From contig JAFKHH010000011.1 of assembly GCA_017306865.1 (NCBI GenBank), positions 1,116,001 through 1,180,000 of the forward strand: a stretch of 64,000 bases of DNA, given 5' to 3'. The translations under genes and the position numbers were made by a program. Origin of the DNA: Filimonas sp. GTDB lineage: Bacteria; Bacteroidota; Bacteroidia; Chitinophagales; Chitinophagaceae. Shown here piece by piece: positions 1 through 64,000 of the stretch. The notes beneath the pieces are model-generated. The model did not search any database. It was not told the DNA's origin and saw nothing but the letters and a program-made list of their open reading frames with translations. How positions within the stretch are numbered: the first letter of the stretch is position 1; the number at the start of each line of letters is the position of its first letter.

Positions 1-1
1 A

Positions 2-538
2 GATATTTTTGAAGATAAGAACCGCGATGGATCTATAAACCCGGATGATCGCCAGATCTTCCAGGGCGCTATACCAAATCTTACATTCGGCCTTAACTCT
101 ACGTTGCGTTACAAACAGTTTGATCTTTCTGCTTCTTTCATTGGGCAGACAGGTGGTTACCTGGTAAACAATACTGCGCTGAACCTGAACATCAACAGCC
201 TAGCGTCTGACCGCAACGTGCTGAGGAAGTTCTACGAGGCAGGCGCTAATACTTCAAACCAGGTTCAGTTATCTTCTCTTTACCTGGAGAAATCAGATTT
301 TGTACGTCTGAACAACCTGCGCCTTGGTTATACTATCAGGCCAAATAATCTTACCTGGTTGCAGTCTGTAAACGTATATGTAGCAGCGCAAAACCTGTTT
401 ACTATTACGAAGTATTCCGGCTACGACCCTTTGGTTAACACAACTAAGACATTGGGTGGTAACCAGTCATTAGGTATTGATTATACAACTTACCCACCTG
501 CTAAAACGCTGATGGTTGGTGCTACAGTAAACTTTTAA
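2..538 (+). CDS. SusC/RagA family TonB-dependent outer-membrane transporter, C-terminal part (5' end outside window)
   Basis: The reading frame is open from base 2 and ends with TAA at 538, giving about 178 C-terminal residues. The fragment begins with a D-x-N-x-D-G loop followed by P-D-D-R and then beta-strand-rich sequence ending in V-N-F, as in the last strands of SusC-type barrels, which usually exceed 900 residues. SusC proteins import oligosaccharides or peptides across the outer membrane using TonB energy, capped by a SusD lipoprotein. The SusD gene follows 12 bases downstream in the same direction, so the pair is almost certainly co-transcribed. Substrate cannot be told from this fragment. 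Confidence 0.93.
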   Translation, partial: DIFEDKNRDGSINPDDRQIFQGAIPNLTFGLNSTLRYKQFDLSASFIGQTGGYLVNNTALNLNINSLASDRNVLRKFYEAGANTSNQVQLSSLYLEKSDFVRLNNLRLGYTIRPNNLTWLQSVNVYVAAQNLFTITKYSGYDPLVNTTKTLGGNQSLGIDYTTYPPAKTLMVGATVNF

Positions 539-550
539 ATTTTAGACACG

Positions 551-2302
551 ATGAAAAAGACAGCAATAAAATTATCTATTATACTGGCCGCGGTTGCAGT
601 AGCAACCAGTTGCACCAAATTACACGAAGACGTAATTGATGAAGTGCTTGGCTCAGGCAACGCCAGCCCGGAGAATGCTATAGCCGCTGCATACGGCAAC
701 TTAGGCGATGCTACGTTTGTAGACCACGGAAGTGTGTTTGCCATGCAGGAATATTGTACGGATGAGGCTTTGTTGCCTACGCGTGGCAGTGACTGGGGTG
801 ATGGTGGTAAATGGAGAACGATGCATGAGTTTACATGGGGTGCAGATGCAGCCGTTGTAACAACTACATGGGACCAGTTAAATGTAGGTATTACCAAGTC
901 GCTTACGGCTATCTCTACGATCAATGCTTCCGGCAATGCGAATAAGGCATTGTTGCTGGCAGAGGCAAAAGGTTTGCTCGCGTATTATACTTACACTGCA
1001 CTAGACCTGTTTGGTCAGGCGCCATACCGCGATCCGCTGACAGCGAATGCGCCACTGGTAATACGTAAAGCAGATAAAGCGATTGATGAACTGATCACTG
1101 AAGTAGAATCTCTACTACCTAATCTGGCAAACATGGGCGACCAGTCTACACACAACGGTCGCTTTACAAAGCAGGCGGCTTATGCTTTGCTTGCTGATAT
1201 GTACCTGAACCGCGCAGTATTGAAAGATCGCTATGCAGCTACGTTTAATTTTAACGAAGCGGCAGTAAGCGGGCAGGGAACAGATATGGATAAAGTGATC
1301 CAGTACTCATCTGAGATCATCAATAACCCTAAATTCAGCCTGGAAAGCAACTATTTCAGAAGCTTTGATATAGATAACCAGGGACGCCCTGAACTGGTGT
1401 TTGTGGTAGCACAAAAGATCAATACACTGCGCAACAGTGATAACGATTTTGCATACATGTCAATGGAGAGAAATCAAAAACCTTCTCCTGCTAACCGTGG
1501 TACAAATGCGAGTTGCGTTACGCCGGAGTTTTACCGCACATGGGATAACAACCATGATGATCCACGTTTTTCCCGTCGTTACCAGTACGCAGATGGTACA
1601 TGGTTTATGAACGATGGTACGGATGTAAGTGTGCCTGCAACAAGCATAGTGCCTAACAGCAATAACCTGCCTTGGTTCCATTTTAACCGTGGTTTACAGG
1701 TAGGACAGCAGTATGGCCCAATCTTGCTTTCAAACGGTACGTTTGATATGCTGAACGGACGTATTAAGGTTTCTAAATTGTATTGCGAAAAAAATACAAC
1801 ATTGGCTATGGATTTTACACCAGAGCTAAACTTCGATAATCCTGCACAGGCTGTATTTACACAAGCACAGATCAACCGTGGTGTACGTGTGTTCAAATAT
1901 GAATTTGATCCTGAGCGTGACAACTCTTCCAGCAATGTAGATATACCATTGTATCGCCTTGGTGGTATTTACTGTATGCGTGCCGAAGCGTTTTTCCGCA
2001 AAGGACAAACAGGCCAGGCATTAACAGATATTAACCTGCTGCGTACGAGCAGAACAAGGGAAGCGTTGTATAACAATGCACCGGGCGTGGCATTGACTGC
2101 GATCAATGAAACGACTTTGTATAACGAGATCGGTTTTGAAATGTACTGGGAAATGAACAGGAGAAAAGAAATGATCCGTTTCAATAAGTTTGATCTTGCC
2201 GGTACTGCTAAACCTGCATCTCAGCCTTACCGCCGTATCTACCCGATACCGCAAACAACACTGGATGCGTCCAAAGCATTTAAACAAAACGATAAGTACT
2301 AA
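551..2302 (+). CDS. SusD/RagB family surface nutrient-binding lipoprotein
   Basis: This 583-residue protein begins with a lipoprotein signal peptide whose lipobox ends in Cys21 (VATSC). N-terminal TPR-like helices follow, and the C-terminus carries the typical L-Y-R-L-G-x-I-Y-x-M-R-A-E-A-F and N-x-L-R-x-x-R blocks and the family's closing P-I-P-Q segment. Length matches SusD proteins. It caps the SusC barrel encoded just upstream and binds the imported ligand at the cell surface. An apparent Rho-independent terminator follows at once, so the transcription unit ends here. No glycoside hydrolase follows, so the substrate stays unknown. Confidence 0.96.
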   Translation: MKKTAIKLSIILAAVAVATSCTKLHEDVIDEVLGSGNASPENAIAAAYGNLGDATFVDHGSVFAMQEYCTDEALLPTRGSDWGDGGKWRTMHEFTWGADAAVVTTTWDQLNVGITKSLTAISTINASGNANKALLLAEAKGLLAYYTYTALDLFGQAPYRDPLTANAPLVIRKADKAIDELITEVESLLPNLANMGDQSTHNGRFTKQAAYALLADMYLNRAVLKDRYAATFNFNEAAVSGQGTDMDKVIQYSSEIINNPKFSLESNYFRSFDIDNQGRPELVFVVAQKINTLRNSDNDFAYMSMERNQKPSPANRGTNASCVTPEFYRTWDNNHDDPRFSRRYQYADGTWFMNDGTDVSVPATSIVPNSNNLPWFHFNRGLQVGQQYGPILLSNGTFDMLNGRIKVSKLYCEKNTTLAMDFTPELNFDNPAQAVFTQAQINRGVRVFKYEFDPERDNSSSNVDIPLYRLGGIYCMRAEAFFRKGQTGQALTDINLLRTSRTREALYNNAPGVALTAINETTLYNEIGFEMYWEMNRRKEMIRFNKFDLAGTAKPASQPYRRIYPIPQTTLDASKAFKQNDKY

Positions 2303-2318
2303 TCATTTTTCTCTTTAC

Positions 2319-2352
2319 AAAAAAGCCATCGCAGTATGCGGTGGCTTTTTTA
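2319..2352 (+). terminator. Rho-independent terminator after susD homologue
   Basis: An A-tract plus GCCATCGC pairs with GCGGTGGC (two G-U or near pairs) around a 5-base loop and runs directly into a T-tract. It starts 17 bases after the SusD stop codon and separates this unit from the convergent VOC gene. Because the A-tract mirrors the T-tract it may work in both directions. Confidence 0.78.
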
Positions 2353-2369
2353 TTGGTGTAGACGCTTGG

Positions 2370-2756
2370 CTACATGTGGAACACATTAAACTTGTGCCCA
2401 TCGGGGTCTGCAAATACAAAACCATAATAGCCTTCACCGAATGCTTCCGGCCTGGAAACGAGTGTGCCTCCGGCTTGTACTATTTCTTCCGCCCATTGAT
2501 TAACTTCTTCCTTTGTATCGGCAGAGAGTGTAAATATTATTTCATTGCCTGCTGTTGCATCGCTTATTGGCCCCTTCATCGCTGGCTCAAGTATCTCTGT
2601 CAAAAAGAAATGGATAATAAATTTTTCATCACCAAAAAAGAAACTCGTCAATTGATCGGATTCTCCATTTTGTTTAAAACCAAGTTGCTTATAGAACTTA
2701 GTCGTACGTTCTAAATTCCGGACACTGAAATTTGCCCATATTTTTTTTGTTTTCAT
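2370..2756 (-). CDS. VOC-superfamily (glyoxalase/bleomycin-resistance fold) protein
   Basis: The 128 residues show the VOC pattern: an opening N-F-S-V-R-N-L-E-R-T-T-K-F-Y-K-Q-L-G-F module, a central strand region, and a second half ending in G-Y-Y-G-F-V-F-A-D-P-D-G-H-K-F-N-V. The D-P-D-G-H block is the usual C-terminal signature. Family members are metal-dependent lyases, dioxygenases or drug-binding proteins. Sequence alone does not tell which, and the N-terminal half lacks an obvious His ligand, so it may be a binding protein rather than a glyoxalase. It is a single gene, convergent with SusD and divergent from the esterase gene. Confidence 0.85.
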   Translation of the reverse strand: MKTKKIWANFSVRNLERTTKFYKQLGFKQNGESDQLTSFFFGDEKFIIHFFLTEILEPAMKGPISDATAGNEIIFTLSADTKEEVNQWAEEIVQAGGTLVSRPEAFGEGYYGFVFADPDGHKFNVFHM

Positions 2757-2942
2757 ACACTGATGATTTTAGTTTTTACAATGCACAATTAAGTAGCGCT
2801 TTCTTTTTCAAAACTAGTTCATACACACAACCGGGAAGGTGGTGGTTTGCGAACTTTTAAGGGGTAATTGCGTCATAATATGCCTGCAGGCGTTGGTATT
2901 TTAAATATCTTGTCATGTATTTATAAAGAATTCCACCAGGCA

Positions 2943-4502
2943 ATGAAGCGCTATTTAAAGAACTATATTTTCTTCCTTTTATTTACATCCGCCTTGCAGT
3001 TGCATGCTCAAAAGCCGGATGCAATAACGGAAAAATCCGTAACAATAGAAAGTGGGCAGGTGTCGGGTGTGATAGATAAGTCGGTGAAAGTATTTAGAGG
3101 CATACCGTACGCTGCGCCACCCATTGGTAACAACAGGTGGCGGGCGCCGGAACCTGTTGCAACATGGAGCGGTATAAAACCATGTAGCAAATTTGGCCCC
3201 AACGCTATGCAAGGCGCACCCGTTCCCTTTAGTGTATATACGGAAGAGTATTTAATTCCTGCCGGTGGCGACATGAGTGAAGATTGTCTTTACCTCAATA
3301 TATGGACGGATGCTACGCGTACGAATGAAAAACGTCCTGTTGTTGTCTTCATACATGGTGGTGGATTTACCGGAGGTTCAGGCTCTGTCGTTATTTACGA
3401 TGGTGTAGCCATGGCTAAAAAAGGAGTTGTGTTTGTAACGATCAACTATCGTTTAGGGCTGTTCGGCTTTCTTGCACATCCTGCTTTACAGAAAGAATCA
3501 ACTAATGGTATGGCCGCTGGTAACTATGGTATAATGGACCAGGTAACAGCATTGCAATGGGTACAAAAAAATATTCAGCAGTTTGGCGGTGACCCGCGCA
3601 ACGTAACTATTGCAGGGCAGTCTGCTGGCGCCCACAGTGTAAATGTGCTGAGCGCCACACCGCTTGCAAAAGGATTGTTTCAAAAAATGATTGCAGAGAG
3701 TGGCGGCAGAGTCGTAAAGGGATTGAGCAATATAGGTACGCTTGCTGAGGCGGAAGAAAAAGCGGTGCAGTTTATGCACGCAGCCGGCGCATCGTCCTTA
3801 GAGGAGTTACGTACAATGCCTGCAAGTAAGTTAATGGCTGCTTACAAAGGGCAGGGTGGGCTGATTGTAGATGGCTATGTATTGAAGGAGCCGGTGTACA
3901 GTGTATATGAAAAAAGAGCGCAGGTGCATGTGCCATTATTGACAGGTTACAATGAAGGTGACGGAGCCAGTGGTGCCAATACAACCATTGCTTCTTATAA
4001 AGAAATGGTGGCAAAATTATATGGGACGGATAGCAGTCATATACTGCAGCTATATCCTGCCGGTACACAAGAGGAAGCTAAGCATTCCTTTACCAGCTTA
4101 ACAAGGGACAGGCAGTATGGCGCGCAGAATTATACCTGGGCAAAAATGCAGAGCGAAGAATCGCCTGTGTTTATGTATTATTTTAAAAGGAAAGTGCCGG
4201 AGAATGCAGCCGCTTCTGCATATAGCGCATTTCATACAGCAGAAGCGCCGTACGCTTATGGCAACCTGCAATATGTAAAACGTCCATTTACTATAGCAGA
4301 TACGCAACTGTCCGAAACTATGTTAGCTTACTGGGTCAATTTTGCAAAGACGGGTAACCCTAACGGAAATGGATTGCCACTATGGCCTGGGTTTTCTGCA
4401 AAAGAGAATAAAGTGATCCTATTGGATAGTACAATTTCATCAGGCATTCATCCCGGTAAAGAAGGCGTGGAATATATTTATCAAAAATCTATCGCGCAAT
4501 AA
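2943..4502 (+). CDS. Secreted type B carboxylesterase
   Basis: Start chosen at the ATG at 2943 because it opens a clean signal peptide (MKRYLKN... cleaved after L-H-A-Q). In-frame TTG and ATG codons lie further upstream without such a peptide. The mature protein of about 495 residues carries the two carboxylesterase B signatures: E-D-C-L-Y-L-N (113-119) and G-Q-S-A-G with nucleophile Ser227. The oxyanion segment H-G-G-G is at 138-141, and a C-terminal F-H-T-A-E-A-P-Y-A-Y-G supplies the likely catalytic His. It should hydrolyse carboxylic esters in the periplasm or outside the cell; natural substrate unknown. Monocistronic. Confidence 0.9.
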   Translation: MKRYLKNYIFFLLFTSALQLHAQKPDAITEKSVTIESGQVSGVIDKSVKVFRGIPYAAPPIGNNRWRAPEPVATWSGIKPCSKFGPNAMQGAPVPFSVYTEEYLIPAGGDMSEDCLYLNIWTDATRTNEKRPVVVFIHGGGFTGGSGSVVIYDGVAMAKKGVVFVTINYRLGLFGFLAHPALQKESTNGMAAGNYGIMDQVTALQWVQKNIQQFGGDPRNVTIAGQSAGAHSVNVLSATPLAKGLFQKMIAESGGRVVKGLSNIGTLAEAEEKAVQFMHAAGASSLEELRTMPASKLMAAYKGQGGLIVDGYVLKEPVYSVYEKRAQVHVPLLTGYNEGDGASGANTTIASYKEMVAKLYGTDSSHILQLYPAGTQEEAKHSFTSLTRDRQYGAQNYTWAKMQSEESPVFMYYFKRKVPENAAASAYSAFHTAEAPYAYGNLQYVKRPFTIADTQLSETMLAYWVNFAKTGNPNGNGLPLWPGFSAKENKVILLDSTISSGIHPGKEGVEYIYQKSIAQ

Positions 4503-4506
4503 AAAG

Positions 4507-4547
4507 AAAGAGGCAGTATCTCATTGTCTCTTTGCATACGTTTTTTT
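4507..4547 (+). terminator. Possible terminator after carboxylesterase
   Basis: AAAGAGGCA pairs with TGTCTCTTT (one G-U pair) over an 8-base loop, and a run of seven T starts eight bases after the stem. The gap before the T-run makes this a weak candidate. It lies between convergent genes. Confidence 0.45.
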
Positions 4548-4554
4548 ATCACTA

Positions 4555-5397
4555 TTACTGTAGCGCTGCAGACTGTGCAATAAACTCTTCCTGTGTTAAC
4601 TCTCCTGCGGAAAAGCGATATTCAAGCAATATCTTTTTTTCTTTTTGTGTGACCGGTCTGTTATAGATCGTTTGCAATATTTCTGCTTCGTGTAATAATG
4701 GTATCAGTATGTTTTGCCGCTTACTGAATGCTTCAAAATAACGGACACCCAGTATTCTTTGTGAGGCAGCATTGAAATGGATCTGGTCACCGTTAGCAGT
4801 TAGTCCTGTAGCTGTAACATAATAACAATCCGGTTGCGCATGTGCAAATGCAAGCAGCGCATCGTTTATTAATTTGTACGAAGTAAAATATTGACCATAC
4901 AATCCCGTAGTTAAAAAATCTCCAAGACCACCAACGATCAATGGAATATCCGGTACATCCAGCTCAGCGCGCAGTTGTGTAATGAGGGCAGCAAACTTTT
5001 CTGCATATAGAGTTGCACGGTCAGGAAAACAGTCGCTTTCCCCCTGGTGCCAGAGTATGCCGCTAAGCCGGCTAGAACGTTGCGCCAGTTTGGCCTGCGC
5101 TACAGCATTGTCATAAAGTACGCCGCCTGCTGCCCACTCATCCAGGTTTGTTCCTCCATCTGCACAAGGTATCAGTCCTATTTCTGCGGCAGGCTGCTGC
5201 AAACGCCATGCGGCTGCAAATGATGCTGCCAACCCTATACCTGCAGTAGGCCTGTCGTTATGAAGTGGTTCTGACATAACCTGCCATCTGCCATTGCGCA
5301 GCGCATGTATGCCTTCGTTGAAAATGGGAGGCACCTCTTTTGTAAAACCGCGCCCAGCCATGTTTGACTGCCCAATTAATAGAAATGAATGGATCAT
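4555..5397 (-). CDS. SGNH-fold acetylesterase (sialate O-acetylesterase/SASA domain family)
   Basis: The 280-residue protein starts with L-L-I-G-Q-S-N-M-A-G, in which Ser11 of the G-Q-S-N block is the expected nucleophile. G-I-L-W-H-Q-G-E-S-D forms the second SGNH block, and D-Q-I-H-F-N carries the catalytic Asp/His pair. Family members remove acetyl groups from sialic acid or from xylan-type polysaccharides. No signal peptide is visible, so it is probably cytoplasmic. A C-terminal extension of about 60 residues after the catalytic His is unassigned. It lies 35 bases downstream of a TetR gene in the same direction and is likely controlled with it. Confidence 0.9.
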   Translation of the reverse strand: MIHSFLLIGQSNMAGRGFTKEVPPIFNEGIHALRNGRWQVMSEPLHNDRPTAGIGLAASFAAAWRLQQPAAEIGLIPCADGGTNLDEWAAGGVLYDNAVAQAKLAQRSSRLSGILWHQGESDCFPDRATLYAEKFAALITQLRAELDVPDIPLIVGGLGDFLTTGLYGQYFTSYKLINDALLAFAHAQPDCYYVTATGLTANGDQIHFNAASQRILGVRYFEAFSKRQNILIPLLHEAEILQTIYNRPVTQKEKKILLEYRFSAGELTQEEFIAQSAALQ

Positions 5398-5432
5398 TGT
5401 TTTTATTTGTTCGTTAAACGCCGTAGACCAGC

Positions 5433-5984
5433 TTAGTCAATACCTATACTTCTGCGGAATGAATACCACGCCAGTTTTTTTACATCGTTAGGCGCTATAT
5501 CGCCAGATTGTAATGCAGCTATAGTAGAAGTGATCATACCTGTAAACAGTATGCGTATCCACGCTACAGATAATTTATCATTGATGATCTGCCGCTGCTG
5601 TAACGCAGGCACCAGGCCAAACCAGTTGTCCCTTGCTGACTCATAAGCCGTGTTAGTTGCATACTGCATGGTGTTACCGGTAGCAGATTGTGCATGTAGC
5701 TTCGTAAGGAATGCATATTTCGCACCGCAGTCAATGCCTGCATACAACATTCGCTCCAGTTGTATTACGGGATCTGTTGTGCTATTATAAGCATCCAGCA
5801 TTGCAGATTGCCAGGTCTGCATCATATCTGTTGTGCATGCACCTATTAAAGACGTTCTGTCTTTAAAATAGCGATGCAACGTACGCCTGCTAAGGCCAGC
5901 CTTTACGGCAATCTTATCCAGTGGTGCTGAAAAGTCCTCATTCAGTACGCTGATAGCGCTGTCTATGATCTTTTGTCTACTCAT
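5433..5984 (-). CDS. TetR/AcrR family transcriptional repressor
   Basis: The open frame runs further upstream, but the ATG at 5984 (M-S-R-Q-K-I-I-D-S-A) is chosen because the helix-turn-helix begins there. It gives a normal 183-residue TetR protein. The DNA-binding helices cover about residues 22-45 (D-K-I-A-V-K-A-G-L-S-R-R-T-L-H-R-Y-F). The C-terminal ligand domain is not specific enough to name a ligand. A perfect 13-bp inverted repeat lies 18 bases upstream of the start and is a convincing autoregulatory operator. The acetylesterase follows after 35 bases, so the regulator probably controls it in a two-gene operon. Confidence 0.9.
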   Translation of the reverse strand: MSRQKIIDSAISVLNEDFSAPLDKIAVKAGLSRRTLHRYFKDRTSLIGACTTDMMQTWQSAMLDAYNSTTDPVIQLERMLYAGIDCGAKYAFLTKLHAQSATGNTMQYATNTAYESARDNWFGLVPALQQRQIINDKLSVAWIRILFTGMITSTIAALQSGDIAPNDVKKLAWYSFRRSIGID

Positions 5985-6002
5985 ACGGTAGCGCAAAAAT
6001 AG

Positions 6003-6032
6003 GCCAAATGTCACAATTATGTGACATTTGGC
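6003..6032. promoter_or_regulatory. Palindromic operator upstream of the TetR gene
   Basis: GCCAAATGTCACA (6003-6015), spacer ATTA, and its perfect reverse complement TGTGACATTTGGC (6020-6032). The site lies 18 bases upstream of the TetR start codon and 26 bases past the stop of the neighbouring HExxH gene. Length and symmetry fit a TetR dimer site. A transcription terminator is less likely because neither side has a T-tract. Confidence 0.72.
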
Positions 6033-6058
6033 TGAAAATACATTCCTGTAGTAATTTA

Positions 6059-7702
6059 TTATCCTGCTTTTCCGGATTTGATTAGAAAATCTCCGTTTGC
6101 CAGCTTTTCTACAATCCACCCATCGTTCAGTTCTATCTCGTATACGTCCCCTGTAATGTGTTGCCCTTCGATCTTTACAGGCGCAGGGAATATAACCGTT
6201 TTAAAATCGCTTAGTATAAGTATGCCTGCATTACCCAGGTATGCCTTTTCGTTCAGGGTTTTGAATTTACCAAAGTTCTTACCAGACTTATCCCTGCCAC
6301 TAATGCTGGAATAGACAGTGCCTATTCCTGGCAATTCTATTGTGCCATTCATATTGTAAGTCAAACCATAATTGTCATTGTCTGTCATTACCGCCTTTAA
6401 TGTTGGTTTGCGTTGCAATAGGTTAGTGTAATAAGCTTGTAAAGAATCGTTTCTTTTACGACGTTCTACTTCTTCGTTATGGATCTGCGTAAAGTTATTT
6501 CTTAGCCTGGCCATCTCAACCACGCTTTCACCTGTTGTTATTTTCTTTTGCGCTTCATAAATGGAAAGAAAATTATAGACCTTCTTCAGGCCCGCTTTCC
6601 ATGGAATGCCGAGATAGTCATAGATAAGTCCGTAAGCCACACCGGTTGCATAAGGAAAAGGGCGCGTGTATGTTTGTGCTGCTTCACGCTGATCTATCTC
6701 ACTGATAGCCGCCTGGTATTTATTGCTTTCTGAGGATAATGCAAAACCTGTATAGTTTGCCAGCCCCTCCAGTGTTTCAATTTCCAGTTCATTCTGCAGG
6801 AAATTTTTGTAGGCATTCTGCCGTAGTTTACGAAAGAGTAGCGCATCTTCCAGGCAAGATCGTATATCCTTATTCGCTGCTTTATTCTTTATGCCTGTTA
6901 ATGCACGACGGAGAGCCGCGTATTCCAGCCGCAGCCATTGGCGCGTATCATAATTGTCAAGGTACTTGATCGCATCGCCTTTCAGCTTTATGTTCTTTTG
7001 TTGCAGTAAGTGAAACAATTCGTGTATGATCGTAATGGAGTGATCTGAAACATAGTTGCTCAATACAATAGCATAGTCTTGTCCCATGTATGATTGAACG
7101 GTATTTACAAACACAAAAGTGCCCGCGGGTACAGCAGCAGAAAAAAGTCGTCCATCTGTCGTCTTGCTTCCGGGAAAAGCAGTAGTGCTATATATCGTAT
7201 TGTCATAATCCAGGATCAATATATGGTCATCCCAAACCTGTTGACCCCAGAGTTTACCGCCATCCGCTTTTAAAAGTTGCTGCGCATTAGTTAGTTCAGT
7301 TGCATAAGTAGCCCGTCGGCGTTCCGGCGCTGTTGCCTTATTTTTTTTCACGATCTCAGTCAGCGGCGCCCACCTCGCATCTGCATGTATTTCGGATAGG
7401 TCACTGTCGCTTGATAAATGACTGTCGTTGTCATAAAAGCATTTGTTGGCTAAATGATAAAGAATATCAAAAGCCCTTTCTTTATGGTGGTCTAAGGCAT
7501 AGATACAGGCAATGTTATAAAGCCTTTGCGGGTCCATAGACAAGCTAAATACCTTGTCGATCTCTTGTGCCGCTGCATGATAGTTTTTGGCATCATACAA
7601 CTTCATCGCATGGCTATAAACAGCCTGGGTATCACTTTGTGAAAAAGCGTGTTGCACTCCTGTGAGAAGGAGGGACAGAAGAATGGGTAAATGGGGTTTC
7701 AT
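6059..7702 (-). CDS. Secreted TPR/HExxH putative zinc metalloprotein (unnamed family)
   Basis: A 547-residue protein with a signal peptide cleaved near A-F-S-Q (residue 21). Residues 25-95 form one or two TPR-like helical repeats. The centre has H-E-L-F-H at 227-231, followed about 80 residues later by E-T-L-E-G-L-A-N-Y-T-G, in which Glu312 could be the third zinc ligand. This spacing resembles gluzincin peptidases. A conserved R-Q-W-L-R-L-E-Y-A-A-L segment lies between. The C-terminal 150 residues are beta-rich and may bind substrate or lipid. I cannot name a peptidase family. It is divergent from an AraC gene. Confidence 0.88.
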   Translation of the reverse strand: MKPHLPILLSLLLTGVQHAFSQSDTQAVYSHAMKLYDAKNYHAAAQEIDKVFSLSMDPQRLYNIACIYALDHHKERAFDILYHLANKCFYDNDSHLSSDSDLSEIHADARWAPLTEIVKKNKATAPERRRATYATELTNAQQLLKADGGKLWGQQVWDDHILILDYDNTIYSTTAFPGSKTTDGRLFSAAVPAGTFVFVNTVQSYMGQDYAIVLSNYVSDHSITIIHELFHLLQQKNIKLKGDAIKYLDNYDTRQWLRLEYAALRRALTGIKNKAANKDIRSCLEDALLFRKLRQNAYKNFLQNELEIETLEGLANYTGFALSSESNKYQAAISEIDQREAAQTYTRPFPYATGVAYGLIYDYLGIPWKAGLKKVYNFLSIYEAQKKITTGESVVEMARLRNNFTQIHNEEVERRKRNDSLQAYYTNLLQRKPTLKAVMTDNDNYGLTYNMNGTIELPGIGTVYSSISGRDKSGKNFGKFKTLNEKAYLGNAGILILSDFKTVIFPAPVKIEGQHITGDVYEIELNDGWIVEKLANGDFLIKSGKAG

Positions 7703-7831
7703 AACCTGTTTGATTAATTAAGGTTATAAAGAGCGCGAATAGTTTTGGAAAATAAGGTTAACCAGGGCTAAACAACGTTAATGAACGTTATTCATTTGAT
7801 TAGTAATTTTAAGCTGTAAAGTTGAAACGCA

Positions 7832-8608
7832 ATGAACAGGAAAGACCTGAGTGATTATAAGCGGTTAAGCCTTTTGGATGGAGTAGAGCTGCTCTATGCC
7901 CGCAATCATACATTGGATTTTCCCAGCCATACCCACAATACCTTCAATATTGCGTTAATCATTAACCAGTCGTTTAATGCAAAACTGCCCGATAAATTTT
8001 TACAGGCGCCGGTAGGTACCTTGTGCATTACCAACCCGGACGAGGTGCATGCTACGCCTTGCGATAAGAGTACAGGCAACTCTTTTATTACATTTTACAT
8101 TCCACCGGATGTATTAACGCGGATCAACAAAGGCAACCCGGTCTTTTTCAAAGACAAGGTTATTTACCATAAAAAACTATTTGCCTCATTTTATTATTTA
8201 TCGCAGAACCTGTCTGTAGCCTCTGGCAGGTTTGAAACTTTGCTAACGGCGTCATTGACGGCATTGGTGCGCGAGTATGCAACAGAAATTACTTTTGCGA
8301 ATGCAACTTCCCGGCTATTTCATACATTTCTTGCGGAGGAGTCTTTTAAAAAATTCTCTCTTGATAAAGCTGCCAAAAACCTGGGGCTGGATAAGTATAA
8401 ATTTCTACGGCTTTTTAAACAGGAGACGGGCTTAACACCCAATAGCTTTGTTATTTTAAAGCGCATAGAGACGGCAAAAAAGCTGATACTTGCGCAGAAT
8501 GACCTGTTGGATGTAGCGCTCTCTTCCGGCTTTTACGACGCGGCGCACCTGATACGGGAGTTTAAAAAATATACAGGTGTAACGCCCCGTATTTACAGGG
8601 ACGCATAA
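7832..8608 (+). CDS. AraC family transcriptional regulator with cupin sensor domain
   Basis: 258 residues. The N-terminal half has the H-x-H-x-x-x-x-x-A-L-I cupin pattern (S-H-T-H-N-T-F-N-I-A-L-I) and P-D-E-V-H. The last 95 residues contain the two AraC helix-turn-helix units, ending in G-F-Y-D-A-A-H-L-I-R-E-F-K-K-Y-T-G-V-T-P. It is divergent from the HExxH gene, and the S41 peptidase gene follows in the same direction after 71 bases with its own promoter. The intergenic region upstream holds two AACGTT hexamers four bases apart (7774-7789) as a candidate binding site. Effector unknown. Confidence 0.92.
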   Translation: MNRKDLSDYKRLSLLDGVELLYARNHTLDFPSHTHNTFNIALIINQSFNAKLPDKFLQAPVGTLCITNPDEVHATPCDKSTGNSFITFYIPPDVLTRINKGNPVFFKDKVIYHKKLFASFYYLSQNLSVASGRFETLLTASLTALVREYATEITFANATSRLFHTFLAEESFKKFSLDKAAKNLGLDKYKFLRLFKQETGLTPNSFVILKRIETAKKLILAQNDLLDVALSSGFYDAAHLIREFKKYTGVTPRIYRDA

Positions 8609-8628
8609 CCGCCTGCAATATTGTACAA

Positions 8629-8657
8629 TTGGAATACTGCCATATGTAATAGTTTTG
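8629..8657 (+). promoter_or_regulatory. Bacteroidota-type promoter for the S41 peptidase gene
   Basis: TTG at 8629-8631 (-33 region) and TAGTTTTG at 8650-8657, a perfect match to TAnnTTTG (-7), separated by 18 bases and lying 22 bases before the start codon. The spacing is inside the normal range for this phylum. Confidence 0.6.
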
Positions 8658-8679
8658 TACTTATACACTTCTGTTACGT

Positions 8680-10461
8680 ATGAATAAGTTAATGATCGCG
8701 TGCATCCTTCTCCTTAGCCAGGTTTGTTATGCGCAAACAACCGGCACTCTATTAGGTATTAATAAAAAACCCGCACTTCATGGCATCCGCCAGGGTGAAG
8801 CGCATCAGTACAAGGTGCAATTGCAAAAAGATGTTTTGTACACAATAGCGGTTGATCAGCAGGGTATAGATGTAGTGGTCTTTTTAAAGGATAGCCGGCA
8901 AAAGACGTTGGACGAAAAAGATAGTCCTACAGGAGCGAAGGGTGTAGAGAAGATTAGCTTTTCGCCCGATACTACAGGCTCATACATTGTGACTGTAAAG
9001 CCCCTGGTAGAAAAAGAAAATGCTACTACAGGTAACTATACCATACAACTGACGACGGTTAGCAGTAAGCTGCAAGAATATAGCCTGGCGCAGTTGCAGG
9101 AAGATTTTGACATTCTGAAAAATGCTTTTATAGAATGCAAGGTGGGATTGTGGTACAGTAGCTATGCTGCATTTGACAACATGTGTCGTGTACAAAGAAA
9201 TAAACTGAAAGATAAAAACACGGCGCTGGACTTGTATAAGGTATTAGCGCCGGTTACAAGCTTTACACGCGAGGGGCATTCCAGCATTGGTGTGCCGGAT
9301 GAAACCGCCGACTATTTCAGGCAATACGGAACATACCTGCCTTTCTTTGTAAAGATCATTGAACAAAAAGTGTATGCATTGAATGATTGTGCCGCCTTTC
9401 AATCGAAAGGATGGGAGATAGCGAGTATTAATGGCATTAAGACAGATAGCATATTATCCGTATTTACCACTATAGAACCTGCGGATGGTTATAATTTCAC
9501 AAGTAAGTATAAGTGGATAGAAGGTGCATTCTCCAAATACTATTTACGCTTTTTTGGCGCGCCCAAATCTTACGACATAGTATTTGTTAATCCTGCATCG
9601 GGAGAAAAGGTAATGCAACATGTGGCTGCCTTTAACGCAAAAACATACAACCAGCTTTATGCCGCGTTTAGAAAAAATAACCCGGCTTACTTCTTTACAA
9701 AACCATTGACACTGGACATAGATTCCAGTCGCGGGTATGCTGTGTTGACTGTTAATGATTTTGGTTCAAAACAATATACGGGACGTAAGCCTGGGTTTAA
9801 AAAACTGCTGGATAGTATATTTACTGCGATCAATGCCCGGCAGGTAAATAACCTGGTGATCGATATAAGACGAAATGAAGGCGGTTCGCAGGGAATGGAA
9901 GATCTGTTGCTTTCGCATTTGATTACGAAAGGCTACCTGAAATATGACTACGTAGAAATACCGTCTTTTGACTATTCTTTTTTGCAATACACCGATTATA
10001 AAAATGAGGCTGACGTGCTGCGAAAAGAACTGGCGGAAGAATTTTACCAGGCAAGCGATGGCAGGTATCTAAACAAGAAGGGCTTCTATGATGGATTGGC
10101 CCCAAGCCCGGTACATTTTGGCGGTAATGTTTTTATACTGATCAGTGGGTTGACGTTTTCAGGCGGTTCAGAGTTTGCGGCACTGGCAAAAAATTATACA
10201 AAGGCTGTGTTTATAGGTGAAGAGACCGGAGGTGGTTATTACGGTAATACGAGCGGCAGCTTTCTTCGTTTTAAATTGCCGAATACTGGCATAACAGGGC
10301 GTATTCCATTATGCAAGTTCATGGTACATGCAACGCAGGATTCTATTCCTTTTGGCCGCGGCGTATTCCCGGACCATGCCATACAGCCTACTATAAATGA
10401 AGTATTGGAAAATAATGATGTTGCGCTGAAACTGGCCGTAAAACTGATGGCGGGAAAGTAA
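8680..10461 (+). CDS. Secreted S41 family (C-terminal processing-like) serine peptidase
   Basis: 593 residues with a signal peptide ending near C-Y-A-Q (19). Residues 25-128 resemble a PPC-type beta-sandwich. Residues 135-340 hold the S41 cap region including R-E-G-H-S-S-I-G-V-P (197-206). The catalytic core shows N-L-V-I-D-I-R-R-N-E-G-G and L-T-F-S-G-G-S-E-F-A with likely nucleophile Ser494, then G-E-E-T-G-G. No PDZ domain is evident. Such enzymes cleave peptides in the periplasm or at the surface; substrate unknown. A good promoter of its own lies just upstream. Confidence 0.9.
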   Translation: MNKLMIACILLLSQVCYAQTTGTLLGINKKPALHGIRQGEAHQYKVQLQKDVLYTIAVDQQGIDVVVFLKDSRQKTLDEKDSPTGAKGVEKISFSPDTTGSYIVTVKPLVEKENATTGNYTIQLTTVSSKLQEYSLAQLQEDFDILKNAFIECKVGLWYSSYAAFDNMCRVQRNKLKDKNTALDLYKVLAPVTSFTREGHSSIGVPDETADYFRQYGTYLPFFVKIIEQKVYALNDCAAFQSKGWEIASINGIKTDSILSVFTTIEPADGYNFTSKYKWIEGAFSKYYLRFFGAPKSYDIVFVNPASGEKVMQHVAAFNAKTYNQLYAAFRKNNPAYFFTKPLTLDIDSSRGYAVLTVNDFGSKQYTGRKPGFKKLLDSIFTAINARQVNNLVIDIRRNEGGSQGMEDLLLSHLITKGYLKYDYVEIPSFDYSFLQYTDYKNEADVLRKELAEEFYQASDGRYLNKKGFYDGLAPSPVHFGGNVFILISGLTFSGGSEFAALAKNYTKAVFIGEETGGGYYGNTSGSFLRFKLPNTGITGRIPLCKFMVHATQDSIPFGRGVFPDHAIQPTINEVLENNDVALKLAVKLMAGK

Positions 10462-10578
10462 GGACGAACCTGTTTTATAGAGGCTTCTGTCATTTCGGCT
10501 ACAAGCAAACTCAATTTGGTTACGTAGGGCAGGTTTGCCTAAAGCAATTTTGTACTGTTAAATTAAAACAGACAAAAA

Positions 10579-11382
10579 ATGCAAAAGACAATTTTTATTA
10601 CAGGTGCATCTACCGGTTTAGGTAGAGCTACAGCAAAACTATTCCAGGCAAAAGGTTGGAAAGTAATTGCTACCATGAGGAACCCGGAAAAAGAGACTGA
10701 GCTGAAGGGATTGGAAAATGTAACCGTACTTCCGCTGGATGTAACAAACCTCTCTCAAATAAAAACCACGGTAAAAGACGCAATTGCTCTTGGAGTAGAT
10801 GTGGTGTTCAATAATGCCGGGTATGGTCTTATAGGCGCATTGGAAGCGCTTACGGATGAGCAGATCGTAAAACAGCTTAATACAAACCTGCTGGGTGTAA
10901 TACGCGTAACACAGGCTTTTATTCCATATTTCAGGGAAAAAAAAGACGGCTTGTTCATTACCACTACATCTATAGGTGGCCTGATCGCATTTCCGCTGGG
11001 CTCAACCTATCATGCTACCAAATGGGCACTGGAAGGCTGGAGTGAAAGCATGGCGTTTGAACTAAACCGCTTTGGGGTAAACATTAAAACCGTATCGCCG
11101 GGCGGCATTGCAACAGACTTTGCCACACGCTCACTTGATCTTGCCAGCACACCTGCGTATGACGATATTCTGCAAACGTTGATGGGTGGCTTTGAGGCTA
11201 TGATGGAGCAATCTTCCTCTGCCGAGCAAATAGCAGAAGTAGTATATGAAGCTGCTACAGATGGAAAAAATAAATTGAGATATGTAGCTGGTGAAGATGC
11301 GAAGGCATTGTATGCACAGCGTTTAGCGTTGGGCGACGAGTCCTTCAGGGAAATGCTTGGAAAGCAGTTCTTAGGTAACTAA
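10579..11382 (+). CDS. Short-chain dehydrogenase/reductase (classical SDR)
   Basis: 267 residues. The nucleotide-binding motif T-G-A-S-T-G-L-G-R spans 8-16, N-N-A-G is at 78-81, and the catalytic triad is Ser131, Tyr144 and Lys148 (Y-H-A-T-K). The C-terminus is the longer form common in reductases of hydrophobic carbonyl compounds. It is NAD(P)-dependent and cytoplasmic; substrate not predictable. An AraC regulator follows in the same direction after a strong hairpin. Paired SDR and AraC genes are common in this phylum and suggest that the regulator responds to the SDR substrate. Confidence 0.93.
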   Translation: MQKTIFITGASTGLGRATAKLFQAKGWKVIATMRNPEKETELKGLENVTVLPLDVTNLSQIKTTVKDAIALGVDVVFNNAGYGLIGALEALTDEQIVKQLNTNLLGVIRVTQAFIPYFREKKDGLFITTTSIGGLIAFPLGSTYHATKWALEGWSESMAFELNRFGVNIKTVSPGGIATDFATRSLDLASTPAYDDILQTLMGGFEAMMEQSSSAEQIAEVVYEAATDGKNKLRYVAGEDAKALYAQRLALGDESFREMLGKQFLGN

Positions 11383-11391
11383 TCATTCCGT

Positions 11392-11433
11392 GCTACACAG
11401 CTCGTGCAAAGCTGTGTAGCACTTACTTTTTTG
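11392..11433 (+). terminator. Rho-independent terminator after the SDR gene
   Basis: GCTACACAGC (11392-11401) and GCTGTGTAGC (11411-11420) form a perfect 10-bp stem with a 9-base loop, followed within a few bases by a T-rich run. The next start codon is only 13 bases beyond, so the hairpin sits in the immediate upstream region of the AraC gene. It could also attenuate or bind protein. Confidence 0.72.
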
Positions 11434-11445
11434 TACTTTTATATT

Positions 11446-12354
11446 ATGGAAAAGAAAGAGCCCCTCCGGTTTTCATCCATTTCAGCATTGCACGATATGT
11501 TGCAATTGCCCAAGCCAGTGCATCCGTTGATCAGCCTGACAGATAATACTAAGATTGTAAATAATACAGGATACCTGCATCATCCGTTTTTCCTGGAGTT
11601 TTATAAGATCTCTTACAAATACTCTACAACAGGTAGAATGGGATATGGACAAGGCTATTATGACTTTAATGATGGCGGTATGATTTTTACATCACCCAAT
11701 CAATTGCTCTTTACAGATGATAGGGCAGAGTATTTTGGGTGCACATTGTTGTTCCATCCCGATCTTATCAGGCATTATCCTTTAGAAAAAACGATTAAGA
11801 AATATGGCTTCTTTTCCTATGATACAAACGAAGCCTTGCATTTGTCCGATAAAGAAAAGAAAGTAGTGCTTGGTTTGTTCGATAATATTGAAGGCGAACT
11901 GAATACGGCAATTGACGACATTAGCCAGGATGTACTGGTATCTTACATTGAAGTACTGCTAAACTATAGTAACCGCTTTTATAAACGCCAGTTCATTACA
12001 CGTAAAGTAGTGAACAACGATGTGCTGTCTAAAGTAGAACATGCTTTAGATACCTATTTTAACGATGCGCAATCGCTGATGAACGGCTTGCCTTCTGTGG
12101 AATACCTGGCAGGACAGGTGAACTTGTCCCCACGTTACCTAAGCGATATGCTGCGGTCGCTAACCGGGCAAAATACACAACAACTGATCCATGAAAAATT
12201 GATAGAAAAGGCGAAGGAAAAATTATCTACCACAACCTTAGCCGTAAGCGAGATCGCTTATGAGCTTGGCTTTGAGCATCCACAATCGTTTAGCAAACTT
12301 TTCAAGGCTAAGACTAACCTGTCTCCGCAGGAGTTCCGGCAGGCCTTTAATTAA
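11446..12354 (+). CDS. AraC family transcriptional regulator
   Basis: The start at 11446 (M-E-K-K-E-P-L-R-F) is preferred over an in-frame upstream codon that lies inside the terminator stem. The 302-residue protein has an AraC-type sensing domain in its first 190 residues. Two helix-turn-helix units lie in the last 100, including Y-L-A-G-Q-V-N-L-S-P-R-Y-L-S-D-M-L and I-A-Y-E-L-G-F-E-H-P-Q-S-F-S-K-L-F-K. TACTTTTA at 11434-11441 resembles a -7 element, and its position would give an almost leaderless transcript. It probably regulates the SDR upstream. It converges with the phosphoesterase gene with only 4 bases between. Confidence 0.92.
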   Translation: MEKKEPLRFSSISALHDMLQLPKPVHPLISLTDNTKIVNNTGYLHHPFFLEFYKISYKYSTTGRMGYGQGYYDFNDGGMIFTSPNQLLFTDDRAEYFGCTLLFHPDLIRHYPLEKTIKKYGFFSYDTNEALHLSDKEKKVVLGLFDNIEGELNTAIDDISQDVLVSYIEVLLNYSNRFYKRQFITRKVVNNDVLSKVEHALDTYFNDAQSLMNGLPSVEYLAGQVNLSPRYLSDMLRSLTGQNTQQLIHEKLIEKAKEKLSTTTLAVSEIAYELGFEHPQSFSKLFKAKTNLSPQEFRQAFN

Positions 12355-12358
12355 GCCA

Positions 12359-13081
12359 TCACACAGTGATCCTGTCTAGCAGGAAATCTCCATAGAAGTT
12401 TGGAATGCCACTTTCGTAAATGGCTTGTACTGTTTCGTGTACCGGGTACGCTACTTTAACTAATGTAGGTATTACTTCCCCCGTTTTACTGATCGTAAGT
12501 ACAGCGTAACAGGCAAGACGGTCCTTTTCTTTAGACCTGCCTACGGAGCCTGCATTTACTATCAGCCTGGAGCCTATGGTGCGGGTATAGGACAGGTGCG
12601 TGTGGCCAATCACCATTACATCGGTGGAGATCATTTGCAGTCGGTCTGCCAGCAGATCACCTGCAGTCTCATATAAATATTCATCTATTGAAGCAGGACT
12701 GGCGTGTGTGAAAAACAGTTGCGTATGATTAAATGTAAGTGTTATATGTCGCGGTAGTGTAGTGAGGAAATGTTTATTAGCAGCAGTAACCACTTTTCTT
12801 GAATGATCGATCGCAACTATACGTGCTGCTGTTTCGGTTGTTCCATGTTTTGCCAGTGGTGCTACCGGCAGATTGAACGCAATACGTTCATCGTGGTTGC
12901 CCATGATCAGTGGTATATATGCACTGCGTATGCGCTCAATAACTTCATTGGGCCATGGGGCAAAATCAACTAAGTCTCCAAGACAAATTACCTGGTCTAT
13001 ATTATTTGTTGCAATGTGTGTCAATACAGCTTCCAGTGCAGGTAAATTGCCGTGAATATCACTAATGACCGCTATGCGCAT
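12359..13081 (-). CDS. Calcineurin-like metallophosphoesterase (YfcE-type)
   Basis: 240 residues with all metal-binding blocks in order: S-D-I-H-G-N (7-12), G-D-L-V-D, G-N-H-D, a later T-H-A-S, and G-H-T-H. This is the dinuclear metal centre of small cytoplasmic phosphodiesterases. Members hydrolyse phosphomonoesters or diesters, and the cellular substrate cannot be read from sequence. No signal peptide. Its 3' end lies 4 bases from that of the AraC gene. Confidence 0.92.
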   Translation of the reverse strand: MRIAVISDIHGNLPALEAVLTHIATNNIDQVICLGDLVDFAPWPNEVIERIRSAYIPLIMGNHDERIAFNLPVAPLAKHGTTETAARIVAIDHSRKVVTAANKHFLTTLPRHITLTFNHTQLFFTHASPASIDEYLYETAGDLLADRLQMISTDVMVIGHTHLSYTRTIGSRLIVNAGSVGRSKEKDRLACYAVLTISKTGEVIPTLVKVAYPVHETVQAIYESGIPNFYGDFLLDRITV

Positions 13082-13212
13082 GAGCTTCTTTTTATACTCC
13101 TTACCGGAACAGCAAAAATAATGACGCTCTCGCGTTCCTCTACGGTATTATTTATATAAAGGCTGGTACTATTTAGTGGTATGACTTCTCTCCGGTGTAG
13201 AACGCCTGGACT

Positions 13213-13238
13213 GGAGCCTGAGGCAAGAGTGGTCCACT
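13213..13238 (+). repeat. Dispersed repeat R4 (GAGGCAAGAGTGGTCCACT module), copy 1
   Basis: GGAGCCTGAGGCAAGAG followed by TGGTCCACT. The AGAGTGGTCCACTCT core is itself palindromic. A nearly identical module occurs in reverse at 26348-26373 and a shorter one at 26286-26306. It belongs to the repeat-filled gap 13082-13480, in which I see no gene. Short reading frames across it are repeat-encoded artefacts. Confidence 0.7.
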
Positions 13239-13242
13239 CTTT

Positions 13243-13368
13243 CTGGCGCAGGCCTCCCGGCCTGTGTCTACATTTTACTAATGTGTATATAATCGCCATC
13301 TTGGCAACACTTTTATACGAAAATGGCGAAGTAACAGCGCAGCACAGGCCGGGAGGCCTGCGCCAGTA
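13243..13368. repeat. Dispersed GC-rich repeat R3, two copies facing each other
   Basis: CTGGCGCAGGCCTCCCGG at 13243-13260 continues to CCTGTG (to 13266). The same unit recurs in opposite orientation at 13343-13368. Each unit is a short hairpin (CAGGCC, GGGA, GGCCTG), and together they form a 126-bp inverted repeat. Related units occur at 23929-23958, 24852-24901 and 25876-25903. Confidence 0.75.
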
Positions 13369-13374
13369 GTTATT

Positions 13375-13448
13375 AGCTATTCCATATCTATCTGGAACGT
13401 ACTACTATCAGCTTTTTAAGCGAGATATGGAATAGCTGTTTCGCGCTC
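13375..13448 (-). repeat. Dispersed hairpin repeat R5, copy 1
   Basis: AGCTATTCCATATCT (13375-13389) pairs perfectly with AGATATGGAATAGCT (13423-13437), followed by GTTTCGCGCTC. The reverse complement matches 26182-26255. The two copies differ at one stem position and the partner base differs to match (C-G against A-T). Confidence 0.75.
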
Positions 13449-13480
13449 TACGGCGCAGAGATCCTGGTCTTTGCAGTTGT

Positions 13481-14236
13481 TTATTTATGCATGATGTATG
13501 CCTTGATGAGCCCCGCAATAAGACCAATTACCAAGGGGAGTAGTAGTACAGAAACAAGAACCATAATGCTGCGTAGTAAGAGACTATATTTTTTATAGCC
13601 AAATACAGAGAAATACTGGTAGTAAAACCATGCGGCATATATTGTTGATAACAAGCCGGAGGTTAAGCTATAGATAAGATATAGCATCTCTTTGTTTCGA
13701 TAAAAAATGGTAATGATAATAAATAGAATGCCGAGGATCAGTTCACCTGCTGATTTGTAGGCGTTCATCACTATATGTTCCGTACCGTTCATCTTTGCCT
13801 TTCCAAACCAGAGGTAAGTGAAAATGGAGTACGCGGGAATCATAAAAAGAAGTAACGCCTTCGGATACTTTGTAGAAAACGCTTCGATCTGCGACATGGC
13901 GGCTTTGCTGGACTCGGGTACAATGTCTGTTAGCGTTATGGGAGAGAACGAGCTAATGAAATGTGTAACACCCAGTATAATAATGAGCAGGGTAACATAG
14001 TTAAAATGATTAACCCGTTTGCCTTGTATAAACTCACGTATGCTGTGACCAGGGCGTGTAAACAATGCCTTTATTGTGTACAGGAGACCCTTGTCTATAT
14101 GCAGGATGCCGTGTATCAGGTCATGCTCAATAAAGTGCAGCACAGAATACCGGTGTGTAGATGCTTTTTGCCCGCAGTTGGAACAATAAGGCGCAGCTAA
14201 ATGATGATTACAGTTTAAGCAGTTAGTATGATTCAT
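13481..14236 (-). CDS. DUF3667 zinc-ribbon integral membrane protein
   Basis: 251 residues. An N-terminal zinc ribbon (C-L-N-C at about 7-10 and C-S-N-C at 18-21) is followed by the family block H-I-D-K-G-L-L-Y-T and R-P-G-H-S-I-R-E-F-I-Q-G-K-R. About five membrane segments fill the rest. DUF3667 proteins are common in Bacteroidota and have no known function. A paralogue lies at 62902-63639. A 90-residue membrane protein gene lies 18 bases upstream in the same direction, so the two may be co-transcribed. Confidence 0.9.
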   Translation of the reverse strand: MNHTNCLNCNHHLAAPYCSNCGQKASTHRYSVLHFIEHDLIHGILHIDKGLLYTIKALFTRPGHSIREFIQGKRVNHFNYVTLLIIILGVTHFISSFSPITLTDIVPESSKAAMSQIEAFSTKYPKALLLFMIPAYSIFTYLWFGKAKMNGTEHIVMNAYKSAGELILGILFIIITIFYRNKEMLYLIYSLTSGLLSTIYAAWFYYQYFSVFGYKKYSLLLRSIMVLVSVLLLPLVIGLIAGLIKAYIMHK

Positions 14237-14254
14237 GCAGGGAATAAATTAACC

Positions 14255-14527
14255 TTATTGTGCGTTTGTATTGCGTTTTTTTAATTCGTTGTTGACCGCT
14301 TTCAACTGGTTGAACATCGGCAACATCGTTGTGACTGACCCCAGGACAACAACAAGTAATGCGGGTGATACTTTTGATACTCTTCCTGATTTGAACAGGA
14401 GCGCATAAATGAAAACACCGATCATTACGCCCCAGAGAAAACAGAATCCCGTTAAAATACCTTTGTATCTCGCCTTGTTTTTTTCCAGTTGTTCTATCGT
14501 CATTTCAGTAATTGCCTGCTGTGCCAT
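14255..14527 (-). CDS. Small membrane protein of unknown function
   Basis: 90 residues. A charged N-terminal helix (E-Q-L-E-K-N-K-A-R-Y-K) precedes two hydrophobic segments at about 24-46 and 55-72, with a polar K-R-N-T-N-A tail. The arrangement suggests a two-pass inner-membrane protein with a short coiled-coil cap. I do not recognise the family. It is 18 bases upstream of the DUF3667 gene on the same strand and probably shares its transcript. Confidence 0.72.
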   Translation of the reverse strand: MAQQAITEMTIEQLEKNKARYKGILTGFCFLWGVMIGVFIYALLFKSGRVSKVSPALLVVVLGSVTTMLPMFNQLKAVNNELKKRNTNAQ

Positions 14528-14608
14528 AATAAAAATTTAAGTGGTTCAGTGGAGGCAAAAATCTAAAAAGTGTAGCGGAGCGACGTTACACTGAAGTGTA
14601 ATTTTTAA

Positions 14609-14906
14609 AACAGCGGGTTTCATCCGCCGTTAATATGGCAGCAACCTTGGGCTTTTGCAGCCATTCTAAGAGCTTTTCAGAAAATCGATGTGATTAGAAT
14701 GAATACTGTTACGGAGATGATTCAACCCCTTCAGGGTTGTGGTAGCAGGTTGTTTGAAACAGCGGGTTTTACCCGCCGTTATTATGGTGACAGCCCTTCA
14801 GGCTTTTATAATAACTTAAGAATTCCGGAGGAATTCAATAAGAATAACCTCCGGTGAAACCGGAGGTTAGTAGCAAAATATGTTTCACAACCCCGAAGGG
14901 GTTGAA
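14609..14906. repeat. Repeat island R6 made of palindromic and tandem modules
   Basis: The gap 14528-14924 has no gene but several repeat modules. A module beginning AACAGCGGGTTT occurs at 14609-14638 and again at 14758-14787. TTCAACCCC...GTTGTG at 14721-14741 is inverted at 14886-14906. AACCTCCGGT and ACCGGAGGTT form a perfect hairpin at 14846-14868, and GAATTCC/GGAATTC one near 14819-14835. Copies elsewhere in the genome are likely but not visible here. The island ends 19 bases from the stop of the Tet(X)-like gene. Confidence 0.65.
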
Positions 14907-14924
14907 CTATAAAGTGACAGCCAT

Positions 14925-16924
<2,000 letters not shown>

Positions 16925-16960
16925 GTAGCAATGATATAATAGTGATAGACAGGTGTGATA

Positions 16961-16968
16961 CAAAAATA
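16961..16968 (-). promoter_or_regulatory. Candidate -7 element for the AraC/Tet(X)-like unit
   Basis: On the minus strand TATTTTTG matches TAnnTTTG perfectly, about 37 bases before the AraC start codon. A TTG at usual -33 spacing is not evident, so this is only a partial promoter call. Confidence 0.38.
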
Positions 16969-17051
16969 ATCAATATCCTTTTCAAGTTACATGGTGCATA
17001 CTCGTTAGCATCATTGTTGTCTAACTACTATTTCTTTGTCTATTCAAGCGT

Positions 17052-17272
17052 AAGCTTTTATTTGTCTACCGACGGTGTTACTTTTTGCCTTGATACAAAA
17101 AGTAACCAAAAAGATCAAGGCTTCAGAAAAGCAGGCTAAAAATTGTCCTGCCCGCCGAAATCCATTGAACTCGCCACTTGCACCGTGAATAAGTAAGTTA
17201 CGCCTGGCTCAAACAGCAATGGATTTTTCCGGCGTTCATGCCAATTTTCTTAACGCAGCTTTTCTGAGGCCG
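17052..17272 (+). repeat. 221-bp dispersed repeat R1, copy 1
   Basis: One of three copies of exactly 221 bases (others 19010-19230 and 29976-30196), all in the same orientation. It begins AAGC...TTTGTCTACCGACGG, contains a TTACTTTTTG/CAAAAAGTAA hairpin, and ends CTGAGGCCG. The right half folds back on the left: GGCTTCAGAAAAGC opposite GCTTTTCTGAGGCC, and AAATCCATTG opposite CAATGGATTT. No conserved reading frame or start is maintained. It fills most of the gene-free stretch 16925-17414. Confidence 0.88.
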
Positions 17273-17414
17273 GATGCCTCTGTGAAAAAGTTTTAAGGGG
17301 AGAATTTCAGGCTTTTAAAATCACTCTTTTTTTGCCTGCAATTCTTTATGGTCAATAGCTATCGGCAGCCATCTATTTACTCGAAAATTATGTATGAGTA
17401 TGTGCCAGCTTTGT

Positions 17415-17768
17415 TTAATTACGGTTACATCCGTTCAACTGCATGTCATTCCGTCCCCATTTTTCTATAAAGCTGATAACAGGTAATAATGTTTTGCCAT
17501 ATTCTGTTAGCTGGTACTCCACACGGGGAGGTGTTTCCGCATATATGTTACGGACTATTATTTTATCCTCTTCTAACTCTCTTAGTTGATTTACGAGCAT
17601 CTGTTTGCTGATATCCGGTATTGCTTTTTGCAAAAGACTGAACCGGTTTACCTGGGCGCTAATACCGTAAACGATCAGCACTTTCCACTTGCCGCCGATG
17701 CGGTTTAAAAAATGGGTCACACCACAGTTACGTGGATTGAAATCTTTGTTTTTCCTCTTGTGGGGCAT
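17415..17768 (-). CDS. HxlR family winged-helix transcriptional regulator
   Basis: 117 residues with the HxlR pattern: C-G-V-T-H-F-L-N-R-I-G-G-K-W-K-V-L-I, R-F-S-L-L-Q-K-A-I-P-D-I-S-K-Q-M-L-V-N-Q-L-R-E-L-E-E-D and the wing P-P-R-V-E-Y-Q-L-T-E-Y-G. The Cys in the N-terminal N-C-G-V segment is the position often used for redox or electrophile sensing in this family. A perfect 10-bp palindrome lies 14 bases upstream. The usual divergent target gene is missing; repeats and unassignable sequence take its place. Confidence 0.92.
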   Translation of the reverse strand: MPHKRKNKDFNPRNCGVTHFLNRIGGKWKVLIVYGISAQVNRFSLLQKAIPDISKQMLVNQLRELEEDKIIVRNIYAETPPRVEYQLTEYGKTLLPVISFIEKWGRNDMQLNGCNRN

Positions 17769-17782
17769 GGTCTAAAATTTTG

Positions 17783-17810
17783 TACCAGGTCTATGCAGCC
17801 AGACCTGGTA
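17783..17810. promoter_or_regulatory. Palindromic operator of the HxlR gene
   Basis: TACCAGGTCT (17783-17792), 8-base spacer ATGCAGCC, and the exact reverse complement AGACCTGGTA (17801-17810). Position between the HxlR start and the divergent side, and arm length, fit a winged-helix dimer site. Confidence 0.72.
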
Positions 17811-18400
17811 GTTGACATAAACGAATGTAATAAGTTTGATACAGCAATTACTCAAAACTATGCAATGGCGAACAGAAGTCGTAGTCGGTGAATTATTGTG
17901 TATTTAGTCTTCGCTATTTATTTTACTGCTATTGTAGAAACTAGGCAGTAAACTATTTATGAGCATGTGGCACAGGGGGAGGCGTGGGCAACGCAAAACG
18001 CGCGGAGCGATCGGGTTTGCCTTGAATTTTCTTTGGTTACTTTCTTTTTTTCAAGAAAAAGAAAGTAATACATAAGTTATCCTATAATAAAATATGCTAA
18101 TAATATAAGCGTCGATTTAAGCACATAGTGAAGAAACGTTGTGACTGTTGTTTTTCGCTCATAGCCGCTGGGCTTCGTCCTTGCGACAGCGCTGAATTTT
18201 CTCCTTCGCCACGGGCGACCTCCGCCTATCGGCGGAACCGGATAAAATAAGGCGCCTTACGCAAGGACTGGTAGAGAATAGTGCAAGTACGTTCTATGAC
18301 TGCAGTTCTTTTCCAGCAAATTTTTGTGAAAATGTGGATATACAGCAGTAGTATGGGAAAGTATTCATCTATTGATCAAACTATAACAAATAAAGATTCT
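17811..18400. other. Gene-poor stretch with degenerate repeats
   Basis: No supported gene lies here. A 15-codon frame starts at 17859 (M-Q-W-R-T-E-V-V-V-G) and stops quickly, possibly the remnant of the gene once divergent from HxlR. ACTTTCTTTTT and AAAAAGAAAGT form a hairpin near 18037-18068 that resembles the hairpin in repeat R1. CCGCC/GGCGG hairpins and a segment reading GCTGGGCTTCGTCCTTGCG near 18168-18186 look like another dispersed repeat. An in-frame extension of the next gene runs into the right end. Confidence 0.5.
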
Positions 18401-18961
18401 ATGTCACTTCAAGAATTAAAGTCAGCCTGTAAGGGCGAATGGCAAAGCATTGCTCCGGAAGTTCGCCCAAGCAAGCAAGTAGCTGATGGTGCAATAAGAC
18501 CGTTTTACTTAACAAGACAGTTTAAGTACGATCCCTCAGATAAATTTGAGTTAGTGGTTATTAACTATGCAGATCCGTTTGGTAAAGTGCCGCTGGTAGA
18601 GATCGTGATAAAAGGAAGTATGCTTTGGCAGGGAGCGCACCCCATTGCCGCGGGCGCGCAAAAGGTAGACTTTACTGCGGATGAAGCGTACACGGTAAAA
18701 CCCCTGGCTACGGGGTTTGAAGATATTCTGAACAAGGTGACGGTTGGTTATGACAAATGGGAGACAGGTGTGGCGCAAAGCATTTTGGGAAAACCTTTTC
18801 CGCCTTTCGGGCTTGCTGCCGGGCAGATCTTTAAAGAGTATGATCTCATTTACCTGTTTGAGGACCTGATGTTTTGGGGCGCCAGGAATGTGGATGGGCG
18901 CGGCTTTGATACAGAAGAAAACCGTCCTACAAACCTGCAGATACCATTGATCAGGAAATAA
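18401..18961 (+). CDS. Possible APCDD1-domain protein
   Basis: The frame is open from a GTG at 18281. I prefer the ATG at 18401 (M-S-L-Q-E-L), which has an A-rich, AAAG-containing upstream region; ATGs at 18353 and 18296 are alternatives. The 186 residues begin C-K-G-E-W-Q-S, then E-V-R-P, F-Y-L-T-R-Q-F-K-Y and I-K-G-S-M-L-W-Q-G. This order resembles the APCDD1 domain (G-x-W-x-S, E-V-R-P, L-T-R-x-F) known from an animal Wnt antagonist and some bacteria. No signal peptide is seen with this start. Family assignment is from memory of the motif order and is uncertain; that the gene is real is much surer. Confidence 0.7.
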   Translation: MSLQELKSACKGEWQSIAPEVRPSKQVADGAIRPFYLTRQFKYDPSDKFELVVINYADPFGKVPLVEIVIKGSMLWQGAHPIAAGAQKVDFTADEAYTVKPLATGFEDILNKVTVGYDKWETGVAQSILGKPFPPFGLAAGQIFKEYDLIYLFEDLMFWGARNVDGRGFDTEENRPTNLQIPLIRK

Positions 18962-19009
18962 AAGACAATGCGGTGTTGTCTGACTAAGTTTAGTTGCTTA
19001 TCCAAGTGT

Positions 19010-19230
19010 AAGCGTTCATTTGTCTACCGACGGTGTCACTTTTTGTCTTGATACAAAAAGTAACCAAAAAGATCAAGGCTGCAGAAAAGCAGGCTAAAAA
19101 TTGTCCTGCCCGCCGAAATCCATTGAACTCGCCGCTAACAGCATGAGTAAGTAAGTTACGCCTGGCTCAAACAGCAATGGATTTTTACGGCGTTCATGCC
19201 AATTTTCTTAACGCAGCTTTTCTGAGGCCG
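19010..19230 (+). repeat. 221-bp dispersed repeat R1, copy 2
   Basis: Same length, order and orientation as the copies at 17052 and 29976, beginning AAGCGTTCATTTGTCTACC and ending CTGAGGCCG. It occupies most of the gap 18962-19380. Its scattered differences from the other copies are spread over both arms. Confidence 0.88.
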
Positions 19231-19326
19231 CACGTTTCTTTTCAAAGATTAGAAAAGAAAATTCCCTGATTTATTGTAGCAGGATAATAGATGCTACAAT
19301 AAATACTGGCTTATACATTCCCCTTT

Positions 19327-19360
19327 AAAGCTGACTTTGATTGAAGTCAGCTTTTATTAT
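19327..19360. terminator. Terminator between convergent genes
   Basis: AAAGCTGACTT (19327-19337), loop TGATTG, and AAGTCAGCTTT (19344-19354) form a perfect 11-bp stem followed by TATTAT. It lies between the plus-strand gene ending at 18961 and the minus-strand hydrolase ending at 19381 and can serve either side. Confidence 0.7.
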
Positions 19361-19380
19361 GATCATTGTTGCTATAGGCG

Positions 19381-20268
19381 TTAGTCCTGACCATTTCCTG
19401 CAATGTTTAGTTTATCCTGTAAAAAATGAAGAATAGCTACAGGTAATTGTTCATGAAAAGCTTCCCGGTCAAAGCCCGGAGGATCAGTTGCCGGCAGGAA
19501 GCCTGGGTTCTTCATTGATGCAGGAAACGGGCTGAGAAAAGAAAAGTGCCCGGCATTTTTTATCTCCATGTGATTGATTAAAGAAGGCGTAGTCGCTATT
19601 TTAAAAATAACGGCTGCATTCCAGGCGGGGGCAATGTTGTCAAGTTCCGCAGTCAATAGCAGCACAGGTATAGAGATAGTATTATCAGGATGGTTGAACC
19701 ATCCCGCAGCAGGTGCTAGCAGTACTATTGCTTTTACCCTGCTGTCATGTGTTACTTCCACGTGCTGGCCTTCCAGTGTTATAGGCAGACCACCTGCAAT
19801 CGCAAGTGCTGTGTAGCCGCCCATAGAGTGGCCTGCAACTGCTATTTTATCTTCAGCAATGCTGCCTTGTAAAAAAGGCGCAGTTAATAAATGATCTATA
19901 GTCAGTTGTATATGCCTGGGCCTTAGTTGCAGATTTTCTACTGTGTTTTCGAGGCTCGTATTGTTGCGGTTATTGCCATAGTGTTCTACCATAGCAACGA
20001 TGAAGCCGTTCTTTGCAAGATAAGTACTGATCGTTCTGTAAAGCAGGTGAGAGCCATTGTTGCCATGCGAGATCACTACCAGCGGAAATTGTCCGGGCAG
20101 GATGTCTGCATTCATGCTCACCTCCATTTGGTATGGCCCAAAGTTTTCAGACGTTGCGGGTGTATGTGTCGGATACTGCACCAGTACCGCAAATGAAATG
20201 TTGTTGTTCTCATCTGTTAGTTGTAGCTGTCTGCATCCTGTAAATACTTCTTCCTGGGTTGTTTGCAT
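19381..20268 (-). CDS. Alpha/beta hydrolase (dienelactone hydrolase/PAF-acetylhydrolase-like)
   Basis: 295 residues. L-V-V-I-S-H-G-N-N-G-S forms the oxyanion segment, G-H-S-M-G-G-Y-T-A-L the nucleophile elbow with its Ser. A later L-L-T-A-E-L-D-N-I-A-P and N-A-G-H-F-S-F supply the Asp/Glu and His. No signal peptide. The closest general resemblance is to cytoplasmic chlorophyllase or PAF-acetylhydrolase-type esterases; the substrate is unknown. Monocistronic, ending at a bidirectional terminator. Confidence 0.88.
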   Translation of the reverse strand: MQTTQEEVFTGCRQLQLTDENNNISFAVLVQYPTHTPATSENFGPYQMEVSMNADILPGQFPLVVISHGNNGSHLLYRTISTYLAKNGFIVAMVEHYGNNRNNTSLENTVENLQLRPRHIQLTIDHLLTAPFLQGSIAEDKIAVAGHSMGGYTALAIAGGLPITLEGQHVEVTHDSRVKAIVLLAPAAGWFNHPDNTISIPVLLLTAELDNIAPAWNAAVIFKIATTPSLINHMEIKNAGHFSFLSPFPASMKNPGFLPATDPPGFDREAFHEQLPVAILHFLQDKLNIAGNGQD

Positions 20269-20425
20269 ATGTTCTCTGTTGTATAATATCCGTAATGATG
20301 AAGAATATGCCTGTCTGCGCTTTTTCTTTCATGCCAAATGTAGGAAATGTGGAGGCATGGCCTGTGCCAGCGATGTAAAAAATATATTGTGAAAAATAGA
20401 AGCGGTGTATGATGGTGCAGTCTAT

Positions 20426-21355
20426 TTATGCCAGTTGTTCTTTTTTTATTTGTTCTATCCCTTGCTTGTAAGTTGTAGCCTTAAAGTCAGGAAAATGTTT
20501 TCTGAATTTTGAATCATCAAATATGTTGTCGTGTTCATATCTCGGAAGCAGTTCCTGCAACTCCTTTGTGCTATTGCTGAGCAACGATCCGATCTTAAAA
20601 ACAAATTTTGGTATAACGGTATGTTTCAGCGCTTTGCCATACACCTCGGCAGCAAGGGCAATAAGTTGCCTGTATGTTGACCTGCTGTCATCTACCGGCA
20701 AATGCCATGTTTGTCCAAAAGCGCCTGGCGTATTGCCTATTAAGGCTGTAGCCCTGCTGGCATCGGGCGTCCATATCAGGCTTCTCTTTTTATCATCCCG
20801 CAATGGCACTTTTAAACGCTTCTCTTTTTTTATGTTATCAAAAACAAGTGTATTCGTAATGCTCTGCGTTTTGGCAGGGCCATAAAATTCAGGCGCTCTG
20901 CATATCACAGCTTCCAGCTCGCCAGACTGTATTTCTTTTAATACCATTTCCGCCATTTCTTTTCTCACTCTCCCTTTTCTGCCTACAGGTGAAAAGAGCG
21001 TAGCTTCTGTAAGCACCTGCCCGTCCTGCGGGTACATATATGTGTTGTCAAAAAACACCAGCTTAGTGCCATTGATCTTGCATGCATCAATTACGTTCCG
21101 GGTAATGAGCGGAAATTGCTTTTCCCATAAGTCTGAATTCATCGGAAGCCCTAAAGTGAAGTACGCAATATCACTTCCTTTCACTGCTTCCAGTGCATTT
21201 TCTTTTACAGACAAGTCCGCTGAAAAAATGGAATCGGTATCGTTTATCTTGTTTGGTTTCCTGCTTACGATCCTGATGTCATCTGTAAAGTTTCGTTTCA
21301 ACTCTCTTGCCAGCTCTTCTCCAATTTGCCCGTTAGCGCCTAATATTGTTTGCAT
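20426..21355 (-). CDS. NAD(P)-dependent epimerase/dehydratase-like (atypical SDR)
   Basis: 309 residues starting M-Q-T-I-L-G-A-N-G-Q-I-G-E-E, the glycine-rich dinucleotide motif at 6-12. D-N-T-Y-M-Y-P follows at about residue 110, and R-A-P-E-F-Y-G-P in the middle. The Y-x-x-x-K pair typical of classical SDRs is not obvious, so it may be a reductase or NmrA-like sensor rather than a sugar epimerase. It starts 9 bases after the DJ-1/PfpI stop on the same strand, so the two are one operon. Confidence 0.85.
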   Translation of the reverse strand: MQTILGANGQIGEELARELKRNFTDDIRIVSRKPNKINDTDSIFSADLSVKENALEAVKGSDIAYFTLGLPMNSDLWEKQFPLITRNVIDACKINGTKLVFFDNTYMYPQDGQVLTEATLFSPVGRKGRVRKEMAEMVLKEIQSGELEAVICRAPEFYGPAKTQSITNTLVFDNIKKEKRLKVPLRDDKKRSLIWTPDASRATALIGNTPGAFGQTWHLPVDDSRSTYRQLIALAAEVYGKALKHTVIPKFVFKIGSLLSNSTKELQELLPRYEHDNIFDDSKFRKHFPDFKATTYKQGIEQIKKEQLA

Positions 21356-21364
21356 ACCTTGTAT

Positions 21365-22063
21365 TTATTTTTTTGAACTTAACTCCTGCATCACAACCGT
21401 TGCCATCTCTTTTGAGCTAAAAGGATTCTGCCCAGTAACCAGGTTGCCATCAACAATTACGTGCGATGTCATCGGTATAAATGCTTTTTTGTAATCCGCA
21501 CCTCTTTCTTTTAACGCCGCTTCCAAGTTAAACGGTACTTCCTTTTTTCTCCTGGCAAGGCTTTCTTCAAACCAGTTAAAGCCGGTGATCTTTTTGTTTT
21601 TCAAGAGGTAACTTCCGTCAGACAATTTCACATTCAGCAAACCACCAACACCATGGCAAATTGCGGCAACCATTTTACCACTTTCATATTGACGCCGGAT
21701 AATATCTTGCATTGTGGTGTCGTTAGGAAAATCATACATTGTACCATGTCCGCCAGCGAGGTACACAGCATCGAATGCCGTACCGGAAATTGCTGCTAAG
21801 CTTTTGCTGTTTTTCAGCAATGCCCTGAATGAAGGATCATTCCAATATTCTTTGGATACATTGTCCAGCGTAAACCGTTTCAGGCTTTCCGGGTCTATGG
21901 GTACATTTCCTCCGTTAGGGCTTGCAATTGTTATTTCATATCCCTTTTCTTTTGCTGCATGATAAATATGGGTTAGCTCACTCAGCCATAAGCCTGTATC
22001 CAGCTTTTGACTGGCATAATGATCAATGTTGGTTACAATGATTAACATTTTTAAAAGACTCAT
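21365..22063 (-). CDS. DJ-1/PfpI family (class I glutamine amidotransferase-like) protein
   Basis: 232 residues of the Hsp31-like DJ-1 group. V-Y-L-A-G-G-H-G-T-M-Y-D-F and A-A-I-C-H-G-V-G-G-L-L contain the conserved elements, with the nucleophilic Cys in I-C-H-G. A start at 22048 is possible, removing five residues. Relatives act as glyoxalase III, deglycase-like or chaperone proteins. Co-transcription with an NAD(P)-dependent enzyme suggests handling of reactive carbonyls, which is inference. Confidence 0.9.
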   Translation of the reverse strand: MSLLKMLIIVTNIDHYASQKLDTGLWLSELTHIYHAAKEKGYEITIASPNGGNVPIDPESLKRFTLDNVSKEYWNDPSFRALLKNSKSLAAISGTAFDAVYLAGGHGTMYDFPNDTTMQDIIRRQYESGKMVAAICHGVGGLLNVKLSDGSYLLKNKKITGFNWFEESLARRKKEVPFNLEAALKERGADYKKAFIPMTSHVIVDGNLVTGQNPFSSKEMATVVMQELSSKK

Positions 22064-22437
22064 CTGTAGATTATTTAATGAGGCAAAGTTCGGTGATAAT
22101 ACATGAGGACTTGTATCCCGATTAACGAAAGATGTAACAGAATCTCCGGTATTTTGTTGTATGGAATACTTTTTCTAAGCTACTGGCTGGATATTTATTG
22201 CTGACACGGATCTCCAGTACTGCATTATATGGTTGCTAAACTATATTTATAAAAAGATGTTACAAAGCATGCGTAGCTAAGTGAACACTGTTCTTCATTT
22301 TCAATACAACAGCGCGCTGCATTGTATCAAAAACGAACAATGCGTTTAAGTGGTGCATACAGCATTTTGCTGATAATAAATCTTTTGTATAAATGGTATG
22401 TCTTTGGGGCAGGTTATTTCATTAAAACCTTCCGACT
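22064..22437. other. Divergent intergenic region with a weak repeat
   Basis: No gene. The segment 22233-22273 (TTGCTAAACTATATTTATAA onwards) resembles 25805-25844 (TTACTAAGCTACATCTATAA onwards) over about 40 bases, pointing to a diverged dispersed repeat. The rest should hold the promoters of the DJ-1 and esterase genes, but I do not see a clear match. Confidence 0.45.
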
Positions 22438-23895
22438 ATGAAATATTGGCTTTGTTTATTATTACTCTTCTACCATACTATTGGTCACTCACAGCAGTTT
22501 AAAGTCAGTTATCCAGCCACTGCATTCAAAGGAAATTTTTCAGGGCATGTGCTTGTCTTTTTTTCTAAGAAACACCCGGTTCCAAAAGATCGCATCAGTT
22601 GGCCTTGCTTTGCAAAAGTGGTCAGTAATATAAAGCCGGGGCAGGCAGTCGTGTTTGATGATACTGCTGTCGCATTTCCTTTACCGTTGTCCGCAACGGA
22701 GCCGGGCGAGTATTATGTACAAGCAGTGTTTGACCGTGACTTGGGCGGGCGTAGCATCGGTAGCAGTGCGGGAAACTTGTTCAGCGTTCCACAAAAGATC
22801 AATATTACAGCCGGCAATAAAGAAATGGTTACACTTTCCTGTGACCAGGTTATACCGGAAAAAACATTTGTGGAATCTGTTTTTGTAAAAGAAATGAAAG
22901 TGCATTCCACATTATTAAGCCGCTTTCATAAAAAAGATATATCTATTGATGCGCCGGTTATTCTTCCTGCAGAGTACTGGACTGAACCAGGCAGGAAATT
23001 CCCTGTTTTGTTTACGGTGGCAGGGTATGCATCCGACTATCACCATTATTCAAAAAGCGAAAGCACTGATACCATGCCTGCTAACCCGCTTGATTCTATA
23101 CCCTGCATCAGGGTGTACCTGGATGGTAGTTCCCGCCTGGGGCATACCTGCTATGCCAATAGTGCAAACAATGGCCCGTGGGGAGATGCTTTTGTAGAAG
23201 AGTTTTTACCTGCGTTGCAAAAGCAGTTCCGGTGCAATGGCGCATTCCTGCTTCGCGGGCATAGCAGTGGGGGATGGACCGCTCTGTGGTTACAGACGCA
23301 TTACCCAAAAGTGTTTGCCGGTTGTAACGCTTCTGCACCAGACCCTGTAGACTTCAGGCGATTTGTACAGACTAATCTTTATACGGATTCTGCACAGGTA
23401 GAAGATGCGAATGCATTGACAACAGGTTGGATTGTCTTTAGTAAAGACTCATTGCTACAGGAGCAGATCAGGCACCGGAATATTGAAAATGTACTTTATC
23501 GCGGAGAACAAAGCACATCTTTTAATGCGGTATTCAGTGCTAAGGGAAAAGATGGTTTGCCGGAACAGTTGATAGACTATACCTCAGGCCGCATAAACAA
23601 ACAGGTATTCGAACATTGGAAGCCGTATGACATCAGCCGTTATTTACAAGCTAACTGGAGCCGGCTGCAACCTGATCTGAAAAACAAGGTCCGTATTTCA
23701 GTAGGCAATGAAGACAATGCTTTTTTAAACGTACCTGTTCAGCTACTGGAAACGGAGATGAAAAAGCTACATGCAGAAATGGTGTTCGCCTATTATCCGG
23801 GTACGCACTTTACCGTTACTACTCCTCAATATAAAAAAGATGAACTGACCTGGCTAAAAGATAAATATGTGGAGTGGGCCAGGCAGTCGAAATGA
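22438..23895 (+). CDS. Secreted esterase D-like alpha/beta hydrolase
   Basis: 485 residues with a signal peptide ending H-S-Q (about 19). The first 150 residues form a beta-rich domain, followed by a putative-esterase domain with F-T-V-A-G-Y-A and the nucleophile elbow R-G-H-S-S-G-G-W-T-A-L. A C-terminal Y-P-G-T-H-F-T block gives the His. Such two-domain esterases in Bacteroidota often act on polysaccharide or siderophore esters; the substrate is not evident. Monocistronic, followed by an R3-type hairpin that may terminate it. Confidence 0.87.
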   Translation: MKYWLCLLLLFYHTIGHSQQFKVSYPATAFKGNFSGHVLVFFSKKHPVPKDRISWPCFAKVVSNIKPGQAVVFDDTAVAFPLPLSATEPGEYYVQAVFDRDLGGRSIGSSAGNLFSVPQKINITAGNKEMVTLSCDQVIPEKTFVESVFVKEMKVHSTLLSRFHKKDISIDAPVILPAEYWTEPGRKFPVLFTVAGYASDYHHYSKSESTDTMPANPLDSIPCIRVYLDGSSRLGHTCYANSANNGPWGDAFVEEFLPALQKQFRCNGAFLLRGHSSGGWTALWLQTHYPKVFAGCNASAPDPVDFRRFVQTNLYTDSAQVEDANALTTGWIVFSKDSLLQEQIRHRNIENVLYRGEQSTSFNAVFSAKGKDGLPEQLIDYTSGRINKQVFEHWKPYDISRYLQANWSRLQPDLKNKVRISVGNEDNAFLNVPVQLLETEMKKLHAEMVFAYYPGTHFTVTTPQYKKDELTWLKDKYVEWARQSK

Positions 23896-23928
23896 GTTCT
23901 ATGTGTGATGCAGACAAATATTACTACT

Positions 23929-23958
23929 ACTTACGCAGGCCGGGAGGCCTGAGTAAGT
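23929..23958. repeat. R3-type hairpin, likely terminator
   Basis: ACTTACGCAGGCC, loop GGGA, GGCCTGAGTAAGT: a 13-bp stem with one mismatch. It is the GC-rich unit of family R3 extended by ACTTAC/GTAAGT and lies 33 bases after the esterase stop. Confidence 0.65.
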
Positions 23959-24029
23959 GAGAAGCTTTTAGTCTATCAGGATATCATCATAAGCTTAAGC
24001 AAAAGATCGGTAAGCATACTCGTTTAGCT

Positions 24030-24755
24030 TTAAAAAAGATAGGACTTTTTAACTGAGGTATTGGATGTACTTTTAGTTCTTGGAAGCTGTAGCCGTGTTA
24101 ATAAAAAGCTACCCACATTGGTTAACTTTTGAAGTGGCACTGCATAAGTTATTGTCATAAATACTTGTTTGTAGTCATTTGTTGTACCCAGCTCTTTGCC
24201 GACTCCAATATGAAAATCAAGAATCTGAAACCCAACCATGGGTGCAAAAATTGTTCTTTTACTACTATCTGTGTTACTTTGTGAAAATAAAACTCCTATG
24301 GAAATCCCGAATAAGTTTGACATACTAATGTCCAAATCATCTCGATCTGTTGTACTAGTTATTTTGTTTCCATTTTTATCTTTGATGCAAATATTGCCAT
24401 ATGTGAAGCTTATCCCGGCACCAGCAGAATTAAAGTATTCTACAGAACCCTTACTGTTCTTCGGATCTTTTAAGAAATTAAACCGTACTCCAGGAAGAAT
24501 AAAATTTGAGTTTAATGCCCATCCAGTAAACGTAACTTTATTCTTTTTTTCGTTCCAGATAAATTTATTATCTAATGTTTCATCATTATAGTTGCTCCCA
24601 TTTTTTAATGAAAGGTAATTTCGAGCTTCTGGAATTGACATACGCAATGTAGTATCGGTTGAAGCCTCTTGGGTAGCATCTCTTTGCCTTGTTTCTTGGG
24701 CTAAACAGTAGTTGAGTGTTAAAACAACAAATACGAGACTGATAATCTTTTTCAT
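24030..24755 (-). CDS. Secreted or outer-membrane protein of unknown function
   Basis: Start set at 24755 because M-K-K-I-I-S-L-V-F-V-V-L-T-L-N-Y-C-L-A-Q is a typical signal peptide; the frame extends 15 codons upstream. The mature part of about 220 residues has alternating hydrophobic strands (F-I-L-P-G-V-R-F-N-F, A-G-I-S-F-T-Y-G-N, F-G-I-S-I-G-V-L-F-S, F-A-P-M-V-G-F-Q-I-L), as in a small outer-membrane beta barrel. I do not recognise the family. No clear operon partner: a long hairpin separates it from the CPBP gene upstream. Confidence 0.8.
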   Translation of the reverse strand: MKKIISLVFVVLTLNYCLAQETRQRDATQEASTDTTLRMSIPEARNYLSLKNGSNYNDETLDNKFIWNEKKNKVTFTGWALNSNFILPGVRFNFLKDPKNSKGSVEYFNSAGAGISFTYGNICIKDKNGNKITSTTDRDDLDISMSNLFGISIGVLFSQSNTDSSKRTIFAPMVGFQILDFHIGVGKELGTTNDYKQVFMTITYAVPLQKLTNVGSFLLTRLQLPRTKSTSNTSVKKSYLF

Positions 24756-24851
24756 ACTAAGGATTGGGTTGAAATACAAACACAATAAAATGAGATTCAT
24801 TCATGTACAAAAGGGGAATTTACCCGTACGTTTACTCAAAAAATATAATAT

Positions 24852-24901
24852 AATATCTCTTACTGACACAAGCCGGTAGGCTTGTGTCAGTAAGAGATAT
24901 T
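24852..24901 (-). terminator. Perfect 23-bp hairpin, terminator of the CPBP gene, R3-related
   Basis: Arms 24852-24874 and 24879-24901 are exact reverse complements over 23 bases with loop GGTA. Read on the minus strand it begins 5 bases after the CPBP stop and is followed by an AT-rich run with six T. The core ACAAGCC/GGCTTGT plus CAGTAAG resembles family R3, so the terminator probably derives from that repeat. Confidence 0.78.
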
Positions 24902-24906
24902 TGAGA

Positions 24907-25653
24907 TCATTTTATCCATTGAGCAAATGTGATTAACGTATTGACTGCATTGTGGCAAATGATCGCAGGCGCCAGCGAATCATGCTTTACGCGCAACCAT
25001 GAATAGACGAAGCCTCCCAAGCCAGCGGAGACGAATGGCATTGCCTGAAAAGAAATATGCCATGTTCTGTCAACCTGGAAGGAATGGGCTAATGCAAACA
25101 CTAGTGTGATAATGAGTATATCAGGCGCAAATTTCTTAGCAGGGATCAGGGCATCAGTCGTGAACATTTCCCGTAACAGAACCAACAAGAGGCCGCGAAA
25201 AATAATCTCTTCTTCAAGTCCGGGCAGGCTTAATTGATATAGCCATCGTTCCAGTGTAACAGTTTCCCTGGATGTATCCAGGTAGTTAGGTATGCACTTA
25301 ATAAGGATGAGTGACAGGGAGAGCAATAGCGATACTTTCAGGTATTTTTTATCAAACTTTATATGCCATCCGAATTTTTTAAACAACGTGGGCATGAAGA
25401 TCGAGTATATGACCACTACAAAAACCAACGAAAGCAACTTGGGAATCCATGAATATTGTAACGTAGGAAACCAATGCGCCTGAAGATTGCTGCCAAAAGG
25501 GTACAGAAGCTGGATGAAAATATAAGCAAGTGAAAAATGTAAAAAATAAGCCCAGTTTTTTACTGTGGTACGGTTCAGAAGCAAAAACAAAAACACGATC
25601 AAAAGAATGCCTAACGATGTAAGTAAATTGGGTAAGAGCGAAAAAGCGTTCAT
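24907..25653 (-). CDS. CPBP family intramembrane glutamic metalloprotease (CAAX-type)
   Basis: 248 residues and about seven membrane segments. All three CPBP motifs are present: E-E-x-x-x-R (E148, E149, R153 in L-E-E-E-I-I-F-R-G), F-x-x-x-H (F186-H190) and H-x-x-x-N (H234-N238). These residues make the active site in the Rce1/CPBP group. The substrate is unknown; bacterial members process peptides or act in immunity and protein maturation. Single gene with a very strong terminator. Confidence 0.92.
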   Translation of the reverse strand: MNAFSLLPNLLTSLGILLIVFLFLLLNRTTVKNWAYFLHFSLAYIFIQLLYPFGSNLQAHWFPTLQYSWIPKLLSLVFVVVIYSIFMPTLFKKFGWHIKFDKKYLKVSLLLSLSLILIKCIPNYLDTSRETVTLERWLYQLSLPGLEEEIIFRGLLLVLLREMFTTDALIPAKKFAPDILIITLVFALAHSFQVDRTWHISFQAMPFVSAGLGGFVYSWLRVKHDSLAPAIICHNAVNTLITFAQWIK

Positions 25654-25875
25654 GTCAGCAGTTTCTTAAAGATAATTAAGAAACCAGAATAAATCCTAAA
25701 CTACTAACATTCCTGCTATCTTTTTTCAAATCCTGCCATACAGATTTGAATGGAAGGGGGGTGGTGAAATAAAGCAATGGTAACTCTCACTGGCTGCTAT
25801 ATTGTTACTAAGCTACATCTATAAAAGGTGTTGCAAGGCGAGCGTTGTTATGGGCAGTCATTAGTGATAAATGGG

Positions 25876-25903
25876 CACAGGCCGGGAGGCCTGCGCCAGT
25901 AAG
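25876..25903 (+). repeat. R3 dispersed hairpin repeat, canonical copy
   Basis: CACAGGCCGGGAGGCCTG then CGCCAGTAAG. It abuts the left end of the R2 element that follows. A partial unit ending CCAGTAAG recurs at 26377-26394 and near 26146-26164. The upstream gap 25654-25875 has no gene and carries the weak 40-base repeat at 25805-25844. Confidence 0.75.
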
Positions 25904-26142
25904 AATAATAAAGTCCCAGAGGGACGCCAGATTGGTAGTTTAATAATTCATGCAAGCAGTTGAGCTCCGGAGGAGCGACAGAATGAATCGTTTTGCAAAG
26001 GAATAATTCTGTCGCCGCGCTGCGGTTCTGATTGGTGTATGATATATCTTTCTACCATTCTATCGAGCCTCCGGCTCTCTATCATAGCAAATACACGCTA
26101 TGTTTTTTGCTGAGATTATATCAACGTCTTTCGAACACTTAT
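25902..26142 (-). mobile_element. MITE-like element R2, copy 1 (left end truncated or replaced)
   Basis: About 240 bases that reappear in reverse orientation at 44471-44726. It contains four short palindromes: GTCCCAGAGGGAC, GCTCCGGAGGAGC, GCCGCGCTGCGG and GAGCCTCCGGCTC. The right end TCTTTCGAACACTTAT matches the terminal repeat of the other copy; the left end instead runs into an R3 unit. No coding capacity. Confidence 0.8.
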
Positions 26143-26181
26143 TGTATCCCGGCCAGTGCCAGTAAGATGCTCCACGAGTGA

Positions 26182-26255
26182 GAGCGAAACAGATATTCCA
26201 TATCTCGCTTAAAAGGGGGATGATATTATGTTCTTGATAGATATGGAATATCTCT
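26182..26255 (+). repeat. Dispersed hairpin repeat R5, copy 2
   Basis: GAGCGAAAC precedes AGATATTCCATATCT (26191-26205), which pairs perfectly with AGATATGGAATATCT (26239-26253). It is the inverse of the copy at 13375-13448 and keeps the stem through a paired change. Confidence 0.75.
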
Positions 26256-26285
26256 TGTGGTGTCTATTTTGCTAAGATTACAAAT

Positions 26286-26373
26286 GAGGCAAAAGAGTGG
26301 TCCACTTTCAATATGCGAGCCTTTATCTGAACTACATATTTCTAAAAAGTGGACCACTCTTGCCTCCGGCTCC
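26286..26373. repeat. R4 modules, two copies facing each other
   Basis: GAGGCAAAAGAGTGGTCCACT (26286-26306) and, reversed, AGTGGACCACTCTTGCC starting at 26348 (to 26373) form an 88-bp inverted repeat. The right unit matches 13213-13238 almost base for base. The unit ends 32 bases from the next stop codon. Confidence 0.7.
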
Positions 26374-26404
26374 GTCCGGCCTGTGCCAGTAAGACGAAAA
26401 TGCA

Positions 26405-27694
26405 TCATTCCAACATTCGTTGCACTGCTTTGAAATCAAAATTTTTAGTAAAGTTCTCCACCAGTCTTTGTCCTGCCGGTACTTTCACATAGCGAAACGA
26501 AAGCTCTATCAATTGTGGTTTCGCAGGTGCTGTAGTAGTGCTTTTGAAGTAAGCAGGATTGTATTTGTATAACACATCACCGTTGCGGTTGTCCCAAAAG
26601 CCGCTGAAGGTGAAACTACCTGTTTTTATACCATCTGCTTCACTGTCTGCTACGCCTTGCCCGTTATCGCTCCAGCCCAGGTTTTTATCATATATCCAAT
26701 TGGTTACAGGTTTAGGACATACGATAGCCGGTTGTGAAAGCCATTCCTCTTTATTTTCTTTTAGCGCTGCATTTACCAATGCCTTTTTTGTTTCATATTT
26801 TGATTGGTAGTTATCATACTTTATTGTATGATTGTTATAGGCCTTTTTATAGTTGGCAATCAATTGTTCATTGCCCTTGGCACTTTTAAGATTGTTTTGG
26901 TATTCCCGTTCTATGTCGTCTACATTTTTTTTGAATAGAACAAGTTCCCTGTCGTAAAACTCCAGGAGTGTCTGCAAGTATTCTTTTCGCGTAACAGGTA
27001 CAAATAGTGGCGTACCTGCTTTGGTAATATACCAATGACGGGTAATGTAAGCATTACGGCTACCTTGCTTTACCTTATCATCTGCAACGTCCTGGTAAAA
27101 GCCGATGCCACCATTCATGGCGTCTAATAATCTTTTGTCCTTAAACCGCAGGAAATCATGCAGCGCTATGTAGCGGTCATCATACTGGTTAGGCGTTGCA
27201 TAATAAGCATTGTTGTCAAGGTTGTTGAAGGCAGGAGAGAGGTCCTTGAAACGGTTCACGTATGCGCGAAACACATTCGCATATTCACTATTTACCAATG
27301 TTTTGTTTTTCACGCAGATGTATTCATATACACCCAGGTTCAGGCTATAGGCAGCTATTGCATATTTGCTGCTAATGTACCCGGTGGCATCCCCGGAAAA
27401 AGAACTTTTGAGTACGGCACCTGTGAGCGTAAAATTTTTTCGACTATCCTTTTCTATGCTTTCTATTTGAGTAAGTACATTATTTGCCGTGGTTTTATTT
27501 GCGGCTGTTTTTAATTCATTCAGCCACGAAGCTCTTGCAGCAGGCCATTCATAGTGAGCCGCATCTGTGTATTTACCGGGCAATGCATCTAGCTCTTCGG
27601 TTGTTTTGCAGTCCTGTGCTTCTATACGTTGTATGCATGTTAGTAAGCAAAAGAAAGCAACGGCTGTTTTTAATTGAGATGTTGTATGCTTCAT
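26405..27694 (-). CDS. Secreted protein of unknown function, family E (paralogue of 32476-33780)
   Basis: Start at 27694 (M-K-H-T-T-S-Q-L-K...) gives a signal peptide ending R-I-E-A-Q and 429 residues; the earlier in-frame ATG would overlap the upstream gene. It shares ordered blocks with the protein at 32476-33780: L-P-G-K-Y, R-K-N-F-T-L-T-G, T-K-A-G-T-P-L-F-V-P-V-T-R-K-E-Y, N-P-A-Y-F-K and a C-terminal N-F-D-F-K-A-V-Q-R-M-L-E. A long helical, coiled-coil-like stretch lies at about 245-325. I know no domain name for it. It is 16 bases downstream of the TPR gene and in its operon, under dyad promoter 3. Confidence 0.85.
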   Translation of the reverse strand: MKHTTSQLKTAVAFFCLLTCIQRIEAQDCKTTEELDALPGKYTDAAHYEWPAARASWLNELKTAANKTTANNVLTQIESIEKDSRKNFTLTGAVLKSSFSGDATGYISSKYAIAAYSLNLGVYEYICVKNKTLVNSEYANVFRAYVNRFKDLSPAFNNLDNNAYYATPNQYDDRYIALHDFLRFKDKRLLDAMNGGIGFYQDVADDKVKQGSRNAYITRHWYITKAGTPLFVPVTRKEYLQTLLEFYDRELVLFKKNVDDIEREYQNNLKSAKGNEQLIANYKKAYNNHTIKYDNYQSKYETKKALVNAALKENKEEWLSQPAIVCPKPVTNWIYDKNLGWSDNGQGVADSEADGIKTGSFTFSGFWDNRNGDVLYKYNPAYFKSTTTAPAKPQLIELSFRYVKVPAGQRLVENFTKNFDFKAVQRMLE

Positions 27695-27710
27695 TTGGAA
27701 CCAGGTTAAT

Positions 27711-29840
27711 TTATTTGCCAAATCCATTTATTCCACCAGACATATTCCCGGAGATCAAACTCATCCTGCCCGAAACGGTTACGCTTACACCTTTGTCGCT
27801 AAGGCCCGCATCACCCATGCCAGGTTGTTCTTTTCCTGTTGTATTGGCTTCGGCAATATGTTGGTCGAAGGTTTGTATAATGTTTGATGTAGCGCTTACT
27901 GTAGCCTCGCCTGTTACATACACGTCCTCTACGCCACGGTTGGTAAACTCTATACCCATTCCCGCTTTTACAGAAGCGCCTATCTGCATTGGCCCTTTAT
28001 CTATCGAGACGCTTTTGTCTATCAGCGTAGCTTCTAAAGTGCCTTTCTTAAAACGGTCTTTGCCTGTGTTGTCGGACTTAAAATTGAAATTTCCACTCAG
28101 TTTGCCTGCGTCAAATTCCACGCGCATGTTGCCACACTCCACTATTTGTTTGTACACACCAAAGTCAAGCACTGATACGAAAGTGCAATGCATATCGTCA
28201 AAGTCAGCTAGCTTATAGCGGGAGCCTTTGCTAGCAGGCGTTGTACAGTTACCGTATTTATTCGTCGCAAGATATCGCCCGCTACCCAATGCAGACAGCC
28301 ATTCTTTTTTGGCAGCCAGCTTTACAGCTTCAAACGCAGTGTTGTCCATTGTAAATTGTTTCCAATACAACTCTTCCGTAATCTTTAGGTACAACTGGTG
28401 CAGGTATTTTTTATACGCTTCTTCCAATGGCTTGTTGTAATTCGCATACACCCACTCACTGTATTTCTGTTGCACTTTGCAATTATCAAAACCAATGTTT
28501 TCTCCTTTCTTAGCCAGCTCAGTTTCTTTGTCGGCGATTTGGCTGTTTTGCTTTTCTAAACTTTTTCTTTGCGCTTCATCTTTGGACAGGAAATCTTTTA
28601 TGAGTGTTTCAAATTCTGTTCTTGTTTTGGTCAACCTGTAAGTAGCACCGCCGTCTTTATTCATTTCTTCCAGGTTTTTTTCTGCTACTTTATAATAGAT
28701 GTTTTCTTCCTGTGGCGCATTTGCAGACATAGCATTTATGCCTTTCTGATACTGGCTGTATGCCTGTTGCGCCTTTTGCGCGCCGGCTTGCTGATAAGGT
28801 ATCAACTCTTTTGCAATCGACATTGTTTTTTCATTCACCTGTTTTTGAAACGCATCCCAATCTGCACTTAACCTTATTTCTTCTTCGTAAGATGTGGGTA
28901 CATCCGGGCGTACAAATTTTCTCAGCCCTAGCGGATCTGGATCTGGACGGAATGGAATACGCATGTCGCTTCCCTTTATTTTGTAGCCCAGCTTGCGCAG
29001 CTTATTAAGCTTGTCGAGGGAATAACTGTATTTAATTGAGTTTTTCAATTTCTCAATTGCTTTGGTTGTATTGCCTTTACTTTCCTGTATCAGGCATTGC
29101 GTATAGTTTGCCTGCGGATGACAGGCGAAAGCGCGTACTGTTTTTTCTAAATACACATCTGCTTTATCTGTTTCACCAAGATAAAACCATGCCTGCCCCA
29201 GGTTGTTCAAAATAGTTGTGTTGTCGGGATATTGCTTGTTCAGGTATTCCAGTAACGGAATAGCGCGGTGCGGTGCACCACCCATGCTCAACATTGCTGC
29301 AAAATTGCTTAACAGGTCTGCGTCTGATACACTTTCAGCGCAAGACCGCCCGGTCATATATACGGCAATTTCCAGGTTGCCATTTACCCAGTAGCCCAAT
29401 GCGGCATTGCCAATAGCAGTGGCATTATATTTATTGGATTTGAAAGATGTATAGACTTGCTGCACAAATAATTTTGTATCAGCGCTGATACTTTTTTCTA
29501 TATACTCGTTCAGTGTTTTGATATAAGCAGGCAGGGTAGCTGCGGTAAGTGTTACTTTAGGGATAGCTTCAATAAAAGCGGCATTTTTAGTTGGGACGCC
29601 ATCACCGCCAACTGCCATTCCTATTTGAACGTCTGATACTCCGGCAGGCATAGCGGGTACTTTTGCAGAGAAGCCCATTTGCTCCATCATTTTGCGTTGC
29701 TCAGGCGTAAGCTTGTCTAAAGCGTCCTGCGCTTCTTTTTGCTTTTGCTGTATTTCTTTTTGTGTTGTGGGATTTTTGCTTTGTGTATAAGCAGTTATAC
29801 TACCTATAAGAAGACTGAAGAGCAGGAGATGTTTTTTCAT
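27711..29840 (-). CDS. Secreted TPR-containing protein of unknown function
   Basis: 709 residues with signal peptide M-K-K-H-L-L-L-F-S-L...Y-T-Q. A charged region (K-E-I-Q-Q-K-Q-K-E-A-Q-D-A-L) and E-Q-R-K-M-M-E-Q-M-G-F open the mature protein. Residues about 130-270 form TPR repeats (N-N-L-G-Q-A-W-F-Y-L-G-E-T-D-K-A). Residues 350-470 are coiled coil, and the C-terminal 200 residues are beta-rich with several cysteines. No catalytic motif is visible. The gene is transcribed from a promoter at 30246-30294, leaving a roughly 400-base leader that contains a complete copy of repeat R1. Confidence 0.87.
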   Translation of the reverse strand: MKKHLLLFSLLIGSITAYTQSKNPTTQKEIQQKQKEAQDALDKLTPEQRKMMEQMGFSAKVPAMPAGVSDVQIGMAVGGDGVPTKNAAFIEAIPKVTLTAATLPAYIKTLNEYIEKSISADTKLFVQQVYTSFKSNKYNATAIGNAALGYWVNGNLEIAVYMTGRSCAESVSDADLLSNFAAMLSMGGAPHRAIPLLEYLNKQYPDNTTILNNLGQAWFYLGETDKADVYLEKTVRAFACHPQANYTQCLIQESKGNTTKAIEKLKNSIKYSYSLDKLNKLRKLGYKIKGSDMRIPFRPDPDPLGLRKFVRPDVPTSYEEEIRLSADWDAFQKQVNEKTMSIAKELIPYQQAGAQKAQQAYSQYQKGINAMSANAPQEENIYYKVAEKNLEEMNKDGGATYRLTKTRTEFETLIKDFLSKDEAQRKSLEKQNSQIADKETELAKKGENIGFDNCKVQQKYSEWVYANYNKPLEEAYKKYLHQLYLKITEELYWKQFTMDNTAFEAVKLAAKKEWLSALGSGRYLATNKYGNCTTPASKGSRYKLADFDDMHCTFVSVLDFGVYKQIVECGNMRVEFDAGKLSGNFNFKSDNTGKDRFKKGTLEATLIDKSVSIDKGPMQIGASVKAGMGIEFTNRGVEDVYVTGEATVSATSNIIQTFDQHIAEANTTGKEQPGMGDAGLSDKGVSVTVSGRMSLISGNMSGGINGFGK

Positions 29841-29975
29841 TTTTCAGATAGTTGGTTCTCTTGAATAACTATAACCTATTTTGTGTTGTATGCTGTAGCG
29901 TTGCTGCTTTGCTAAAGCATGCTCTTTGTAAATTGTCGTTGTTGTTCTGCTAGATTTAGGGATCTGTTTAATTGC

Positions 29976-30196
29976 AAGCGTTCATTTGTCTACCGACGGT
30001 GTTACTTTTTGTCTTGATACAAAAAGTAACCAAAAAGATCAAGGCTGCAGAAAAGCAGGCTAAAAATTGTCCTGACCGCCGAAATCCATTGAACTCGCCG
30101 CTTACAGCATGAGTAGGTAAGTTTTGCCTGGCTCAAACAGCAATGGATTTTTCCGGCGTTCATGTCAATTTTCTTAACGCAGCTTTTCTGAGGCCG
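29976..30196 (+). repeat. 221-bp dispersed repeat R1, copy 3, inside an operon leader
   Basis: Same 221-base length as the other two copies. It lies between the predicted promoter (30246-30294, minus strand) and the start codon at 29840, so it should be transcribed in antisense orientation relative to the repeat as written. It fills half of the gene-free stretch 29841-30294. Confidence 0.88.
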
Positions 30197-30245
30197 AACG
30201 TTTTGTCAAATAACTCAGTCGTACAATAAGGATAAATTATCAGTA

Positions 30246-30294
30246 TAAAAGTATTTACTACAGTCAGTACGGTCAATCGTTAAAAAGAATGATT
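30246..30294 (-). promoter_or_regulatory. Dyad promoter 3 of the envelope regulon
   Basis: Dyad AATCGT-TAAAAAGA-ATGATT at 30275-30294 overlaps the minus-strand -33 TTG (30274-30276). After exactly 20 bases comes TACTTTTA (30246-30253, written as its complement on the plus strand). The same layout occurs at 32405-32453 and 34567-34615. It would drive the TPR gene and the family E gene at 26405. Confidence 0.75.
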
Positions 30295-31944
30295 TTAATT
30301 AAAGATGCCTGCGGGAAGAATAGCGGACTTTCCTGGTGCGGTTTCATAATAATAAGCCGTGCTGCCATTGCCTTCCCGCTCTGTGTGGTCATTGTATTGT
30401 ACTACGAGTGCATTGACCTTATTGCCTGTCATATACTCCACCTTGAATGTGTATGTAACGGGTTCTAATTTTCTTTTACTTGTTTTTATACGTTTGTCCC
30501 ATTGTTCTTTTATCTTCCCGATCTGCACGTCGCTCATGGCGGCCAGCTTTATAGGGCCGCCGGAAACACTCCATTCCTCGTTTGCACCATTAACGGGTGT
30601 AATGGTGAGTTGATTGCCATTGATGGCGTAAGTGCCTGTTTCGTGTTGAAGTAAATTAGGATCTGTATAGGCTGATGCGCCTACATATATAAACAGGTAA
30701 GTGCCGTCCAGGTTAAACTTGTATTGATAAGTAAAATAACCGCCTGTGTAGTACCCGTTCATTGTGCCGCCAACAAATTTTTCGGTGGTTCTTCCTTCCC
30801 ATATTTTTCCTGCAAGTGCAGAGTTAACTGTATTGTGTGTGGCGGATAGATTTGTTTTCTGCGTGGGAATTGCTGCGGATGAGTTGTTCTCAACGCCCAA
30901 TGCAAAACCGGGTGGGTTATCTATCAGCGATTTGTCTAATGCACGTGGAGAATAACTCCAGGTATTTTCCTGGTTGTTACTGTTACTTGCACCATCGCGC
31001 GTTGTTGGCCTGGCATACTTAAGTAAAAGGGCTGTTTCCTTTGTGCCTGAATAATAATGAAATTCAAACGTGTAAGTGATCGTTTCCAGTTTTGGCGTCA
31101 TAGACTTCGTGAGTTTGCCCCACTCTTTATTGCTTGATGTTCTGCTCCATGATTGACTAATGCCTTGCCTGGGCGTAACGGTAAGCTGGTTGCCGTTTAC
31201 AGCGTATGTACCGGATTCGTAAACGAAGTATATATCCTTCATGTAAGCACTCCAGTTCTTGATGCGAAAAATATATGTGCCGTCTGCCTTAAACAAATAC
31301 TCTTTCCTGAAATACCCGGCTGTGTATTGCGGCATGTTATTTATATAACCTGATGTTTCAAGCATATTATAGGACCATAAACCTACAATGGAAGTGGTAT
31401 TGGCACTTGCAGAAGGACTGGCCTCTGTTGTGGTAGAAGAGGGGTTTGTTACAGCGGCTTGAGGAACATTGCTGGCATCTAAGTCCAGTGAGCCAAGCAA
31501 CGCCTGGTAATCTTTTAAGTAAGGCTGTGCAGTAGCATTGCATAAGACAGATACGCAAACAGCATTGTTGGAGTAGACAGTTAATATACAGGCTACGTTA
31601 GCTCCATTGTATTGCCATACACCGGAGCCGCTCATGACGGTCCAGCCTTCCGCGGATTGGGGCTGGGTTTTGTCTGGTGCTGAAATTGTTTTAGAACTGG
31701 CTATTAGTTCATTCCATTCCTTATCAAAGTCTGCCTGGATACTGCCGCTGCTGGTGCGGTGCTGGTAAATGGCTATTTGTGCCCAACTGCTGCCGTCAAT
31801 GCGGGAGTAAGCTGCATAGTCATTGCCTTGTTGTGATGTCCATCCGACAGGGGCGGTGTAAGTGACTATGTCGTAGGTTTGCTTTTGCGCATTCATATTG
31901 TTATAGAAAAGCAGTATTGTAATGAGGAGGATACAGTTTTTCAT
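30295..31944 (-). CDS. Secreted protein with two lipocalin-like modules
   Basis: Start at 31944 gives signal peptide M-K-N-C-I-L-L...M-N-A-Q and 549 residues; the frame extends 14 codons upstream. Residues 22-150 resemble a PsbP/MOG1-type domain (Y-T-A-P-V-G-W-T). A Ser/Thr/Ala-rich linker follows. Two homologous modules then appear at about 180-320 and 380-520, each with G-Y-F, F-x-x-D-G-T-Y-x-F, E-x-G-T-Y-A-x-N-G-N-Q-L-T and V/I-T-Y-T-F. These are hallmarks of lipocalin-like beta-barrel domains that bind small ligands. It lies 74 bases downstream of the DUF4870-like gene and shares its promoter. Confidence 0.85.
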   Translation of the reverse strand: MKNCILLITILLFYNNMNAQKQTYDIVTYTAPVGWTSQQGNDYAAYSRIDGSSWAQIAIYQHRTSSGSIQADFDKEWNELIASSKTISAPDKTQPQSAEGWTVMSGSGVWQYNGANVACILTVYSNNAVCVSVLCNATAQPYLKDYQALLGSLDLDASNVPQAAVTNPSSTTTEASPSASANTTSIVGLWSYNMLETSGYINNMPQYTAGYFRKEYLFKADGTYIFRIKNWSAYMKDIYFVYESGTYAVNGNQLTVTPRQGISQSWSRTSSNKEWGKLTKSMTPKLETITYTFEFHYYSGTKETALLLKYARPTTRDGASNSNNQENTWSYSPRALDKSLIDNPPGFALGVENNSSAAIPTQKTNLSATHNTVNSALAGKIWEGRTTEKFVGGTMNGYYTGGYFTYQYKFNLDGTYLFIYVGASAYTDPNLLQHETGTYAINGNQLTITPVNGANEEWSVSGGPIKLAAMSDVQIGKIKEQWDKRIKTSKRKLEPVTYTFKVEYMTGNKVNALVVQYNDHTEREGNGSTAYYYETAPGKSAILPAGIFN

Positions 31945-32018
31945 AATGACTGATTTTGTTTTATTACGAAGAGAGCCACATTGCAAAACGCAATACAGGT
32001 AGTGTAGCGTTACCGGTA

Positions 32019-32384
32019 TTATCCCACGCTATGAAACCATTGCTGTGCTTTATCGCCAATAACCGGAACTGTTTTTTCCTGCCCGTTTAGCGCAGCTATA
32101 AAACCGATAAGCCACAGTACAAAGAGGCCGATATAAACAGGGATGAATAACATATTGATCAGCCACCCGATATATGGTATAAATGCGAAGAACATTTGTA
32201 CTATCCAGAGCGCAAGAGCTATCACGAACAGCGCTATACTTTGCCGGAGGTGAAACGTGCCGAGTACGGTTTTATTATTGTTGTGTTGCATTAGTGCTAC
32301 TACCCACCCGATAATGGTGAGATAACTGATAATGGCAACTGTTTTGCCATCGTCTGTAACTGCTGGTGTTTGTTGTTCTGCCAT
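32019..32384 (-). CDS. DUF4870-like small membrane protein
   Basis: Start at 32384 (M-A-E-Q-Q-T-P-A) yields 121 residues. D-G-K-T-V-A-I-I-S-Y-L-T-I-I-G-W is followed by F-H-L-R-Q-S-I-A-L-F and two further hydrophobic segments, the order seen in DUF4870 proteins. It is probably a three-pass inner-membrane protein. Function unknown. The gene is first of a two-gene operon with the lipocalin-like gene, and its upstream region contains dyad promoter 2. Confidence 0.85.
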   Translation of the reverse strand: MAEQQTPAVTDDGKTVAIISYLTIIGWVVALMQHNNNKTVLGTFHLRQSIALFVIALALWIVQMFFAFIPYIGWLINMLFIPVYIGLFVLWLIGFIAALNGQEKTVPVIGDKAQQWFHSVG

Positions 32385-32404
32385 GGTGTGTTTACTTTGT
32401 GGAG

Positions 32405-32453
32405 TAAAAATAGATGCAGGCGCAGGGTTGTACAATCATTAAAAAAGATGGTT
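32405..32453 (-). promoter_or_regulatory. Dyad promoter 2 of the envelope regulon
   Basis: Dyad AATCAT-TAAAAAAG-ATGGTT at 32434-32453. The minus-strand TTG lies at 32433-32435, then exactly 20 bases, then TATTTTTA (minus strand, 32405-32412). The start codon at 32384 lies 20 bases beyond the -7 element. Spacing from dyad to start codon matches dyad promoter 1 within about one base. Confidence 0.78.
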
Positions 32454-32475
32454 TTTTGCCTAAATAAGATGTCTT

Positions 32476-33780
32476 CTACTCAAGCATTTTACGTAGTGCA
32501 TTGAAGTCGTAATTCTTCAAAAAGTTTGTAAAGAGCCTTTCTGAAAACCCTCTGTCTTCAGCTATTTCGTAGCGGAACTGTATTTCAAAAAGGATAGGTT
32601 TGAACGGTTGGTTACTGTTTGTTTTAAAGTATTCAGGATTGCAGATATACAAGGCTACCTTTTTTTCATCTTCTTCGTCATAAAATTTTCCAATATCAGC
32701 CAGTCTCTGATACGCATCGTAGCTGTAGGAATTTTTATCCACTACTGCATTCCTTTGTAGCCAGTCGTTTTTTTGCGTAGCCAGCAGTTGTTCTACTTTT
32801 GCTTTTCTCTTTTCGCAAAAACCGGGATAGGCAGCTTTATCTGCTTCCAGCACAGCCATTCTTTTCTTTGCATACTCATTGGTGTTGCCTGCATTGCTTT
32901 TTATTTGTGCTTCGAGGCTGGCATAAAAATTTACTTTCTCTATTTCAAAATATTCCAGCAGGTCTTCCAGGTATTGCTTCCGGGTAACGGGTATCAGCAG
33001 TGGTACACCAGGCTTTGTTAGCATGTAATGACGGTCGATCCATTTATATCCTTTGGGGTTGGGCTTGTCATATTGCGAACCAGACATCCAGTTCTCCACA
33101 TAGCCTTCGCCATTAATGATCTTTAAAAAATCTGTATGCTTGTTTTTGTAATCGCTAGACCTGTTGGTTAAAACATTTGACTCTGATATATACAGGGAAA
33201 TATGGCTTGGATGTGCCGTACGGTCTTTGTCATAGTCTGGCCCCACCTTCGCATTGATCGGAATTTCGTAGCGGACAGACTTGTTCTGATCGGTGAGATA
33301 AAATTCACCGGTTGCGCCGGGTAAAACTGCAGGTACTGCTACAGCCGGATTAACATCTATCCGTAGTACAGTCCTGTATTCATCCACTGTTTTTACAACA
33401 TGCTCGGTAATATGACAAACATTTTGGTACGCTGCTAACTGGTATCCATATCCTGCATGAAAATAGCCGGCGGAGGTATTTTTGACAAGTGTACTGAAAC
33501 TGACCCGTGCCACACACCCGGTGAGTTGAAAATTGCTACGGCTGGCTTCTTCCGTCTTCTCCAGTGCGATCAATTGCTTAGTCATTGTTGCTTTATCCTG
33601 TGCGGAATAGTTGCCGAGGTTAGGCGGGTACTTTGGTTGTGTATGATCGTAGTATTTTCCCGGCAATTGGTCCGCGCTTCCATTGCAGGGCATGGGTGAT
33701 GTGTTGTCGCTTGCTTTTTGTTGTGCATGGCTATTGCAATAGCATAACAGCCATACAAAAATGATCATACCATTTTTCAT
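32476..33780 (-). CDS. Secreted protein of unknown function, family E (paralogue of 26405-27694)
   Basis: Start at 33780 gives signal peptide M-K-N-G-M-I-I-F...S-H-A-Q and 434 residues. It shares L-P-G-K-Y-Y-D, S-R-S-N-F-Q-L-T-G, L-T-K-P-G-V-P-L-L-I-P-V-T-R-K-Q-Y, a central helical region and C-terminal N-Y-D-F-N-A-L-R-K-M-L-E with the protein at 26405-27694. Identity is clear in blocks but low overall, so the duplication is old. No known domain. It follows the Hcp-like gene by 149 bases on the same strand and is probably in its operon, although a weak promoter in the gap cannot be excluded. Confidence 0.85.
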   Translation of the reverse strand: MKNGMIIFVWLLCYCNSHAQQKASDNTSPMPCNGSADQLPGKYYDHTQPKYPPNLGNYSAQDKATMTKQLIALEKTEEASRSNFQLTGCVARVSFSTLVKNTSAGYFHAGYGYQLAAYQNVCHITEHVVKTVDEYRTVLRIDVNPAVAVPAVLPGATGEFYLTDQNKSVRYEIPINAKVGPDYDKDRTAHPSHISLYISESNVLTNRSSDYKNKHTDFLKIINGEGYVENWMSGSQYDKPNPKGYKWIDRHYMLTKPGVPLLIPVTRKQYLEDLLEYFEIEKVNFYASLEAQIKSNAGNTNEYAKKRMAVLEADKAAYPGFCEKRKAKVEQLLATQKNDWLQRNAVVDKNSYSYDAYQRLADIGKFYDEEDEKKVALYICNPEYFKTNSNQPFKPILFEIQFRYEIAEDRGFSERLFTNFLKNYDFNALRKMLE

Positions 33781-33929
33781 GTATAAAATGAGTTTATTTT
33801 GAATACAAGGCCAGAAGCGGGATGGAAGCATTCCTTTAATCGCTCTATGGTTTAGTGGTCAAGCTGCCAGAGCTATTGCAAGAGCGGGCTTATAAAAAGC
33901 CATTCTTTTGTATTGTTATAGGCGATGCT

Positions 33930-34547
33930 TTAAAAGTTATTCCACGCTGTGCCTGCAACGGTATCCCAACCTGATTTATTAATAGAATTTAGTTTTCCTG
34001 TTCTGGCATCTATGTTGAAATAGATCCAGCCAATGCGGCTTGCTTTCAGTGCTATTTTGCTTGTGCCACTTGCTACGTTGTCTGTACAGCTTTCTACTCT
34101 TACGTTTTCCAGTATTATTTGATTGCTTAATGTTGGTACGCTATTGTTTACCCTGTTTGTTACAGAAATCTCAATTTTTGAAATAGGAAATGCCTGTAGT
34201 GATTGCTGTGTGATCGTTCTTTCCGGCATAGCGGAAGAGGAGGTGTTTGCAGATTTCAGGCTTGTTGCGGTAGGTTTTGCCACTAGTGTAACAGGCTGCG
34301 CAGTATTGATCATGCCGCGAAAGGTAGCTATATAGATGTTTGTCGGTACTTCTATTTCTATTGTGGCTGTATTGTCAGTGCCACCGGTATAGTTGGTTAT
34401 AATAAGCTGGTCTTCATATCCTTTCATAGTAGAGGTGCCTTTGATCCGGGAGCCGTCGCTTTTAGTGACTTTGCCATAGATCGTTTTAGTTTGGGCAGCT
34501 ATACCTGTAACTGCGAGCAGTGCTATCAGTGCAAAAAATGATTTCAT
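33930..34547 (-). CDS. Secreted Hcp-like protein
   Basis: Start at 34547 gives signal peptide M-K-S-F-F-A-L-I-A-L...I-A-A-Q and 205 residues. The mature part runs K-S-D-G-S-R-I-K-G-T-S (like the opening of Hcp tube proteins), F-P-I-S-K-I-E-I-S-V, then I-I-L-E-N-V-R-V-E-S-C and K-I-A-L-K-A-S-R-I-G-W-I-Y-F. The last two resemble the closing strands L-E-N-V-K-V and K-V-A-L-x-x-x-K-I-x-W-x-Y of Hcp. Hcp is normally cytoplasmic and lacks a signal peptide, and no other type VI gene is here. So this is at most an Hcp-fold protein exported by Sec. It is first gene downstream of dyad promoter 1. Confidence 0.82.
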   Translation of the reverse strand: MKSFFALIALLAVTGIAAQTKTIYGKVTKSDGSRIKGTSTMKGYEDQLIITNYTGGTDNTATIEIEVPTNIYIATFRGMINTAQPVTLVAKPTATSLKSANTSSSAMPERTITQQSLQAFPISKIEISVTNRVNNSVPTLSNQIILENVRVESCTDNVASGTSKIALKASRIGWIYFNIDARTGKLNSINKSGWDTVAGTAWNNF

Positions 34548-34566
34548 GGTTATATAATTTGTGATA

Positions 34567-34615
34567 TAAAAGTAGCGGCAGGGGAAGGCGGCTACAATCA
34601 TTAAAAAGGATGATT
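34567..34615 (-). promoter_or_regulatory. Dyad promoter 1 of the envelope regulon
   Basis: Perfect dyad AATCAT-TAAAAAGG-ATGATT at 34596-34615. Minus-strand TTG at 34595-34597, exactly 20 bases, then TACTTTTA (minus strand, 34567-34574), 19 bases before the start codon at 34547. It is the best-preserved of the three sites. Confidence 0.8.
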
Positions 34616-34668
34616 TTTTGAGAATGACAGAGACTGTTTAATGCAGTGGGAGGGCGGTTTGTACAAAA

Positions 34669-34688
34669 AATCATTAAAAAAGAGGATG
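34669..34688. promoter_or_regulatory. Degenerate fourth dyad upstream of the sensor kinase
   Basis: AATCAT-TAAAAAAG-AGGATG: one arm and the spacer match the three dyad promoters, the other arm does not. It lies 57 bases before the sensor-kinase start and may be a weak autoregulatory site or a decayed copy. No -7 element at 20-base spacing follows. Confidence 0.4.
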
Positions 34689-34745
34689 GTGAATTAACTG
34701 TTGCCAGCCGTTATTTGCTGTGTCAGAAAATATGTAACTTAAAGG

Positions 34746-36683
34746 ATGCTAAAACTACTACCCATACCTTTTATTTTTCTTTTGTGTTTTACCGGCCATG
34801 CACAAGCTTTAAATAAGGATAGCCTGCTCCATGCATTGCAAACTGCAAAAGAAGATACCGCCAAGGTCAGGCTGCTGCTGAACGTAGAGAAACTGTACTC
34901 TAACAAAAACTATGATAGTTTTTACTATTACTTAAACAAGGCGGAAGAATTGTCTAAAAAAATAAAGACGGATAAATTTGATTTCTTTATTAATGCAGGC
35001 TTTGTTGAATATTACTATTATAAGAATGATTATAAAAGTGCTACAAAATATGCGTTGCGTGGCAGGGATATTGCAGAAAAGCAAAATGATATGAAGTTGC
35101 TGGCTAAAAGCTACAACAATCTTGCCGCCGTATATAATCACTTTGGCCAGTATCGGTTCGCAATTGACTGCATACTGAAGTGCCTGGATATATCAGAAAA
35201 GACGAAGGATAGCATCAGCCTTCCTGTTCGTAACCTTACGGCTTCTAACACCTATTATAATTTAAAACAATTCAATAAGGCCATTGAGTACGCCCGTAAG
35301 GCGGTTGCGCTTGGGACAATGTTTGATAACGCTTTTGTTATAGGAATGGGTTTGAATAACATGTCGGCAAGCTACTCCTCTCTAAATATGCTTGACAGTT
35401 CTATCAGCATCAGCAAAAGACAACTCGCATTTGCGAAAAAGGAACAGGATATCGGTACTATTAATTATGCCTTGATCAATCTTTGCTATGATAATTTCAG
35501 GGATAACAATAAGAAGGAGTTGGAGTACTATTCAAAAGAATTGATTGCTTATTCCAAAATGATACCGGATAAGCAAGCCAATGCACAAGTGCGTACTGCA
35601 GTAGCATTGAACTTGATTGCACAACAAAAATATGATCTTGCGAAAAGCCAGTTGGATAGTGCTGTTCAAAGTGCAAAAGAAGATGAGAATGATGATGCTT
35701 TGGGAAACTTATACCAGACGTATTCAACGTTCTACTATTTGCAAGGCAATATAAAAGAGGGGGGAAGATATTTTTTTAAATACGACTCGCTTATCTCTGT
35801 CAAAGATATTAAGGAATTGAACTTTTATACAGAAGAGCTGGAAACCAAATATGAGACAGAGAAAAAGGAAACACAAATAAAACTACAGCAGGCGCAGCTT
35901 CGCCAGACAAATACGCTCAATTATGTTTTTATTGGCAGTACTATCGGGCTTCTTATCATCTCCCTACTTATTTACCGGAACTACAGGCATCGCCAAAAGC
36001 TACAGCAGGTAAAGATTGATGAATTGGAAACGGAGAAACAACTTACCGCTACAGAAGCGGTACTGAAGGGGGAGGACCAGGAGCGTACGCGCCTGGCAAA
36101 AGACCTGCATGACGGGTTAGGTGGTATGCTGAGTGGTATAAAATTTTCATTAAGCAATATGAAAGAAAATTTAGTGATGACGCCGGATAATGCACAGGCA
36201 TTTGAGCGCAGTATAGATATGCTGGATAGCTCTATTAAAGAGATGCGACGTGTGGCGCATAACATGATGCCGGAGGTATTGGTAAAATATGGATTGGATA
36301 CAGCGCTAAAAGATTTTTGCAATGATATAACCCTGAGTGGTGCAATACGTGCGAATTACCAGTCCATAGGGATGAATAACGCCTCTATTGAACAAACTAC
36401 GGCGATTGCTGTTTACCGGGTTGTACAGGAGCTGGTGAATAACGCACTAAAGCATGCAAACGCGCAAAATGTGCTGGTGCAGTTGCACCGGTCTGAACAG
36501 GAACGGTCGCTGGCTATTACTGTAGAAGATGATGGAAAAGGTTTTGATGTGGGAGGCTTAACCCAGTCTGGTGGCATGGGCTGGCAGAATATTCAAAACC
36601 GGGTAGATTTTTTGAAGGGCAAATTTGATATCCAGTCTTCGCAAGGCAAAGGTACTTCTGTAATGATAGAAATTAATATTTAA
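34746..36683 (+). CDS. TPR-sensor histidine kinase (HisKA_3/NarX type)
   Basis: 645 residues. A signal peptide (cleaved after G-H-A-Q, 20) leads to a periplasmic TPR array at about 30-360. A coiled coil and one membrane segment (391-411) follow, then HisKA_3 with phospho-acceptor His455 in K-D-L-H-D-G-L-G-G-M-L, and an HATPase domain with N-N-A-L-K-H-A and D-D-G-K-G-F-D. TPR-fused kinases of this form are frequent in Bacteroidota. The response regulator overlaps its stop by one base (TAATG), so translation is coupled. The gene is divergent from the envelope operons and is the best candidate for sensing their state. Confidence 0.94.
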   Translation: MLKLLPIPFIFLLCFTGHAQALNKDSLLHALQTAKEDTAKVRLLLNVEKLYSNKNYDSFYYYLNKAEELSKKIKTDKFDFFINAGFVEYYYYKNDYKSATKYALRGRDIAEKQNDMKLLAKSYNNLAAVYNHFGQYRFAIDCILKCLDISEKTKDSISLPVRNLTASNTYYNLKQFNKAIEYARKAVALGTMFDNAFVIGMGLNNMSASYSSLNMLDSSISISKRQLAFAKKEQDIGTINYALINLCYDNFRDNNKKELEYYSKELIAYSKMIPDKQANAQVRTAVALNLIAQQKYDLAKSQLDSAVQSAKEDENDDALGNLYQTYSTFYYLQGNIKEGGRYFFKYDSLISVKDIKELNFYTEELETKYETEKKETQIKLQQAQLRQTNTLNYVFIGSTIGLLIISLLIYRNYRHRQKLQQVKIDELETEKQLTATEAVLKGEDQERTRLAKDLHDGLGGMLSGIKFSLSNMKENLVMTPDNAQAFERSIDMLDSSIKEMRRVAHNMMPEVLVKYGLDTALKDFCNDITLSGAIRANYQSIGMNNASIEQTTAIAVYRVVQELVNNALKHANAQNVLVQLHRSEQERSLAITVEDDGKGFDVGGLTQSGGMGWQNIQNRVDFLKGKFDIQSSQGKGTSVMIEINI

Positions 36684-37297
36684 TGAAGGCAAGTGTTTTT
36701 ATAGTGGATGATCATTATATGGTAATAGAGGGCATCCGTTCTTTATTGCACAATGAAAAAAGTATTGAGTGGATGGGGCATGCAACAAATGCCGCATCCT
36801 GTCTTGGTTTTTTAAAGCAACAGCAACCGGATGTAATATTAATGGATGTGAACTTGCCGGATAAGAGTGGTACTGATCTATGTAAAGAAGTAAAACAGCT
36901 TTATCCTGCTATAATCGTGTTGGGGCTTAGTACATTTAACCAGCAAGCTATTATCCGCAACATGGTAGATAACGGTGCATCTGGCTATGTGCTAAAGAAT
37001 GCTACAAAGGAAGAACTGCTGGAAGCCATTAGCGTTGTAATGAAAGGGCATACTTTTTTCAGTATAGAAGCTGCACGCTCATTGAAAGAAACCCATCCGC
37101 AACAGCCAATGATCACCCGGCGCGAAAGAGAAGTGCTGCAGTTGATTGCTGAGGGGCTTACAAACGCAGAGATAGCAGAAAAACTATTTATCAGTATTCC
37201 AACCGTTAATACACACCGTAAAAGCCTGTTAGAAAAGTTTGAAGTAAAGAACACCGCTACGCTGATCAGCAAAGCGGTGCGGCTGGCGCTGGTATAA
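36683..37297 (+). CDS. NarL/FixJ family response regulator
   Basis: 204 residues. A receiver domain has D9/D10 and phospho-acceptor Asp55 (V-I-L-M-D-V-N-L-P). A LuxR-type helix-turn-helix follows at about 135-200 (R-E-R-E-V-L-Q-L-I-A-E-G-L-T-N-A-E-I-A, T-V-N-T-H-R-K-S-L-L). Its partner is the overlapping TPR kinase. As a dimeric LuxR-type DNA binder it could recognise the AATCAT-N8-ATGATT dyads upstream of the neighbouring operons; this is inference. Confidence 0.95.
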   Translation: MKASVFIVDDHYMVIEGIRSLLHNEKSIEWMGHATNAASCLGFLKQQQPDVILMDVNLPDKSGTDLCKEVKQLYPAIIVLGLSTFNQQAIIRNMVDNGASGYVLKNATKEELLEAISVVMKGHTFFSIEAARSLKETHPQQPMITRREREVLQLIAEGLTNAEIAEKLFISIPTVNTHRKSLLEKFEVKNTATLISKAVRLALV

Positions 37298-37300
37298 ATA

Positions 37301-37975
37301 CTATGGCTTCAATATAGCTGCTATTTCTTTAAACCCTTTTTGTTGTGCATGTTGCAATGGCGTTACGCCGTCGTGGTCTGGGATATCCAGTTTTGCACCG
37401 GCATCTTTTAGTATCTGTACGATCTCCTGGTATTTTTTGCTACCATCACCCAAAACAATGGCTTCCATAAGTCCTGTCCAGCCCAGGCGGTTTACATGGT
37501 TAACAGGAAAGTTTTTGGTGTTAGCCAACAACCTTACTGTTTCTATATGCCCGCGTTCACATGCGGGAATAAGTGCAGTGCCATTATACCGGTTAAAGAC
37601 ATCAAACCTCGCACCGTTATCCAGAAATAGTTTTACCAACTCCGTTTGTCCACTAGCTCCTGCAAAGAGAAATGGGCTATCTGCATTGTCTGCCTGTTGG
37701 TTTACATCAGCTTTATATTTTATCAGCAATGTAGCCATTTCGGTTTGATGGCTGTTAACAGCCATCAGCAGCAGGCTTCGTTTGCTGTTATCCGTTGTAT
37801 TTACATTTGCTCCGCTTTTCAGTGCAGCCTCTACACCCTGCACATCGTTTTGCGCCACTAAGTGTATGATGTCTTTATCTTTCATTATCGCGGTATTTAG
37901 CTGTTCAGGTTTTGGCGCAGAGCAACAAAAGGTAACAGGTAAACTCAATGCCATTAATAAAACAACGGTTTTCAT
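37301..37975 (-). CDS. Secreted ankyrin-repeat protein
   Basis: Start at 37975 gives M-K-T-V-V-L-L-M-A-L-S-L-P-V-T-F-C-C-S-A-P as export signal; either Cys could be a lipidation site but the lipobox is weak. Residues about 35-224 hold five to six ankyrin repeats (D-V-Q-G-V-E-A-A-L-K-S-G-A-N-V-N-T, G-Q-T-E-L-V-K-L-F-L-D-N-G-A). It likely mediates protein contacts in the periplasm. It follows the amidohydrolase gene by 13 bases in the same direction. Secreted ankyrin proteins often protect against or partner a neighbouring enzyme. Confidence 0.9.
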   Translation of the reverse strand: MKTVVLLMALSLPVTFCCSAPKPEQLNTAIMKDKDIIHLVAQNDVQGVEAALKSGANVNTTDNSKRSLLLMAVNSHQTEMATLLIKYKADVNQQADNADSPFLFAGASGQTELVKLFLDNGARFDVFNRYNGTALIPACERGHIETVRLLANTKNFPVNHVNRLGWTGLMEAIVLGDGSKKYQEIVQILKDAGAKLDIPDHDGVTPLQHAQQKGFKEIAAILKP

Positions 37976-37988
37976 ACAATTCGGTTTT

Positions 37989-39335
37989 TTAAAAAACAAT
38001 ATTCCCTTGATACACCAGGGAGGTTACCGGGGATATGCGTGAAACTGCTTCTGCGGAACAGCTTGCATGTAAGAAAACCAGGTCAGCAGCATCCCCGCTT
38101 TTAGGCCATTGCTGTATGCCTTTATCATCTAGTGGCAGGGTACCGGCAGTGGCTAATTTCAACATCCGGGATAAGCCAAATTCGGTAGAAGGGCCATATA
38201 GCTGCGCAGCAATGTTTGCTTTTTGCAGTACGCTTCCGGATCCGAACGTGCTCCAGTGGTCAATAATGCAGTCGTTGCCGGTCATCACCTTTACACCATG
38301 CTTCAGTAGTGTAGGGATCGGCATAATCAGCCCACCAAAGGGAACTGTTGAGTTAATACCAATCTGGGCGTTGGCTAGTTTTTCGGACACTTCATCCAGT
38401 TTATTCTTATCCAGTTTCGCTAAAATAAAGCAGTGGCTCAGGTAAGTTTTACCTTTAAGTACGGGGTTCTCGTTTACTTTATCTACCAGGTATTCTACTG
38501 TTTTCAATCCCGAATCACCTTGCTCGTGCAGGTGCAGATCTATGCCCTTGTTGTTGTCCAATGCCAATTGTACGGTAAAGTCCATCGTCTTTTCAATAGC
38601 GCCGTCTATAGTGTAAGGGTCAACGCCTCCAATGAAATCAATATCCATCTTTGCCGCCTCTTTCATATAAGGAACACTGTCTGTGTAGAAAATACCATGT
38701 TGTGGAAATGCTACGAGTTCTGCACCAAAAACATTCTTTTTGTTTTCCAGTGCCAGTTGCAGGTGCTTCAACGAATCCAGCTTAGACGTCGGTTCTATAT
38801 TTACCTGGCTACGTGCAAAGGCTGTTCCCTTTGACTGCAGCAGCTCGATCATTCTTTCTGCTTTGGCGGTAGAATTTTTTAATAGCTCTGGTATTATTTT
38901 CTGTTCCAGGGCAATCATGCCTTTGATGCCGCCGGAGACTGGTCTTCTTGCCTGCCATTTTTCACTATAGCGGGTTTTGTCTATATGTATGTGCATGTCC
39001 TTAAATGCAGGCAGCATCAGCATTCCCTTTGCATCAATGGCGGTAGCATTGGGTTGATTCGGGCTTATCTTTTTAATTTTCCCGTTTTCTATTTCAATGC
39101 AGAAGAGTGCGGTCTTAGTCGTAATTACTTCTTCACCGTCGTATTCGAAACCTGTTTCTAAAAGAACGTTTTTTATGGTATAGCTTTTACCTGCTTTACC
39201 TTCGAGTGCATTTTCCTGTGCAGTTGTTTCATTTTTATCCCTGGCAAATAATACGCGTGGCGAAAGTGCAGCGCCTGTTATACCCAATACTGCATTTTGA
39301 ATAAATTGCTTACGTGGTAGTGATGACCGGCTCAT
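37989..39335 (-). CDS. Exported amidohydrolase (cytosine-deaminase-like)
   Basis: 448 residues. The N-terminus (S-R-S-S-L-P-R-K-Q-F-I-Q-N-A-V-L-G-I-T-G-A-A-L) resembles a Tat-type or similar export signal with only one of the two arginines clear. Metal-binding blocks of the amidohydrolase superfamily follow: H-I-H-I-D-K, D-L-H-L-H-E-Q-G, L-S-H-C-F-I and G-N-D-C-I-I-D. The D-K after the first His pair and the H-x-H-E block fit the cytosine deaminase/isoguanine group. Substrate unknown. Operon with the ankyrin gene. Confidence 0.88.
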   Translation of the reverse strand: MSRSSLPRKQFIQNAVLGITGAALSPRVLFARDKNETTAQENALEGKAGKSYTIKNVLLETGFEYDGEEVITTKTALFCIEIENGKIKKISPNQPNATAIDAKGMLMLPAFKDMHIHIDKTRYSEKWQARRPVSGGIKGMIALEQKIIPELLKNSTAKAERMIELLQSKGTAFARSQVNIEPTSKLDSLKHLQLALENKKNVFGAELVAFPQHGIFYTDSVPYMKEAAKMDIDFIGGVDPYTIDGAIEKTMDFTVQLALDNNKGIDLHLHEQGDSGLKTVEYLVDKVNENPVLKGKTYLSHCFILAKLDKNKLDEVSEKLANAQIGINSTVPFGGLIMPIPTLLKHGVKVMTGNDCIIDHWSTFGSGSVLQKANIAAQLYGPSTEFGLSRMLKLATAGTLPLDDKGIQQWPKSGDAADLVFLHASCSAEAVSRISPVTSLVYQGNIVF

Positions 39336-39439
39336 ATAAATAATCTTTAACTGGATTTAACTCAAGAAAGAAGTGGAATACAAAAGTATTATCAATCTTT
39401 CCGGCAGGGTTGAGCCATTCCTTCCGGTGCTTGTAATAT

Positions 39440-40312
39440 TTATAACTGTTCCCGGAACGCGGTAGGGCTTAATCCCGTTTGATGTTTAAAGAAGTTGGAA
39501 AAGTAAGCGTGGTCTGCAAAGCCGAGATCAAAGGCAACTTCCTTAATGCTGGCGCCGGTAGTTTGCAACAACCGTTTTGCTTCCAGGCACACACGTTGCT
39601 GTATGAGTTGTGTAGCAGAAATTTTCAGGTTTCTTTTACAGAGAATATTCAGGTAGTTCGCTGAGATGTGCAGTTTGTCTGCATAAAAGGCAACAAATTT
39701 TTGTTCTTTAAAATGTTCATCGATCAGTAGGTTAAACTTTGCCAGCCGGGGATTAGATTGATACACTTTAAACTCCGTAAAAGTATTCTCCGCTTCTCTG
39801 CTTACGATAGCTGCAATAACTGCGGAGCGGGCTGTAATCAACTGCATGAGTGGAACGGGGTTTTTCAATTCTGCCCTGATCGCATCAAACTCATGAAACA
39901 GGAGACGGAAAGAGTGAAGGGATAATGCTATAACAGGATGGTTCTGGTAATTGGTAAAAGAGAACCGGAAATACGGGGCAAACTGTTCGAGAAAAGATGC
40001 CTCCATCATTAACTGGTAACCTGAAGATTTTGGTTCAATATCCCATTTGTGCACCTGCCCGGGAAAAAGAATGTGTATTTGCCTGTTGCCTATGCGGTAG
40101 TCCACAGAGTCTATGGTATGTATGCCTTTTGCTTTTTCAAAAAGTATGATGACGAAGAAATCATGTTTGTGCGGTTTTTCAATATGCTTTTCACCATGCA
40201 GGTAGTTGAATAAGAGGGTGTCTCCACCTGCATCCTGTCCCTTCCTGAACTCCTGTATGTTTAGTACAGGCACCAGGTTGTTTTCTTTATTTGTATGCTT
40301 ACGTTTGATCAT
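39440..40312 (-). CDS. AraC family transcriptional regulator
   Basis: Start at 40312 (M-I-K-R-K-H-T-N-K-E-N) gives 290 residues; the frame is open to 40408 and could begin there. A cupin sensor domain (P-H-K-H-D-F-F-V-I-I-L-F, F-P-G-Q-V-H-K-W) is followed by the two-helix-turn-helix domain ending A-F-D-L-G-F-A-D-H-A-Y-F-S-N-F-F-K-H-Q-T-G-L-S-P. It lies 104 bases from the amidohydrolase start on the same strand and may regulate it. Confidence 0.91.
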   Translation of the reverse strand: MIKRKHTNKENNLVPVLNIQEFRKGQDAGGDTLLFNYLHGEKHIEKPHKHDFFVIILFEKAKGIHTIDSVDYRIGNRQIHILFPGQVHKWDIEPKSSGYQLMMEASFLEQFAPYFRFSFTNYQNHPVIALSLHSFRLLFHEFDAIRAELKNPVPLMQLITARSAVIAAIVSREAENTFTEFKVYQSNPRLAKFNLLIDEHFKEQKFVAFYADKLHISANYLNILCKRNLKISATQLIQQRVCLEAKRLLQTTGASIKEVAFDLGFADHAYFSNFFKHQTGLSPTAFREQL

Positions 40313-40561
40313 ATCAATACAATCGCTTTCGTGAAAGGCAGCTTCTTTGTTGTCTTCTGCGGATAAGAGCGACTTGTGAAATTTATAAAATAATTCAGAA
40401 TTAAACAATTGTTCCGGGTGACAGGGTGCTGATGCGTGGTTATATGTTTATTGAAATGCAGAAGCTGATTTGTTTAGCGCTTAATATGTATTGCCAAAGT
40501 GAGCTTCGCGATAAGGTAGTGCGCTTGCCGGGAAATGTGGGAACCTGACTGACTGTAAAAA

Positions 40562-40674
40562 AGCAGGCTAATACATAGTGTAAACCGATCAGTGCCGTTT
40601 GGGACAGGGTGCATACAAATATTGCCGGCACCCTTTACACGGGCTGATTGCAAAGTTGTGTGTATTAGCCTGCT
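40562..40674. repeat. Nested perfect palindromes (cruciform-like element)
   Basis: Three perfect stems nest in order. AGCAGGCTAATACA (40562-40575) pairs with TGTATTAGCCTGCT (40661-40674). GTGTAAA (40578-40584) pairs with TTTACAC (40634-40640). GGGTGC (40607-40612) pairs with GCACCC (40628-40633). It lies in the 400-base gap between the AraC start and the hydrolase stop, in which I see no gene. It could be an insertion remnant, a structured RNA or a terminator complex. Confidence 0.65.
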
Positions 40675-40712
40675 GCTGTTTATTTTATCAATAAAGAATG
40701 GAGTATCCGCTG

Positions 40713-41555
40713 TTATTTCACTCTGGCGTTTAACCAATCCAAAATGTCGTTCATTACTATTTCTTTGTCTATATCATTTAACAGGTCGTGGTAATGTCCT
40801 TCATACAATTTGATGGCTTTGTCTTCAGAAGAAACATTGTCATAAAAATACTGGCTGCCACTTGGTTTGGTGGCTTTGTCTGCAGTGCCATGTAAGATAA
40901 GAATAGGCAATTTTATTACTGCAGCTTCTGATTTTAGTTTCTCGTCAGCAAGTGCAAGTTGCTGTACTGTTTTGGTAGGTTGCACTTCGTGCGCAATGAG
41001 CGGATCGTTGTTCATAAAATCCACGACTGCCTGGTTGCGGGAAAAATCTTCGTTCTTCAATTTTAAAACATGCGCGTGCGGGAAAATATGGCTAATGCCT
41101 TTCAGTACAGCAATGGCAAAATCGGGAGCGGGCACCTGGAATGCAAAACTTTCACAAATGAAACCACTTAGTTTGTTTTGATAACTTAACGTGTAAACAG
41201 CCGACATAACACCTCCGGCGCTATGCCCTAAAATAAAAGTGGGTAAACCAGGCTGGGCTGTTTGCGCAATATCCACCAGTTGATCAAGCGCTGTTACAAA
41301 TAAATTGTAGTCGGCAATATAAAATCGCTCGCCATCTGACTTTCCTCTACCCGGAAAGTCAATTGCATACACTTCATAGTCCTGTGCGGTTAATTGATCC
41401 GCTACCCATTCGTAGTAGCCGCCGTGCGAGTTAAATCCATGCGCAATAACAACAAGCGCTTTTGGCTGGCCGGCGGGTTTCCAATTCCTGTAGAATACGT
41501 TCAGCCCATCTGCTGCAACGAAAGTGTTAGTTAGTGGTTGACTGGTTGCTGTCAT
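40713..41555 (-). CDS. Monoacylglycerol lipase-like alpha/beta hydrolase
   Basis: 280 residues of the lysophospholipase/monoglyceride lipase type. V-I-A-H-G-F-N-S-H-G-G-Y-Y is the oxyanion region, G-H-S-A-G-G-V-M-S-A the nucleophile elbow, I-L-H-G-T-A-D-K-A-T holds the Asp, and Y-E-G-H-Y-H-D-L-L-N the catalytic His. No signal peptide, so it should act in the cytoplasm or at the inner membrane. Monocistronic. Confidence 0.9.
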   Translation of the reverse strand: MTATSQPLTNTFVAADGLNVFYRNWKPAGQPKALVVIAHGFNSHGGYYEWVADQLTAQDYEVYAIDFPGRGKSDGERFYIADYNLFVTALDQLVDIAQTAQPGLPTFILGHSAGGVMSAVYTLSYQNKLSGFICESFAFQVPAPDFAIAVLKGISHIFPHAHVLKLKNEDFSRNQAVVDFMNNDPLIAHEVQPTKTVQQLALADEKLKSEAAVIKLPILILHGTADKATKPSGSQYFYDNVSSEDKAIKLYEGHYHDLLNDIDKEIVMNDILDWLNARVK

Positions 41556-41783
41556 TTTATGTGATTTTTAGTGTTTAAAGTTTAATCGGGACTGTGGTGT
41601 TCCAAATTAATTAAATTTCTCCAGCAGTAAAATACCATAGCAGGAGTTGCGTAATAGTATTGTAAAAATAATCTTGTAACAGGCGTATAAGCCCTGACAT
41701 AGGGTTGTCATACCCCCTCATTCATCTTTGTGCAATGCAGATCGACACTTTGTTGATTGGCTTAATTTTTAAAAACAAAGAAA

Positions 41784-42176
41784 ATGGAAAAACAAACGTT
41801 CGACCCTTGGGTATGGGGCAAAAACACCAACTCGGTACAGGCTGTAGAAGTAAAAAATGTAGAAGGTACATTGTATTGTTCAGGACAGGTAGCGATAGAC
41901 GCGAGTGGCGTACCTAGCAGTGCAGATATGAGAAGTCAATTGGTGCAGACAATTGCCAACCTGGAGGAGTTAATTGCTGCATCCGGGTATGAGTGTAAAA
42001 ACATTGTTCGGTTAAATGTTTATACAACTTCTGTACAGGAATTTTTCACTACCTGTATGGATGTATATGTGCCATTCATTCACAGCCATGGTCTACAGCA
42101 GGCCACCACATTATTAGAGGTAAAAGGTTTGTTTGCTACATTAACAGTAGAGCTGGAAGCAACTGTTGTAAAATAA
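41784..42176 (+). CDS. Rid (YjgF/YER057c/UK114) family protein without the RidA arginine
   Basis: 130 residues covering the full Rid fold (G-T-L-Y-C-S-G-Q-V-A-I-D, A-A-S-G-Y-E-C-K-N-I-V-R-L-N-V-Y-T-T). In RidA imine deaminases a conserved Arg (Arg105 in E. coli) lies in a P-A-R-x-x-V-E-V context. Here the matching segment reads Q-A-T-T-L-L-E-V, so the Arg is replaced by Thr. It should therefore belong to another Rid subfamily and probably does not hydrolyse the same enamines. An AraC-GyrI regulator follows after a terminator-like palindrome. Confidence 0.9.
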   Translation: MEKQTFDPWVWGKNTNSVQAVEVKNVEGTLYCSGQVAIDASGVPSSADMRSQLVQTIANLEELIAASGYECKNIVRLNVYTTSVQEFFTTCMDVYVPFIHSHGLQQATTLLEVKGLFATLTVELEATVVK

Positions 42177-42188
42177 TGTTCATTCGCA

Positions 42189-42219
42189 CAAAGGAGTTAA
42201 TTGGCCATTGACTCCTTTG
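42189..42219 (+). terminator. Terminator-like palindrome after the Rid gene
   Basis: CAAAGGAGT (42189-42197) and ACTCCTTTG (42211-42219) flank TTAATTGGCCATTG, which is itself nearly self-complementary. It starts 13 bases after the stop codon. No long T-tract follows, so it might also be a protein-binding site. Confidence 0.5.
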
Positions 42220-42328
42220 CTCATTTGCCGTATAGCTGCATTGTGGCAATGTCTATGGAAACGCAATGCAGCTTTTTTTTATAGTTGCAATTATTTCAGC
42301 TAATTTGTATCTGCTAAACCGGGTTGAA

Positions 42329-43165
42329 ATGAACGGAAACAGCGCTGCAAATCTGTATTGCGTTTATAACACGCTCCACTTTATTGAAAGTAACTACGAC
42401 AGGGAAATCTCTGTGAAGGAGCTGGAAGCAGTTTCTAACTATTCTTACAGGAACATTCAACGGATTTTCAGATATACTTGCGGAGAAACGATTGGCGCGT
42501 ATCAGAAACGGCTGAGAGCGGAGAATGCCTATAAAATGATGCTGTATAGTAAAGAAAGCATCACCTCTATAGCGCTCAGTGTAGGGTTTGCTAACCTGGC
42601 ATCGTTTTCTAAAGCTTTTAAGCAAATCTTTCATTGCTCACCTAAAGAAGCACAATCAAATAAAAAATTATTATTCAGCAAAGCTGGTATTACGCCTGTA
42701 GAATCTGCTATTGTATTGGATCCCGCAATAATCTATTTACCTCCCACGAAAGTGTATTATGAAAGCGCTTTTTTGGCCTATGAAAATGAACAGATCGAAC
42801 TATTGTGGAGCCGGTTTATGCAAAACGAATTTCCGGAAGAAGGAACTGCTTATTTTGGCCTGGTAGCAGATGAACCTTTAATAAGAGAAGACCTGGCGTG
42901 CAGGTATGATGCCTGCGCTTCTGTACAGGCAAAGCATAAAAGCCTGCCTTCGAAAACGATACAGGGCGGCAGATATGCAGAGTTTATACATGCAGGTAGT
43001 TACGAAACCATAGAGGAAACATATAAAAATATTTATGCAGGATGGATATTGGAATCAGACCTGGAATTTGCCCATACACCAATTGTTGAAAGATATTTAA
43101 AGCACGCTGACAACACTGAATCCCAGGAAAACCAGGTGACAAGTATCCTGTTGCCAATTAAATAA
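42329..43165 (+). CDS. AraC-type regulator with C-terminal GyrI-like effector domain
   Basis: Start at 42329 (M-N-G-N-S-A-A-N) gives 278 residues; the frame extends upstream through a hydrophobic non-coding-like stretch. The DNA-binding domain is N-terminal (E-L-E-A-V-S-N-Y-S-Y-R-N-I-Q-R-I-F, V-G-F-A-N-L-A-S-F-S-K-A-F-K). A GyrI/BmrR-like ligand domain (about 120-278) follows, with G-G-R-Y-A-E-F-I-H-A-G-S-Y-E-T-I. This order is that of Rob/SoxS-like multidrug-sensing regulators. It may control the Rid gene. Confidence 0.9.
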   Translation: MNGNSAANLYCVYNTLHFIESNYDREISVKELEAVSNYSYRNIQRIFRYTCGETIGAYQKRLRAENAYKMMLYSKESITSIALSVGFANLASFSKAFKQIFHCSPKEAQSNKKLLFSKAGITPVESAIVLDPAIIYLPPTKVYYESAFLAYENEQIELLWSRFMQNEFPEEGTAYFGLVADEPLIREDLACRYDACASVQAKHKSLPSKTIQGGRYAEFIHAGSYETIEETYKNIYAGWILESDLEFAHTPIVERYLKHADNTESQENQVTSILLPIK

Positions 43166-43205
43166 GATTGTCAATTTTGGACAACATTGCGCCTATCCGT
43201 TCATC

Positions 43206-43213
43206 TAGTTTTG
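43206..43213 (+). promoter_or_regulatory. Candidate -7 element for the agmatine-deiminase-like gene
   Basis: TAGTTTTG, a perfect TAnnTTTG match identical to that before the S41 gene, 32 bases upstream of the start codon. The nearest TTG (43187-43189) is 16 bases away, slightly short. Confidence 0.42.
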
Positions 43214-43245
43214 TTGTATCATAAATACAACATACTTATTTAATC

Positions 43246-44364
43246 ATGCGTAAAATGGAACATGTACTCATGCTTTTATGTAGCCTGCTGCTGTCATGCA
43301 CAAAAGATGTGTCAAGTAATAACCTGGTGCTGCCAGATACTACTGTTGTTTATACCATGCCCGAAGAGTCCGGGCCACACGAAGGAACCTGGCTGCAATG
43401 GCCGCACGAATATCAATATGGCAAGGCTTACAGGAACCGCCTGGATGCAACCTGGGTTGCAATGACCAGGGAGTTGGTACAAGGTGAGAAGGTGCATATT
43501 ATAGCCTATGATGAAACGGAGCGGGAGCGTATAACGGCTTTGCTGACAGAGGAGAAAATCTCATTGTCAAATATTGATTTCAAAATATATCCCACGGATG
43601 ATGTATGGGTGAGAGATAATGGGCCTATCTATGTAAAAGACAAGGATGGCAAATTGTTTATAGAAGATTGGGGGTTTAATGGCTGGGGACGGAAAGCAGC
43701 TTACGATAACTGTAATGCGATACCATCAAAAATTGCCGCTGACCAGCAAATACAAAAAATAGAGTTGAATAACGTTATGGTAAATGAAGGCGGGAGTGTT
43801 GAGATTGATGGGAAAGGTGTTTTGATGGCTTGCAAAAGTTCCATTTTAAATAAGAACCGGAACCCGGGTATGACACAGCAGCAGGCGGAAGATATATTTA
43901 CTAAATACCTTGGTATTAAAAAAATCGTATGGCTGGATGGAAAGGCCGGGCTGGATATAACGGATATGCACATTGATGGGTTTGCGAGGTTTGCCAATGC
44001 ATCAACGATCATAACGATGAATGATGATGATTTAAATTATTGGCAAGTGCCTGCCGGCGATATTAAAAAGTTATACGCTGCTACCAATAGTGAATCTGTT
44101 GCATACAAATTTATAAAAGTGCCGCTTACGCAAAACGATGTAATAACAACCTACGGAAAAAACCTGGGCAAGGCATCTTATATCAACTACTACATTGCCA
44201 ATAATAGTGTGTTGGTGCCGAATTATAATGATCCGAATGATGCAGTTGCCAACAATATTATTCAGCAATTATACCCGGGTAAAAAAGTGGTGGGAATTGA
44301 TTGCCGTAACCTGTTTGCCAATGGTGGTATGGTCCATTGCGTTACTCAGCAACAACCGAGCTAA
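43246..44364 (+). CDS. Lipoprotein agmatine deiminase / PAD-type amidinotransferase-fold enzyme
   Basis: 372 residues. A lipobox L-L-S-C puts the lipidated Cys at 18. The catalytic domain carries M-P-E-E-S-G-P-H-E-G-T-W-L-Q-W-P, D-V-W-V-R-D-N-G-P, V-N-E-G-G-S, D-M-H-I-D-G-F-A-R-F with the active His, and G-G-M-V-H-C with nucleophile Cys365. These are the agmatine deiminase blocks. Classical enzymes are cytoplasmic and make N-carbamoylputrescine. A lipoprotein form would act in the periplasm or at the surface, as Porphyromonas-type PAD does on peptides. No carbamoylputrescine amidase gene is adjacent. Confidence 0.92.
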   Translation: MRKMEHVLMLLCSLLLSCTKDVSSNNLVLPDTTVVYTMPEESGPHEGTWLQWPHEYQYGKAYRNRLDATWVAMTRELVQGEKVHIIAYDETERERITALLTEEKISLSNIDFKIYPTDDVWVRDNGPIYVKDKDGKLFIEDWGFNGWGRKAAYDNCNAIPSKIAADQQIQKIELNNVMVNEGGSVEIDGKGVLMACKSSILNKNRNPGMTQQQAEDIFTKYLGIKKIVWLDGKAGLDITDMHIDGFARFANASTIITMNDDDLNYWQVPAGDIKKLYAATNSESVAYKFIKVPLTQNDVITTYGKNLGKASYINYYIANNSVLVPNYNDPNDAVANNIIQQLYPGKKVVGIDCRNLFANGGMVHCVTQQQPS

Positions 44365-44426
44365 TCATTAGTCTTCCGTAAATTGAAGAAATAGCGCTGA
44401 TACGTGTTTTAAAAGCCCGGTACATG

Positions 44427-45080
44427 CCCTACCGTTAGGACACGTCTTTTGTTAGCATAGGTTGCATAGTATAAGTGTTCGAAAGACGTTGAGATATAAT
44501 CTCAGCAAAAAATATAGCGTGTACTTGCTATGACAGAGAGCCGGAGGCTCGATAGAATGGTAGAAAGATATATCCCACACCAATCAGAGCCGCAGCGCGG
44601 CGACAGAAATATTCCCTTGCAAAACGATTCATTCTGTCGCTCCTCCGGAGCTCAACTGCTTGCATGAATAATTAAACTACCAATCTGGCGTCCCTCTGGG
44701 ACTTTATTATTCTTTCGAACATCTATGGTTGCATAGCTACGGCATGCAGAAGAACTGAATGATTAGGTTCTACCAATATCTGATCCCTCCGGACAATGTC
44801 ATTAAGTTAAGAAGCTAACCACAAAGAGCGCAAAGCTATTTCACAAGGGATACAAAGGGAAGCCCTTGTGCCCTTTGTGTTACCATTGTGAGCCTTGTGG
44901 TTAATTTAATGACATTGCCCTCCGGGATCGGTTGTATTCAAAGTTAAACGTTCTATAAAAAACATCCACCATGATCCCAGGGGGATCAGATATTGGTAGT
45001 TACATTCACATAAAACGTGCTGGCATGCCGTAGGTATGCAACAGAACGCTTGCCTTTAAAGATGTGTCCTAACGGTAGGG
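44427..45080. repeat. 650-bp nested imperfect palindrome R7
   Basis: The gene-free stretch 44365-45124 is organised as nested inverted repeats. CCCTACCGTTAGGACAC (44427-44443) faces 45064-45080, perfect over 17 bases. 44728-44747 faces 45023-45042 (19 of 20). CTACCAATATCTGATCCC (44770-44787) faces 44982-44999. CAATGTCATTAA (44794-44805) faces 44906-44917. AACCACAA faces TTGTGGTT near the centre. The left arm is interrupted by the R2 element. No reading frame of note. Confidence 0.78.
44471..44726 (+). mobile_element. MITE-like element R2, copy 2, with terminal inverted repeats and target duplication
   Basis: Ends ATAAGTGTTCGAAAGA (44471-44486) and TCTTTCGAACATCTAT (44711-44726) are inverted repeats with a perfect 10-base core GTTCGAAAGA. 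The direct repeat GGTTGCATAG flanks it at 44460-44469 and 44727-44736. Interior palindromes: GAGCCGGAGGCTC, CCGCAGCGCGG, GCTCCTCCGGAGC, GTCCCTCTGGGAC. The same sequence lies inverted at 25902-26142. Too short to encode a transposase. Confidence 0.82.
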
Positions 45081-45124
45081 TACATCCCGTTCTTTTACTA
45101 AGTATAAATGCCTGTAGTAAATTA

Positions 45125-45724
45125 TTATAATTTCACCTTATACTTATTCATTACTTCCTGCAATAGATCAAAGCGGTAATGTATATCATACTTTTCTTCC
45201 AGGTGTGTAAGGTCGCCAGGTTTCGGGCGCTTATTATCTTCAAACAGTAACGCCAGCTCCTGCATATAATATTCGTGCCCACCGGGAATACAAATGTCAA
45301 TCGTCTTAGCTGGCGTAGTACCACTATTCCAGAAAGTATGTACCAGTCCTTTCGGGCGCAGGTGCCAGCCACCAGCTTTTACTTCCGTTATGTTGTTGCC
45401 CGTCATAAAAAAAACGGTGCCTTCCAGTACCCTGCATATTTCGTCCGTCTTCGCATGGTAATGTGGCGGCGCACCCAGTTCTCCCGGCTGAATAGTTGTT
45501 TCCCACAAGCCTAACAGGCCGGATGTTTCCGCACTGGTAAGCTTGAAGGTGATTTGCATATCACCTACTTTACCTTTATTGCCACCTCCGGGAGGGATGT
45601 AAATGGCGGCAGGGGCAGGATCGGGAGATAGGCCATAGCTGGCCAGTGGTAAGATGCAGGTGCCCAAAGAAATGGCGGCAAGGCGTTGTATTAACTGTCT
45701 GCGATTAACTGTGGATGGAGGCAT
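45125..45724 (-). CDS. Exported cupin-domain protein
   Basis: Start at 45724 (M-P-P-S-T-V-N-R-R-Q-L-I-Q-R-L) gives 199 residues; six more codons are possible. The N-terminus has N-R-R-Q-L followed by a hydrophobic stretch, as in Tat or related export signals. The cupin fold shows G-A-P-P-H-Y-H-A-K-T-D-E-I (metal ligands His, His, Glu) and later G-L-V-H-T-F-W-N. Enzyme or binding function unknown. It lies downstream of the AraC gene at 46619 on the same strand, 61 bases apart. Confidence 0.87.
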   Translation of the reverse strand: MPPSTVNRRQLIQRLAAISLGTCILPLASYGLSPDPAPAAIYIPPGGGNKGKVGDMQITFKLTSAETSGLLGLWETTIQPGELGAPPHYHAKTDEICRVLEGTVFFMTGNNITEVKAGGWHLRPKGLVHTFWNSGTTPAKTIDICIPGGHEYYMQELALLFEDNKRPKPGDLTHLEEKYDIHYRFDLLQEVMNKYKVKL

Positions 45725-45785
45725 ACATTCATTTTGATACAAAACTAATTTTGCCGTTAAGGGCAGGATAGTATGAAAACGACAT

Positions 45786-46619
45786 TTATTGCCCGATGCT
45801 GCCTTGCAGTCGTAATGGCGTTGCGGCTAACTCTTCCAGGATGAGGGAAGGAATAACGCCGGCAAATTCTTTAAAGTCTTTCAGAAAGTGCATCTGGTCA
45901 TAATACCCGCAGGAGTAGGTGATCTCAGTCCAGTTTAAGTGAGGCTTTTTCTCTTTTAGCTGATACGCGTTGGAAAACCGGATCAACCTTGCAAATAATT
46001 TGGGCGGTATCCCGATCCGTTCTATACACTTCCGTTCAAACTGGCGGAGGCTGAGGCAGGAGAGTTGCGCCACATGCTCTATACGCATACATCCATTACT
46101 GATCATCAGCTCTTTTATAGCTGCATCAAAAGGCAGCGCCGTTTTCAGGCGGGCTATTTTTTTCAGTAGAAAAGTTTCTGCTACCTGCTTCATCTCCATG
46201 TTGCTTTGTGCATTCTTGAGCCTTTCGTATATACGATCAATTTCATTCCCGAACAAAGCTGTACTATCCATATCCTCATCCAGTATTTTTTCCATTGAAA
46301 AGCCCAGCAGCCGGAACAACCCTCCGGGGTGAAATTTGATGCCAAGCATGAAGTGGTCTTTTCCAACATTAAGATTTACTCTTGTGAGCTGCGGCCCTAC
46401 GGTTATGCTGGAAGGCTTTTGTACAAATATAGCGGACCCGTTTTTTTGAGCATGTATCGGATCATTTATGTAGAAGTAAATATAGTTTTGCGGTGTAGGA
46501 GGAAATGGACATACGATAGCAGTATCCATATGCCTAAGGTCAGCATGAAAAATGAAAATACTGCTGATAAAGTCCCGCAATGCAGGATGTGGTTGAAATA
46601 TTTCTTGATCCGGCACCAT
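45786..46619 (-). CDS. AraC family transcriptional regulator
   Basis: Start at 46619 (M-V-P-D-Q-E-I-F-Q-P-H-P-A-L-R-D-F) gives 277 residues; the open frame has 16 extra codons. The N-terminal domain contains F-H-P-G-G-L-F-R-L-L-G of the DUF6597-like type. The C-terminal domain has L-S-C-L-S-L-R-Q-F-E-R-K and C-G-Y-Y-D-Q-M-H-F-L-K-D-F-K-E-F-A-G. It lies upstream of the cupin gene on the same strand and probably regulates it. Confidence 0.9.
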   Translation of the reverse strand: MVPDQEIFQPHPALRDFISSIFIFHADLRHMDTAIVCPFPPTPQNYIYFYINDPIHAQKNGSAIFVQKPSSITVGPQLTRVNLNVGKDHFMLGIKFHPGGLFRLLGFSMEKILDEDMDSTALFGNEIDRIYERLKNAQSNMEMKQVAETFLLKKIARLKTALPFDAAIKELMISNGCMRIEHVAQLSCLSLRQFERKCIERIGIPPKLFARLIRFSNAYQLKEKKPHLNWTEITYSCGYYDQMHFLKDFKEFAGVIPSLILEELAATPLRLQGSIGQ

Positions 46620-46698
46620 ATATCCTAAGAAATATAGGACTTTTTTGCAAGAATGTAAAGGCCACACTGCAAAGATGGAATAGCCCTGCTATAGGGCA

Positions 46699-46911
46699 TT
46701 AATCAAGTAGCATCATACAGGCAAACCCTTGCTCATTTACATGTGTTATAATATCTTTTTCTTCAAAAGTATTTCCCTCCACTCTTAACACTTTGTCGCA
46801 ATCATCCAGGTCAATAGTAATACGATGACCGGGGTATTCGGTTACCAGGCAGCCGATTACTTTTAATTTTTGTTTTTTGGATGTTACATCTGTCTTGAAA
46901 ATGCTGATCAT
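46699..46911 (-). CDS. Small conserved protein, possible ferredoxin-like/HMA-type fold
   Basis: 70 residues (M-I-S-I-F-K-T-D-V-T-S...), with I-T-I-D-L-D-D-C-D-K-V-L-R-V-E-G in the middle. Strand-helix-strand alternation suggests an HMA-like ferredoxin fold, but the C-x-x-C copper motif is absent. It starts 2 bases after the stop of the outer-membrane gene on the same strand, which supports a real, translated gene. Function unknown. Confidence 0.75.
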   Translation of the reverse strand: MISIFKTDVTSKKQKLKVIGCLVTEYPGHRITIDLDDCDKVLRVEGNTFEEKDIITHVNEQGFACMMLLD

Positions 46912-46913
46912 TA

Positions 46914-47951
46914 TTACTTCGTTTTCTTTTTTATAAAAGGATTATACGACAACCCAATATTGAAATAAAAGCCGGGTTTGGGCGTTGTTTCAAAAACAGC
47001 GTCCCCAAACTTTTTCTCTTTTTCGAATATGCCACTGCTTATGGTTGCCCGTATGCCCGTTCTGGCCGTAGCAACGAAATGACTGCCAATCAGGTGTTCA
47101 TACACCAACCCGTTGTTAAGATCAACCTGCCTATATTCATATTTTTGAGAGGGATTGTTTGGGTCTAAGTTGTATAAGTAAAAACCTGACCTGTCCAGCT
47201 CTGTGCCTAGCGACAAACGTCCGTTTTTATGTATAACTTTTCTTAGTAAGAGTTGCTTCGGAAGTATCATGTCTGCGATCAAACCATTGTTGAACTTATG
47301 CTCGTAGGTAAACGTTGGTATAAAAGGTAGTTGTGCGCTTGGATCAACGGAAATAACCATACCCACAGCAACCTTAGTACGCGCATTGGCCTTTAAAATG
47401 ATGGTTCCGGTTACCAGCCCGGTTAATCTTTCAAAATGTTTTTCACTACCATCCACCATTAAGCTACCGGTGTAAATAGTTGTCTTGTTAAAAAGCTTTG
47501 AGAAATAAGTGAAATTAAGAGCGGAAGCATGATAGTGGAATTGCCCGTCAACAGATTTTGGGGCGGTAGAACCTGGTCCGACTAAGTTTGCCCCTATGTC
47601 AGTGTACCGATAGGCTATGGTTGCTCCCAAGAGCCAGGTCTTTTTTCTTATTAAATTAAAATTAGTACTCAGCTTTAGTTGAGAAAATCTTGTAGCCTTG
47701 CTTTCCGGCAAAGAGGTGCCTTCTAGCTTTGATGCATACCTGTAAGGGGACATATTGGTGTACTCTACATTGAACGGCCTGGCCAGTGCAAATTTATTGT
47801 TTGCGTATGCAAGTACCTTCCTGGCTATGCTATCCTGTGTGCCAGATTGTTTTTGCGCTGCAAGGCTATCCTTGCCTGCTTGTGCAAACGTAGAAGAGGG
47901 AATTGCCGGTATTACAAATACAAGGAGGAAAAATTGCTTTAAATGCTTCAT
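46914..47951 (-). CDS. Outer-membrane beta-barrel protein (DUF6268-like)
   Basis: Start at 47951 gives signal peptide M-K-H-L-K-Q-F-F-L-L...T-F-A-Q and 345 residues. The mature protein has a regular series of amphipathic strands (T-W-L-L-G-A-T-I-A-Y-R-Y, H-A-S-A-L-N-F-T-Y-F, T-I-Y-T-G-S-L-M-V) and ends F-N-I-G-L-S-Y-N-P-F, typical of a small outer-membrane barrel. It is first in an operon with the 70-residue gene and is divergent from a LytS/LytTR pair. Three TTTATACCAAA-type boxes lie in the divergent region. Confidence 0.84.
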   Translation of the reverse strand: MKHLKQFFLLVFVIPAIPSSTFAQAGKDSLAAQKQSGTQDSIARKVLAYANNKFALARPFNVEYTNMSPYRYASKLEGTSLPESKATRFSQLKLSTNFNLIRKKTWLLGATIAYRYTDIGANLVGPGSTAPKSVDGQFHYHASALNFTYFSKLFNKTTIYTGSLMVDGSEKHFERLTGLVTGTIILKANARTKVAVGMVISVDPSAQLPFIPTFTYEHKFNNGLIADMILPKQLLLRKVIHKNGRLSLGTELDRSGFYLYNLDPNNPSQKYEYRQVDLNNGLVYEHLIGSHFVATARTGIRATISSGIFEKEKKFGDAVFETTPKPGFYFNIGLSYNPFIKKKTK

Positions 47952-48030
47952 AAATACTTTGCTGTTAAGAACTGTCAATCTGAAGTAGTTCGGCTCAAAG
48001 GAAGAAAATAGCGTTTCGCCCTTTTTGTTT

Positions 48031-48090
48031 TTTATACCAAATACCCTGGATTTTATACTAAACCGGCTATCAAAGAAAGTTTGGTATAAA
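48031..48090. promoter_or_regulatory. Candidate LytTR-regulator site in the divergent region
   Basis: TTTATACCAAA (48031-48041) and TTTATACTAAA (48052-48062) are direct repeats exactly 21 bases apart, and TTTGGTATAAA (48080-48090) is the same box inverted. LytTR domains typically bind pairs of direct repeats two helical turns apart. The boxes lie between the outer-membrane operon (start 47951) and the LytS gene (start 48172). Confidence 0.6.
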
Positions 48091-48171
48091 AAGGGCAGTG
48101 GTTCGTATAATTTCGAAGAAAACAGGCCGCAGCATTTTTACCTTTGTTGCAGGTCCGGATAAAGCCGGGCG

Positions 48172-49239
48172 ATGGAATACATGATTGATGAATTTGAAGC
48201 CAATAATAAATTTATAGACCTGATAGTTAATAACAGGTACAGGCTATTGCGGCATAGCATCTTTTGTATAGGGTTTTTCATCCTGATGTTCTTTTCCAAC
48301 TGGTTAAGTCATTATTCCGGCGCAGGTAAATACTATAGGTTGTTACTGGTGTATAGCATTCTCCTGGCAATGTTTTATATAAATATTTATGTGCTAGTGC
48401 CGGTGTTCTTCTTCCGGAACAGGTACCTCGCCTATATCGTTCTACTCTTGTTACTTGCATTGGCGGGCTTGGTTCTTATCAATACTTTGCTGAGTACCTA
48501 TCTTCCACAGCCTGACCACCGCCGGGATCTTGTATCCGGGCTTTATGAGAGTGTTGGTATGATTGTTACGCTTATATCGTCTTCAACAACAATAAAACTT
48601 TTTCAAAGATGGGCGAGGGCCAATGAGCGGATTGCCGAACTGAAAAACATTACGCTTACGATGGAGCTGAACGAGCTGAAAAACCAGATCAACCCGCATT
48701 TTCTTTTTAATATGCTAAATGGTATAAAAGCACTCGTACGCAGTGATCCCGAAAAGGCCGGAACTGTGATTATGAAGCTGTCCGATTTTCTGCGATACCA
48801 GCTTTACGAAAATAACGAGGAGAAAACGATGCTGAAGGCTGAAATAGATTTCCTCTCCAACTTCCTGAATCTCGAAAAAGTAAGGAGGGACAACCTGTCT
48901 GTCAATGTAACGTGTCATACACCGGCAAAAACACTGAATACGATCTTCCTGCCACCGAATCTGTTTACAACCTTTGTGGAAAATGCTATAAAACATAGCG
49001 CAGATATTTCAGGAAAAGAATCAAGTATAGACGTAAGCATTGAAGTAGAAGAGGGCAGGCTTTATTTTAGGTGTATAAACTCAAAAGACAGTTGTTATAT
49101 AGCAGGAGATAAAAAAGACAATGGCCTTGGTCTTCCTAACATTAAAAGAAGGCTTGAATTACTCTATGATAAAAACTATACACTGGAGATTCAATCTACT
49201 GACCTGCAGTATATCGTTAACTTAACCTTACCTGTATGA
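48172..49239 (+). CDS. LytS-type sensor histidine kinase
   Basis: 355 residues. Four hydrophobic segments lie in the first 140 residues. A His_kinase (PF06580) domain follows with phospho-acceptor His176 in N-Q-I-N-P-H-F-L-F-N, and an HATPase domain with P-P-N-L-F-T-T-F-V-E-N-A-I-K-H and G-L-G-L-P-N-I. There is no periplasmic sensor domain, so the signal is probably sensed in the membrane. It overlaps the LytTR regulator gene by four bases (ATGA). Confidence 0.93.
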   Translation: MEYMIDEFEANNKFIDLIVNNRYRLLRHSIFCIGFFILMFFSNWLSHYSGAGKYYRLLLVYSILLAMFYINIYVLVPVFFFRNRYLAYIVLLLLLALAGLVLINTLLSTYLPQPDHRRDLVSGLYESVGMIVTLISSSTTIKLFQRWARANERIAELKNITLTMELNELKNQINPHFLFNMLNGIKALVRSDPEKAGTVIMKLSDFLRYQLYENNEEKTMLKAEIDFLSNFLNLEKVRRDNLSVNVTCHTPAKTLNTIFLPPNLFTTFVENAIKHSADISGKESSIDVSIEVEEGRLYFRCINSKDSCYIAGDKKDNGLGLPNIKRRLELLYDKNYTLEIQSTDLQYIVNLTLPV

Positions 49240-49964
49240 ACTGTATTATTGTAGATGATGAGCCGCTGGCGAGAGAGGAAATGCATGCATTGATCAAAGA
49301 GGTATCGCCTATTGAGGTACTTGGCAAGTTTGCCAATGCGCCGGCAGCCCTGGAATTTATTGCGGCGAATAATGTAGATCTTGCGTTCCTGGATATCCAG
49401 ATGCCAATGGTAACGGGGCTTGAGTTTGCAACCCAACTGCCCAAACAAACGCTGACTATATTTACCACAGCCTATCCGCAGTATGCACTAAAAAGCTATG
49501 AACTGGATGCTATAGATTACCTGTTAAAACCGGTAGACAAAAGCCGCCTGGAAAAAGCGATCAATAAGGCAGAAGTGTACGGGCAAATGCTTTCTGATAA
49601 AACAGCAAAGAATACGATTGAATCAAATACGGAACAATACCTGGTCATCAAAGCTGAGCGTAAGTTTTATAGAATAAATTTTGCCGATATCCGGTTTGTA
49701 GAGGGGTTAAAAGATTATGTAGTTATCTATACCCGGAACCAGAAATTGATCACTGCAATGAACCTCAAAACAATTCACCAGAAAATGCCGCAGGATACCT
49801 TCCTGCGGGTAAGTAAATCTTATGTGCTCAACAAAGATTTTATTGATTCATTTGACCATCATACTATCTACCTGGGCGAGAGTGAAATTCCTTTGGGCGA
49901 AGTGTACAAACGTGATTTCTTTAATATCTATTCAGGTGGCTCGCTAAACCCTGATGCATTGTAA
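49236..49964 (+). CDS. LytTR family response regulator
   Basis: 242 residues. The receiver domain has D-D-E at 7-9 and phospho-acceptor Asp53 (L-A-F-L-D-I-Q-M-P). The LytTR DNA-binding domain covers about 135-240 (F-V-E-G-L-K-D-Y-V-V-I-Y, F-L-R-V-S-K-S-Y-V-L-N). It works with the overlapping LytS kinase. The 21-bp-spaced boxes at 48031-48062 are its likely target, linking it to the divergent outer-membrane operon. Confidence 0.94.
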   Translation: MNCIIVDDEPLAREEMHALIKEVSPIEVLGKFANAPAALEFIAANNVDLAFLDIQMPMVTGLEFATQLPKQTLTIFTTAYPQYALKSYELDAIDYLLKPVDKSRLEKAINKAEVYGQMLSDKTAKNTIESNTEQYLVIKAERKFYRINFADIRFVEGLKDYVVIYTRNQKLITAMNLKTIHQKMPQDTFLRVSKSYVLNKDFIDSFDHHTIYLGESEIPLGEVYKRDFFNIYSGGSLNPDAL

Positions 49965-50087
49965 TATTGGTATTGGCGATAGATATGGGTGCCCCGCTGT
50001 ATTTACCTTGTATAACCTGGAAGAAAAAGCCGCCCGCAGGCAGCTTTTCAGCTAAGGCAAAATGGATGTAGTTTAGTACAAAATTTA

Positions 50088-50738
50088 TTACTCCGACCAC
50101 GGAGAATGTAAAATGCAGTCACAAAAATTTTTGCGCTTGAAATTAGGGATCATAAATGCGCATACATCTGCTTTGATGTTGCCAAAGGTAGTTTCAGTCT
50201 TGTGTTCAAAACCTCCGAAAAAGGTAGGGATGATCTTTTTCTTGAAATCATTTCTTGGAAAAGCTGTTACAATTTCCTCCCTGTGTGCTGTGCTTAAATG
50301 TTCATAGCCTTCACCCATTACATCCAATCCTACACCGCTATACATAAGCGCCACCTCATTTTCTTTATGTTCGGCAATGCCTATTGTTGTATGCAAGGCA
50401 ATGGTGTCCCAGACCAGTTGTAGCTTATCTTTTGCAATGCTATGCCCTTTCAGAAAATCACGCGCTGCATTTGCACCGTCCACTTCAAACCTGAGATCAG
50501 GACTGCTATAATGCGCAACAAGGCCAAGATCGTGGAATACAGAGGCTACGTACAGCAACTCTGCGTCATGTGCCAGGTGATTGCGTTGCGCATTCAACGA
50601 AGAAAACAGGAACACGCGCAGGGAATGGTTATAGATAAATTCAGTGCCATGTTCCAATAAAAGCTCCGTGGCCTGTGTGGCAATAGCGCTGTCGGGAATA
50701 ATAATACCAGCTACCTTTTTTAAACGACTTACTGACAT
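50088..50738 (-). CDS. HD-domain hydrolase (cyanamide hydratase-like)
   Basis: 216 residues with the HD metal-binding series: F-I-Y-N-H-S-L-R-V, A-S-V-F-H-D-L-G-L with the His-Asp pair, and W-D-T-I-A-L-H-T-T at the third position. N-H-S-x-R and V-F-H-D-L-G resemble cyanamide hydratase-type HD proteins found in fungi and bacteria. The substrate is not certain; general phosphohydrolase activity is also possible. Single gene, no signal peptide. Confidence 0.88.
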   Translation of the reverse strand: MSVSRLKKVAGIIIPDSAIATQATELLLEHGTEFIYNHSLRVFLFSSLNAQRNHLAHDAELLYVASVFHDLGLVAHYSSPDLRFEVDGANAARDFLKGHSIAKDKLQLVWDTIALHTTIGIAEHKENEVALMYSGVGLDVMGEGYEHLSTAHREEIVTAFPRNDFKKKIIPTFFGGFEHKTETTFGNIKADVCAFMIPNFKRKNFCDCILHSPWSE

Positions 50739-51330
50739 ACGTTAAATTGTTTTTTGTTCGAATCAAAATTATACCGGCTATACACCTTGGGGAATACCAG
50801 GAACTGCGTTTAACATGTCAAAATTTCGGAGGGTAAGCTATTTCACGCAAAAGCACTAAGTATCCACCACAATTGTGTGGAGGTACGTCGCAAAGGGTGA
50901 AAAGAGACATTGTGTGTTTGGTACAGAAAGAACAAAAGGATGTCAATGTAGACATCCTTTGTACATGGTATAAGGGATACCATTTTATAAATTAGGTTGT
51001 TGAAGTTTTCAGTTCAGTTTTGATGTTTGTTGTAAAAACATCAATATGGAATAAGCGTATGCGGTTGTTGGATTTCAAAAAAGAAAAATTATAAAAAGCA
51101 TAGTTGAGTGCCTTTTATAATTTTTCGTGCGCATTTAATCGGTACTGTTTTTTATAGGTGGCAGACGGCGTTGTGATTTTCAAATTAATGAAGTCACCAT
51201 TTACATAGGTTCGTTTTGCGTAGTAATAATAATACATTTAATGAAAACAATGTGTAGAATGTGTACTACAAGAGTGGGAGAGGCGTGGCGATGATTGTAT
51301 GTATTAAATTAAAATACACAAGCTTTACAC
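50739..51330. other. 592-base gene-free region with serial hairpins
   Basis: No gene. Hairpins in order: CCACCACAATTGTGTGG near 50866-50882 (one bulge); AAAGGATGTC/GACATCCTTT (50935-50944 with 50951-50960, perfect); TTGATGTTT/AAACATCAA (51020-51028 with 51036-51044, perfect); and an 18-bp stem with one mismatch, 51083-51100 with 51109-51126. Such a series could be a structured non-coding RNA, a stack of terminators or degraded repeats. Confidence 0.5.
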
Positions 51331-53385
51331 TCAATTTAGGAATAAATGGATGTAAAAAGTAGAGCCTTTGCCTTCCTGGCTTTCTACCCATATATCGCCG
51401 CCTTGCCGGTGTACGATCGCGCTACACTCTGCCAGCCCAAGACCAAACGATGCCTCACCTGTAGTGCCCTCGCGTTGCGTAACCTGCAAGCCATCAAAAA
51501 TAAACGGTTGCAGCCGCGACGGAATGCCTATGCCTTCGTCCTGTACGCTGATAAGTATGCCATCTGCATCCGCTTTGCAGGAGAGAACAATGGTAGTGCC
51601 GTGGTGGCTGAACTTTGAAGCATTTGAAAGCAGGTTAACAATGACGCGCCAAAAGGAATCCTGGTACAACTCTACTACAATGGAGTCTGCATATAATTGT
51701 ACTTTTTGTGATTTTTCCTGGAACTGGAATTGCAGCACATCAATACAATAAGCCAGTAACGCCGCCAGGTCTACCTTTTCCTTTTTATGTACATCCGGTT
51801 GCTGCAATAGTTCTTGCGCAAGTTTTAAAGATTTTTCTGCGGACAGCTTTACCATTTCCCACAGTTCCTTATTGGTGAAGGTGTTTTCTTTTTCCTGCTC
51901 TGCTACAGAAGCAATAGAAGCTATAGCACCTATCGGCCCGCGCAGATCGTGTGCAACCAGTTTCATAAGATGTGCATTACGTCTTTCACTTTCCAGCAAT
52001 GCTTTAATAGCCGTCCTTTTCTGCTCATTGATCTTTTCCAGTTGTTGATTTTTTAAAACGATCCTTTTAAGGTTGATCCAGATAATCAAAATGAGCGCGA
52101 ATAAAATACAGCCGATAATAATGGCGGCGATTAAATAAGCCGTCTTTAATTCTGCATCTTTTTTTAGCAGGTGATTGGTAAATTGGTTATTCCGTTCTTT
52201 GAAAGCCACATCCATATCTGCTTTGTATAGTGCAGACTGAAGTCTTCGCATAGAGTCATTTAATTCGCCTGCCCGTTTGTAGAACGAGAGTGCCTGCCGG
52301 TACTGTCCTGTAGAGTCAAGAAACCTTGACTGTAGTAAATACCATTTTATCCAGATCTTTTTGGGCCCTTCTCCGCTTTCTGTAGCTGATAACAATCCTT
52401 GTTGAAGCTCGGTGAGCAATTTCTGTGCTGCCGGGTAACGTCTTTCACGTAAATAAAGATCTATCAGTTTCGCTTTTGCGGTACGCGCATCCTGTTTGTC
52501 AAAGCCCGTCCGGTCATTGATCTTTATATTATTCAGCAGGTAATGTTCCGCCTGATCATACTGCCCCTGGTTCAGTAAAACACCACCAAGGTTCCCCTCC
52601 ATAATAGCGCCTACTAAGGTGATGAATGTCTTGTTGGATGGCCATCGCTCCAGTGCGTTTTCTACCAGTTTCAACCCCGTTTCATAATAGTAAATGGCTG
52701 AATCAGCCTTGCCTTCCCTTTCGTAACATAGGCCTAGTGTATTTAAGATGCCCTGTTGTAATAAAAACGTGTTATTGAAACTGCTATTCTTAGCGGAGCA
52801 TTGCAATGCCTGAGCATAAGCCGGCAATAAATAGCTGATCGCTTTGTCGTATTCTTCCCTTGCAAAAACAATCATGGCCATAGAAGTATTGAAATCGGCT
52901 AAAGCGCAGCTATCTTTCTGACGTAAGGAAAATTGCAGGCCATCATAGTACGCCTCAAAGCCTTGGCTAAATTTATTTTCGTCAGTATAGGCTCTTCCTT
53001 TCTCATTTAATGTTTGTGCATATTGATAGGGGAGCCTTGTTTCCTTCCCCTTCAACAACGCCTCCATACTGTCAATGTACTGGTGACGCATTTGCTTGTC
53101 CCGGGTGATGTAGCTGTAATAGTTGGCCTTGAGTTTATATTTTAGCCAGACATCAGTTATACTCCTGTCAGGCGTATGTGCATAGGTTGAGTCAAGGTAG
53201 GGAATTATAGCTGCGGGTGCTGTCTGCTTCATACTCTCTATTTTTTCAATTAAAGAGTCTGTCCACCCGGCATGGATTGCCCAATTCTCCTGGCGGGTAC
53301 AAGATGCCAGGAAATATACTGCCAGCAGGATGGTCCATGTCTTTGAGTGAGTAGAAAAACAGGCAGTTAAGCGGTTGGTGTTCAT
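51331..53385 (-). CDS. Lipoprotein TPR-sensor histidine kinase without a neighbouring regulator
   Basis: Start at 53385 (M-N-T-N-R-L-T-A-C-F) gives 684 residues; the lipobox F-L-A-S-C places a lipidated Cys at 29. TPR repeats fill about 60-390. One membrane segment (A-I-I-I-G-C-I-L-F-A-L-I-L-I-I-W) follows, then a HisKA domain with L-V-A-H-D-L-R-G-P-I-G and HATPase blocks N-L-L-S-N-A-S-K-F-S and F-G-L-G-L-A. The phospho-acceptor His is in the A-H-D-L-R box. No response regulator gene is adjacent, so it is an orphan kinase. A Cys-lipidated N-terminus together with a later membrane helix is unusual topology. Confidence 0.9.
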   Translation of the reverse strand: MNTNRLTACFSTHSKTWTILLAVYFLASCTRQENWAIHAGWTDSLIEKIESMKQTAPAAIIPYLDSTYAHTPDRSITDVWLKYKLKANYYSYITRDKQMRHQYIDSMEALLKGKETRLPYQYAQTLNEKGRAYTDENKFSQGFEAYYDGLQFSLRQKDSCALADFNTSMAMIVFAREEYDKAISYLLPAYAQALQCSAKNSSFNNTFLLQQGILNTLGLCYEREGKADSAIYYYETGLKLVENALERWPSNKTFITLVGAIMEGNLGGVLLNQGQYDQAEHYLLNNIKINDRTGFDKQDARTAKAKLIDLYLRERRYPAAQKLLTELQQGLLSATESGEGPKKIWIKWYLLQSRFLDSTGQYRQALSFYKRAGELNDSMRRLQSALYKADMDVAFKERNNQFTNHLLKKDAELKTAYLIAAIIIGCILFALILIIWINLKRIVLKNQQLEKINEQKRTAIKALLESERRNAHLMKLVAHDLRGPIGAIASIASVAEQEKENTFTNKELWEMVKLSAEKSLKLAQELLQQPDVHKKEKVDLAALLAYCIDVLQFQFQEKSQKVQLYADSIVVELYQDSFWRVIVNLLSNASKFSHHGTTIVLSCKADADGILISVQDEGIGIPSRLQPFIFDGLQVTQREGTTGEASFGLGLAECSAIVHRQGGDIWVESQEGKGSTFYIHLFLN

Positions 53386-53632
53386 GTAAACAAGGGCGAA
53401 TAAATGAATGGATAGTAGCGTATGTGCCAGGCCATCTTTGTGTAGCACTTAGCGCATAAACCTGGAATGGATGCTGTAATATTTTTTAAACAGGCATTAT
53501 ACATTGCCTGCATCAACTGATGATAAGGATATAACGCAAATGCTCTTGCAAATAGGAGAGCGGCGCTGCGCCCGTTTTATGGCAGCAGTGCTGCTTAGGT
53601 TATTGCCTGGCTTACAAGATTGCTGTCCGGTG

Positions 53633-54019
53633 TTACTCCAGTCTTTTCAGACGGAATAACAATTGTTGAATGGCTTCCTGTATATCGTCGATAATGGACT
53701 GTGAAAAAGATTCAGAAAACAGGGGTTTTCTTTGCTTCTCTACCTTATTGTAGAAGTCTTCTATGTGTTTGATGTGATTTTTAGGACGCGTTGTTTCCGG
53801 TATTGTTATGTCAAGTGTTCCCTTCAATGCAAACGTAGTTTCTACAAGACGATCAGTAATATCCACAAGTGAATCAATAGCCTGGTCGAGAGAGATATGC
53901 GCTTCGTAACTGCCTTTTCCGGTAATAGACCAGTGAATTAATTTTAATGAACTACGGAAAGAGATAAGGTCGCCTAAAAATACAGCTATCTCATTTTTGC
54001 TTTGTTTAGTGTTCGCCAT
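53633..54019 (-). CDS. Ferritin-like DUF5856/Dps-like small protein
   Basis: 128 residues, almost entirely helical. F-L-G-D-L-I-S-F-R-S-S-L-K-L-I-H-W-S-I-T-G-K-G-S-Y-E recalls the opening of Dps proteins (H-W-x-I-x-G-x-x-x-x-E), followed by H-I-S-L-D-Q-A-I-D-S-L-V-D. The His and Glu positions of a ferroxidase centre are partly present. DUF5856 proteins share this pattern. It could bind iron or act in stress protection. The assignment to family is moderate, the gene itself is clear. Confidence 0.8.
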   Translation of the reverse strand: MANTKQSKNEIAVFLGDLISFRSSLKLIHWSITGKGSYEAHISLDQAIDSLVDITDRLVETTFALKGTLDITIPETTRPKNHIKHIEDFYNKVEKQRKPLFSESFSQSIIDDIQEAIQQLLFRLKRLE

Positions 54020-54351
54020 AATAATAAGGTTTATTGTCTGAGAATGTACATATGCGTTTTTGAAGGTACGCTATTTTGATAGATGGTTATCATTTCTCTT
54101 TAGGGATAGCCTGAACAAGCTATATGAAAACCCTTATTACATAAGCTTTCTCCCTGCGGGTTCAAAAGTGCCTTGTTTTAGTAACAAAGGGCAAAAGATA
54201 TAAACGTATAGTACTGCTTTCCCTCGAATATTTCCCCGTAAGCCTGGGTATGAAAGGCTGACCCGCTCGCCAAACATTTTTGAACTGCTGGCCAAAATGC
54301 AACCCGCTTAAGCATATGACCTTTGTCTTATCAAAGTAAAAAAAATAAAAA
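54020..54351. other. Divergent intergenic region
   Basis: No gene seen in these 332 bases. The region should contain promoters for the ferritin-like gene and the SDR gene. GACCTTTG at 54318-54325 resembles a -7 element for the SDR (seven of eight positions). The reading frame at 54162-54497 on the minus strand overlaps the SDR and is not supported. Confidence 0.4.
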
Positions 54352-55098
54352 ATGAAAAAAACAGTTCTCATTACCGGTGCCACAACCGGAATCGGCAAAG
54401 CAACGGCTTTCGCATTTGGAAACAAAGGATACAATGTAGTATTCACCAGCCGGAATAAAACAAGAGGTGAAGCTTTCTCCAGGGAATTAAGCGACAAGGG
54501 TATTGCAAATACATTTCTTGAGCTAGACGTAACAAATGAAGATGCAGTAAAAACAGTCGTGGAAAAAGCGGTTACTCAATACGGGAAATTAGATGCATTA
54601 GTAAATAATGCAGGTGTTGCGCTTGGCAGTGTCCTGTTGGCCGATGCCACTACTGAAAATCTGAAGCAAATGCTTGATACGAATGTTATGGGCGTTTTCT
54701 ACGGTATGAAATATGCCATTAAGGCTATGTTGCAAACCGGTGGTGGCGCCATCGTTAACCTGGCCTCTATAGCAGGGCATAACGGGTTACTTTATACAGC
54801 GCAATATTGCGCGTCCAAACATGCGGTGGTTGGGTTAACTAAAGGTGCAGCTATTGATTATGCTACTATGGGTATCCGCATCAATGCTATTGCGCCGGGA
54901 GCTATTAAGACTGATATTATCCAGGGCGCTATTGATACAGGTGCATACAGCGAAGAAAGCATTGCCGCTATTCACCCGATGAAACGGATGGGCACTGCAG
55001 AGGATATTGCCAATGGTATCGTATTCCTCGCTTCTGATGATTGTCCGTTTATGACGGGAACCACTCTTTTTGTTGATGGTGGATACAATGCTTTATAA
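54352..55098 (+). CDS. Short-chain dehydrogenase/reductase (SDR A)
   Basis: 248 residues. T-G-A-T-T-G-I-G-K binds NAD(P), N-N-A-G-V-A follows, and Y-C-A-S-K holds the catalytic Tyr and Lys, with Ser in L-A-S-I-A-G. The C-terminal M-T-G-T-T-L-F-V-D-G-G-Y is the family ending of FabG-type reductases. It lies 100 bases upstream of a second SDR in the same direction, with a hairpin between, then an AraC gene. The three probably form one functional unit for a carbonyl or alcohol substrate. Confidence 0.93.
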   Translation: MKKTVLITGATTGIGKATAFAFGNKGYNVVFTSRNKTRGEAFSRELSDKGIANTFLELDVTNEDAVKTVVEKAVTQYGKLDALVNNAGVALGSVLLADATTENLKQMLDTNVMGVFYGMKYAIKAMLQTGGGAIVNLASIAGHNGLLYTAQYCASKHAVVGLTKGAAIDYATMGIRINAIAPGAIKTDIIQGAIDTGAYSEESIAAIHPMKRMGTAEDIANGIVFLASDDCPFMTGTTLFVDGGYNAL

Positions 55099-55104
55099 AA
55101 TAAA

Positions 55105-55138
55105 ATCAGGCTGCCTGGAAAAACTATGGCAGCCTGAT
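55105..55138 (+). terminator. Hairpin between the two SDR genes
   Basis: ATCAGGCTGCC (55105-55115) and GGCAGCCTGAT (55128-55138) form a perfect 11-bp stem starting 6 bases past the stop codon. No T-tract follows on the plus strand, so it may stabilise or attenuate the transcript rather than end it. Confidence 0.5.
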
Positions 55139-55198
55139 AAAACTCCTGCTTATTGGGGGTATAAAAATATTTATTCAGAAATAGCAACATAATCAAAA

Positions 55199-55954
55199 AT
55201 GGAAATCTCCTTTAAAAATAAAGTTGCCTTCGTTGCTGGTGCTTCTGAAGGTATAGGAGCGGCTATTGCAAAAACACTTGCAAAGGCAGGCGCTGCAGTC
55301 GGGCTGATGGCCCGGCGTGCTGAACCACTGCAAAAATTGGAAAAAGAAATAAAAGAAGCAGGATGGGAGGCATTGAGCATTGCGGGAGACGTATCGAAGC
55401 CGGAGGATGTGGAAAGAGCTATTACCGCTACGATAGAAAAATTCGGTGGGCTACACCTTGCAGTCAATAATGCAGCCATCAGTGGCGAGTTTAGTTTACT
55501 ACACGAGCAAACGATCGATAACTGGCGAAAAGTAATGTCTATAAACCTGGATGGTATATTCTATGGTATGAAGTACGAGGTTGCAGCCATGCTTCAGTCC
55601 GGTGGCGGTTCGATCGTCAACATAGGATCAGTGGAAGGCCATACCATTTTGCCGTATAATACAGCATATACAACCAGCAAACATGGGCTTGCCGGATTGA
55701 CACAAACGGCGGCGAAAGATTACGCCCGGATGCGTATCCGTGTCAACACGGTTTCCCCTGGTGTAATAAAGACACCCTTGGTAGATAGTCAGCCGGAAAT
55801 CTCAGGTAAGATGACCGAAGTTATCCCCATAGGCAGGATCGGTGATCCGCAGGAAATAGCCAATACAGTAGCCTTCTTATTGTCTGACCTGTCGTCTTAT
55901 ACCACGGGTGCAGATTTCGTTGTTGATGGCGCTTACCTGCTTCGCGGTGTATAG
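55199..55954 (+). CDS. Short-chain dehydrogenase/reductase (SDR B)
   Basis: 251 residues. The glycine motif A-G-A-S-E-G-I-G-A, N-N-A-A-I-S-G, I-G-S-V-E-G and Y-T-T-S-K give cofactor and catalytic residues of a classical SDR. The end reads T-T-G-A-D-F-V-V-D-G-A-Y. It is a paralogue of SDR A (same length class and block order) but clearly diverged, especially in the nucleotide-binding loop. Its partner AraC gene follows after about 100 bases. Confidence 0.93.
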   Translation: MEISFKNKVAFVAGASEGIGAAIAKTLAKAGAAVGLMARRAEPLQKLEKEIKEAGWEALSIAGDVSKPEDVERAITATIEKFGGLHLAVNNAAISGEFSLLHEQTIDNWRKVMSINLDGIFYGMKYEVAAMLQSGGGSIVNIGSVEGHTILPYNTAYTTSKHGLAGLTQTAAKDYARMRIRVNTVSPGVIKTPLVDSQPEISGKMTEVIPIGRIGDPQEIANTVAFLLSDLSSYTTGADFVVDGAYLLRGV

Positions 55955-56055
55955 CGCTTCGGTTATTTATTGATGTATAAATCCGTACCTGCATTTTTTG
56001 CCAGTATCGGATTTTATGTCACTAAAGTGTATCTTACTTTTATTGAACGAATAAA

Positions 56056-56844
56056 ATGAATACTTCAGAGAATATATTATTCAGTTGTGTAAAACAAAAA
56101 GCTTACAGTGATGAGCAAATAGTACCTGAACTTACATTGGGCTACCAGGAAAGCGGAACACTGGAATTACAATTTGCGCATCATAAACATATTGTCAACG
56201 CCGGCCAAATTACGCTGATACGCAAAAATGAGTTGGTAAAAGCATTAAAGGTCCCGGATGCAAACGGAGAGCCATGTAAGAGTGTCAGCATATTCTTAAC
56301 GCCGGACATTTTGAAAAAATTTGCTACGCAACATAAAATTGCATTGAAACATAAACATACTGGTAGTACGCTGACCGATATTAGTCATTCAAAATTTATA
56401 CAGGCATATTTTCAATCATTGCTTCCCTACTTTTTTTACCCCGACAAATTGAATCAGAACCTGGTGGCTCTGAAAACAGCAGAAGCAATTACTTTATTGC
56501 TGGAATATGACCAACGGCTGGAGGAAATACTATTTGATTTAAGCGATCCGTACAAAATAGATATGGAAAAATTTATGAACGAGAACTTCATTTATAATGT
56601 TCCGATCATAGAATTTGCAAGGCTGACCGGCAGAAGCCTTTCTACTTTTAAAAGAGATTTTAAAAACATTTTTGATAATACACCGGAAAGGTGGTTAAAA
56701 GACAGGCGCTTAACAGAAGCAAAACTGCTGATCGAGATCGGGCAAAAACCCGTTGATGTTTATTATAGGGTAGGGTTTGAAAATTTTTCTCACTTTTCTG
56801 CTGCTTACAAGGAAAAATTCGGGCGTAATGCATCTGACAAATAA
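56056..56844 (+). CDS. AraC family transcriptional regulator (ExsA-like N-terminus)
   Basis: 262 residues. The N-terminal domain resembles ExsA-type AraC regulators (G-Q-I-T-L-I-R-K-N-E-L-V-K, S-V-S-I-F-L-T-P-D). The C-terminal domain shows F-A-R-L-T-G-R-S-L-S-T-F-K-R-D-F-K and Y-R-V-G-F-E-N-F-S-H-F-S-A-A-Y-K-E-K-F-G. A TACTTTTA box at 56035-56042 lies 13 bases before the start. It probably controls the two SDR genes upstream. Confidence 0.91.
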   Translation: MNTSENILFSCVKQKAYSDEQIVPELTLGYQESGTLELQFAHHKHIVNAGQITLIRKNELVKALKVPDANGEPCKSVSIFLTPDILKKFATQHKIALKHKHTGSTLTDISHSKFIQAYFQSLLPYFFYPDKLNQNLVALKTAEAITLLLEYDQRLEEILFDLSDPYKIDMEKFMNENFIYNVPIIEFARLTGRSLSTFKRDFKNIFDNTPERWLKDRRLTEAKLLIEIGQKPVDVYYRVGFENFSHFSAAYKEKFGRNASDK

Positions 56845-56932
56845 TCCGCTTCGTTTACAACCTGGTTTGTGGGAGAGGTAAAAATGGCCTTTTAACGCCT
56901 TTTTATGAATGGATTGTTGCATATAGGCTGTC

Positions 56933-57880
56933 TTATAAAAATGTAACCTTCGATAGATCTGCGCCTATACCTTTAAGCGCGGCGTAGGTCAACTTATCCA
57001 TCATTGCGCCGTCAAAGTGGATGGTCTTAATGGCGCGGTAATATTTATTAGTCAAGGCAAAAGTTGCACGAAAAGAGACGTTTCGGAGGGTTGCGCCATT
57101 AAATGACACGTCTTTTAATGCGGTGTTATGAAACTGCACATTGTTGAAGGTTTGCCCATTGAAACATAATCCGCTCAGATCGGAATATATAAAGTTAACA
57201 CCTTCGAAAACGCAGTTTTCAAAGATCGTTTCTCTCAAGTCTGTTTTGGTCACCTTTACATCAACCAGTTTGGTATTTGAAAATTTTGTTCTGACCAATC
57301 CCGACGTACTAAATTCAGTGCGTACAAGAATGGATTGGGTAAAACTTGCATCTGTGAGGTCAGAGGCAGACAACGTGCAATCCGTTAAGTTAGCCCCGTC
57401 GAAATTTGCTTCGCGTACATCACTTGCGAAAAACGAACTTCCTGTCATGTCGGCGTCTGCAAAGTTAGCGCGGTGTAAAACGCTGCCGCTAAATTTTCTT
57501 TTGTGTGCAGTAACGCCAGCAAAATCACTCTCAAAGAGATCGCTTCCATTAAAATTTGTAAGATCCTTTGACTCTACTGAAACCTTGAGGGTGTTTTTAG
57601 CTTCAGGTACTGTTGCCTCTGGGGCAAATGCGTTGCCTGCAATTGACTTTGAGCCTCTTTCATCTTGCCCTGGCTGGGTATGCCCGGAAAAGTAATTCAG
57701 GTCAACACCCAAAATATTTGCCAGTTTGCTGACCATAATAATATCCGGTACGGACTCTCCACGTTCCCATTTGCCAACGGCCTGGGCACTTATAAATAAC
57801 TGGTCGGCCAGTTGTGCCTGCGACATGCTTTGTTCCTTTCGAGCCTGGGCAATTTTGTTGCCAATCGTTTTTGTTTCCAT
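56933..57880 (-). CDS. XRE helix-turn-helix / pentapeptide-repeat fusion protein
   Basis: 315 residues. Residues 8-65 form a Cro/cI-type helix-turn-helix (S-Q-A-Q-L-A-D-Q-L-F-I-S-A-Q-A-V-G-K-W-E-R-G). A linker leads to pentapeptide repeats at about 105-285, with many A(D/N)LxX-type turns (L-H-R-A-N-F-A-D-A-D-M-T-G-S-S-F). Pentapeptide repeats make right-handed beta helices that can mimic DNA. Joined to a DNA-binding domain they suggest a regulator with a large rigid effector arm. It converges with the AraC gene, with 88 bases between. Function unknown. Confidence 0.9.
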   Translation of the reverse strand: METKTIGNKIAQARKEQSMSQAQLADQLFISAQAVGKWERGESVPDIIMVSKLANILGVDLNYFSGHTQPGQDERGSKSIAGNAFAPEATVPEAKNTLKVSVESKDLTNFNGSDLFESDFAGVTAHKRKFSGSVLHRANFADADMTGSSFFASDVREANFDGANLTDCTLSASDLTDASFTQSILVRTEFSTSGLVRTKFSNTKLVDVKVTKTDLRETIFENCVFEGVNFIYSDLSGLCFNGQTFNNVQFHNTALKDVSFNGATLRNVSFRATFALTNKYYRAIKTIHFDGAMMDKLTYAALKGIGADLSKVTFL

Positions 57881-58164
57881 GCTTATTTTAGTTGATTTTT
57901 CAACAATACAAAAGTACCTGGCTTCATCGTTAAAAGCTACAGATCAGCACACCCTCTTAGTTGTAAGGGCACTACTTTCTGTTGCATTTTAACAACTGGT
58001 AGTTGTATTTGCACTTGTGTAGAGCCATGTAGCGTATGTATAAAAAAACACGTAAAAAATAACACTTCATCTTGTACGATCTTACCATTGCCCGGTGCGC
58101 TTTTTCTATGCCAGGCGTACCAGGAGGTAACCCCCTGATTTTCTAAGATATCCTTTATCCATGC

Positions 58165-58899
58165 CTAATTTTCAAACATGCTGAATATTTCCTGCTTATA
58201 TAGACTTCCGATAGGGATAGAAATGCCTTGCTGCATTTCCAGGTAGCCATTGTCTGCTCTATTGTATGCTGCAACAAACCGTTTGTTTACAATGTAAGAC
58301 CTGTGTACCCTTACAAATTGGGGATATGGAGCAAGTATATCTTCAAGAGACTTCAGGTGTTTTGAGATTATCATATTTTCTTTGTTCTGCAAATGCAGTA
58401 CGGTATAGCTTCCCTCAGCGGACAGGTAAACAATATTGCTTATAGACACCAGTTCGATCTTATTTTTACCGGGGATGGCTATTTGTTTTCTTTCATAGGC
58501 GTTTTCTCCCTGTGTGTTTATCTGTGTACTATCTATTCTTGCCTGTTTTACCCTGCCAATGGTCTCAATCAACTCAAGATGATTTATCGGTTTCAGCAAG
58601 TAATTGACTGCCGCATACTTAAATGCTTTAAGGGCAAATTCCTCATAGGCTGTTATAAATACAACTGCTGCCCGGTAGGATAAAAGTTCGTCCAGGACAT
58701 CAAAGCCAGTGTGGGTGCCTAGGTTAATGTCCATGAAAATGATATCCACTTGCTGTTGCTGTAATGCTGCAATCGCCCTTGAATAGTTCTCTGCCATACC
58801 TGTAACCACTACATCCGGACAGAATTTCTTTAGTAACGCTGCCAGCGTATTCCTGGGCATTGTTTCATCATCTACAATAAATGCCTTTAGTGTCATCAT
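58165..58899 (-). CDS. LytTR family response regulator
   Basis: 244 residues. The receiver has D-D-E at 10-12 and Asp57 (I-I-F-M-D-I-N-L). The C-terminal LytTR domain shows I-V-Y-L-S-A-E-G-S-Y-T-V and F-V-R-V-H-R-S-Y-I-V-N. It overlaps the stop of the propeller kinase by four bases, so the pair is translationally coupled. Three 21-bp-spaced TTGTCAA boxes upstream of the divergent gene are its likely targets. Confidence 0.94.
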   Translation of the reverse strand: MMTLKAFIVDDETMPRNTLAALLKKFCPDVVVTGMAENYSRAIAALQQQQVDIIFMDINLGTHTGFDVLDELLSYRAAVVFITAYEEFALKAFKYAAVNYLLKPINHLELIETIGRVKQARIDSTQINTQGENAYERKQIAIPGKNKIELVSISNIVYLSAEGSYTVLHLQNKENMIISKHLKSLEDILAPYPQFVRVHRSYIVNKRFVAAYNRADNGYLEMQQGISIPIGSLYKQEIFSMFEN

Positions 58900-61778
58900 A
58901 TCATAGTCGAGTTTAAGAGCGGTAGCTCAATGGTTATAGTAGTGCCGGGCTGTGCCCCGTTTGATGTAATGCGTAACATACCTGCCCCGTGTTTTAAACG
59001 GATCAGTTCAAGGCGTTCTTTAATAATTTGCAGCGCATGGTTGGGCTGAAAGGACGTATCTGAATTTTTAAATCCGTCGCCATTGTCTATAACAGATGCT
59101 ATTACTTTATTGTCATCAGGCATTAATTTAATGCGTATGCTGCCATTGGTTCCGGTTGCATTTTTAACGCCATGCTCCACTGCGTTTTCAACAATTGGTT
59201 GCAGTATCAGTGTAGGCACAAATAGTTGTGACAGGGACAGCCGGGGATCAATTTCAAAAGAATAAGTAAACCCGTTGCTGAAGCGCTGCTGCTGAATAAA
59301 CAGGTAATGTTTTAGAAAATCAACTTCCTTTTCAATAGTTATATAACTTTCCCTGCTCTCCTGTAAAAAACCGCGCATCAGCTTAGCATAGTTGTCAAGA
59401 TATTTCAAACCACCAATATCATCGCCATCAATGAAATAAGATTGCAAAGGTGTAAGTACATTGAATATGAAATGTGGCTTTAATTGGGCAAACAGGTTCT
59501 TGTTTTCCAGCTCGTTCATTCGCAATTGGTCATTCATATTTTTCTTTGCCTTGTGTAACTGCGCTTTATACCACCGGAATGTTATGAAGCCAATTATGGC
59601 TGCTATGAAGCACCAAAAAAATATGCTTATCCAGGTGCGCTGGTACCACAAAGGATGAATGACAATAGTGTGCGATGCGCTGTTCTCCATTCCTGAGTAA
59701 CCTGCTCTTGCTTTTATCGTAACGGTATATTTTCCTGGTTTCAGGTTGTTGAGCGTTATTGCCCGGTCACTCATTGTTTGCCAGTTGCTGATAGCTTCCC
59801 CATTGTAAGTTATCTGGTAGTCTATATGTTTACTTTTACTCGTATAGTCAAGCAGGTCTGCAGATAACGTAATAGACAACTTCTTTGAATAAGTGATTTC
59901 AGCTATATTTTTTGATGGGTCAAACCCCGTTAAGGAACAGGATAAATAAATTTTCGGAGTAACTATGTTTTTTAAATAACAGGCCAATCGTTTGGGTATA
60001 TAATAAACGCCTTCGTTGGTCGCCAGCGTCAATGTATCTCCTTCAACCAGGTAATCATTGATAGAGAGAGCATATGTTCCTGCATTAATTTCATTAACCA
60101 GTTTCCAGTCTTTTGTATTGAAAATAGCTAACCCGGAACCCGTTTTTATGTAGCAGTAGGAGCTATCCGCTTTTATATCATAGCAATTTTCAGTCAGTAT
60201 TTTGAAGCTGTTTGCCGGCTCACCCTTTTCAGTAAGCTGTACTACAAATGCGCCTTCTTGTGTACAGACTACCAGCTTGCTACCTATTGTTCTCAGTTTA
60301 GTGATCCGGGTTGAAGAGAACTGCTGCAGTTTTGTACCGTTCCGGTAGATACCATCATTTGTGCCATAAAAACATACACTATCATTTAGTGGAGAAATGG
60401 TCAGCGTATTAATGCCTTTGTACATGGTGTCTGTACTAATGTTTCCATCATTGTCAATAATGAAACAAGCAGACTTGGTAGTAAAATAATACCGGTTATT
60501 AAGCATTGTACCATCTTTAAACGGGGTATGTTTGCTGATTGCCAAAGGCATAATTTTACCAGGAACTGACACTCCTGTTCCGGCGTAACTGTTCTGGTTG
60601 CCAAAAAAGAACCATTTATCCGCCACTTTGTAAACAGCCCTGACTTCATTGATGGACTGGTGGCCGGAAAGACTGATCTCCGCCTGTTTTTCATTGTATA
60701 AAATGCTTGCCCTGTCATGGTTGTGTCCTAATGCAGTAAGGCCATTGTCAAGCCTGCTAATTCCGGTAATGTTCCTGTCAGGCGCATCACTCCTGGCTTG
60801 CTGTAAATGTCTTGTCGCCAGGTCTGCAGGTGTAAATAAATAAATGCCCTTGCCGAGCGTTCCCACCCAAAGATTGCCCTGGTAATCGCAAACAAGGCTT
60901 GTTACCGGCACCTGTGTCAATATCTTTGAATAGGTGTGTTGCACACGGCTATCTGTAGAAAAGAAGTTTTTTATCAGCAACAATTCCTGTGTTTCTACAA
61001 AGCCAAGATATAGATCGTCGCCCATCCTTACAAAAGAGCTGATGTTGCCTGTAATTTTTTTACTGTCCCCATTAAAGACCGGCGTGGCAGGTGCATCTCC
61101 ATTCTGACGGAAAATTTTGTTTCCCAGTATCAGCACATCTCCGGTGATCTGTATTGCATACGGTTTGTGATTGAACAATGCAGACAATGTATCGGCTGTA
61201 ATGCCATAGGCATGGTTGGGAATTTTCCACCTGGCCAAAAGGCTATTGATGAAAGATGCTTTGCCTGCCAGCCATTGCTGATTGGGATTGGAAAGTGCTG
61301 CCTGTGAAAAAGTGCTGTTGGTCCGGTACAGGGATAGCGTATCGTTTTTTTGCCAAGCGAGTACTACCGGGCTTTTGAAGGGTGCGGTATTGGGTGTATC
61401 AAGCACAGTCCTGAACGTGTGTGTGCTTAAATTAAAAAGCCTGCTATTGCCGGAGTAGCCAAATAACCATAATGTACTATCGTTGGGCTTATAAACTTGT
61501 ACAAACTCATTGTCTGTTTGTGGTGCAGTATATTGTTTGAAAACATTTCCATCATAGCGAACAAGGCCTCTTTCTGTTGCTATCCAGATATAACCATAAC
61601 CATCTGTAGCCATCTTATAAACACTATTAGAAGGAAGGCTGGAATTGATGTAGGTAAAGTTGCGATATAGCGGTTGGCTACGTTCCATTATCTGTGCGAA
61701 GGCATTGTTGGAAAGCATGCCCGCCAACAGCAGTAGTACAATGTTTTTGGTAGTATTAAACGATACAGGAAAATTCAT
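58896..61778 (-). CDS. Beta-propeller/Y_Y_Y sensor kinase with LytS-type kinase domain
   Basis: 960 residues. The signal peptide ends N-A-F-A-Q (29). Reg_prop beta-propeller blades fill about 35-620 (Y-G-Y-I-W-I-A-T-E-R-G-L-V-R-Y-D is the first, and G-N-L-W-V-G-T-L-G-K-G-I-Y-L-F a later one). A Y_Y_Y domain (I-D-Y-Q-I-T-Y-N-G) follows at about 630-715, then one membrane segment (W-I-S-I-F-F-W-C-F-I-A-A-I-I-G-F). The His_kinase PF06580 domain has K-P-H-F-I-F-N-V-L, with HATPase P-I-V-E-N-A-V-E-H-G-V-K. The architecture resembles hybrid sensors of glycan use, but here with a separate LytTR partner. Ligand unknown. Confidence 0.93.
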   Translation of the reverse strand: MNFPVSFNTTKNIVLLLLAGMLSNNAFAQIMERSQPLYRNFTYINSSLPSNSVYKMATDGYGYIWIATERGLVRYDGNVFKQYTAPQTDNEFVQVYKPNDSTLWLFGYSGNSRLFNLSTHTFRTVLDTPNTAPFKSPVVLAWQKNDTLSLYRTNSTFSQAALSNPNQQWLAGKASFINSLLARWKIPNHAYGITADTLSALFNHKPYAIQITGDVLILGNKIFRQNGDAPATPVFNGDSKKITGNISSFVRMGDDLYLGFVETQELLLIKNFFSTDSRVQHTYSKILTQVPVTSLVCDYQGNLWVGTLGKGIYLFTPADLATRHLQQARSDAPDRNITGISRLDNGLTALGHNHDRASILYNEKQAEISLSGHQSINEVRAVYKVADKWFFFGNQNSYAGTGVSVPGKIMPLAISKHTPFKDGTMLNNRYYFTTKSACFIIDNDGNISTDTMYKGINTLTISPLNDSVCFYGTNDGIYRNGTKLQQFSSTRITKLRTIGSKLVVCTQEGAFVVQLTEKGEPANSFKILTENCYDIKADSSYCYIKTGSGLAIFNTKDWKLVNEINAGTYALSINDYLVEGDTLTLATNEGVYYIPKRLACYLKNIVTPKIYLSCSLTGFDPSKNIAEITYSKKLSITLSADLLDYTSKSKHIDYQITYNGEAISNWQTMSDRAITLNNLKPGKYTVTIKARAGYSGMENSASHTIVIHPLWYQRTWISIFFWCFIAAIIGFITFRWYKAQLHKAKKNMNDQLRMNELENKNLFAQLKPHFIFNVLTPLQSYFIDGDDIGGLKYLDNYAKLMRGFLQESRESYITIEKEVDFLKHYLFIQQQRFSNGFTYSFEIDPRLSLSQLFVPTLILQPIVENAVEHGVKNATGTNGSIRIKLMPDDNKVIASVIDNGDGFKNSDTSFQPNHALQIIKERLELIRLKHGAGMLRITSNGAQPGTTITIELPLLNSTMI

Positions 61779-61904
61779 CTATTACTTGGGGCATTTTGTC
61801 AATGTTTTGGTATCCGAAACGCTGGAGGAAATTATTGTTTCATCAAGATCGACTAAGGTAAGCGTAATAGACTGATTGTCCATTATGGAAGAAGCAAAAT
61901 TTTT

Positions 61905-61955
61905 CTTGTCAAATTAATTACGGGTTTTGTCAAAAAAGACACCCTTCTTGTCAAC
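61905..61955. promoter_or_regulatory. Three direct LytTR-type boxes at 21-bp intervals
   Basis: TTGTCAA occurs at 61906-61912, 61927-61933 and 61948-61954, exactly 21 bases apart each time, within the longer match YTTGTCAAM. They lie 62 bases upstream of the TraB-like gene start (62017) and 127 bases upstream of the divergent kinase. A fourth TTGTCAA lies at 61796-61803 near the kinase start. Confidence 0.68.
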
Positions 61956-62016
61956 CAGGGTGCTGCCGTCTATATGTAAAAAACTTTATTTGTTGCAATT
62001 AGTTAGCATTTATACT

Positions 62017-62901
62017 ATGAAGACAGTAATGTTTTGGTTGGTTGGGATATGCCTGTTTTCCTGTAATGTTTCTGCCCCGCAAAATCACATTCATCCACAT
62101 AATTATACTGTACTGGATTATGTAAGGGTGGGTAAAATGATGGATACGGTTAAAACGCCATACGTTATAGATATAGCGGGCAAAGATGGGAGACGTATCG
62201 TTTTTGTTGGCTGTGTGCATGATGCAGACAGTGCTCATCCGCAATTTAGCATTATAGGAAAATATTTTGCAGATCTGAAGCCGCAGGTGGTTTTTAATGA
62301 AGGTGGACAGGTTGCTGAAAGCACGCACTATGCAACGGTCAGCGAGGCAATACGAAAAGACGGAGAAACTGCTGTGCTAAAATATTATGCTGATAGGGCT
62401 GGTGTAAAAATGCTCAATGGAGATATGGATGCAAAAACTGAGTTTGCGCTGACATTAAAAAAACAGCCGAAAGATGATCTGTATCTCTACTATGTAATAG
62501 AACGTATAGCGATTCCATATCATTATGGTGCATACCCGAATGAACGCTTTGATAGTGTATTTAACCGGATTATTGAAACGTATTTTATAAAAAATGGGTT
62601 TCCTCTATCGCCGGAAGAAAGAACGCTTGGCTATTTTAAAGAGTTGTATAAAAGAAGTACAGGGAACGTATTCGATGTAACAAGTTTTGATTTGGAGGCC
62701 TTTGATTATATCAATGATAGTTGTAAATACTGCGCGGTTGGCAGAGTATCCAAAATGACCAGGGATAGTTTACTTCTTTCAAAAATAGAAGCGGCGCTGG
62801 ATCAATATGATCGTATAATGGTCACATTCGGGCATGGTCATGCCCTGGCGATAGAGCCTGCACTCAGGGAGATTGTAAATAGGAAAAGAACCGCTCAGTA
62901 G
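62017..62901 (+). CDS. TraB/GumN-like lipoprotein of unknown function
   Basis: Start at 62017 (M-K-T-V-M-F-W-L-V-G-I-C-L-F-S-C) places a lipobox Cys at 16 and gives 294 residues; the open frame starts earlier without a signal. R-I-V-F-V-G-C-V-H-D near the N-terminus and K-P-Q-V-V-F-N-E-G-G recall the GX2H and E-x-x-G features of the TraB/TIKI group. The ending M-V-T-F-G-H-G-H-A-L-A-I-E-P has paired His as in that fold. This could be a metal-dependent peptidase-like lipoprotein. Family assignment is moderate. It is followed directly by a DUF3667 gene. Confidence 0.8.
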   Translation: MKTVMFWLVGICLFSCNVSAPQNHIHPHNYTVLDYVRVGKMMDTVKTPYVIDIAGKDGRRIVFVGCVHDADSAHPQFSIIGKYFADLKPQVVFNEGGQVAESTHYATVSEAIRKDGETAVLKYYADRAGVKMLNGDMDAKTEFALTLKKQPKDDLYLYYVIERIAIPYHYGAYPNERFDSVFNRIIETYFIKNGFPLSPEERTLGYFKELYKRSTGNVFDVTSFDLEAFDYINDSCKYCAVGRVSKMTRDSLLLSKIEAALDQYDRIMVTFGHGHALAIEPALREIVNRKRTAQ

Positions 62902-63639
62902 ATGGAAAAACACTGTTTGAACTGCGGTAATATCATTCATGACCAGTATTGTGCATGTTGCGGTCAGAAGGCTGCTACCGGCAGGCTGGACATTCATTTT
63001 CTCTGGCATGAGATACAACACAGCGTAATTCATATTGATAAGGGCATACTGTATACTGCCAGGGAGTTATGTATAAGGCCGGGACATACAGTGAGAGAAT
63101 TTATTGAAGGCAAGCGAATAAAACATTTCAGGCCGTTGATGTTCTTGTTTGTTCTTGCAGGCCTTTATGGGTTCCTGCATCATTATTTTAATATCAACAC
63201 CGTTCGTCTTGTTCCCGCGGCTGGATACGAGAAAGTAAACGACTGGGTGGTTACACATTACGCAATAGTAGAACTCATTAATCTGCCTGTCTATTCATTG
63301 GCTACCTGGCTGGCTTTTAGAAAATGGAATTATAATTATATAGAGCATGTAGTGCTGAATGCATTTGTGACCGGGCAGCGTATTATCCTCAATCTTTTGA
63401 TGCTACCCTTATTGTATTATTTTAATGGAAGCCCTAAAGTAAACACCGTAACTGCGGTTGCTTCAGCAATCGGTTTTGCAATAACCTGTTTTGACTATGC
63501 GCAATTTTTTAAAGGCCACCCACTGCGCTATACTATTTTAAGAATAGTGCTGGCATACCTGTACTTTTTCTCCGTGATCATCTTGATTGCGATTGTAGTT
63601 GTGATAGGGGGTGCAATTTTAGGTATAAAATATAGCTGA
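62902..63639 (+). CDS. DUF3667 zinc-ribbon integral membrane protein
   Basis: 245 residues. The ATG directly follows the TAG of the TraB-like gene, so the two are translationally linked. C-L-N-C (6-9) and C-A-C-C (17-20) form the zinc ribbon; H-I-D-K-G-I-L-Y-T and R-P-G-H-T-V-R-E-F-I-E-G-K-R match the paralogue at 13481-14236. About five membrane segments follow. Function unknown; this copy has a conserved-looking operon partner, the other does not. Confidence 0.9.
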   Translation: MEKHCLNCGNIIHDQYCACCGQKAATGRLDIHFLWHEIQHSVIHIDKGILYTARELCIRPGHTVREFIEGKRIKHFRPLMFLFVLAGLYGFLHHYFNINTVRLVPAAGYEKVNDWVVTHYAIVELINLPVYSLATWLAFRKWNYNYIEHVVLNAFVTGQRIILNLLMLPLLYYFNGSPKVNTVTAVASAIGFAITCFDYAQFFKGHPLRYTILRIVLAYLYFFSVIILIAIVVVIGGAILGIKYS

Positions 63640-63779
63640 CTCATAAAGTCAGGTGCGAAAAGAGTATAGCATCAATGCAATGTATATTCAATTAGTTTGC
63701 AGTGAAAGACAAACATTCATGGCAAGAGAATAAGATACGGTATAACACTTCGCACCCTGGTAATAAATAAGGACTGATA

Positions 63780-64000
63780 ATGACAACAATTAATATTACA
63801 AGAAGGAAAGAAGCTATCGGTTTTATCAGCAAGATGACTGTTACGGCAAAAGATGGGCAGTCGGTATCTATCAAAGCCGGGGAAACAGCTACGTTGACCA
63901 CAACTAGCCCGGTAGAAGAGTTATATGTAAAACGCTTTTGGCGGACCCAGGTAGTTAAAACAGGTGTTGCTGATAGTAATATTTCAGGGACTGTAAATCT
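63780..64000 (+). CDS. Unknown protein, 5' part (runs off the window end)
   Basis: An ATG at 63780 opens a frame of 73 full codons to the window end (M-T-T-I-N-I-T-R-R-K-E-A-I-G-F). It is preceded by ATAAGGACTGATA, a plausible ribosome binding region. V-K-A-G-E-T-A-T-L-type strands (K-A-G-E-T-A-T-L-T-T-T) and Y-V-K-R-F-W-R-T-Q suggest a beta-rich cytoplasmic domain. Family not recognised. It begins 140 bases after the DUF3667 stop on the same strand. Confidence 0.6.
   Translation, partial: MTTINITRRKEAIGFISKMTVTAKDGQSVSIKAGETATLTTTSPVEELYVKRFWRTQVVKTGVADSNISGTVN

What the first reader, a model, noticed from the sequence alone, without database searches (positions are those of the whole stretch)
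30246..34688. Three envelope operons share one promoter architecture: AATCAT-N8-ATGATT dyad fused to a TTG -33, 20 bases, TAnnTTTA -7
Seen directly: at 30246-30294, 32405-32453 and 34567-34615 the same dyad overlaps a minus-strand TTG, followed by exactly 20 bases and a TACTTTTA or TATTTTTA box. Dyad-to-start distances for the second and third are within one base of each other. The arms keep symmetry (perfect at 34596-34615) and the -33 element is fused to the arm, so the binding protein would contact the same region as the sigma factor. Each site precedes one of three operons encoding secreted or membrane proteins of unknown function. A degenerate fourth dyad (34669-34688) lies before the divergent TPR kinase/NarL regulator pair. 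Inference: this is a dedicated regulon controlled by that two-component pair, an undescribed envelope system.
Basis: partly seen in the sequence, partly recalled or inferred. Interest (0 to 1): 0.82.

Follow-up and report, generated by a model that had tools for sequence, protein, structure and literature searches.

The report
Two-component regulon for secreted envelope proteins
A Bacteroidota bacterium carries a sensor-regulator gene pair that very probably switches on its own genes and several sets of secreted proteins through one shared 20-base DNA switch, and the switch, the regulator and the secreted proteins occur together in many related bacteria.

Summary
The three sites match one composite (YCATYNTTTTTAAYGATTG-N20-TANTTTTR) exactly; 40 shuffles of the window give no hit even at 4 mismatches. 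AATCAT-N8-ATGATT alone is not enriched; the T-tract and fixed spacing carry the signal. In 149 genomes of the family, the composite and a >=70% identical NarL-type regulator co-occur (16 of 17 regulator genomes, 2 of 132 others). The secreted protein E434 occurs in 15 genomes, all with the motif. In named relatives (Niabella, Pedobacter, Emticicia, Parafilimonas) the dyad lies between the divergent TPR-kinase/regulator genes and secreted-protein operons, with the -7 box exactly 21 nt away. The 'degenerate fourth dyad' is the kinase's own promoter with the same geometry. A sister regulator clade differs at recognition-helix positions 173/176 and has altered arms (ATCAT to ATCCC) at the same spacing. 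Best reading: the regulator binds the dyad, centred near -43.5 and overlapping -33, and activates its own operon and a secreted-protein regulon. Binding, activation and effector function are untested. The -33 TTG is only partly conserved (47/79). It is a new regulon of a known regulatory kind.

The parts
30246..30294 (-). Site 1: dyad (30275-30294), TTG, 20 bases, TACTTTTA box (30246-30253); promoter of the E709-E440 operon
   Evidence: E709 homologues in L106 and L092 lie directly behind such a promoter
32405..32453 (-). Site 2: dyad (32434-32453) and TATTTTTA box (32405-32412); promoter of the small membrane protein-E549 operon
34567..34615 (-). Site 3: dyad (34596-34615) and TACTTTTA box (34567-34574); promoter of the E206-E434 operon
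34669..34717 (+). Kinase promoter: dyad of reversed polarity AATCATTAAAAAAGAGGATG (34669-34688), 21 nt, box GTTATTTG (34710-34717)
   Evidence: same layout in most relatives, 26 at 21 nt and 7 at 20 nt
34746..36683 (+). Sensor histidine kinase, 645 aa: N-terminal hydrophobic segment, TPRs, one central transmembrane segment, HisKA_3, HATPase_c
36683..37297 (+). NarL-type response regulator, 204 aa, recognition helix PTVNTHRKS (P173, N176)
33930..34547 (-). E206 (family F4), secreted protein of unknown function
   Evidence: homologues behind the motif in other genomes
32476..33780 (-). E434 (family F3), secreted protein of unknown function
   Evidence: homologues only in motif genomes; model pLDDT 82 without confident PDB match
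32019..32384 (-). Small membrane protein, 121 aa; sub-threshold TIC20 match
   Evidence: E 0.0037, below cut-off
30295..31944 (-). E549 (family F2), secreted protein with lipocalin-like repeats
27711..29840 (-). E709 (family F1), secreted TPR protein
26405..27727 (-). E440 (family F3), paralogue of E434; start codon uncertain
   Evidence: 31% identity to E434

Best explanation
The dyad is the operator of the divergently encoded NarL-type response regulator. Activated by its TPR sensor kinase, the regulator dimer binds ATCATY-N6-RATGAT. If the -7 box lies at -12 to -5 (as mapped in a flavobacterium, PMC9723704), the dyad spans -53 to -34, centre -43.5, overlapping the -33 region, so the bound dimer can touch RNA polymerase and make up for a poor core promoter (class II activation). 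The near-palindrome is used in both orientations at the same 21-nt spacing, so one protein drives the secreted-protein operons and, divergently, its own kinase-regulator operon (positive feedback). Supported by comparison: shared architecture, co-occurrence, fixed spacing, regulator/operator covariation. Inferred: direct binding, activation rather than repression, phosphorylation, and a surface or envelope role of the output proteins.
For: Co-occurrence in 149 family genomes: motif in 16 of 17 genomes with a >=70% regulator and 2 of 132 others, p about 2e-18 (overstated by shared ancestry). Across the class (395 genomes) the motif occurs only in the two genomes with a >=70% regulator plus one chance hit. 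E434 homologues in 15 genomes, all motif genomes. Dyads collected without using the box have the box at exactly 21 nt in 47 of 50 occurrences. Dyad divergent from kinase/regulator in Emticicia, Pedobacter, Niabella and others. Kinase-side dyad with the same geometry. Regulators with N176 go with ATCAT/ATGAT dyads and D176 with ATCCC/AGGAT-like dyads; G092 and G127 hold both types. Positions 173/176/177 have the spacing of Listeria DegU K194/K197/N198, modelled as base contacts (PMC9263151), a register kept in the alignments to VraR, LiaR and EsrB. Core promoters depart from consensus and the -33 TTG is optional. An unlinked site at C1:26449 precedes a family found behind the motif elsewhere.
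Against: No binding or expression data. N176 is nearly one clade, so the covariation is mainly one evolutionary switch. G124 has the regulator but a diverged effector dyad. L098 shows only the kinase-side dyad. Class II activation is inferred from position only. The output proteins have no known function, so 'envelope' rests on signal peptides judged crudely.
Confidence: 0.83

Rival explanations
1. The regulator binds the dyad but as a repressor that occludes the -33 region; the signal relieves repression.
For: The dyad overlaps the -33 region, where repressors also bind.
Against: Spacing to the -7 box is fixed almost to the base (47 of 50), which repression does not need; the boxes depart from the consensus and TTG is optional, which suggests promoters that need help.
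Confidence: 0.1
2. The dyad is bound by another regulator encoded elsewhere, and the kinase-regulator pair is only one of its targets.
For: The kinase gene itself has the dyad, and direct binding was not shown.
Against: Co-occurrence with this regulator, adjacency in nearly all loci and covariation with its recognition helix, also where two systems share a genome. Other regulators were not tested for co-occurrence.
Confidence: 0.05
3. The composite is the recognition site of an alternative sigma factor, and the dyad is part of an extended -33 element.
For: Effector boxes are TAYTTTTAY rather than TAnnTTTG.
Against: Kinase promoters carry the same dyad with the opposite polarity and a different box (TTnnTTTG); the conserved part is about 22 bp upstream of -33; the arms change with the regulator. 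Co-occurrence of ECF sigma genes was not tested.
Confidence: 0.03
4. The three promoters are recent duplicates or repeat-derived, so the likeness means common descent and not regulation.
For: E434 and E440 are paralogues and a dispersed repeat lies in the region.
Against: Flanks are at chance identity; the motif precedes several unrelated effector families in many genera; spacer sequence varies freely while its length does not.
Confidence: 0.01

Closest known systems
FimS/FimR two-component system of Porphyromonas gingivalis (PMC1974823)
   Same: A Bacteroidota two-component system whose regulator directly binds a promoter region and activates genes for surface structures; the window's kinase weakly matches the NCBIfam FimS model.
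   Different: The match is far below the FimS cut-off (46.6 against 600 bits); the targets here are unrelated secreted families, and no dyad, binding site or autoregulation turned up in a term search of that paper.
LuxR-type class II activation at the lux box (own knowledge)
   Same: A GerE-domain protein on a 20-bp dyad near -42, overlapping the upstream promoter element.
   Different: The regulator here is a two-component receiver protein, the promoter is of the Bacteroidota -7/-33 type, and the dyad is used in both directions.
NarL-family response regulators DesR, VraR, LiaR, NarL, EsrB (solved structures)
   Same: Same receiver plus GerE architecture; closest solved chain is DesR.
   Different: Different operator, targets and recognition-helix residues (PTVN against KTVK or KTVE).
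Bacteroidota sigma-A promoter, TTTG at -33 and TAnnTTTG at -7 (PMC7366714, PMC9723704)
   Same: A -7 box of this type and a TTG near -33 in 47 of 79 promoters.
   Different: Boxes read TAYTTTTA (effectors) or TTnnTTTG (kinase), and a dyad covers -53 to -34.

Membership tests
NarL/FixJ-type response regulator | Receiver domain plus GerE HTH | tested here: met
   Response_reg E 1.6e-23, GerE E 3e-19, both above cut-off
NarL/FixJ-type response regulator | Phosphorylation-dependent binding to a specific DNA site | not testable with these tools
   Needs biochemistry; only comparative support
HisKA_3-type TPR sensor kinase | HisKA_3 and HATPase_c with TPR input domain | tested here: met
   HisKA_3 E 1.7e-10, HATPase_c E 9e-13, TPR_12 E 2.2e-10, all above cut-off
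FimS/FimR system | Kinase reaches the NCBIfam FimS cut-off | tested here: not met
   46.6 bits against 600
Bacteroidota sigma-A promoter | TAnnTTTG box at -7 | tested here: inconclusive
   Effector boxes have A at -5 in 91%; kinase boxes have T at -11; otherwise as consensus; starts not mapped
Bacteroidota sigma-A promoter | TTTG or TTG at -33 | tested here: inconclusive
   TTG in 47 of 79 promoters
Class II activator-dependent promoter | Operator at a fixed position overlapping the upstream core element | tested here: met
   Box exactly 21 nt from the dyad in 47 of 50 and 76 of 79 (within a 20-22 nt search)
Class II activator-dependent promoter | Transcription depends on the bound activator | not testable with these tools
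   Needs expression data

The most novel reading that the evidence does not exclude
An undescribed Bacteroidota two-component system has split into at least two specificity classes (N176 with ATCAT arms, D176 with ATCCC-like arms) that coexist in single genomes without sharing sites; each uses one near-palindrome in both directions at a rigid 21-nt spacing to drive itself and secreted protein families that together form a new surface system.
Probability: 0.5. Interest if true: 0.66.

Novelty: new member of a known kind. Interest (0 to 1): 0.57.

Why it matters
It gives a regulator, an operator and a promoter logic to several families of secreted proteins that had no context, in bacteria where few operators of two-component regulators are known. 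The match between two recognition-helix positions and two operator bases, in paralogous systems kept side by side in one genome, is a natural and directly testable case of how a regulator and its sites diverge without cross-talk.

Tried and rejected
Bare dyad search: no enrichment; 454 matches at 2 mismatches in the genome against 324 for the reversed control, so the dyad alone is not the signal. Pfam on the effectors: TPR for F1, Lipocalin_4 in half of F2, nothing useful for F3. E434 model (pLDDT 82): no confident PDB match by Foldseek (best E 0.03) or VIA-align (best Z 5.7, mostly long-helix matches). E709 model (pLDDT 67, pTM 0.40) was too weak to search with. The kinase-type pattern missed the window's kinase promoter in the own genome because its arm is degenerate. 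No Rfam family in 24-40 kb. Literature searches found no description of this regulon; the library is open-access only. Duplication, sigma-factor, other-regulator and repressor readings are weighed under rivals.

Full report
OBSERVATION. The three sites read exactly as described: on the minus strand AATCATTCTTTTTAACGATT, AACCATCTTTTTTAATGATT and AATCATCCTTTTTAATGATT, each followed by G, 20 further bases and then TACTTTTA, TATTTTTA or TACTTTTA. In 40 dinucleotide shuffles of the window no composite site appears even at four mismatches, and the whole 6.15-Mb genome holds only these three plus one at three mismatches. Outside dyad and box, identity between the promoters is mostly at chance (the spacers of sites 2 and 3 share 62%).

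RELATIVES. Searching 149 genomes of the same family for the composite at up to two mismatches gave matches in 18 genomes, with a single match of the reversed control. The same genomes searched with the response regulator show a protein of 70% identity or more in 17; 16 of these are motif genomes. Of the exceptions, G124 has the same recognition helix with a diverged dyad, G004 has a 68% regulator with N176 and slightly diverged dyads, and G033 has one two-mismatch hit and no listed regulator. Fisher's exact test gives 2e-18, overstated because the genomes share ancestry. In 395 genomes across the class the motif is found only in the two genomes with such a regulator and once more in G364 at two mismatches, read as chance. 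The secreted protein E434 has homologues in 15 of 149 genomes, all of them motif genomes.

ANATOMY. In loci fetched with the regulator (Emticicia, Niabella, Pedobacter, Parafilimonas, Ferruginibacter and metagenome bins) the dyad sits between the divergent kinase-regulator genes and the secreted-protein operons in nearly all loci with a regulator of 72% or more (in L097, L111 and L132 no full-length kinase frame was called). Dyads collected without reference to any box have TAnnTTTR at exactly 21 nt in 47 of the 50 box occurrences found between 0 and 49 nt. Pooled non-redundant sites, searched at 20-22 nt, give 76 of 79 at 21; most arm positions carry close to 2 bits and the spacer mostly under 0.3.

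THE FOURTH DYAD. In most loci a second dyad of inverted polarity (AATCATTAAAAAAGATGAT) lies close upstream of the kinase start, often about 60 bp, and is followed after 21 nt (26 cases) or 20 nt (7) by TTnnTTTG. The window's 34669-34688 is this element, with box GTTATTTG at 34710-34717, 28 nt before the ATG. One near-palindrome is thus used in both directions with the same geometry, which predicts that the system controls its own kinase-regulator operon.

REGULATOR AND OPERATOR CHANGE TOGETHER. Regulators of 54-68% identity with the same gene arrangement mostly have altered dyads: AATCATGGAAAAAGGGGAG towards the kinase and ATCCC-N8-AGGAT-like towards the effectors, with the same 21-nt geometry. 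Between the groups the regulator differs consistently at only six positions, four of them in or near the recognition helix: 173 (P/A to T/S), 176 (N to D), 181 (S to N) and 184 (E to A). Positions 173, 176 and 177 have the spacing of K194, K197 and N198 of Listeria DegU, modelled to contact bases (PMC9263151), and alignments to VraR, LiaR and EsrB keep that register. G092 and G127 hold both types at separate loci. The tree shows N176 nearly as one clade, so this is mainly one switch. L145 (64% identical, N176, ATGAT-type dyad) and L156 (N176 with N181, intermediate dyad) are consistent extra points.

OUTPUT. Operons behind the sites encode 155 proteins in 28 clusters, and six families make up 117 of them. 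By a crude test 136 of 155 have a signal peptide or lipobox, against 557 of 1042 longer frames in the same loci, which include them. F1 has TPRs, F2 lipocalin-like repeats; F3 and the window's F4 member have no significant Pfam match. The E434 model is fair (pLDDT 82) with no confident structural match. The fourth own-genome site (C1:26449-26495), 1.1 Mb away, precedes a member of F6, a family found behind the motif in other genomes: an unlinked target that fits the regulon.

MECHANISM. In Flavobacterium psychrophilum the -7 box lies at -12 to -5 (PMC9723704). By that rule the dyad spans -53 to -34, centre -43.5, overlapping -33, where class II activators bind. The TTG at -33 is kept in 47 of 79 promoters, and the boxes depart from TAnnTTTG (A at -5 in effectors, T at -11 in kinase promoters), as expected if polymerase needs the bound protein. 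Activation is therefore favoured over repression, but this is inference.

KNOWN OR NEW. The parts are of known kinds: a TPR histidine kinase, a NarL-type regulator and a class II-like promoter. No listed NCBIfam model reaches its cut-off for kinase or regulator. FimS/FimR of Porphyromonas gingivalis is the nearest characterised analogue in logic (PMC1974823) and is not the same system by the model test. No paper found describes this regulon, within an open-access library. Verdict: a real, conserved, apparently undescribed regulon of a known regulatory type, with output proteins of unknown function.

LIMITS. Reading frames were called by a simple script, starts are approximate and signal peptides were judged crudely. 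The genome could be searched by pattern only, so weaker regulon members are probably missed.

Noticed in passing
29967-30203 (another copy at about 19004-19237): A 237-bp dispersed repeat with about 40 copies listed at 92-96% identity in the genome lies between the site 1 promoter and the E709 start, making the 406-nt leader. It folds far better than shuffles (z -6.6) and matches no Rfam family; a MITE- or REP-like element is possible.
   Followed up: partly
G000:C1:26449-26495 (L060 9950-9996): A fourth composite site with three mismatches, 1.1 Mb from the window, 22 nt before a 305-aa protein of family F6, which stands first behind the motif in other genomes.
   Followed up: partly
L059 15496-18147: In genome G131 kinase and regulator appear to be one open frame of 883 aa, a possible natural fusion or a sequencing frameshift.
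   Followed up: no
L041 9876-19801: In genome G029 a perfect-looking site without the kinase-regulator pair nearby precedes a 344-aa protein and a frame of at least 2893 aa.
   Followed up: no
L153 and L156 (genome G085): G085 has two further regulators (69% and 68%) with odd recognition helices (PTVNAHRKS, ATVNTHRKN) and intermediate dyads beside its main system: useful for studying how operator specificity shifts.
   Followed up: partly
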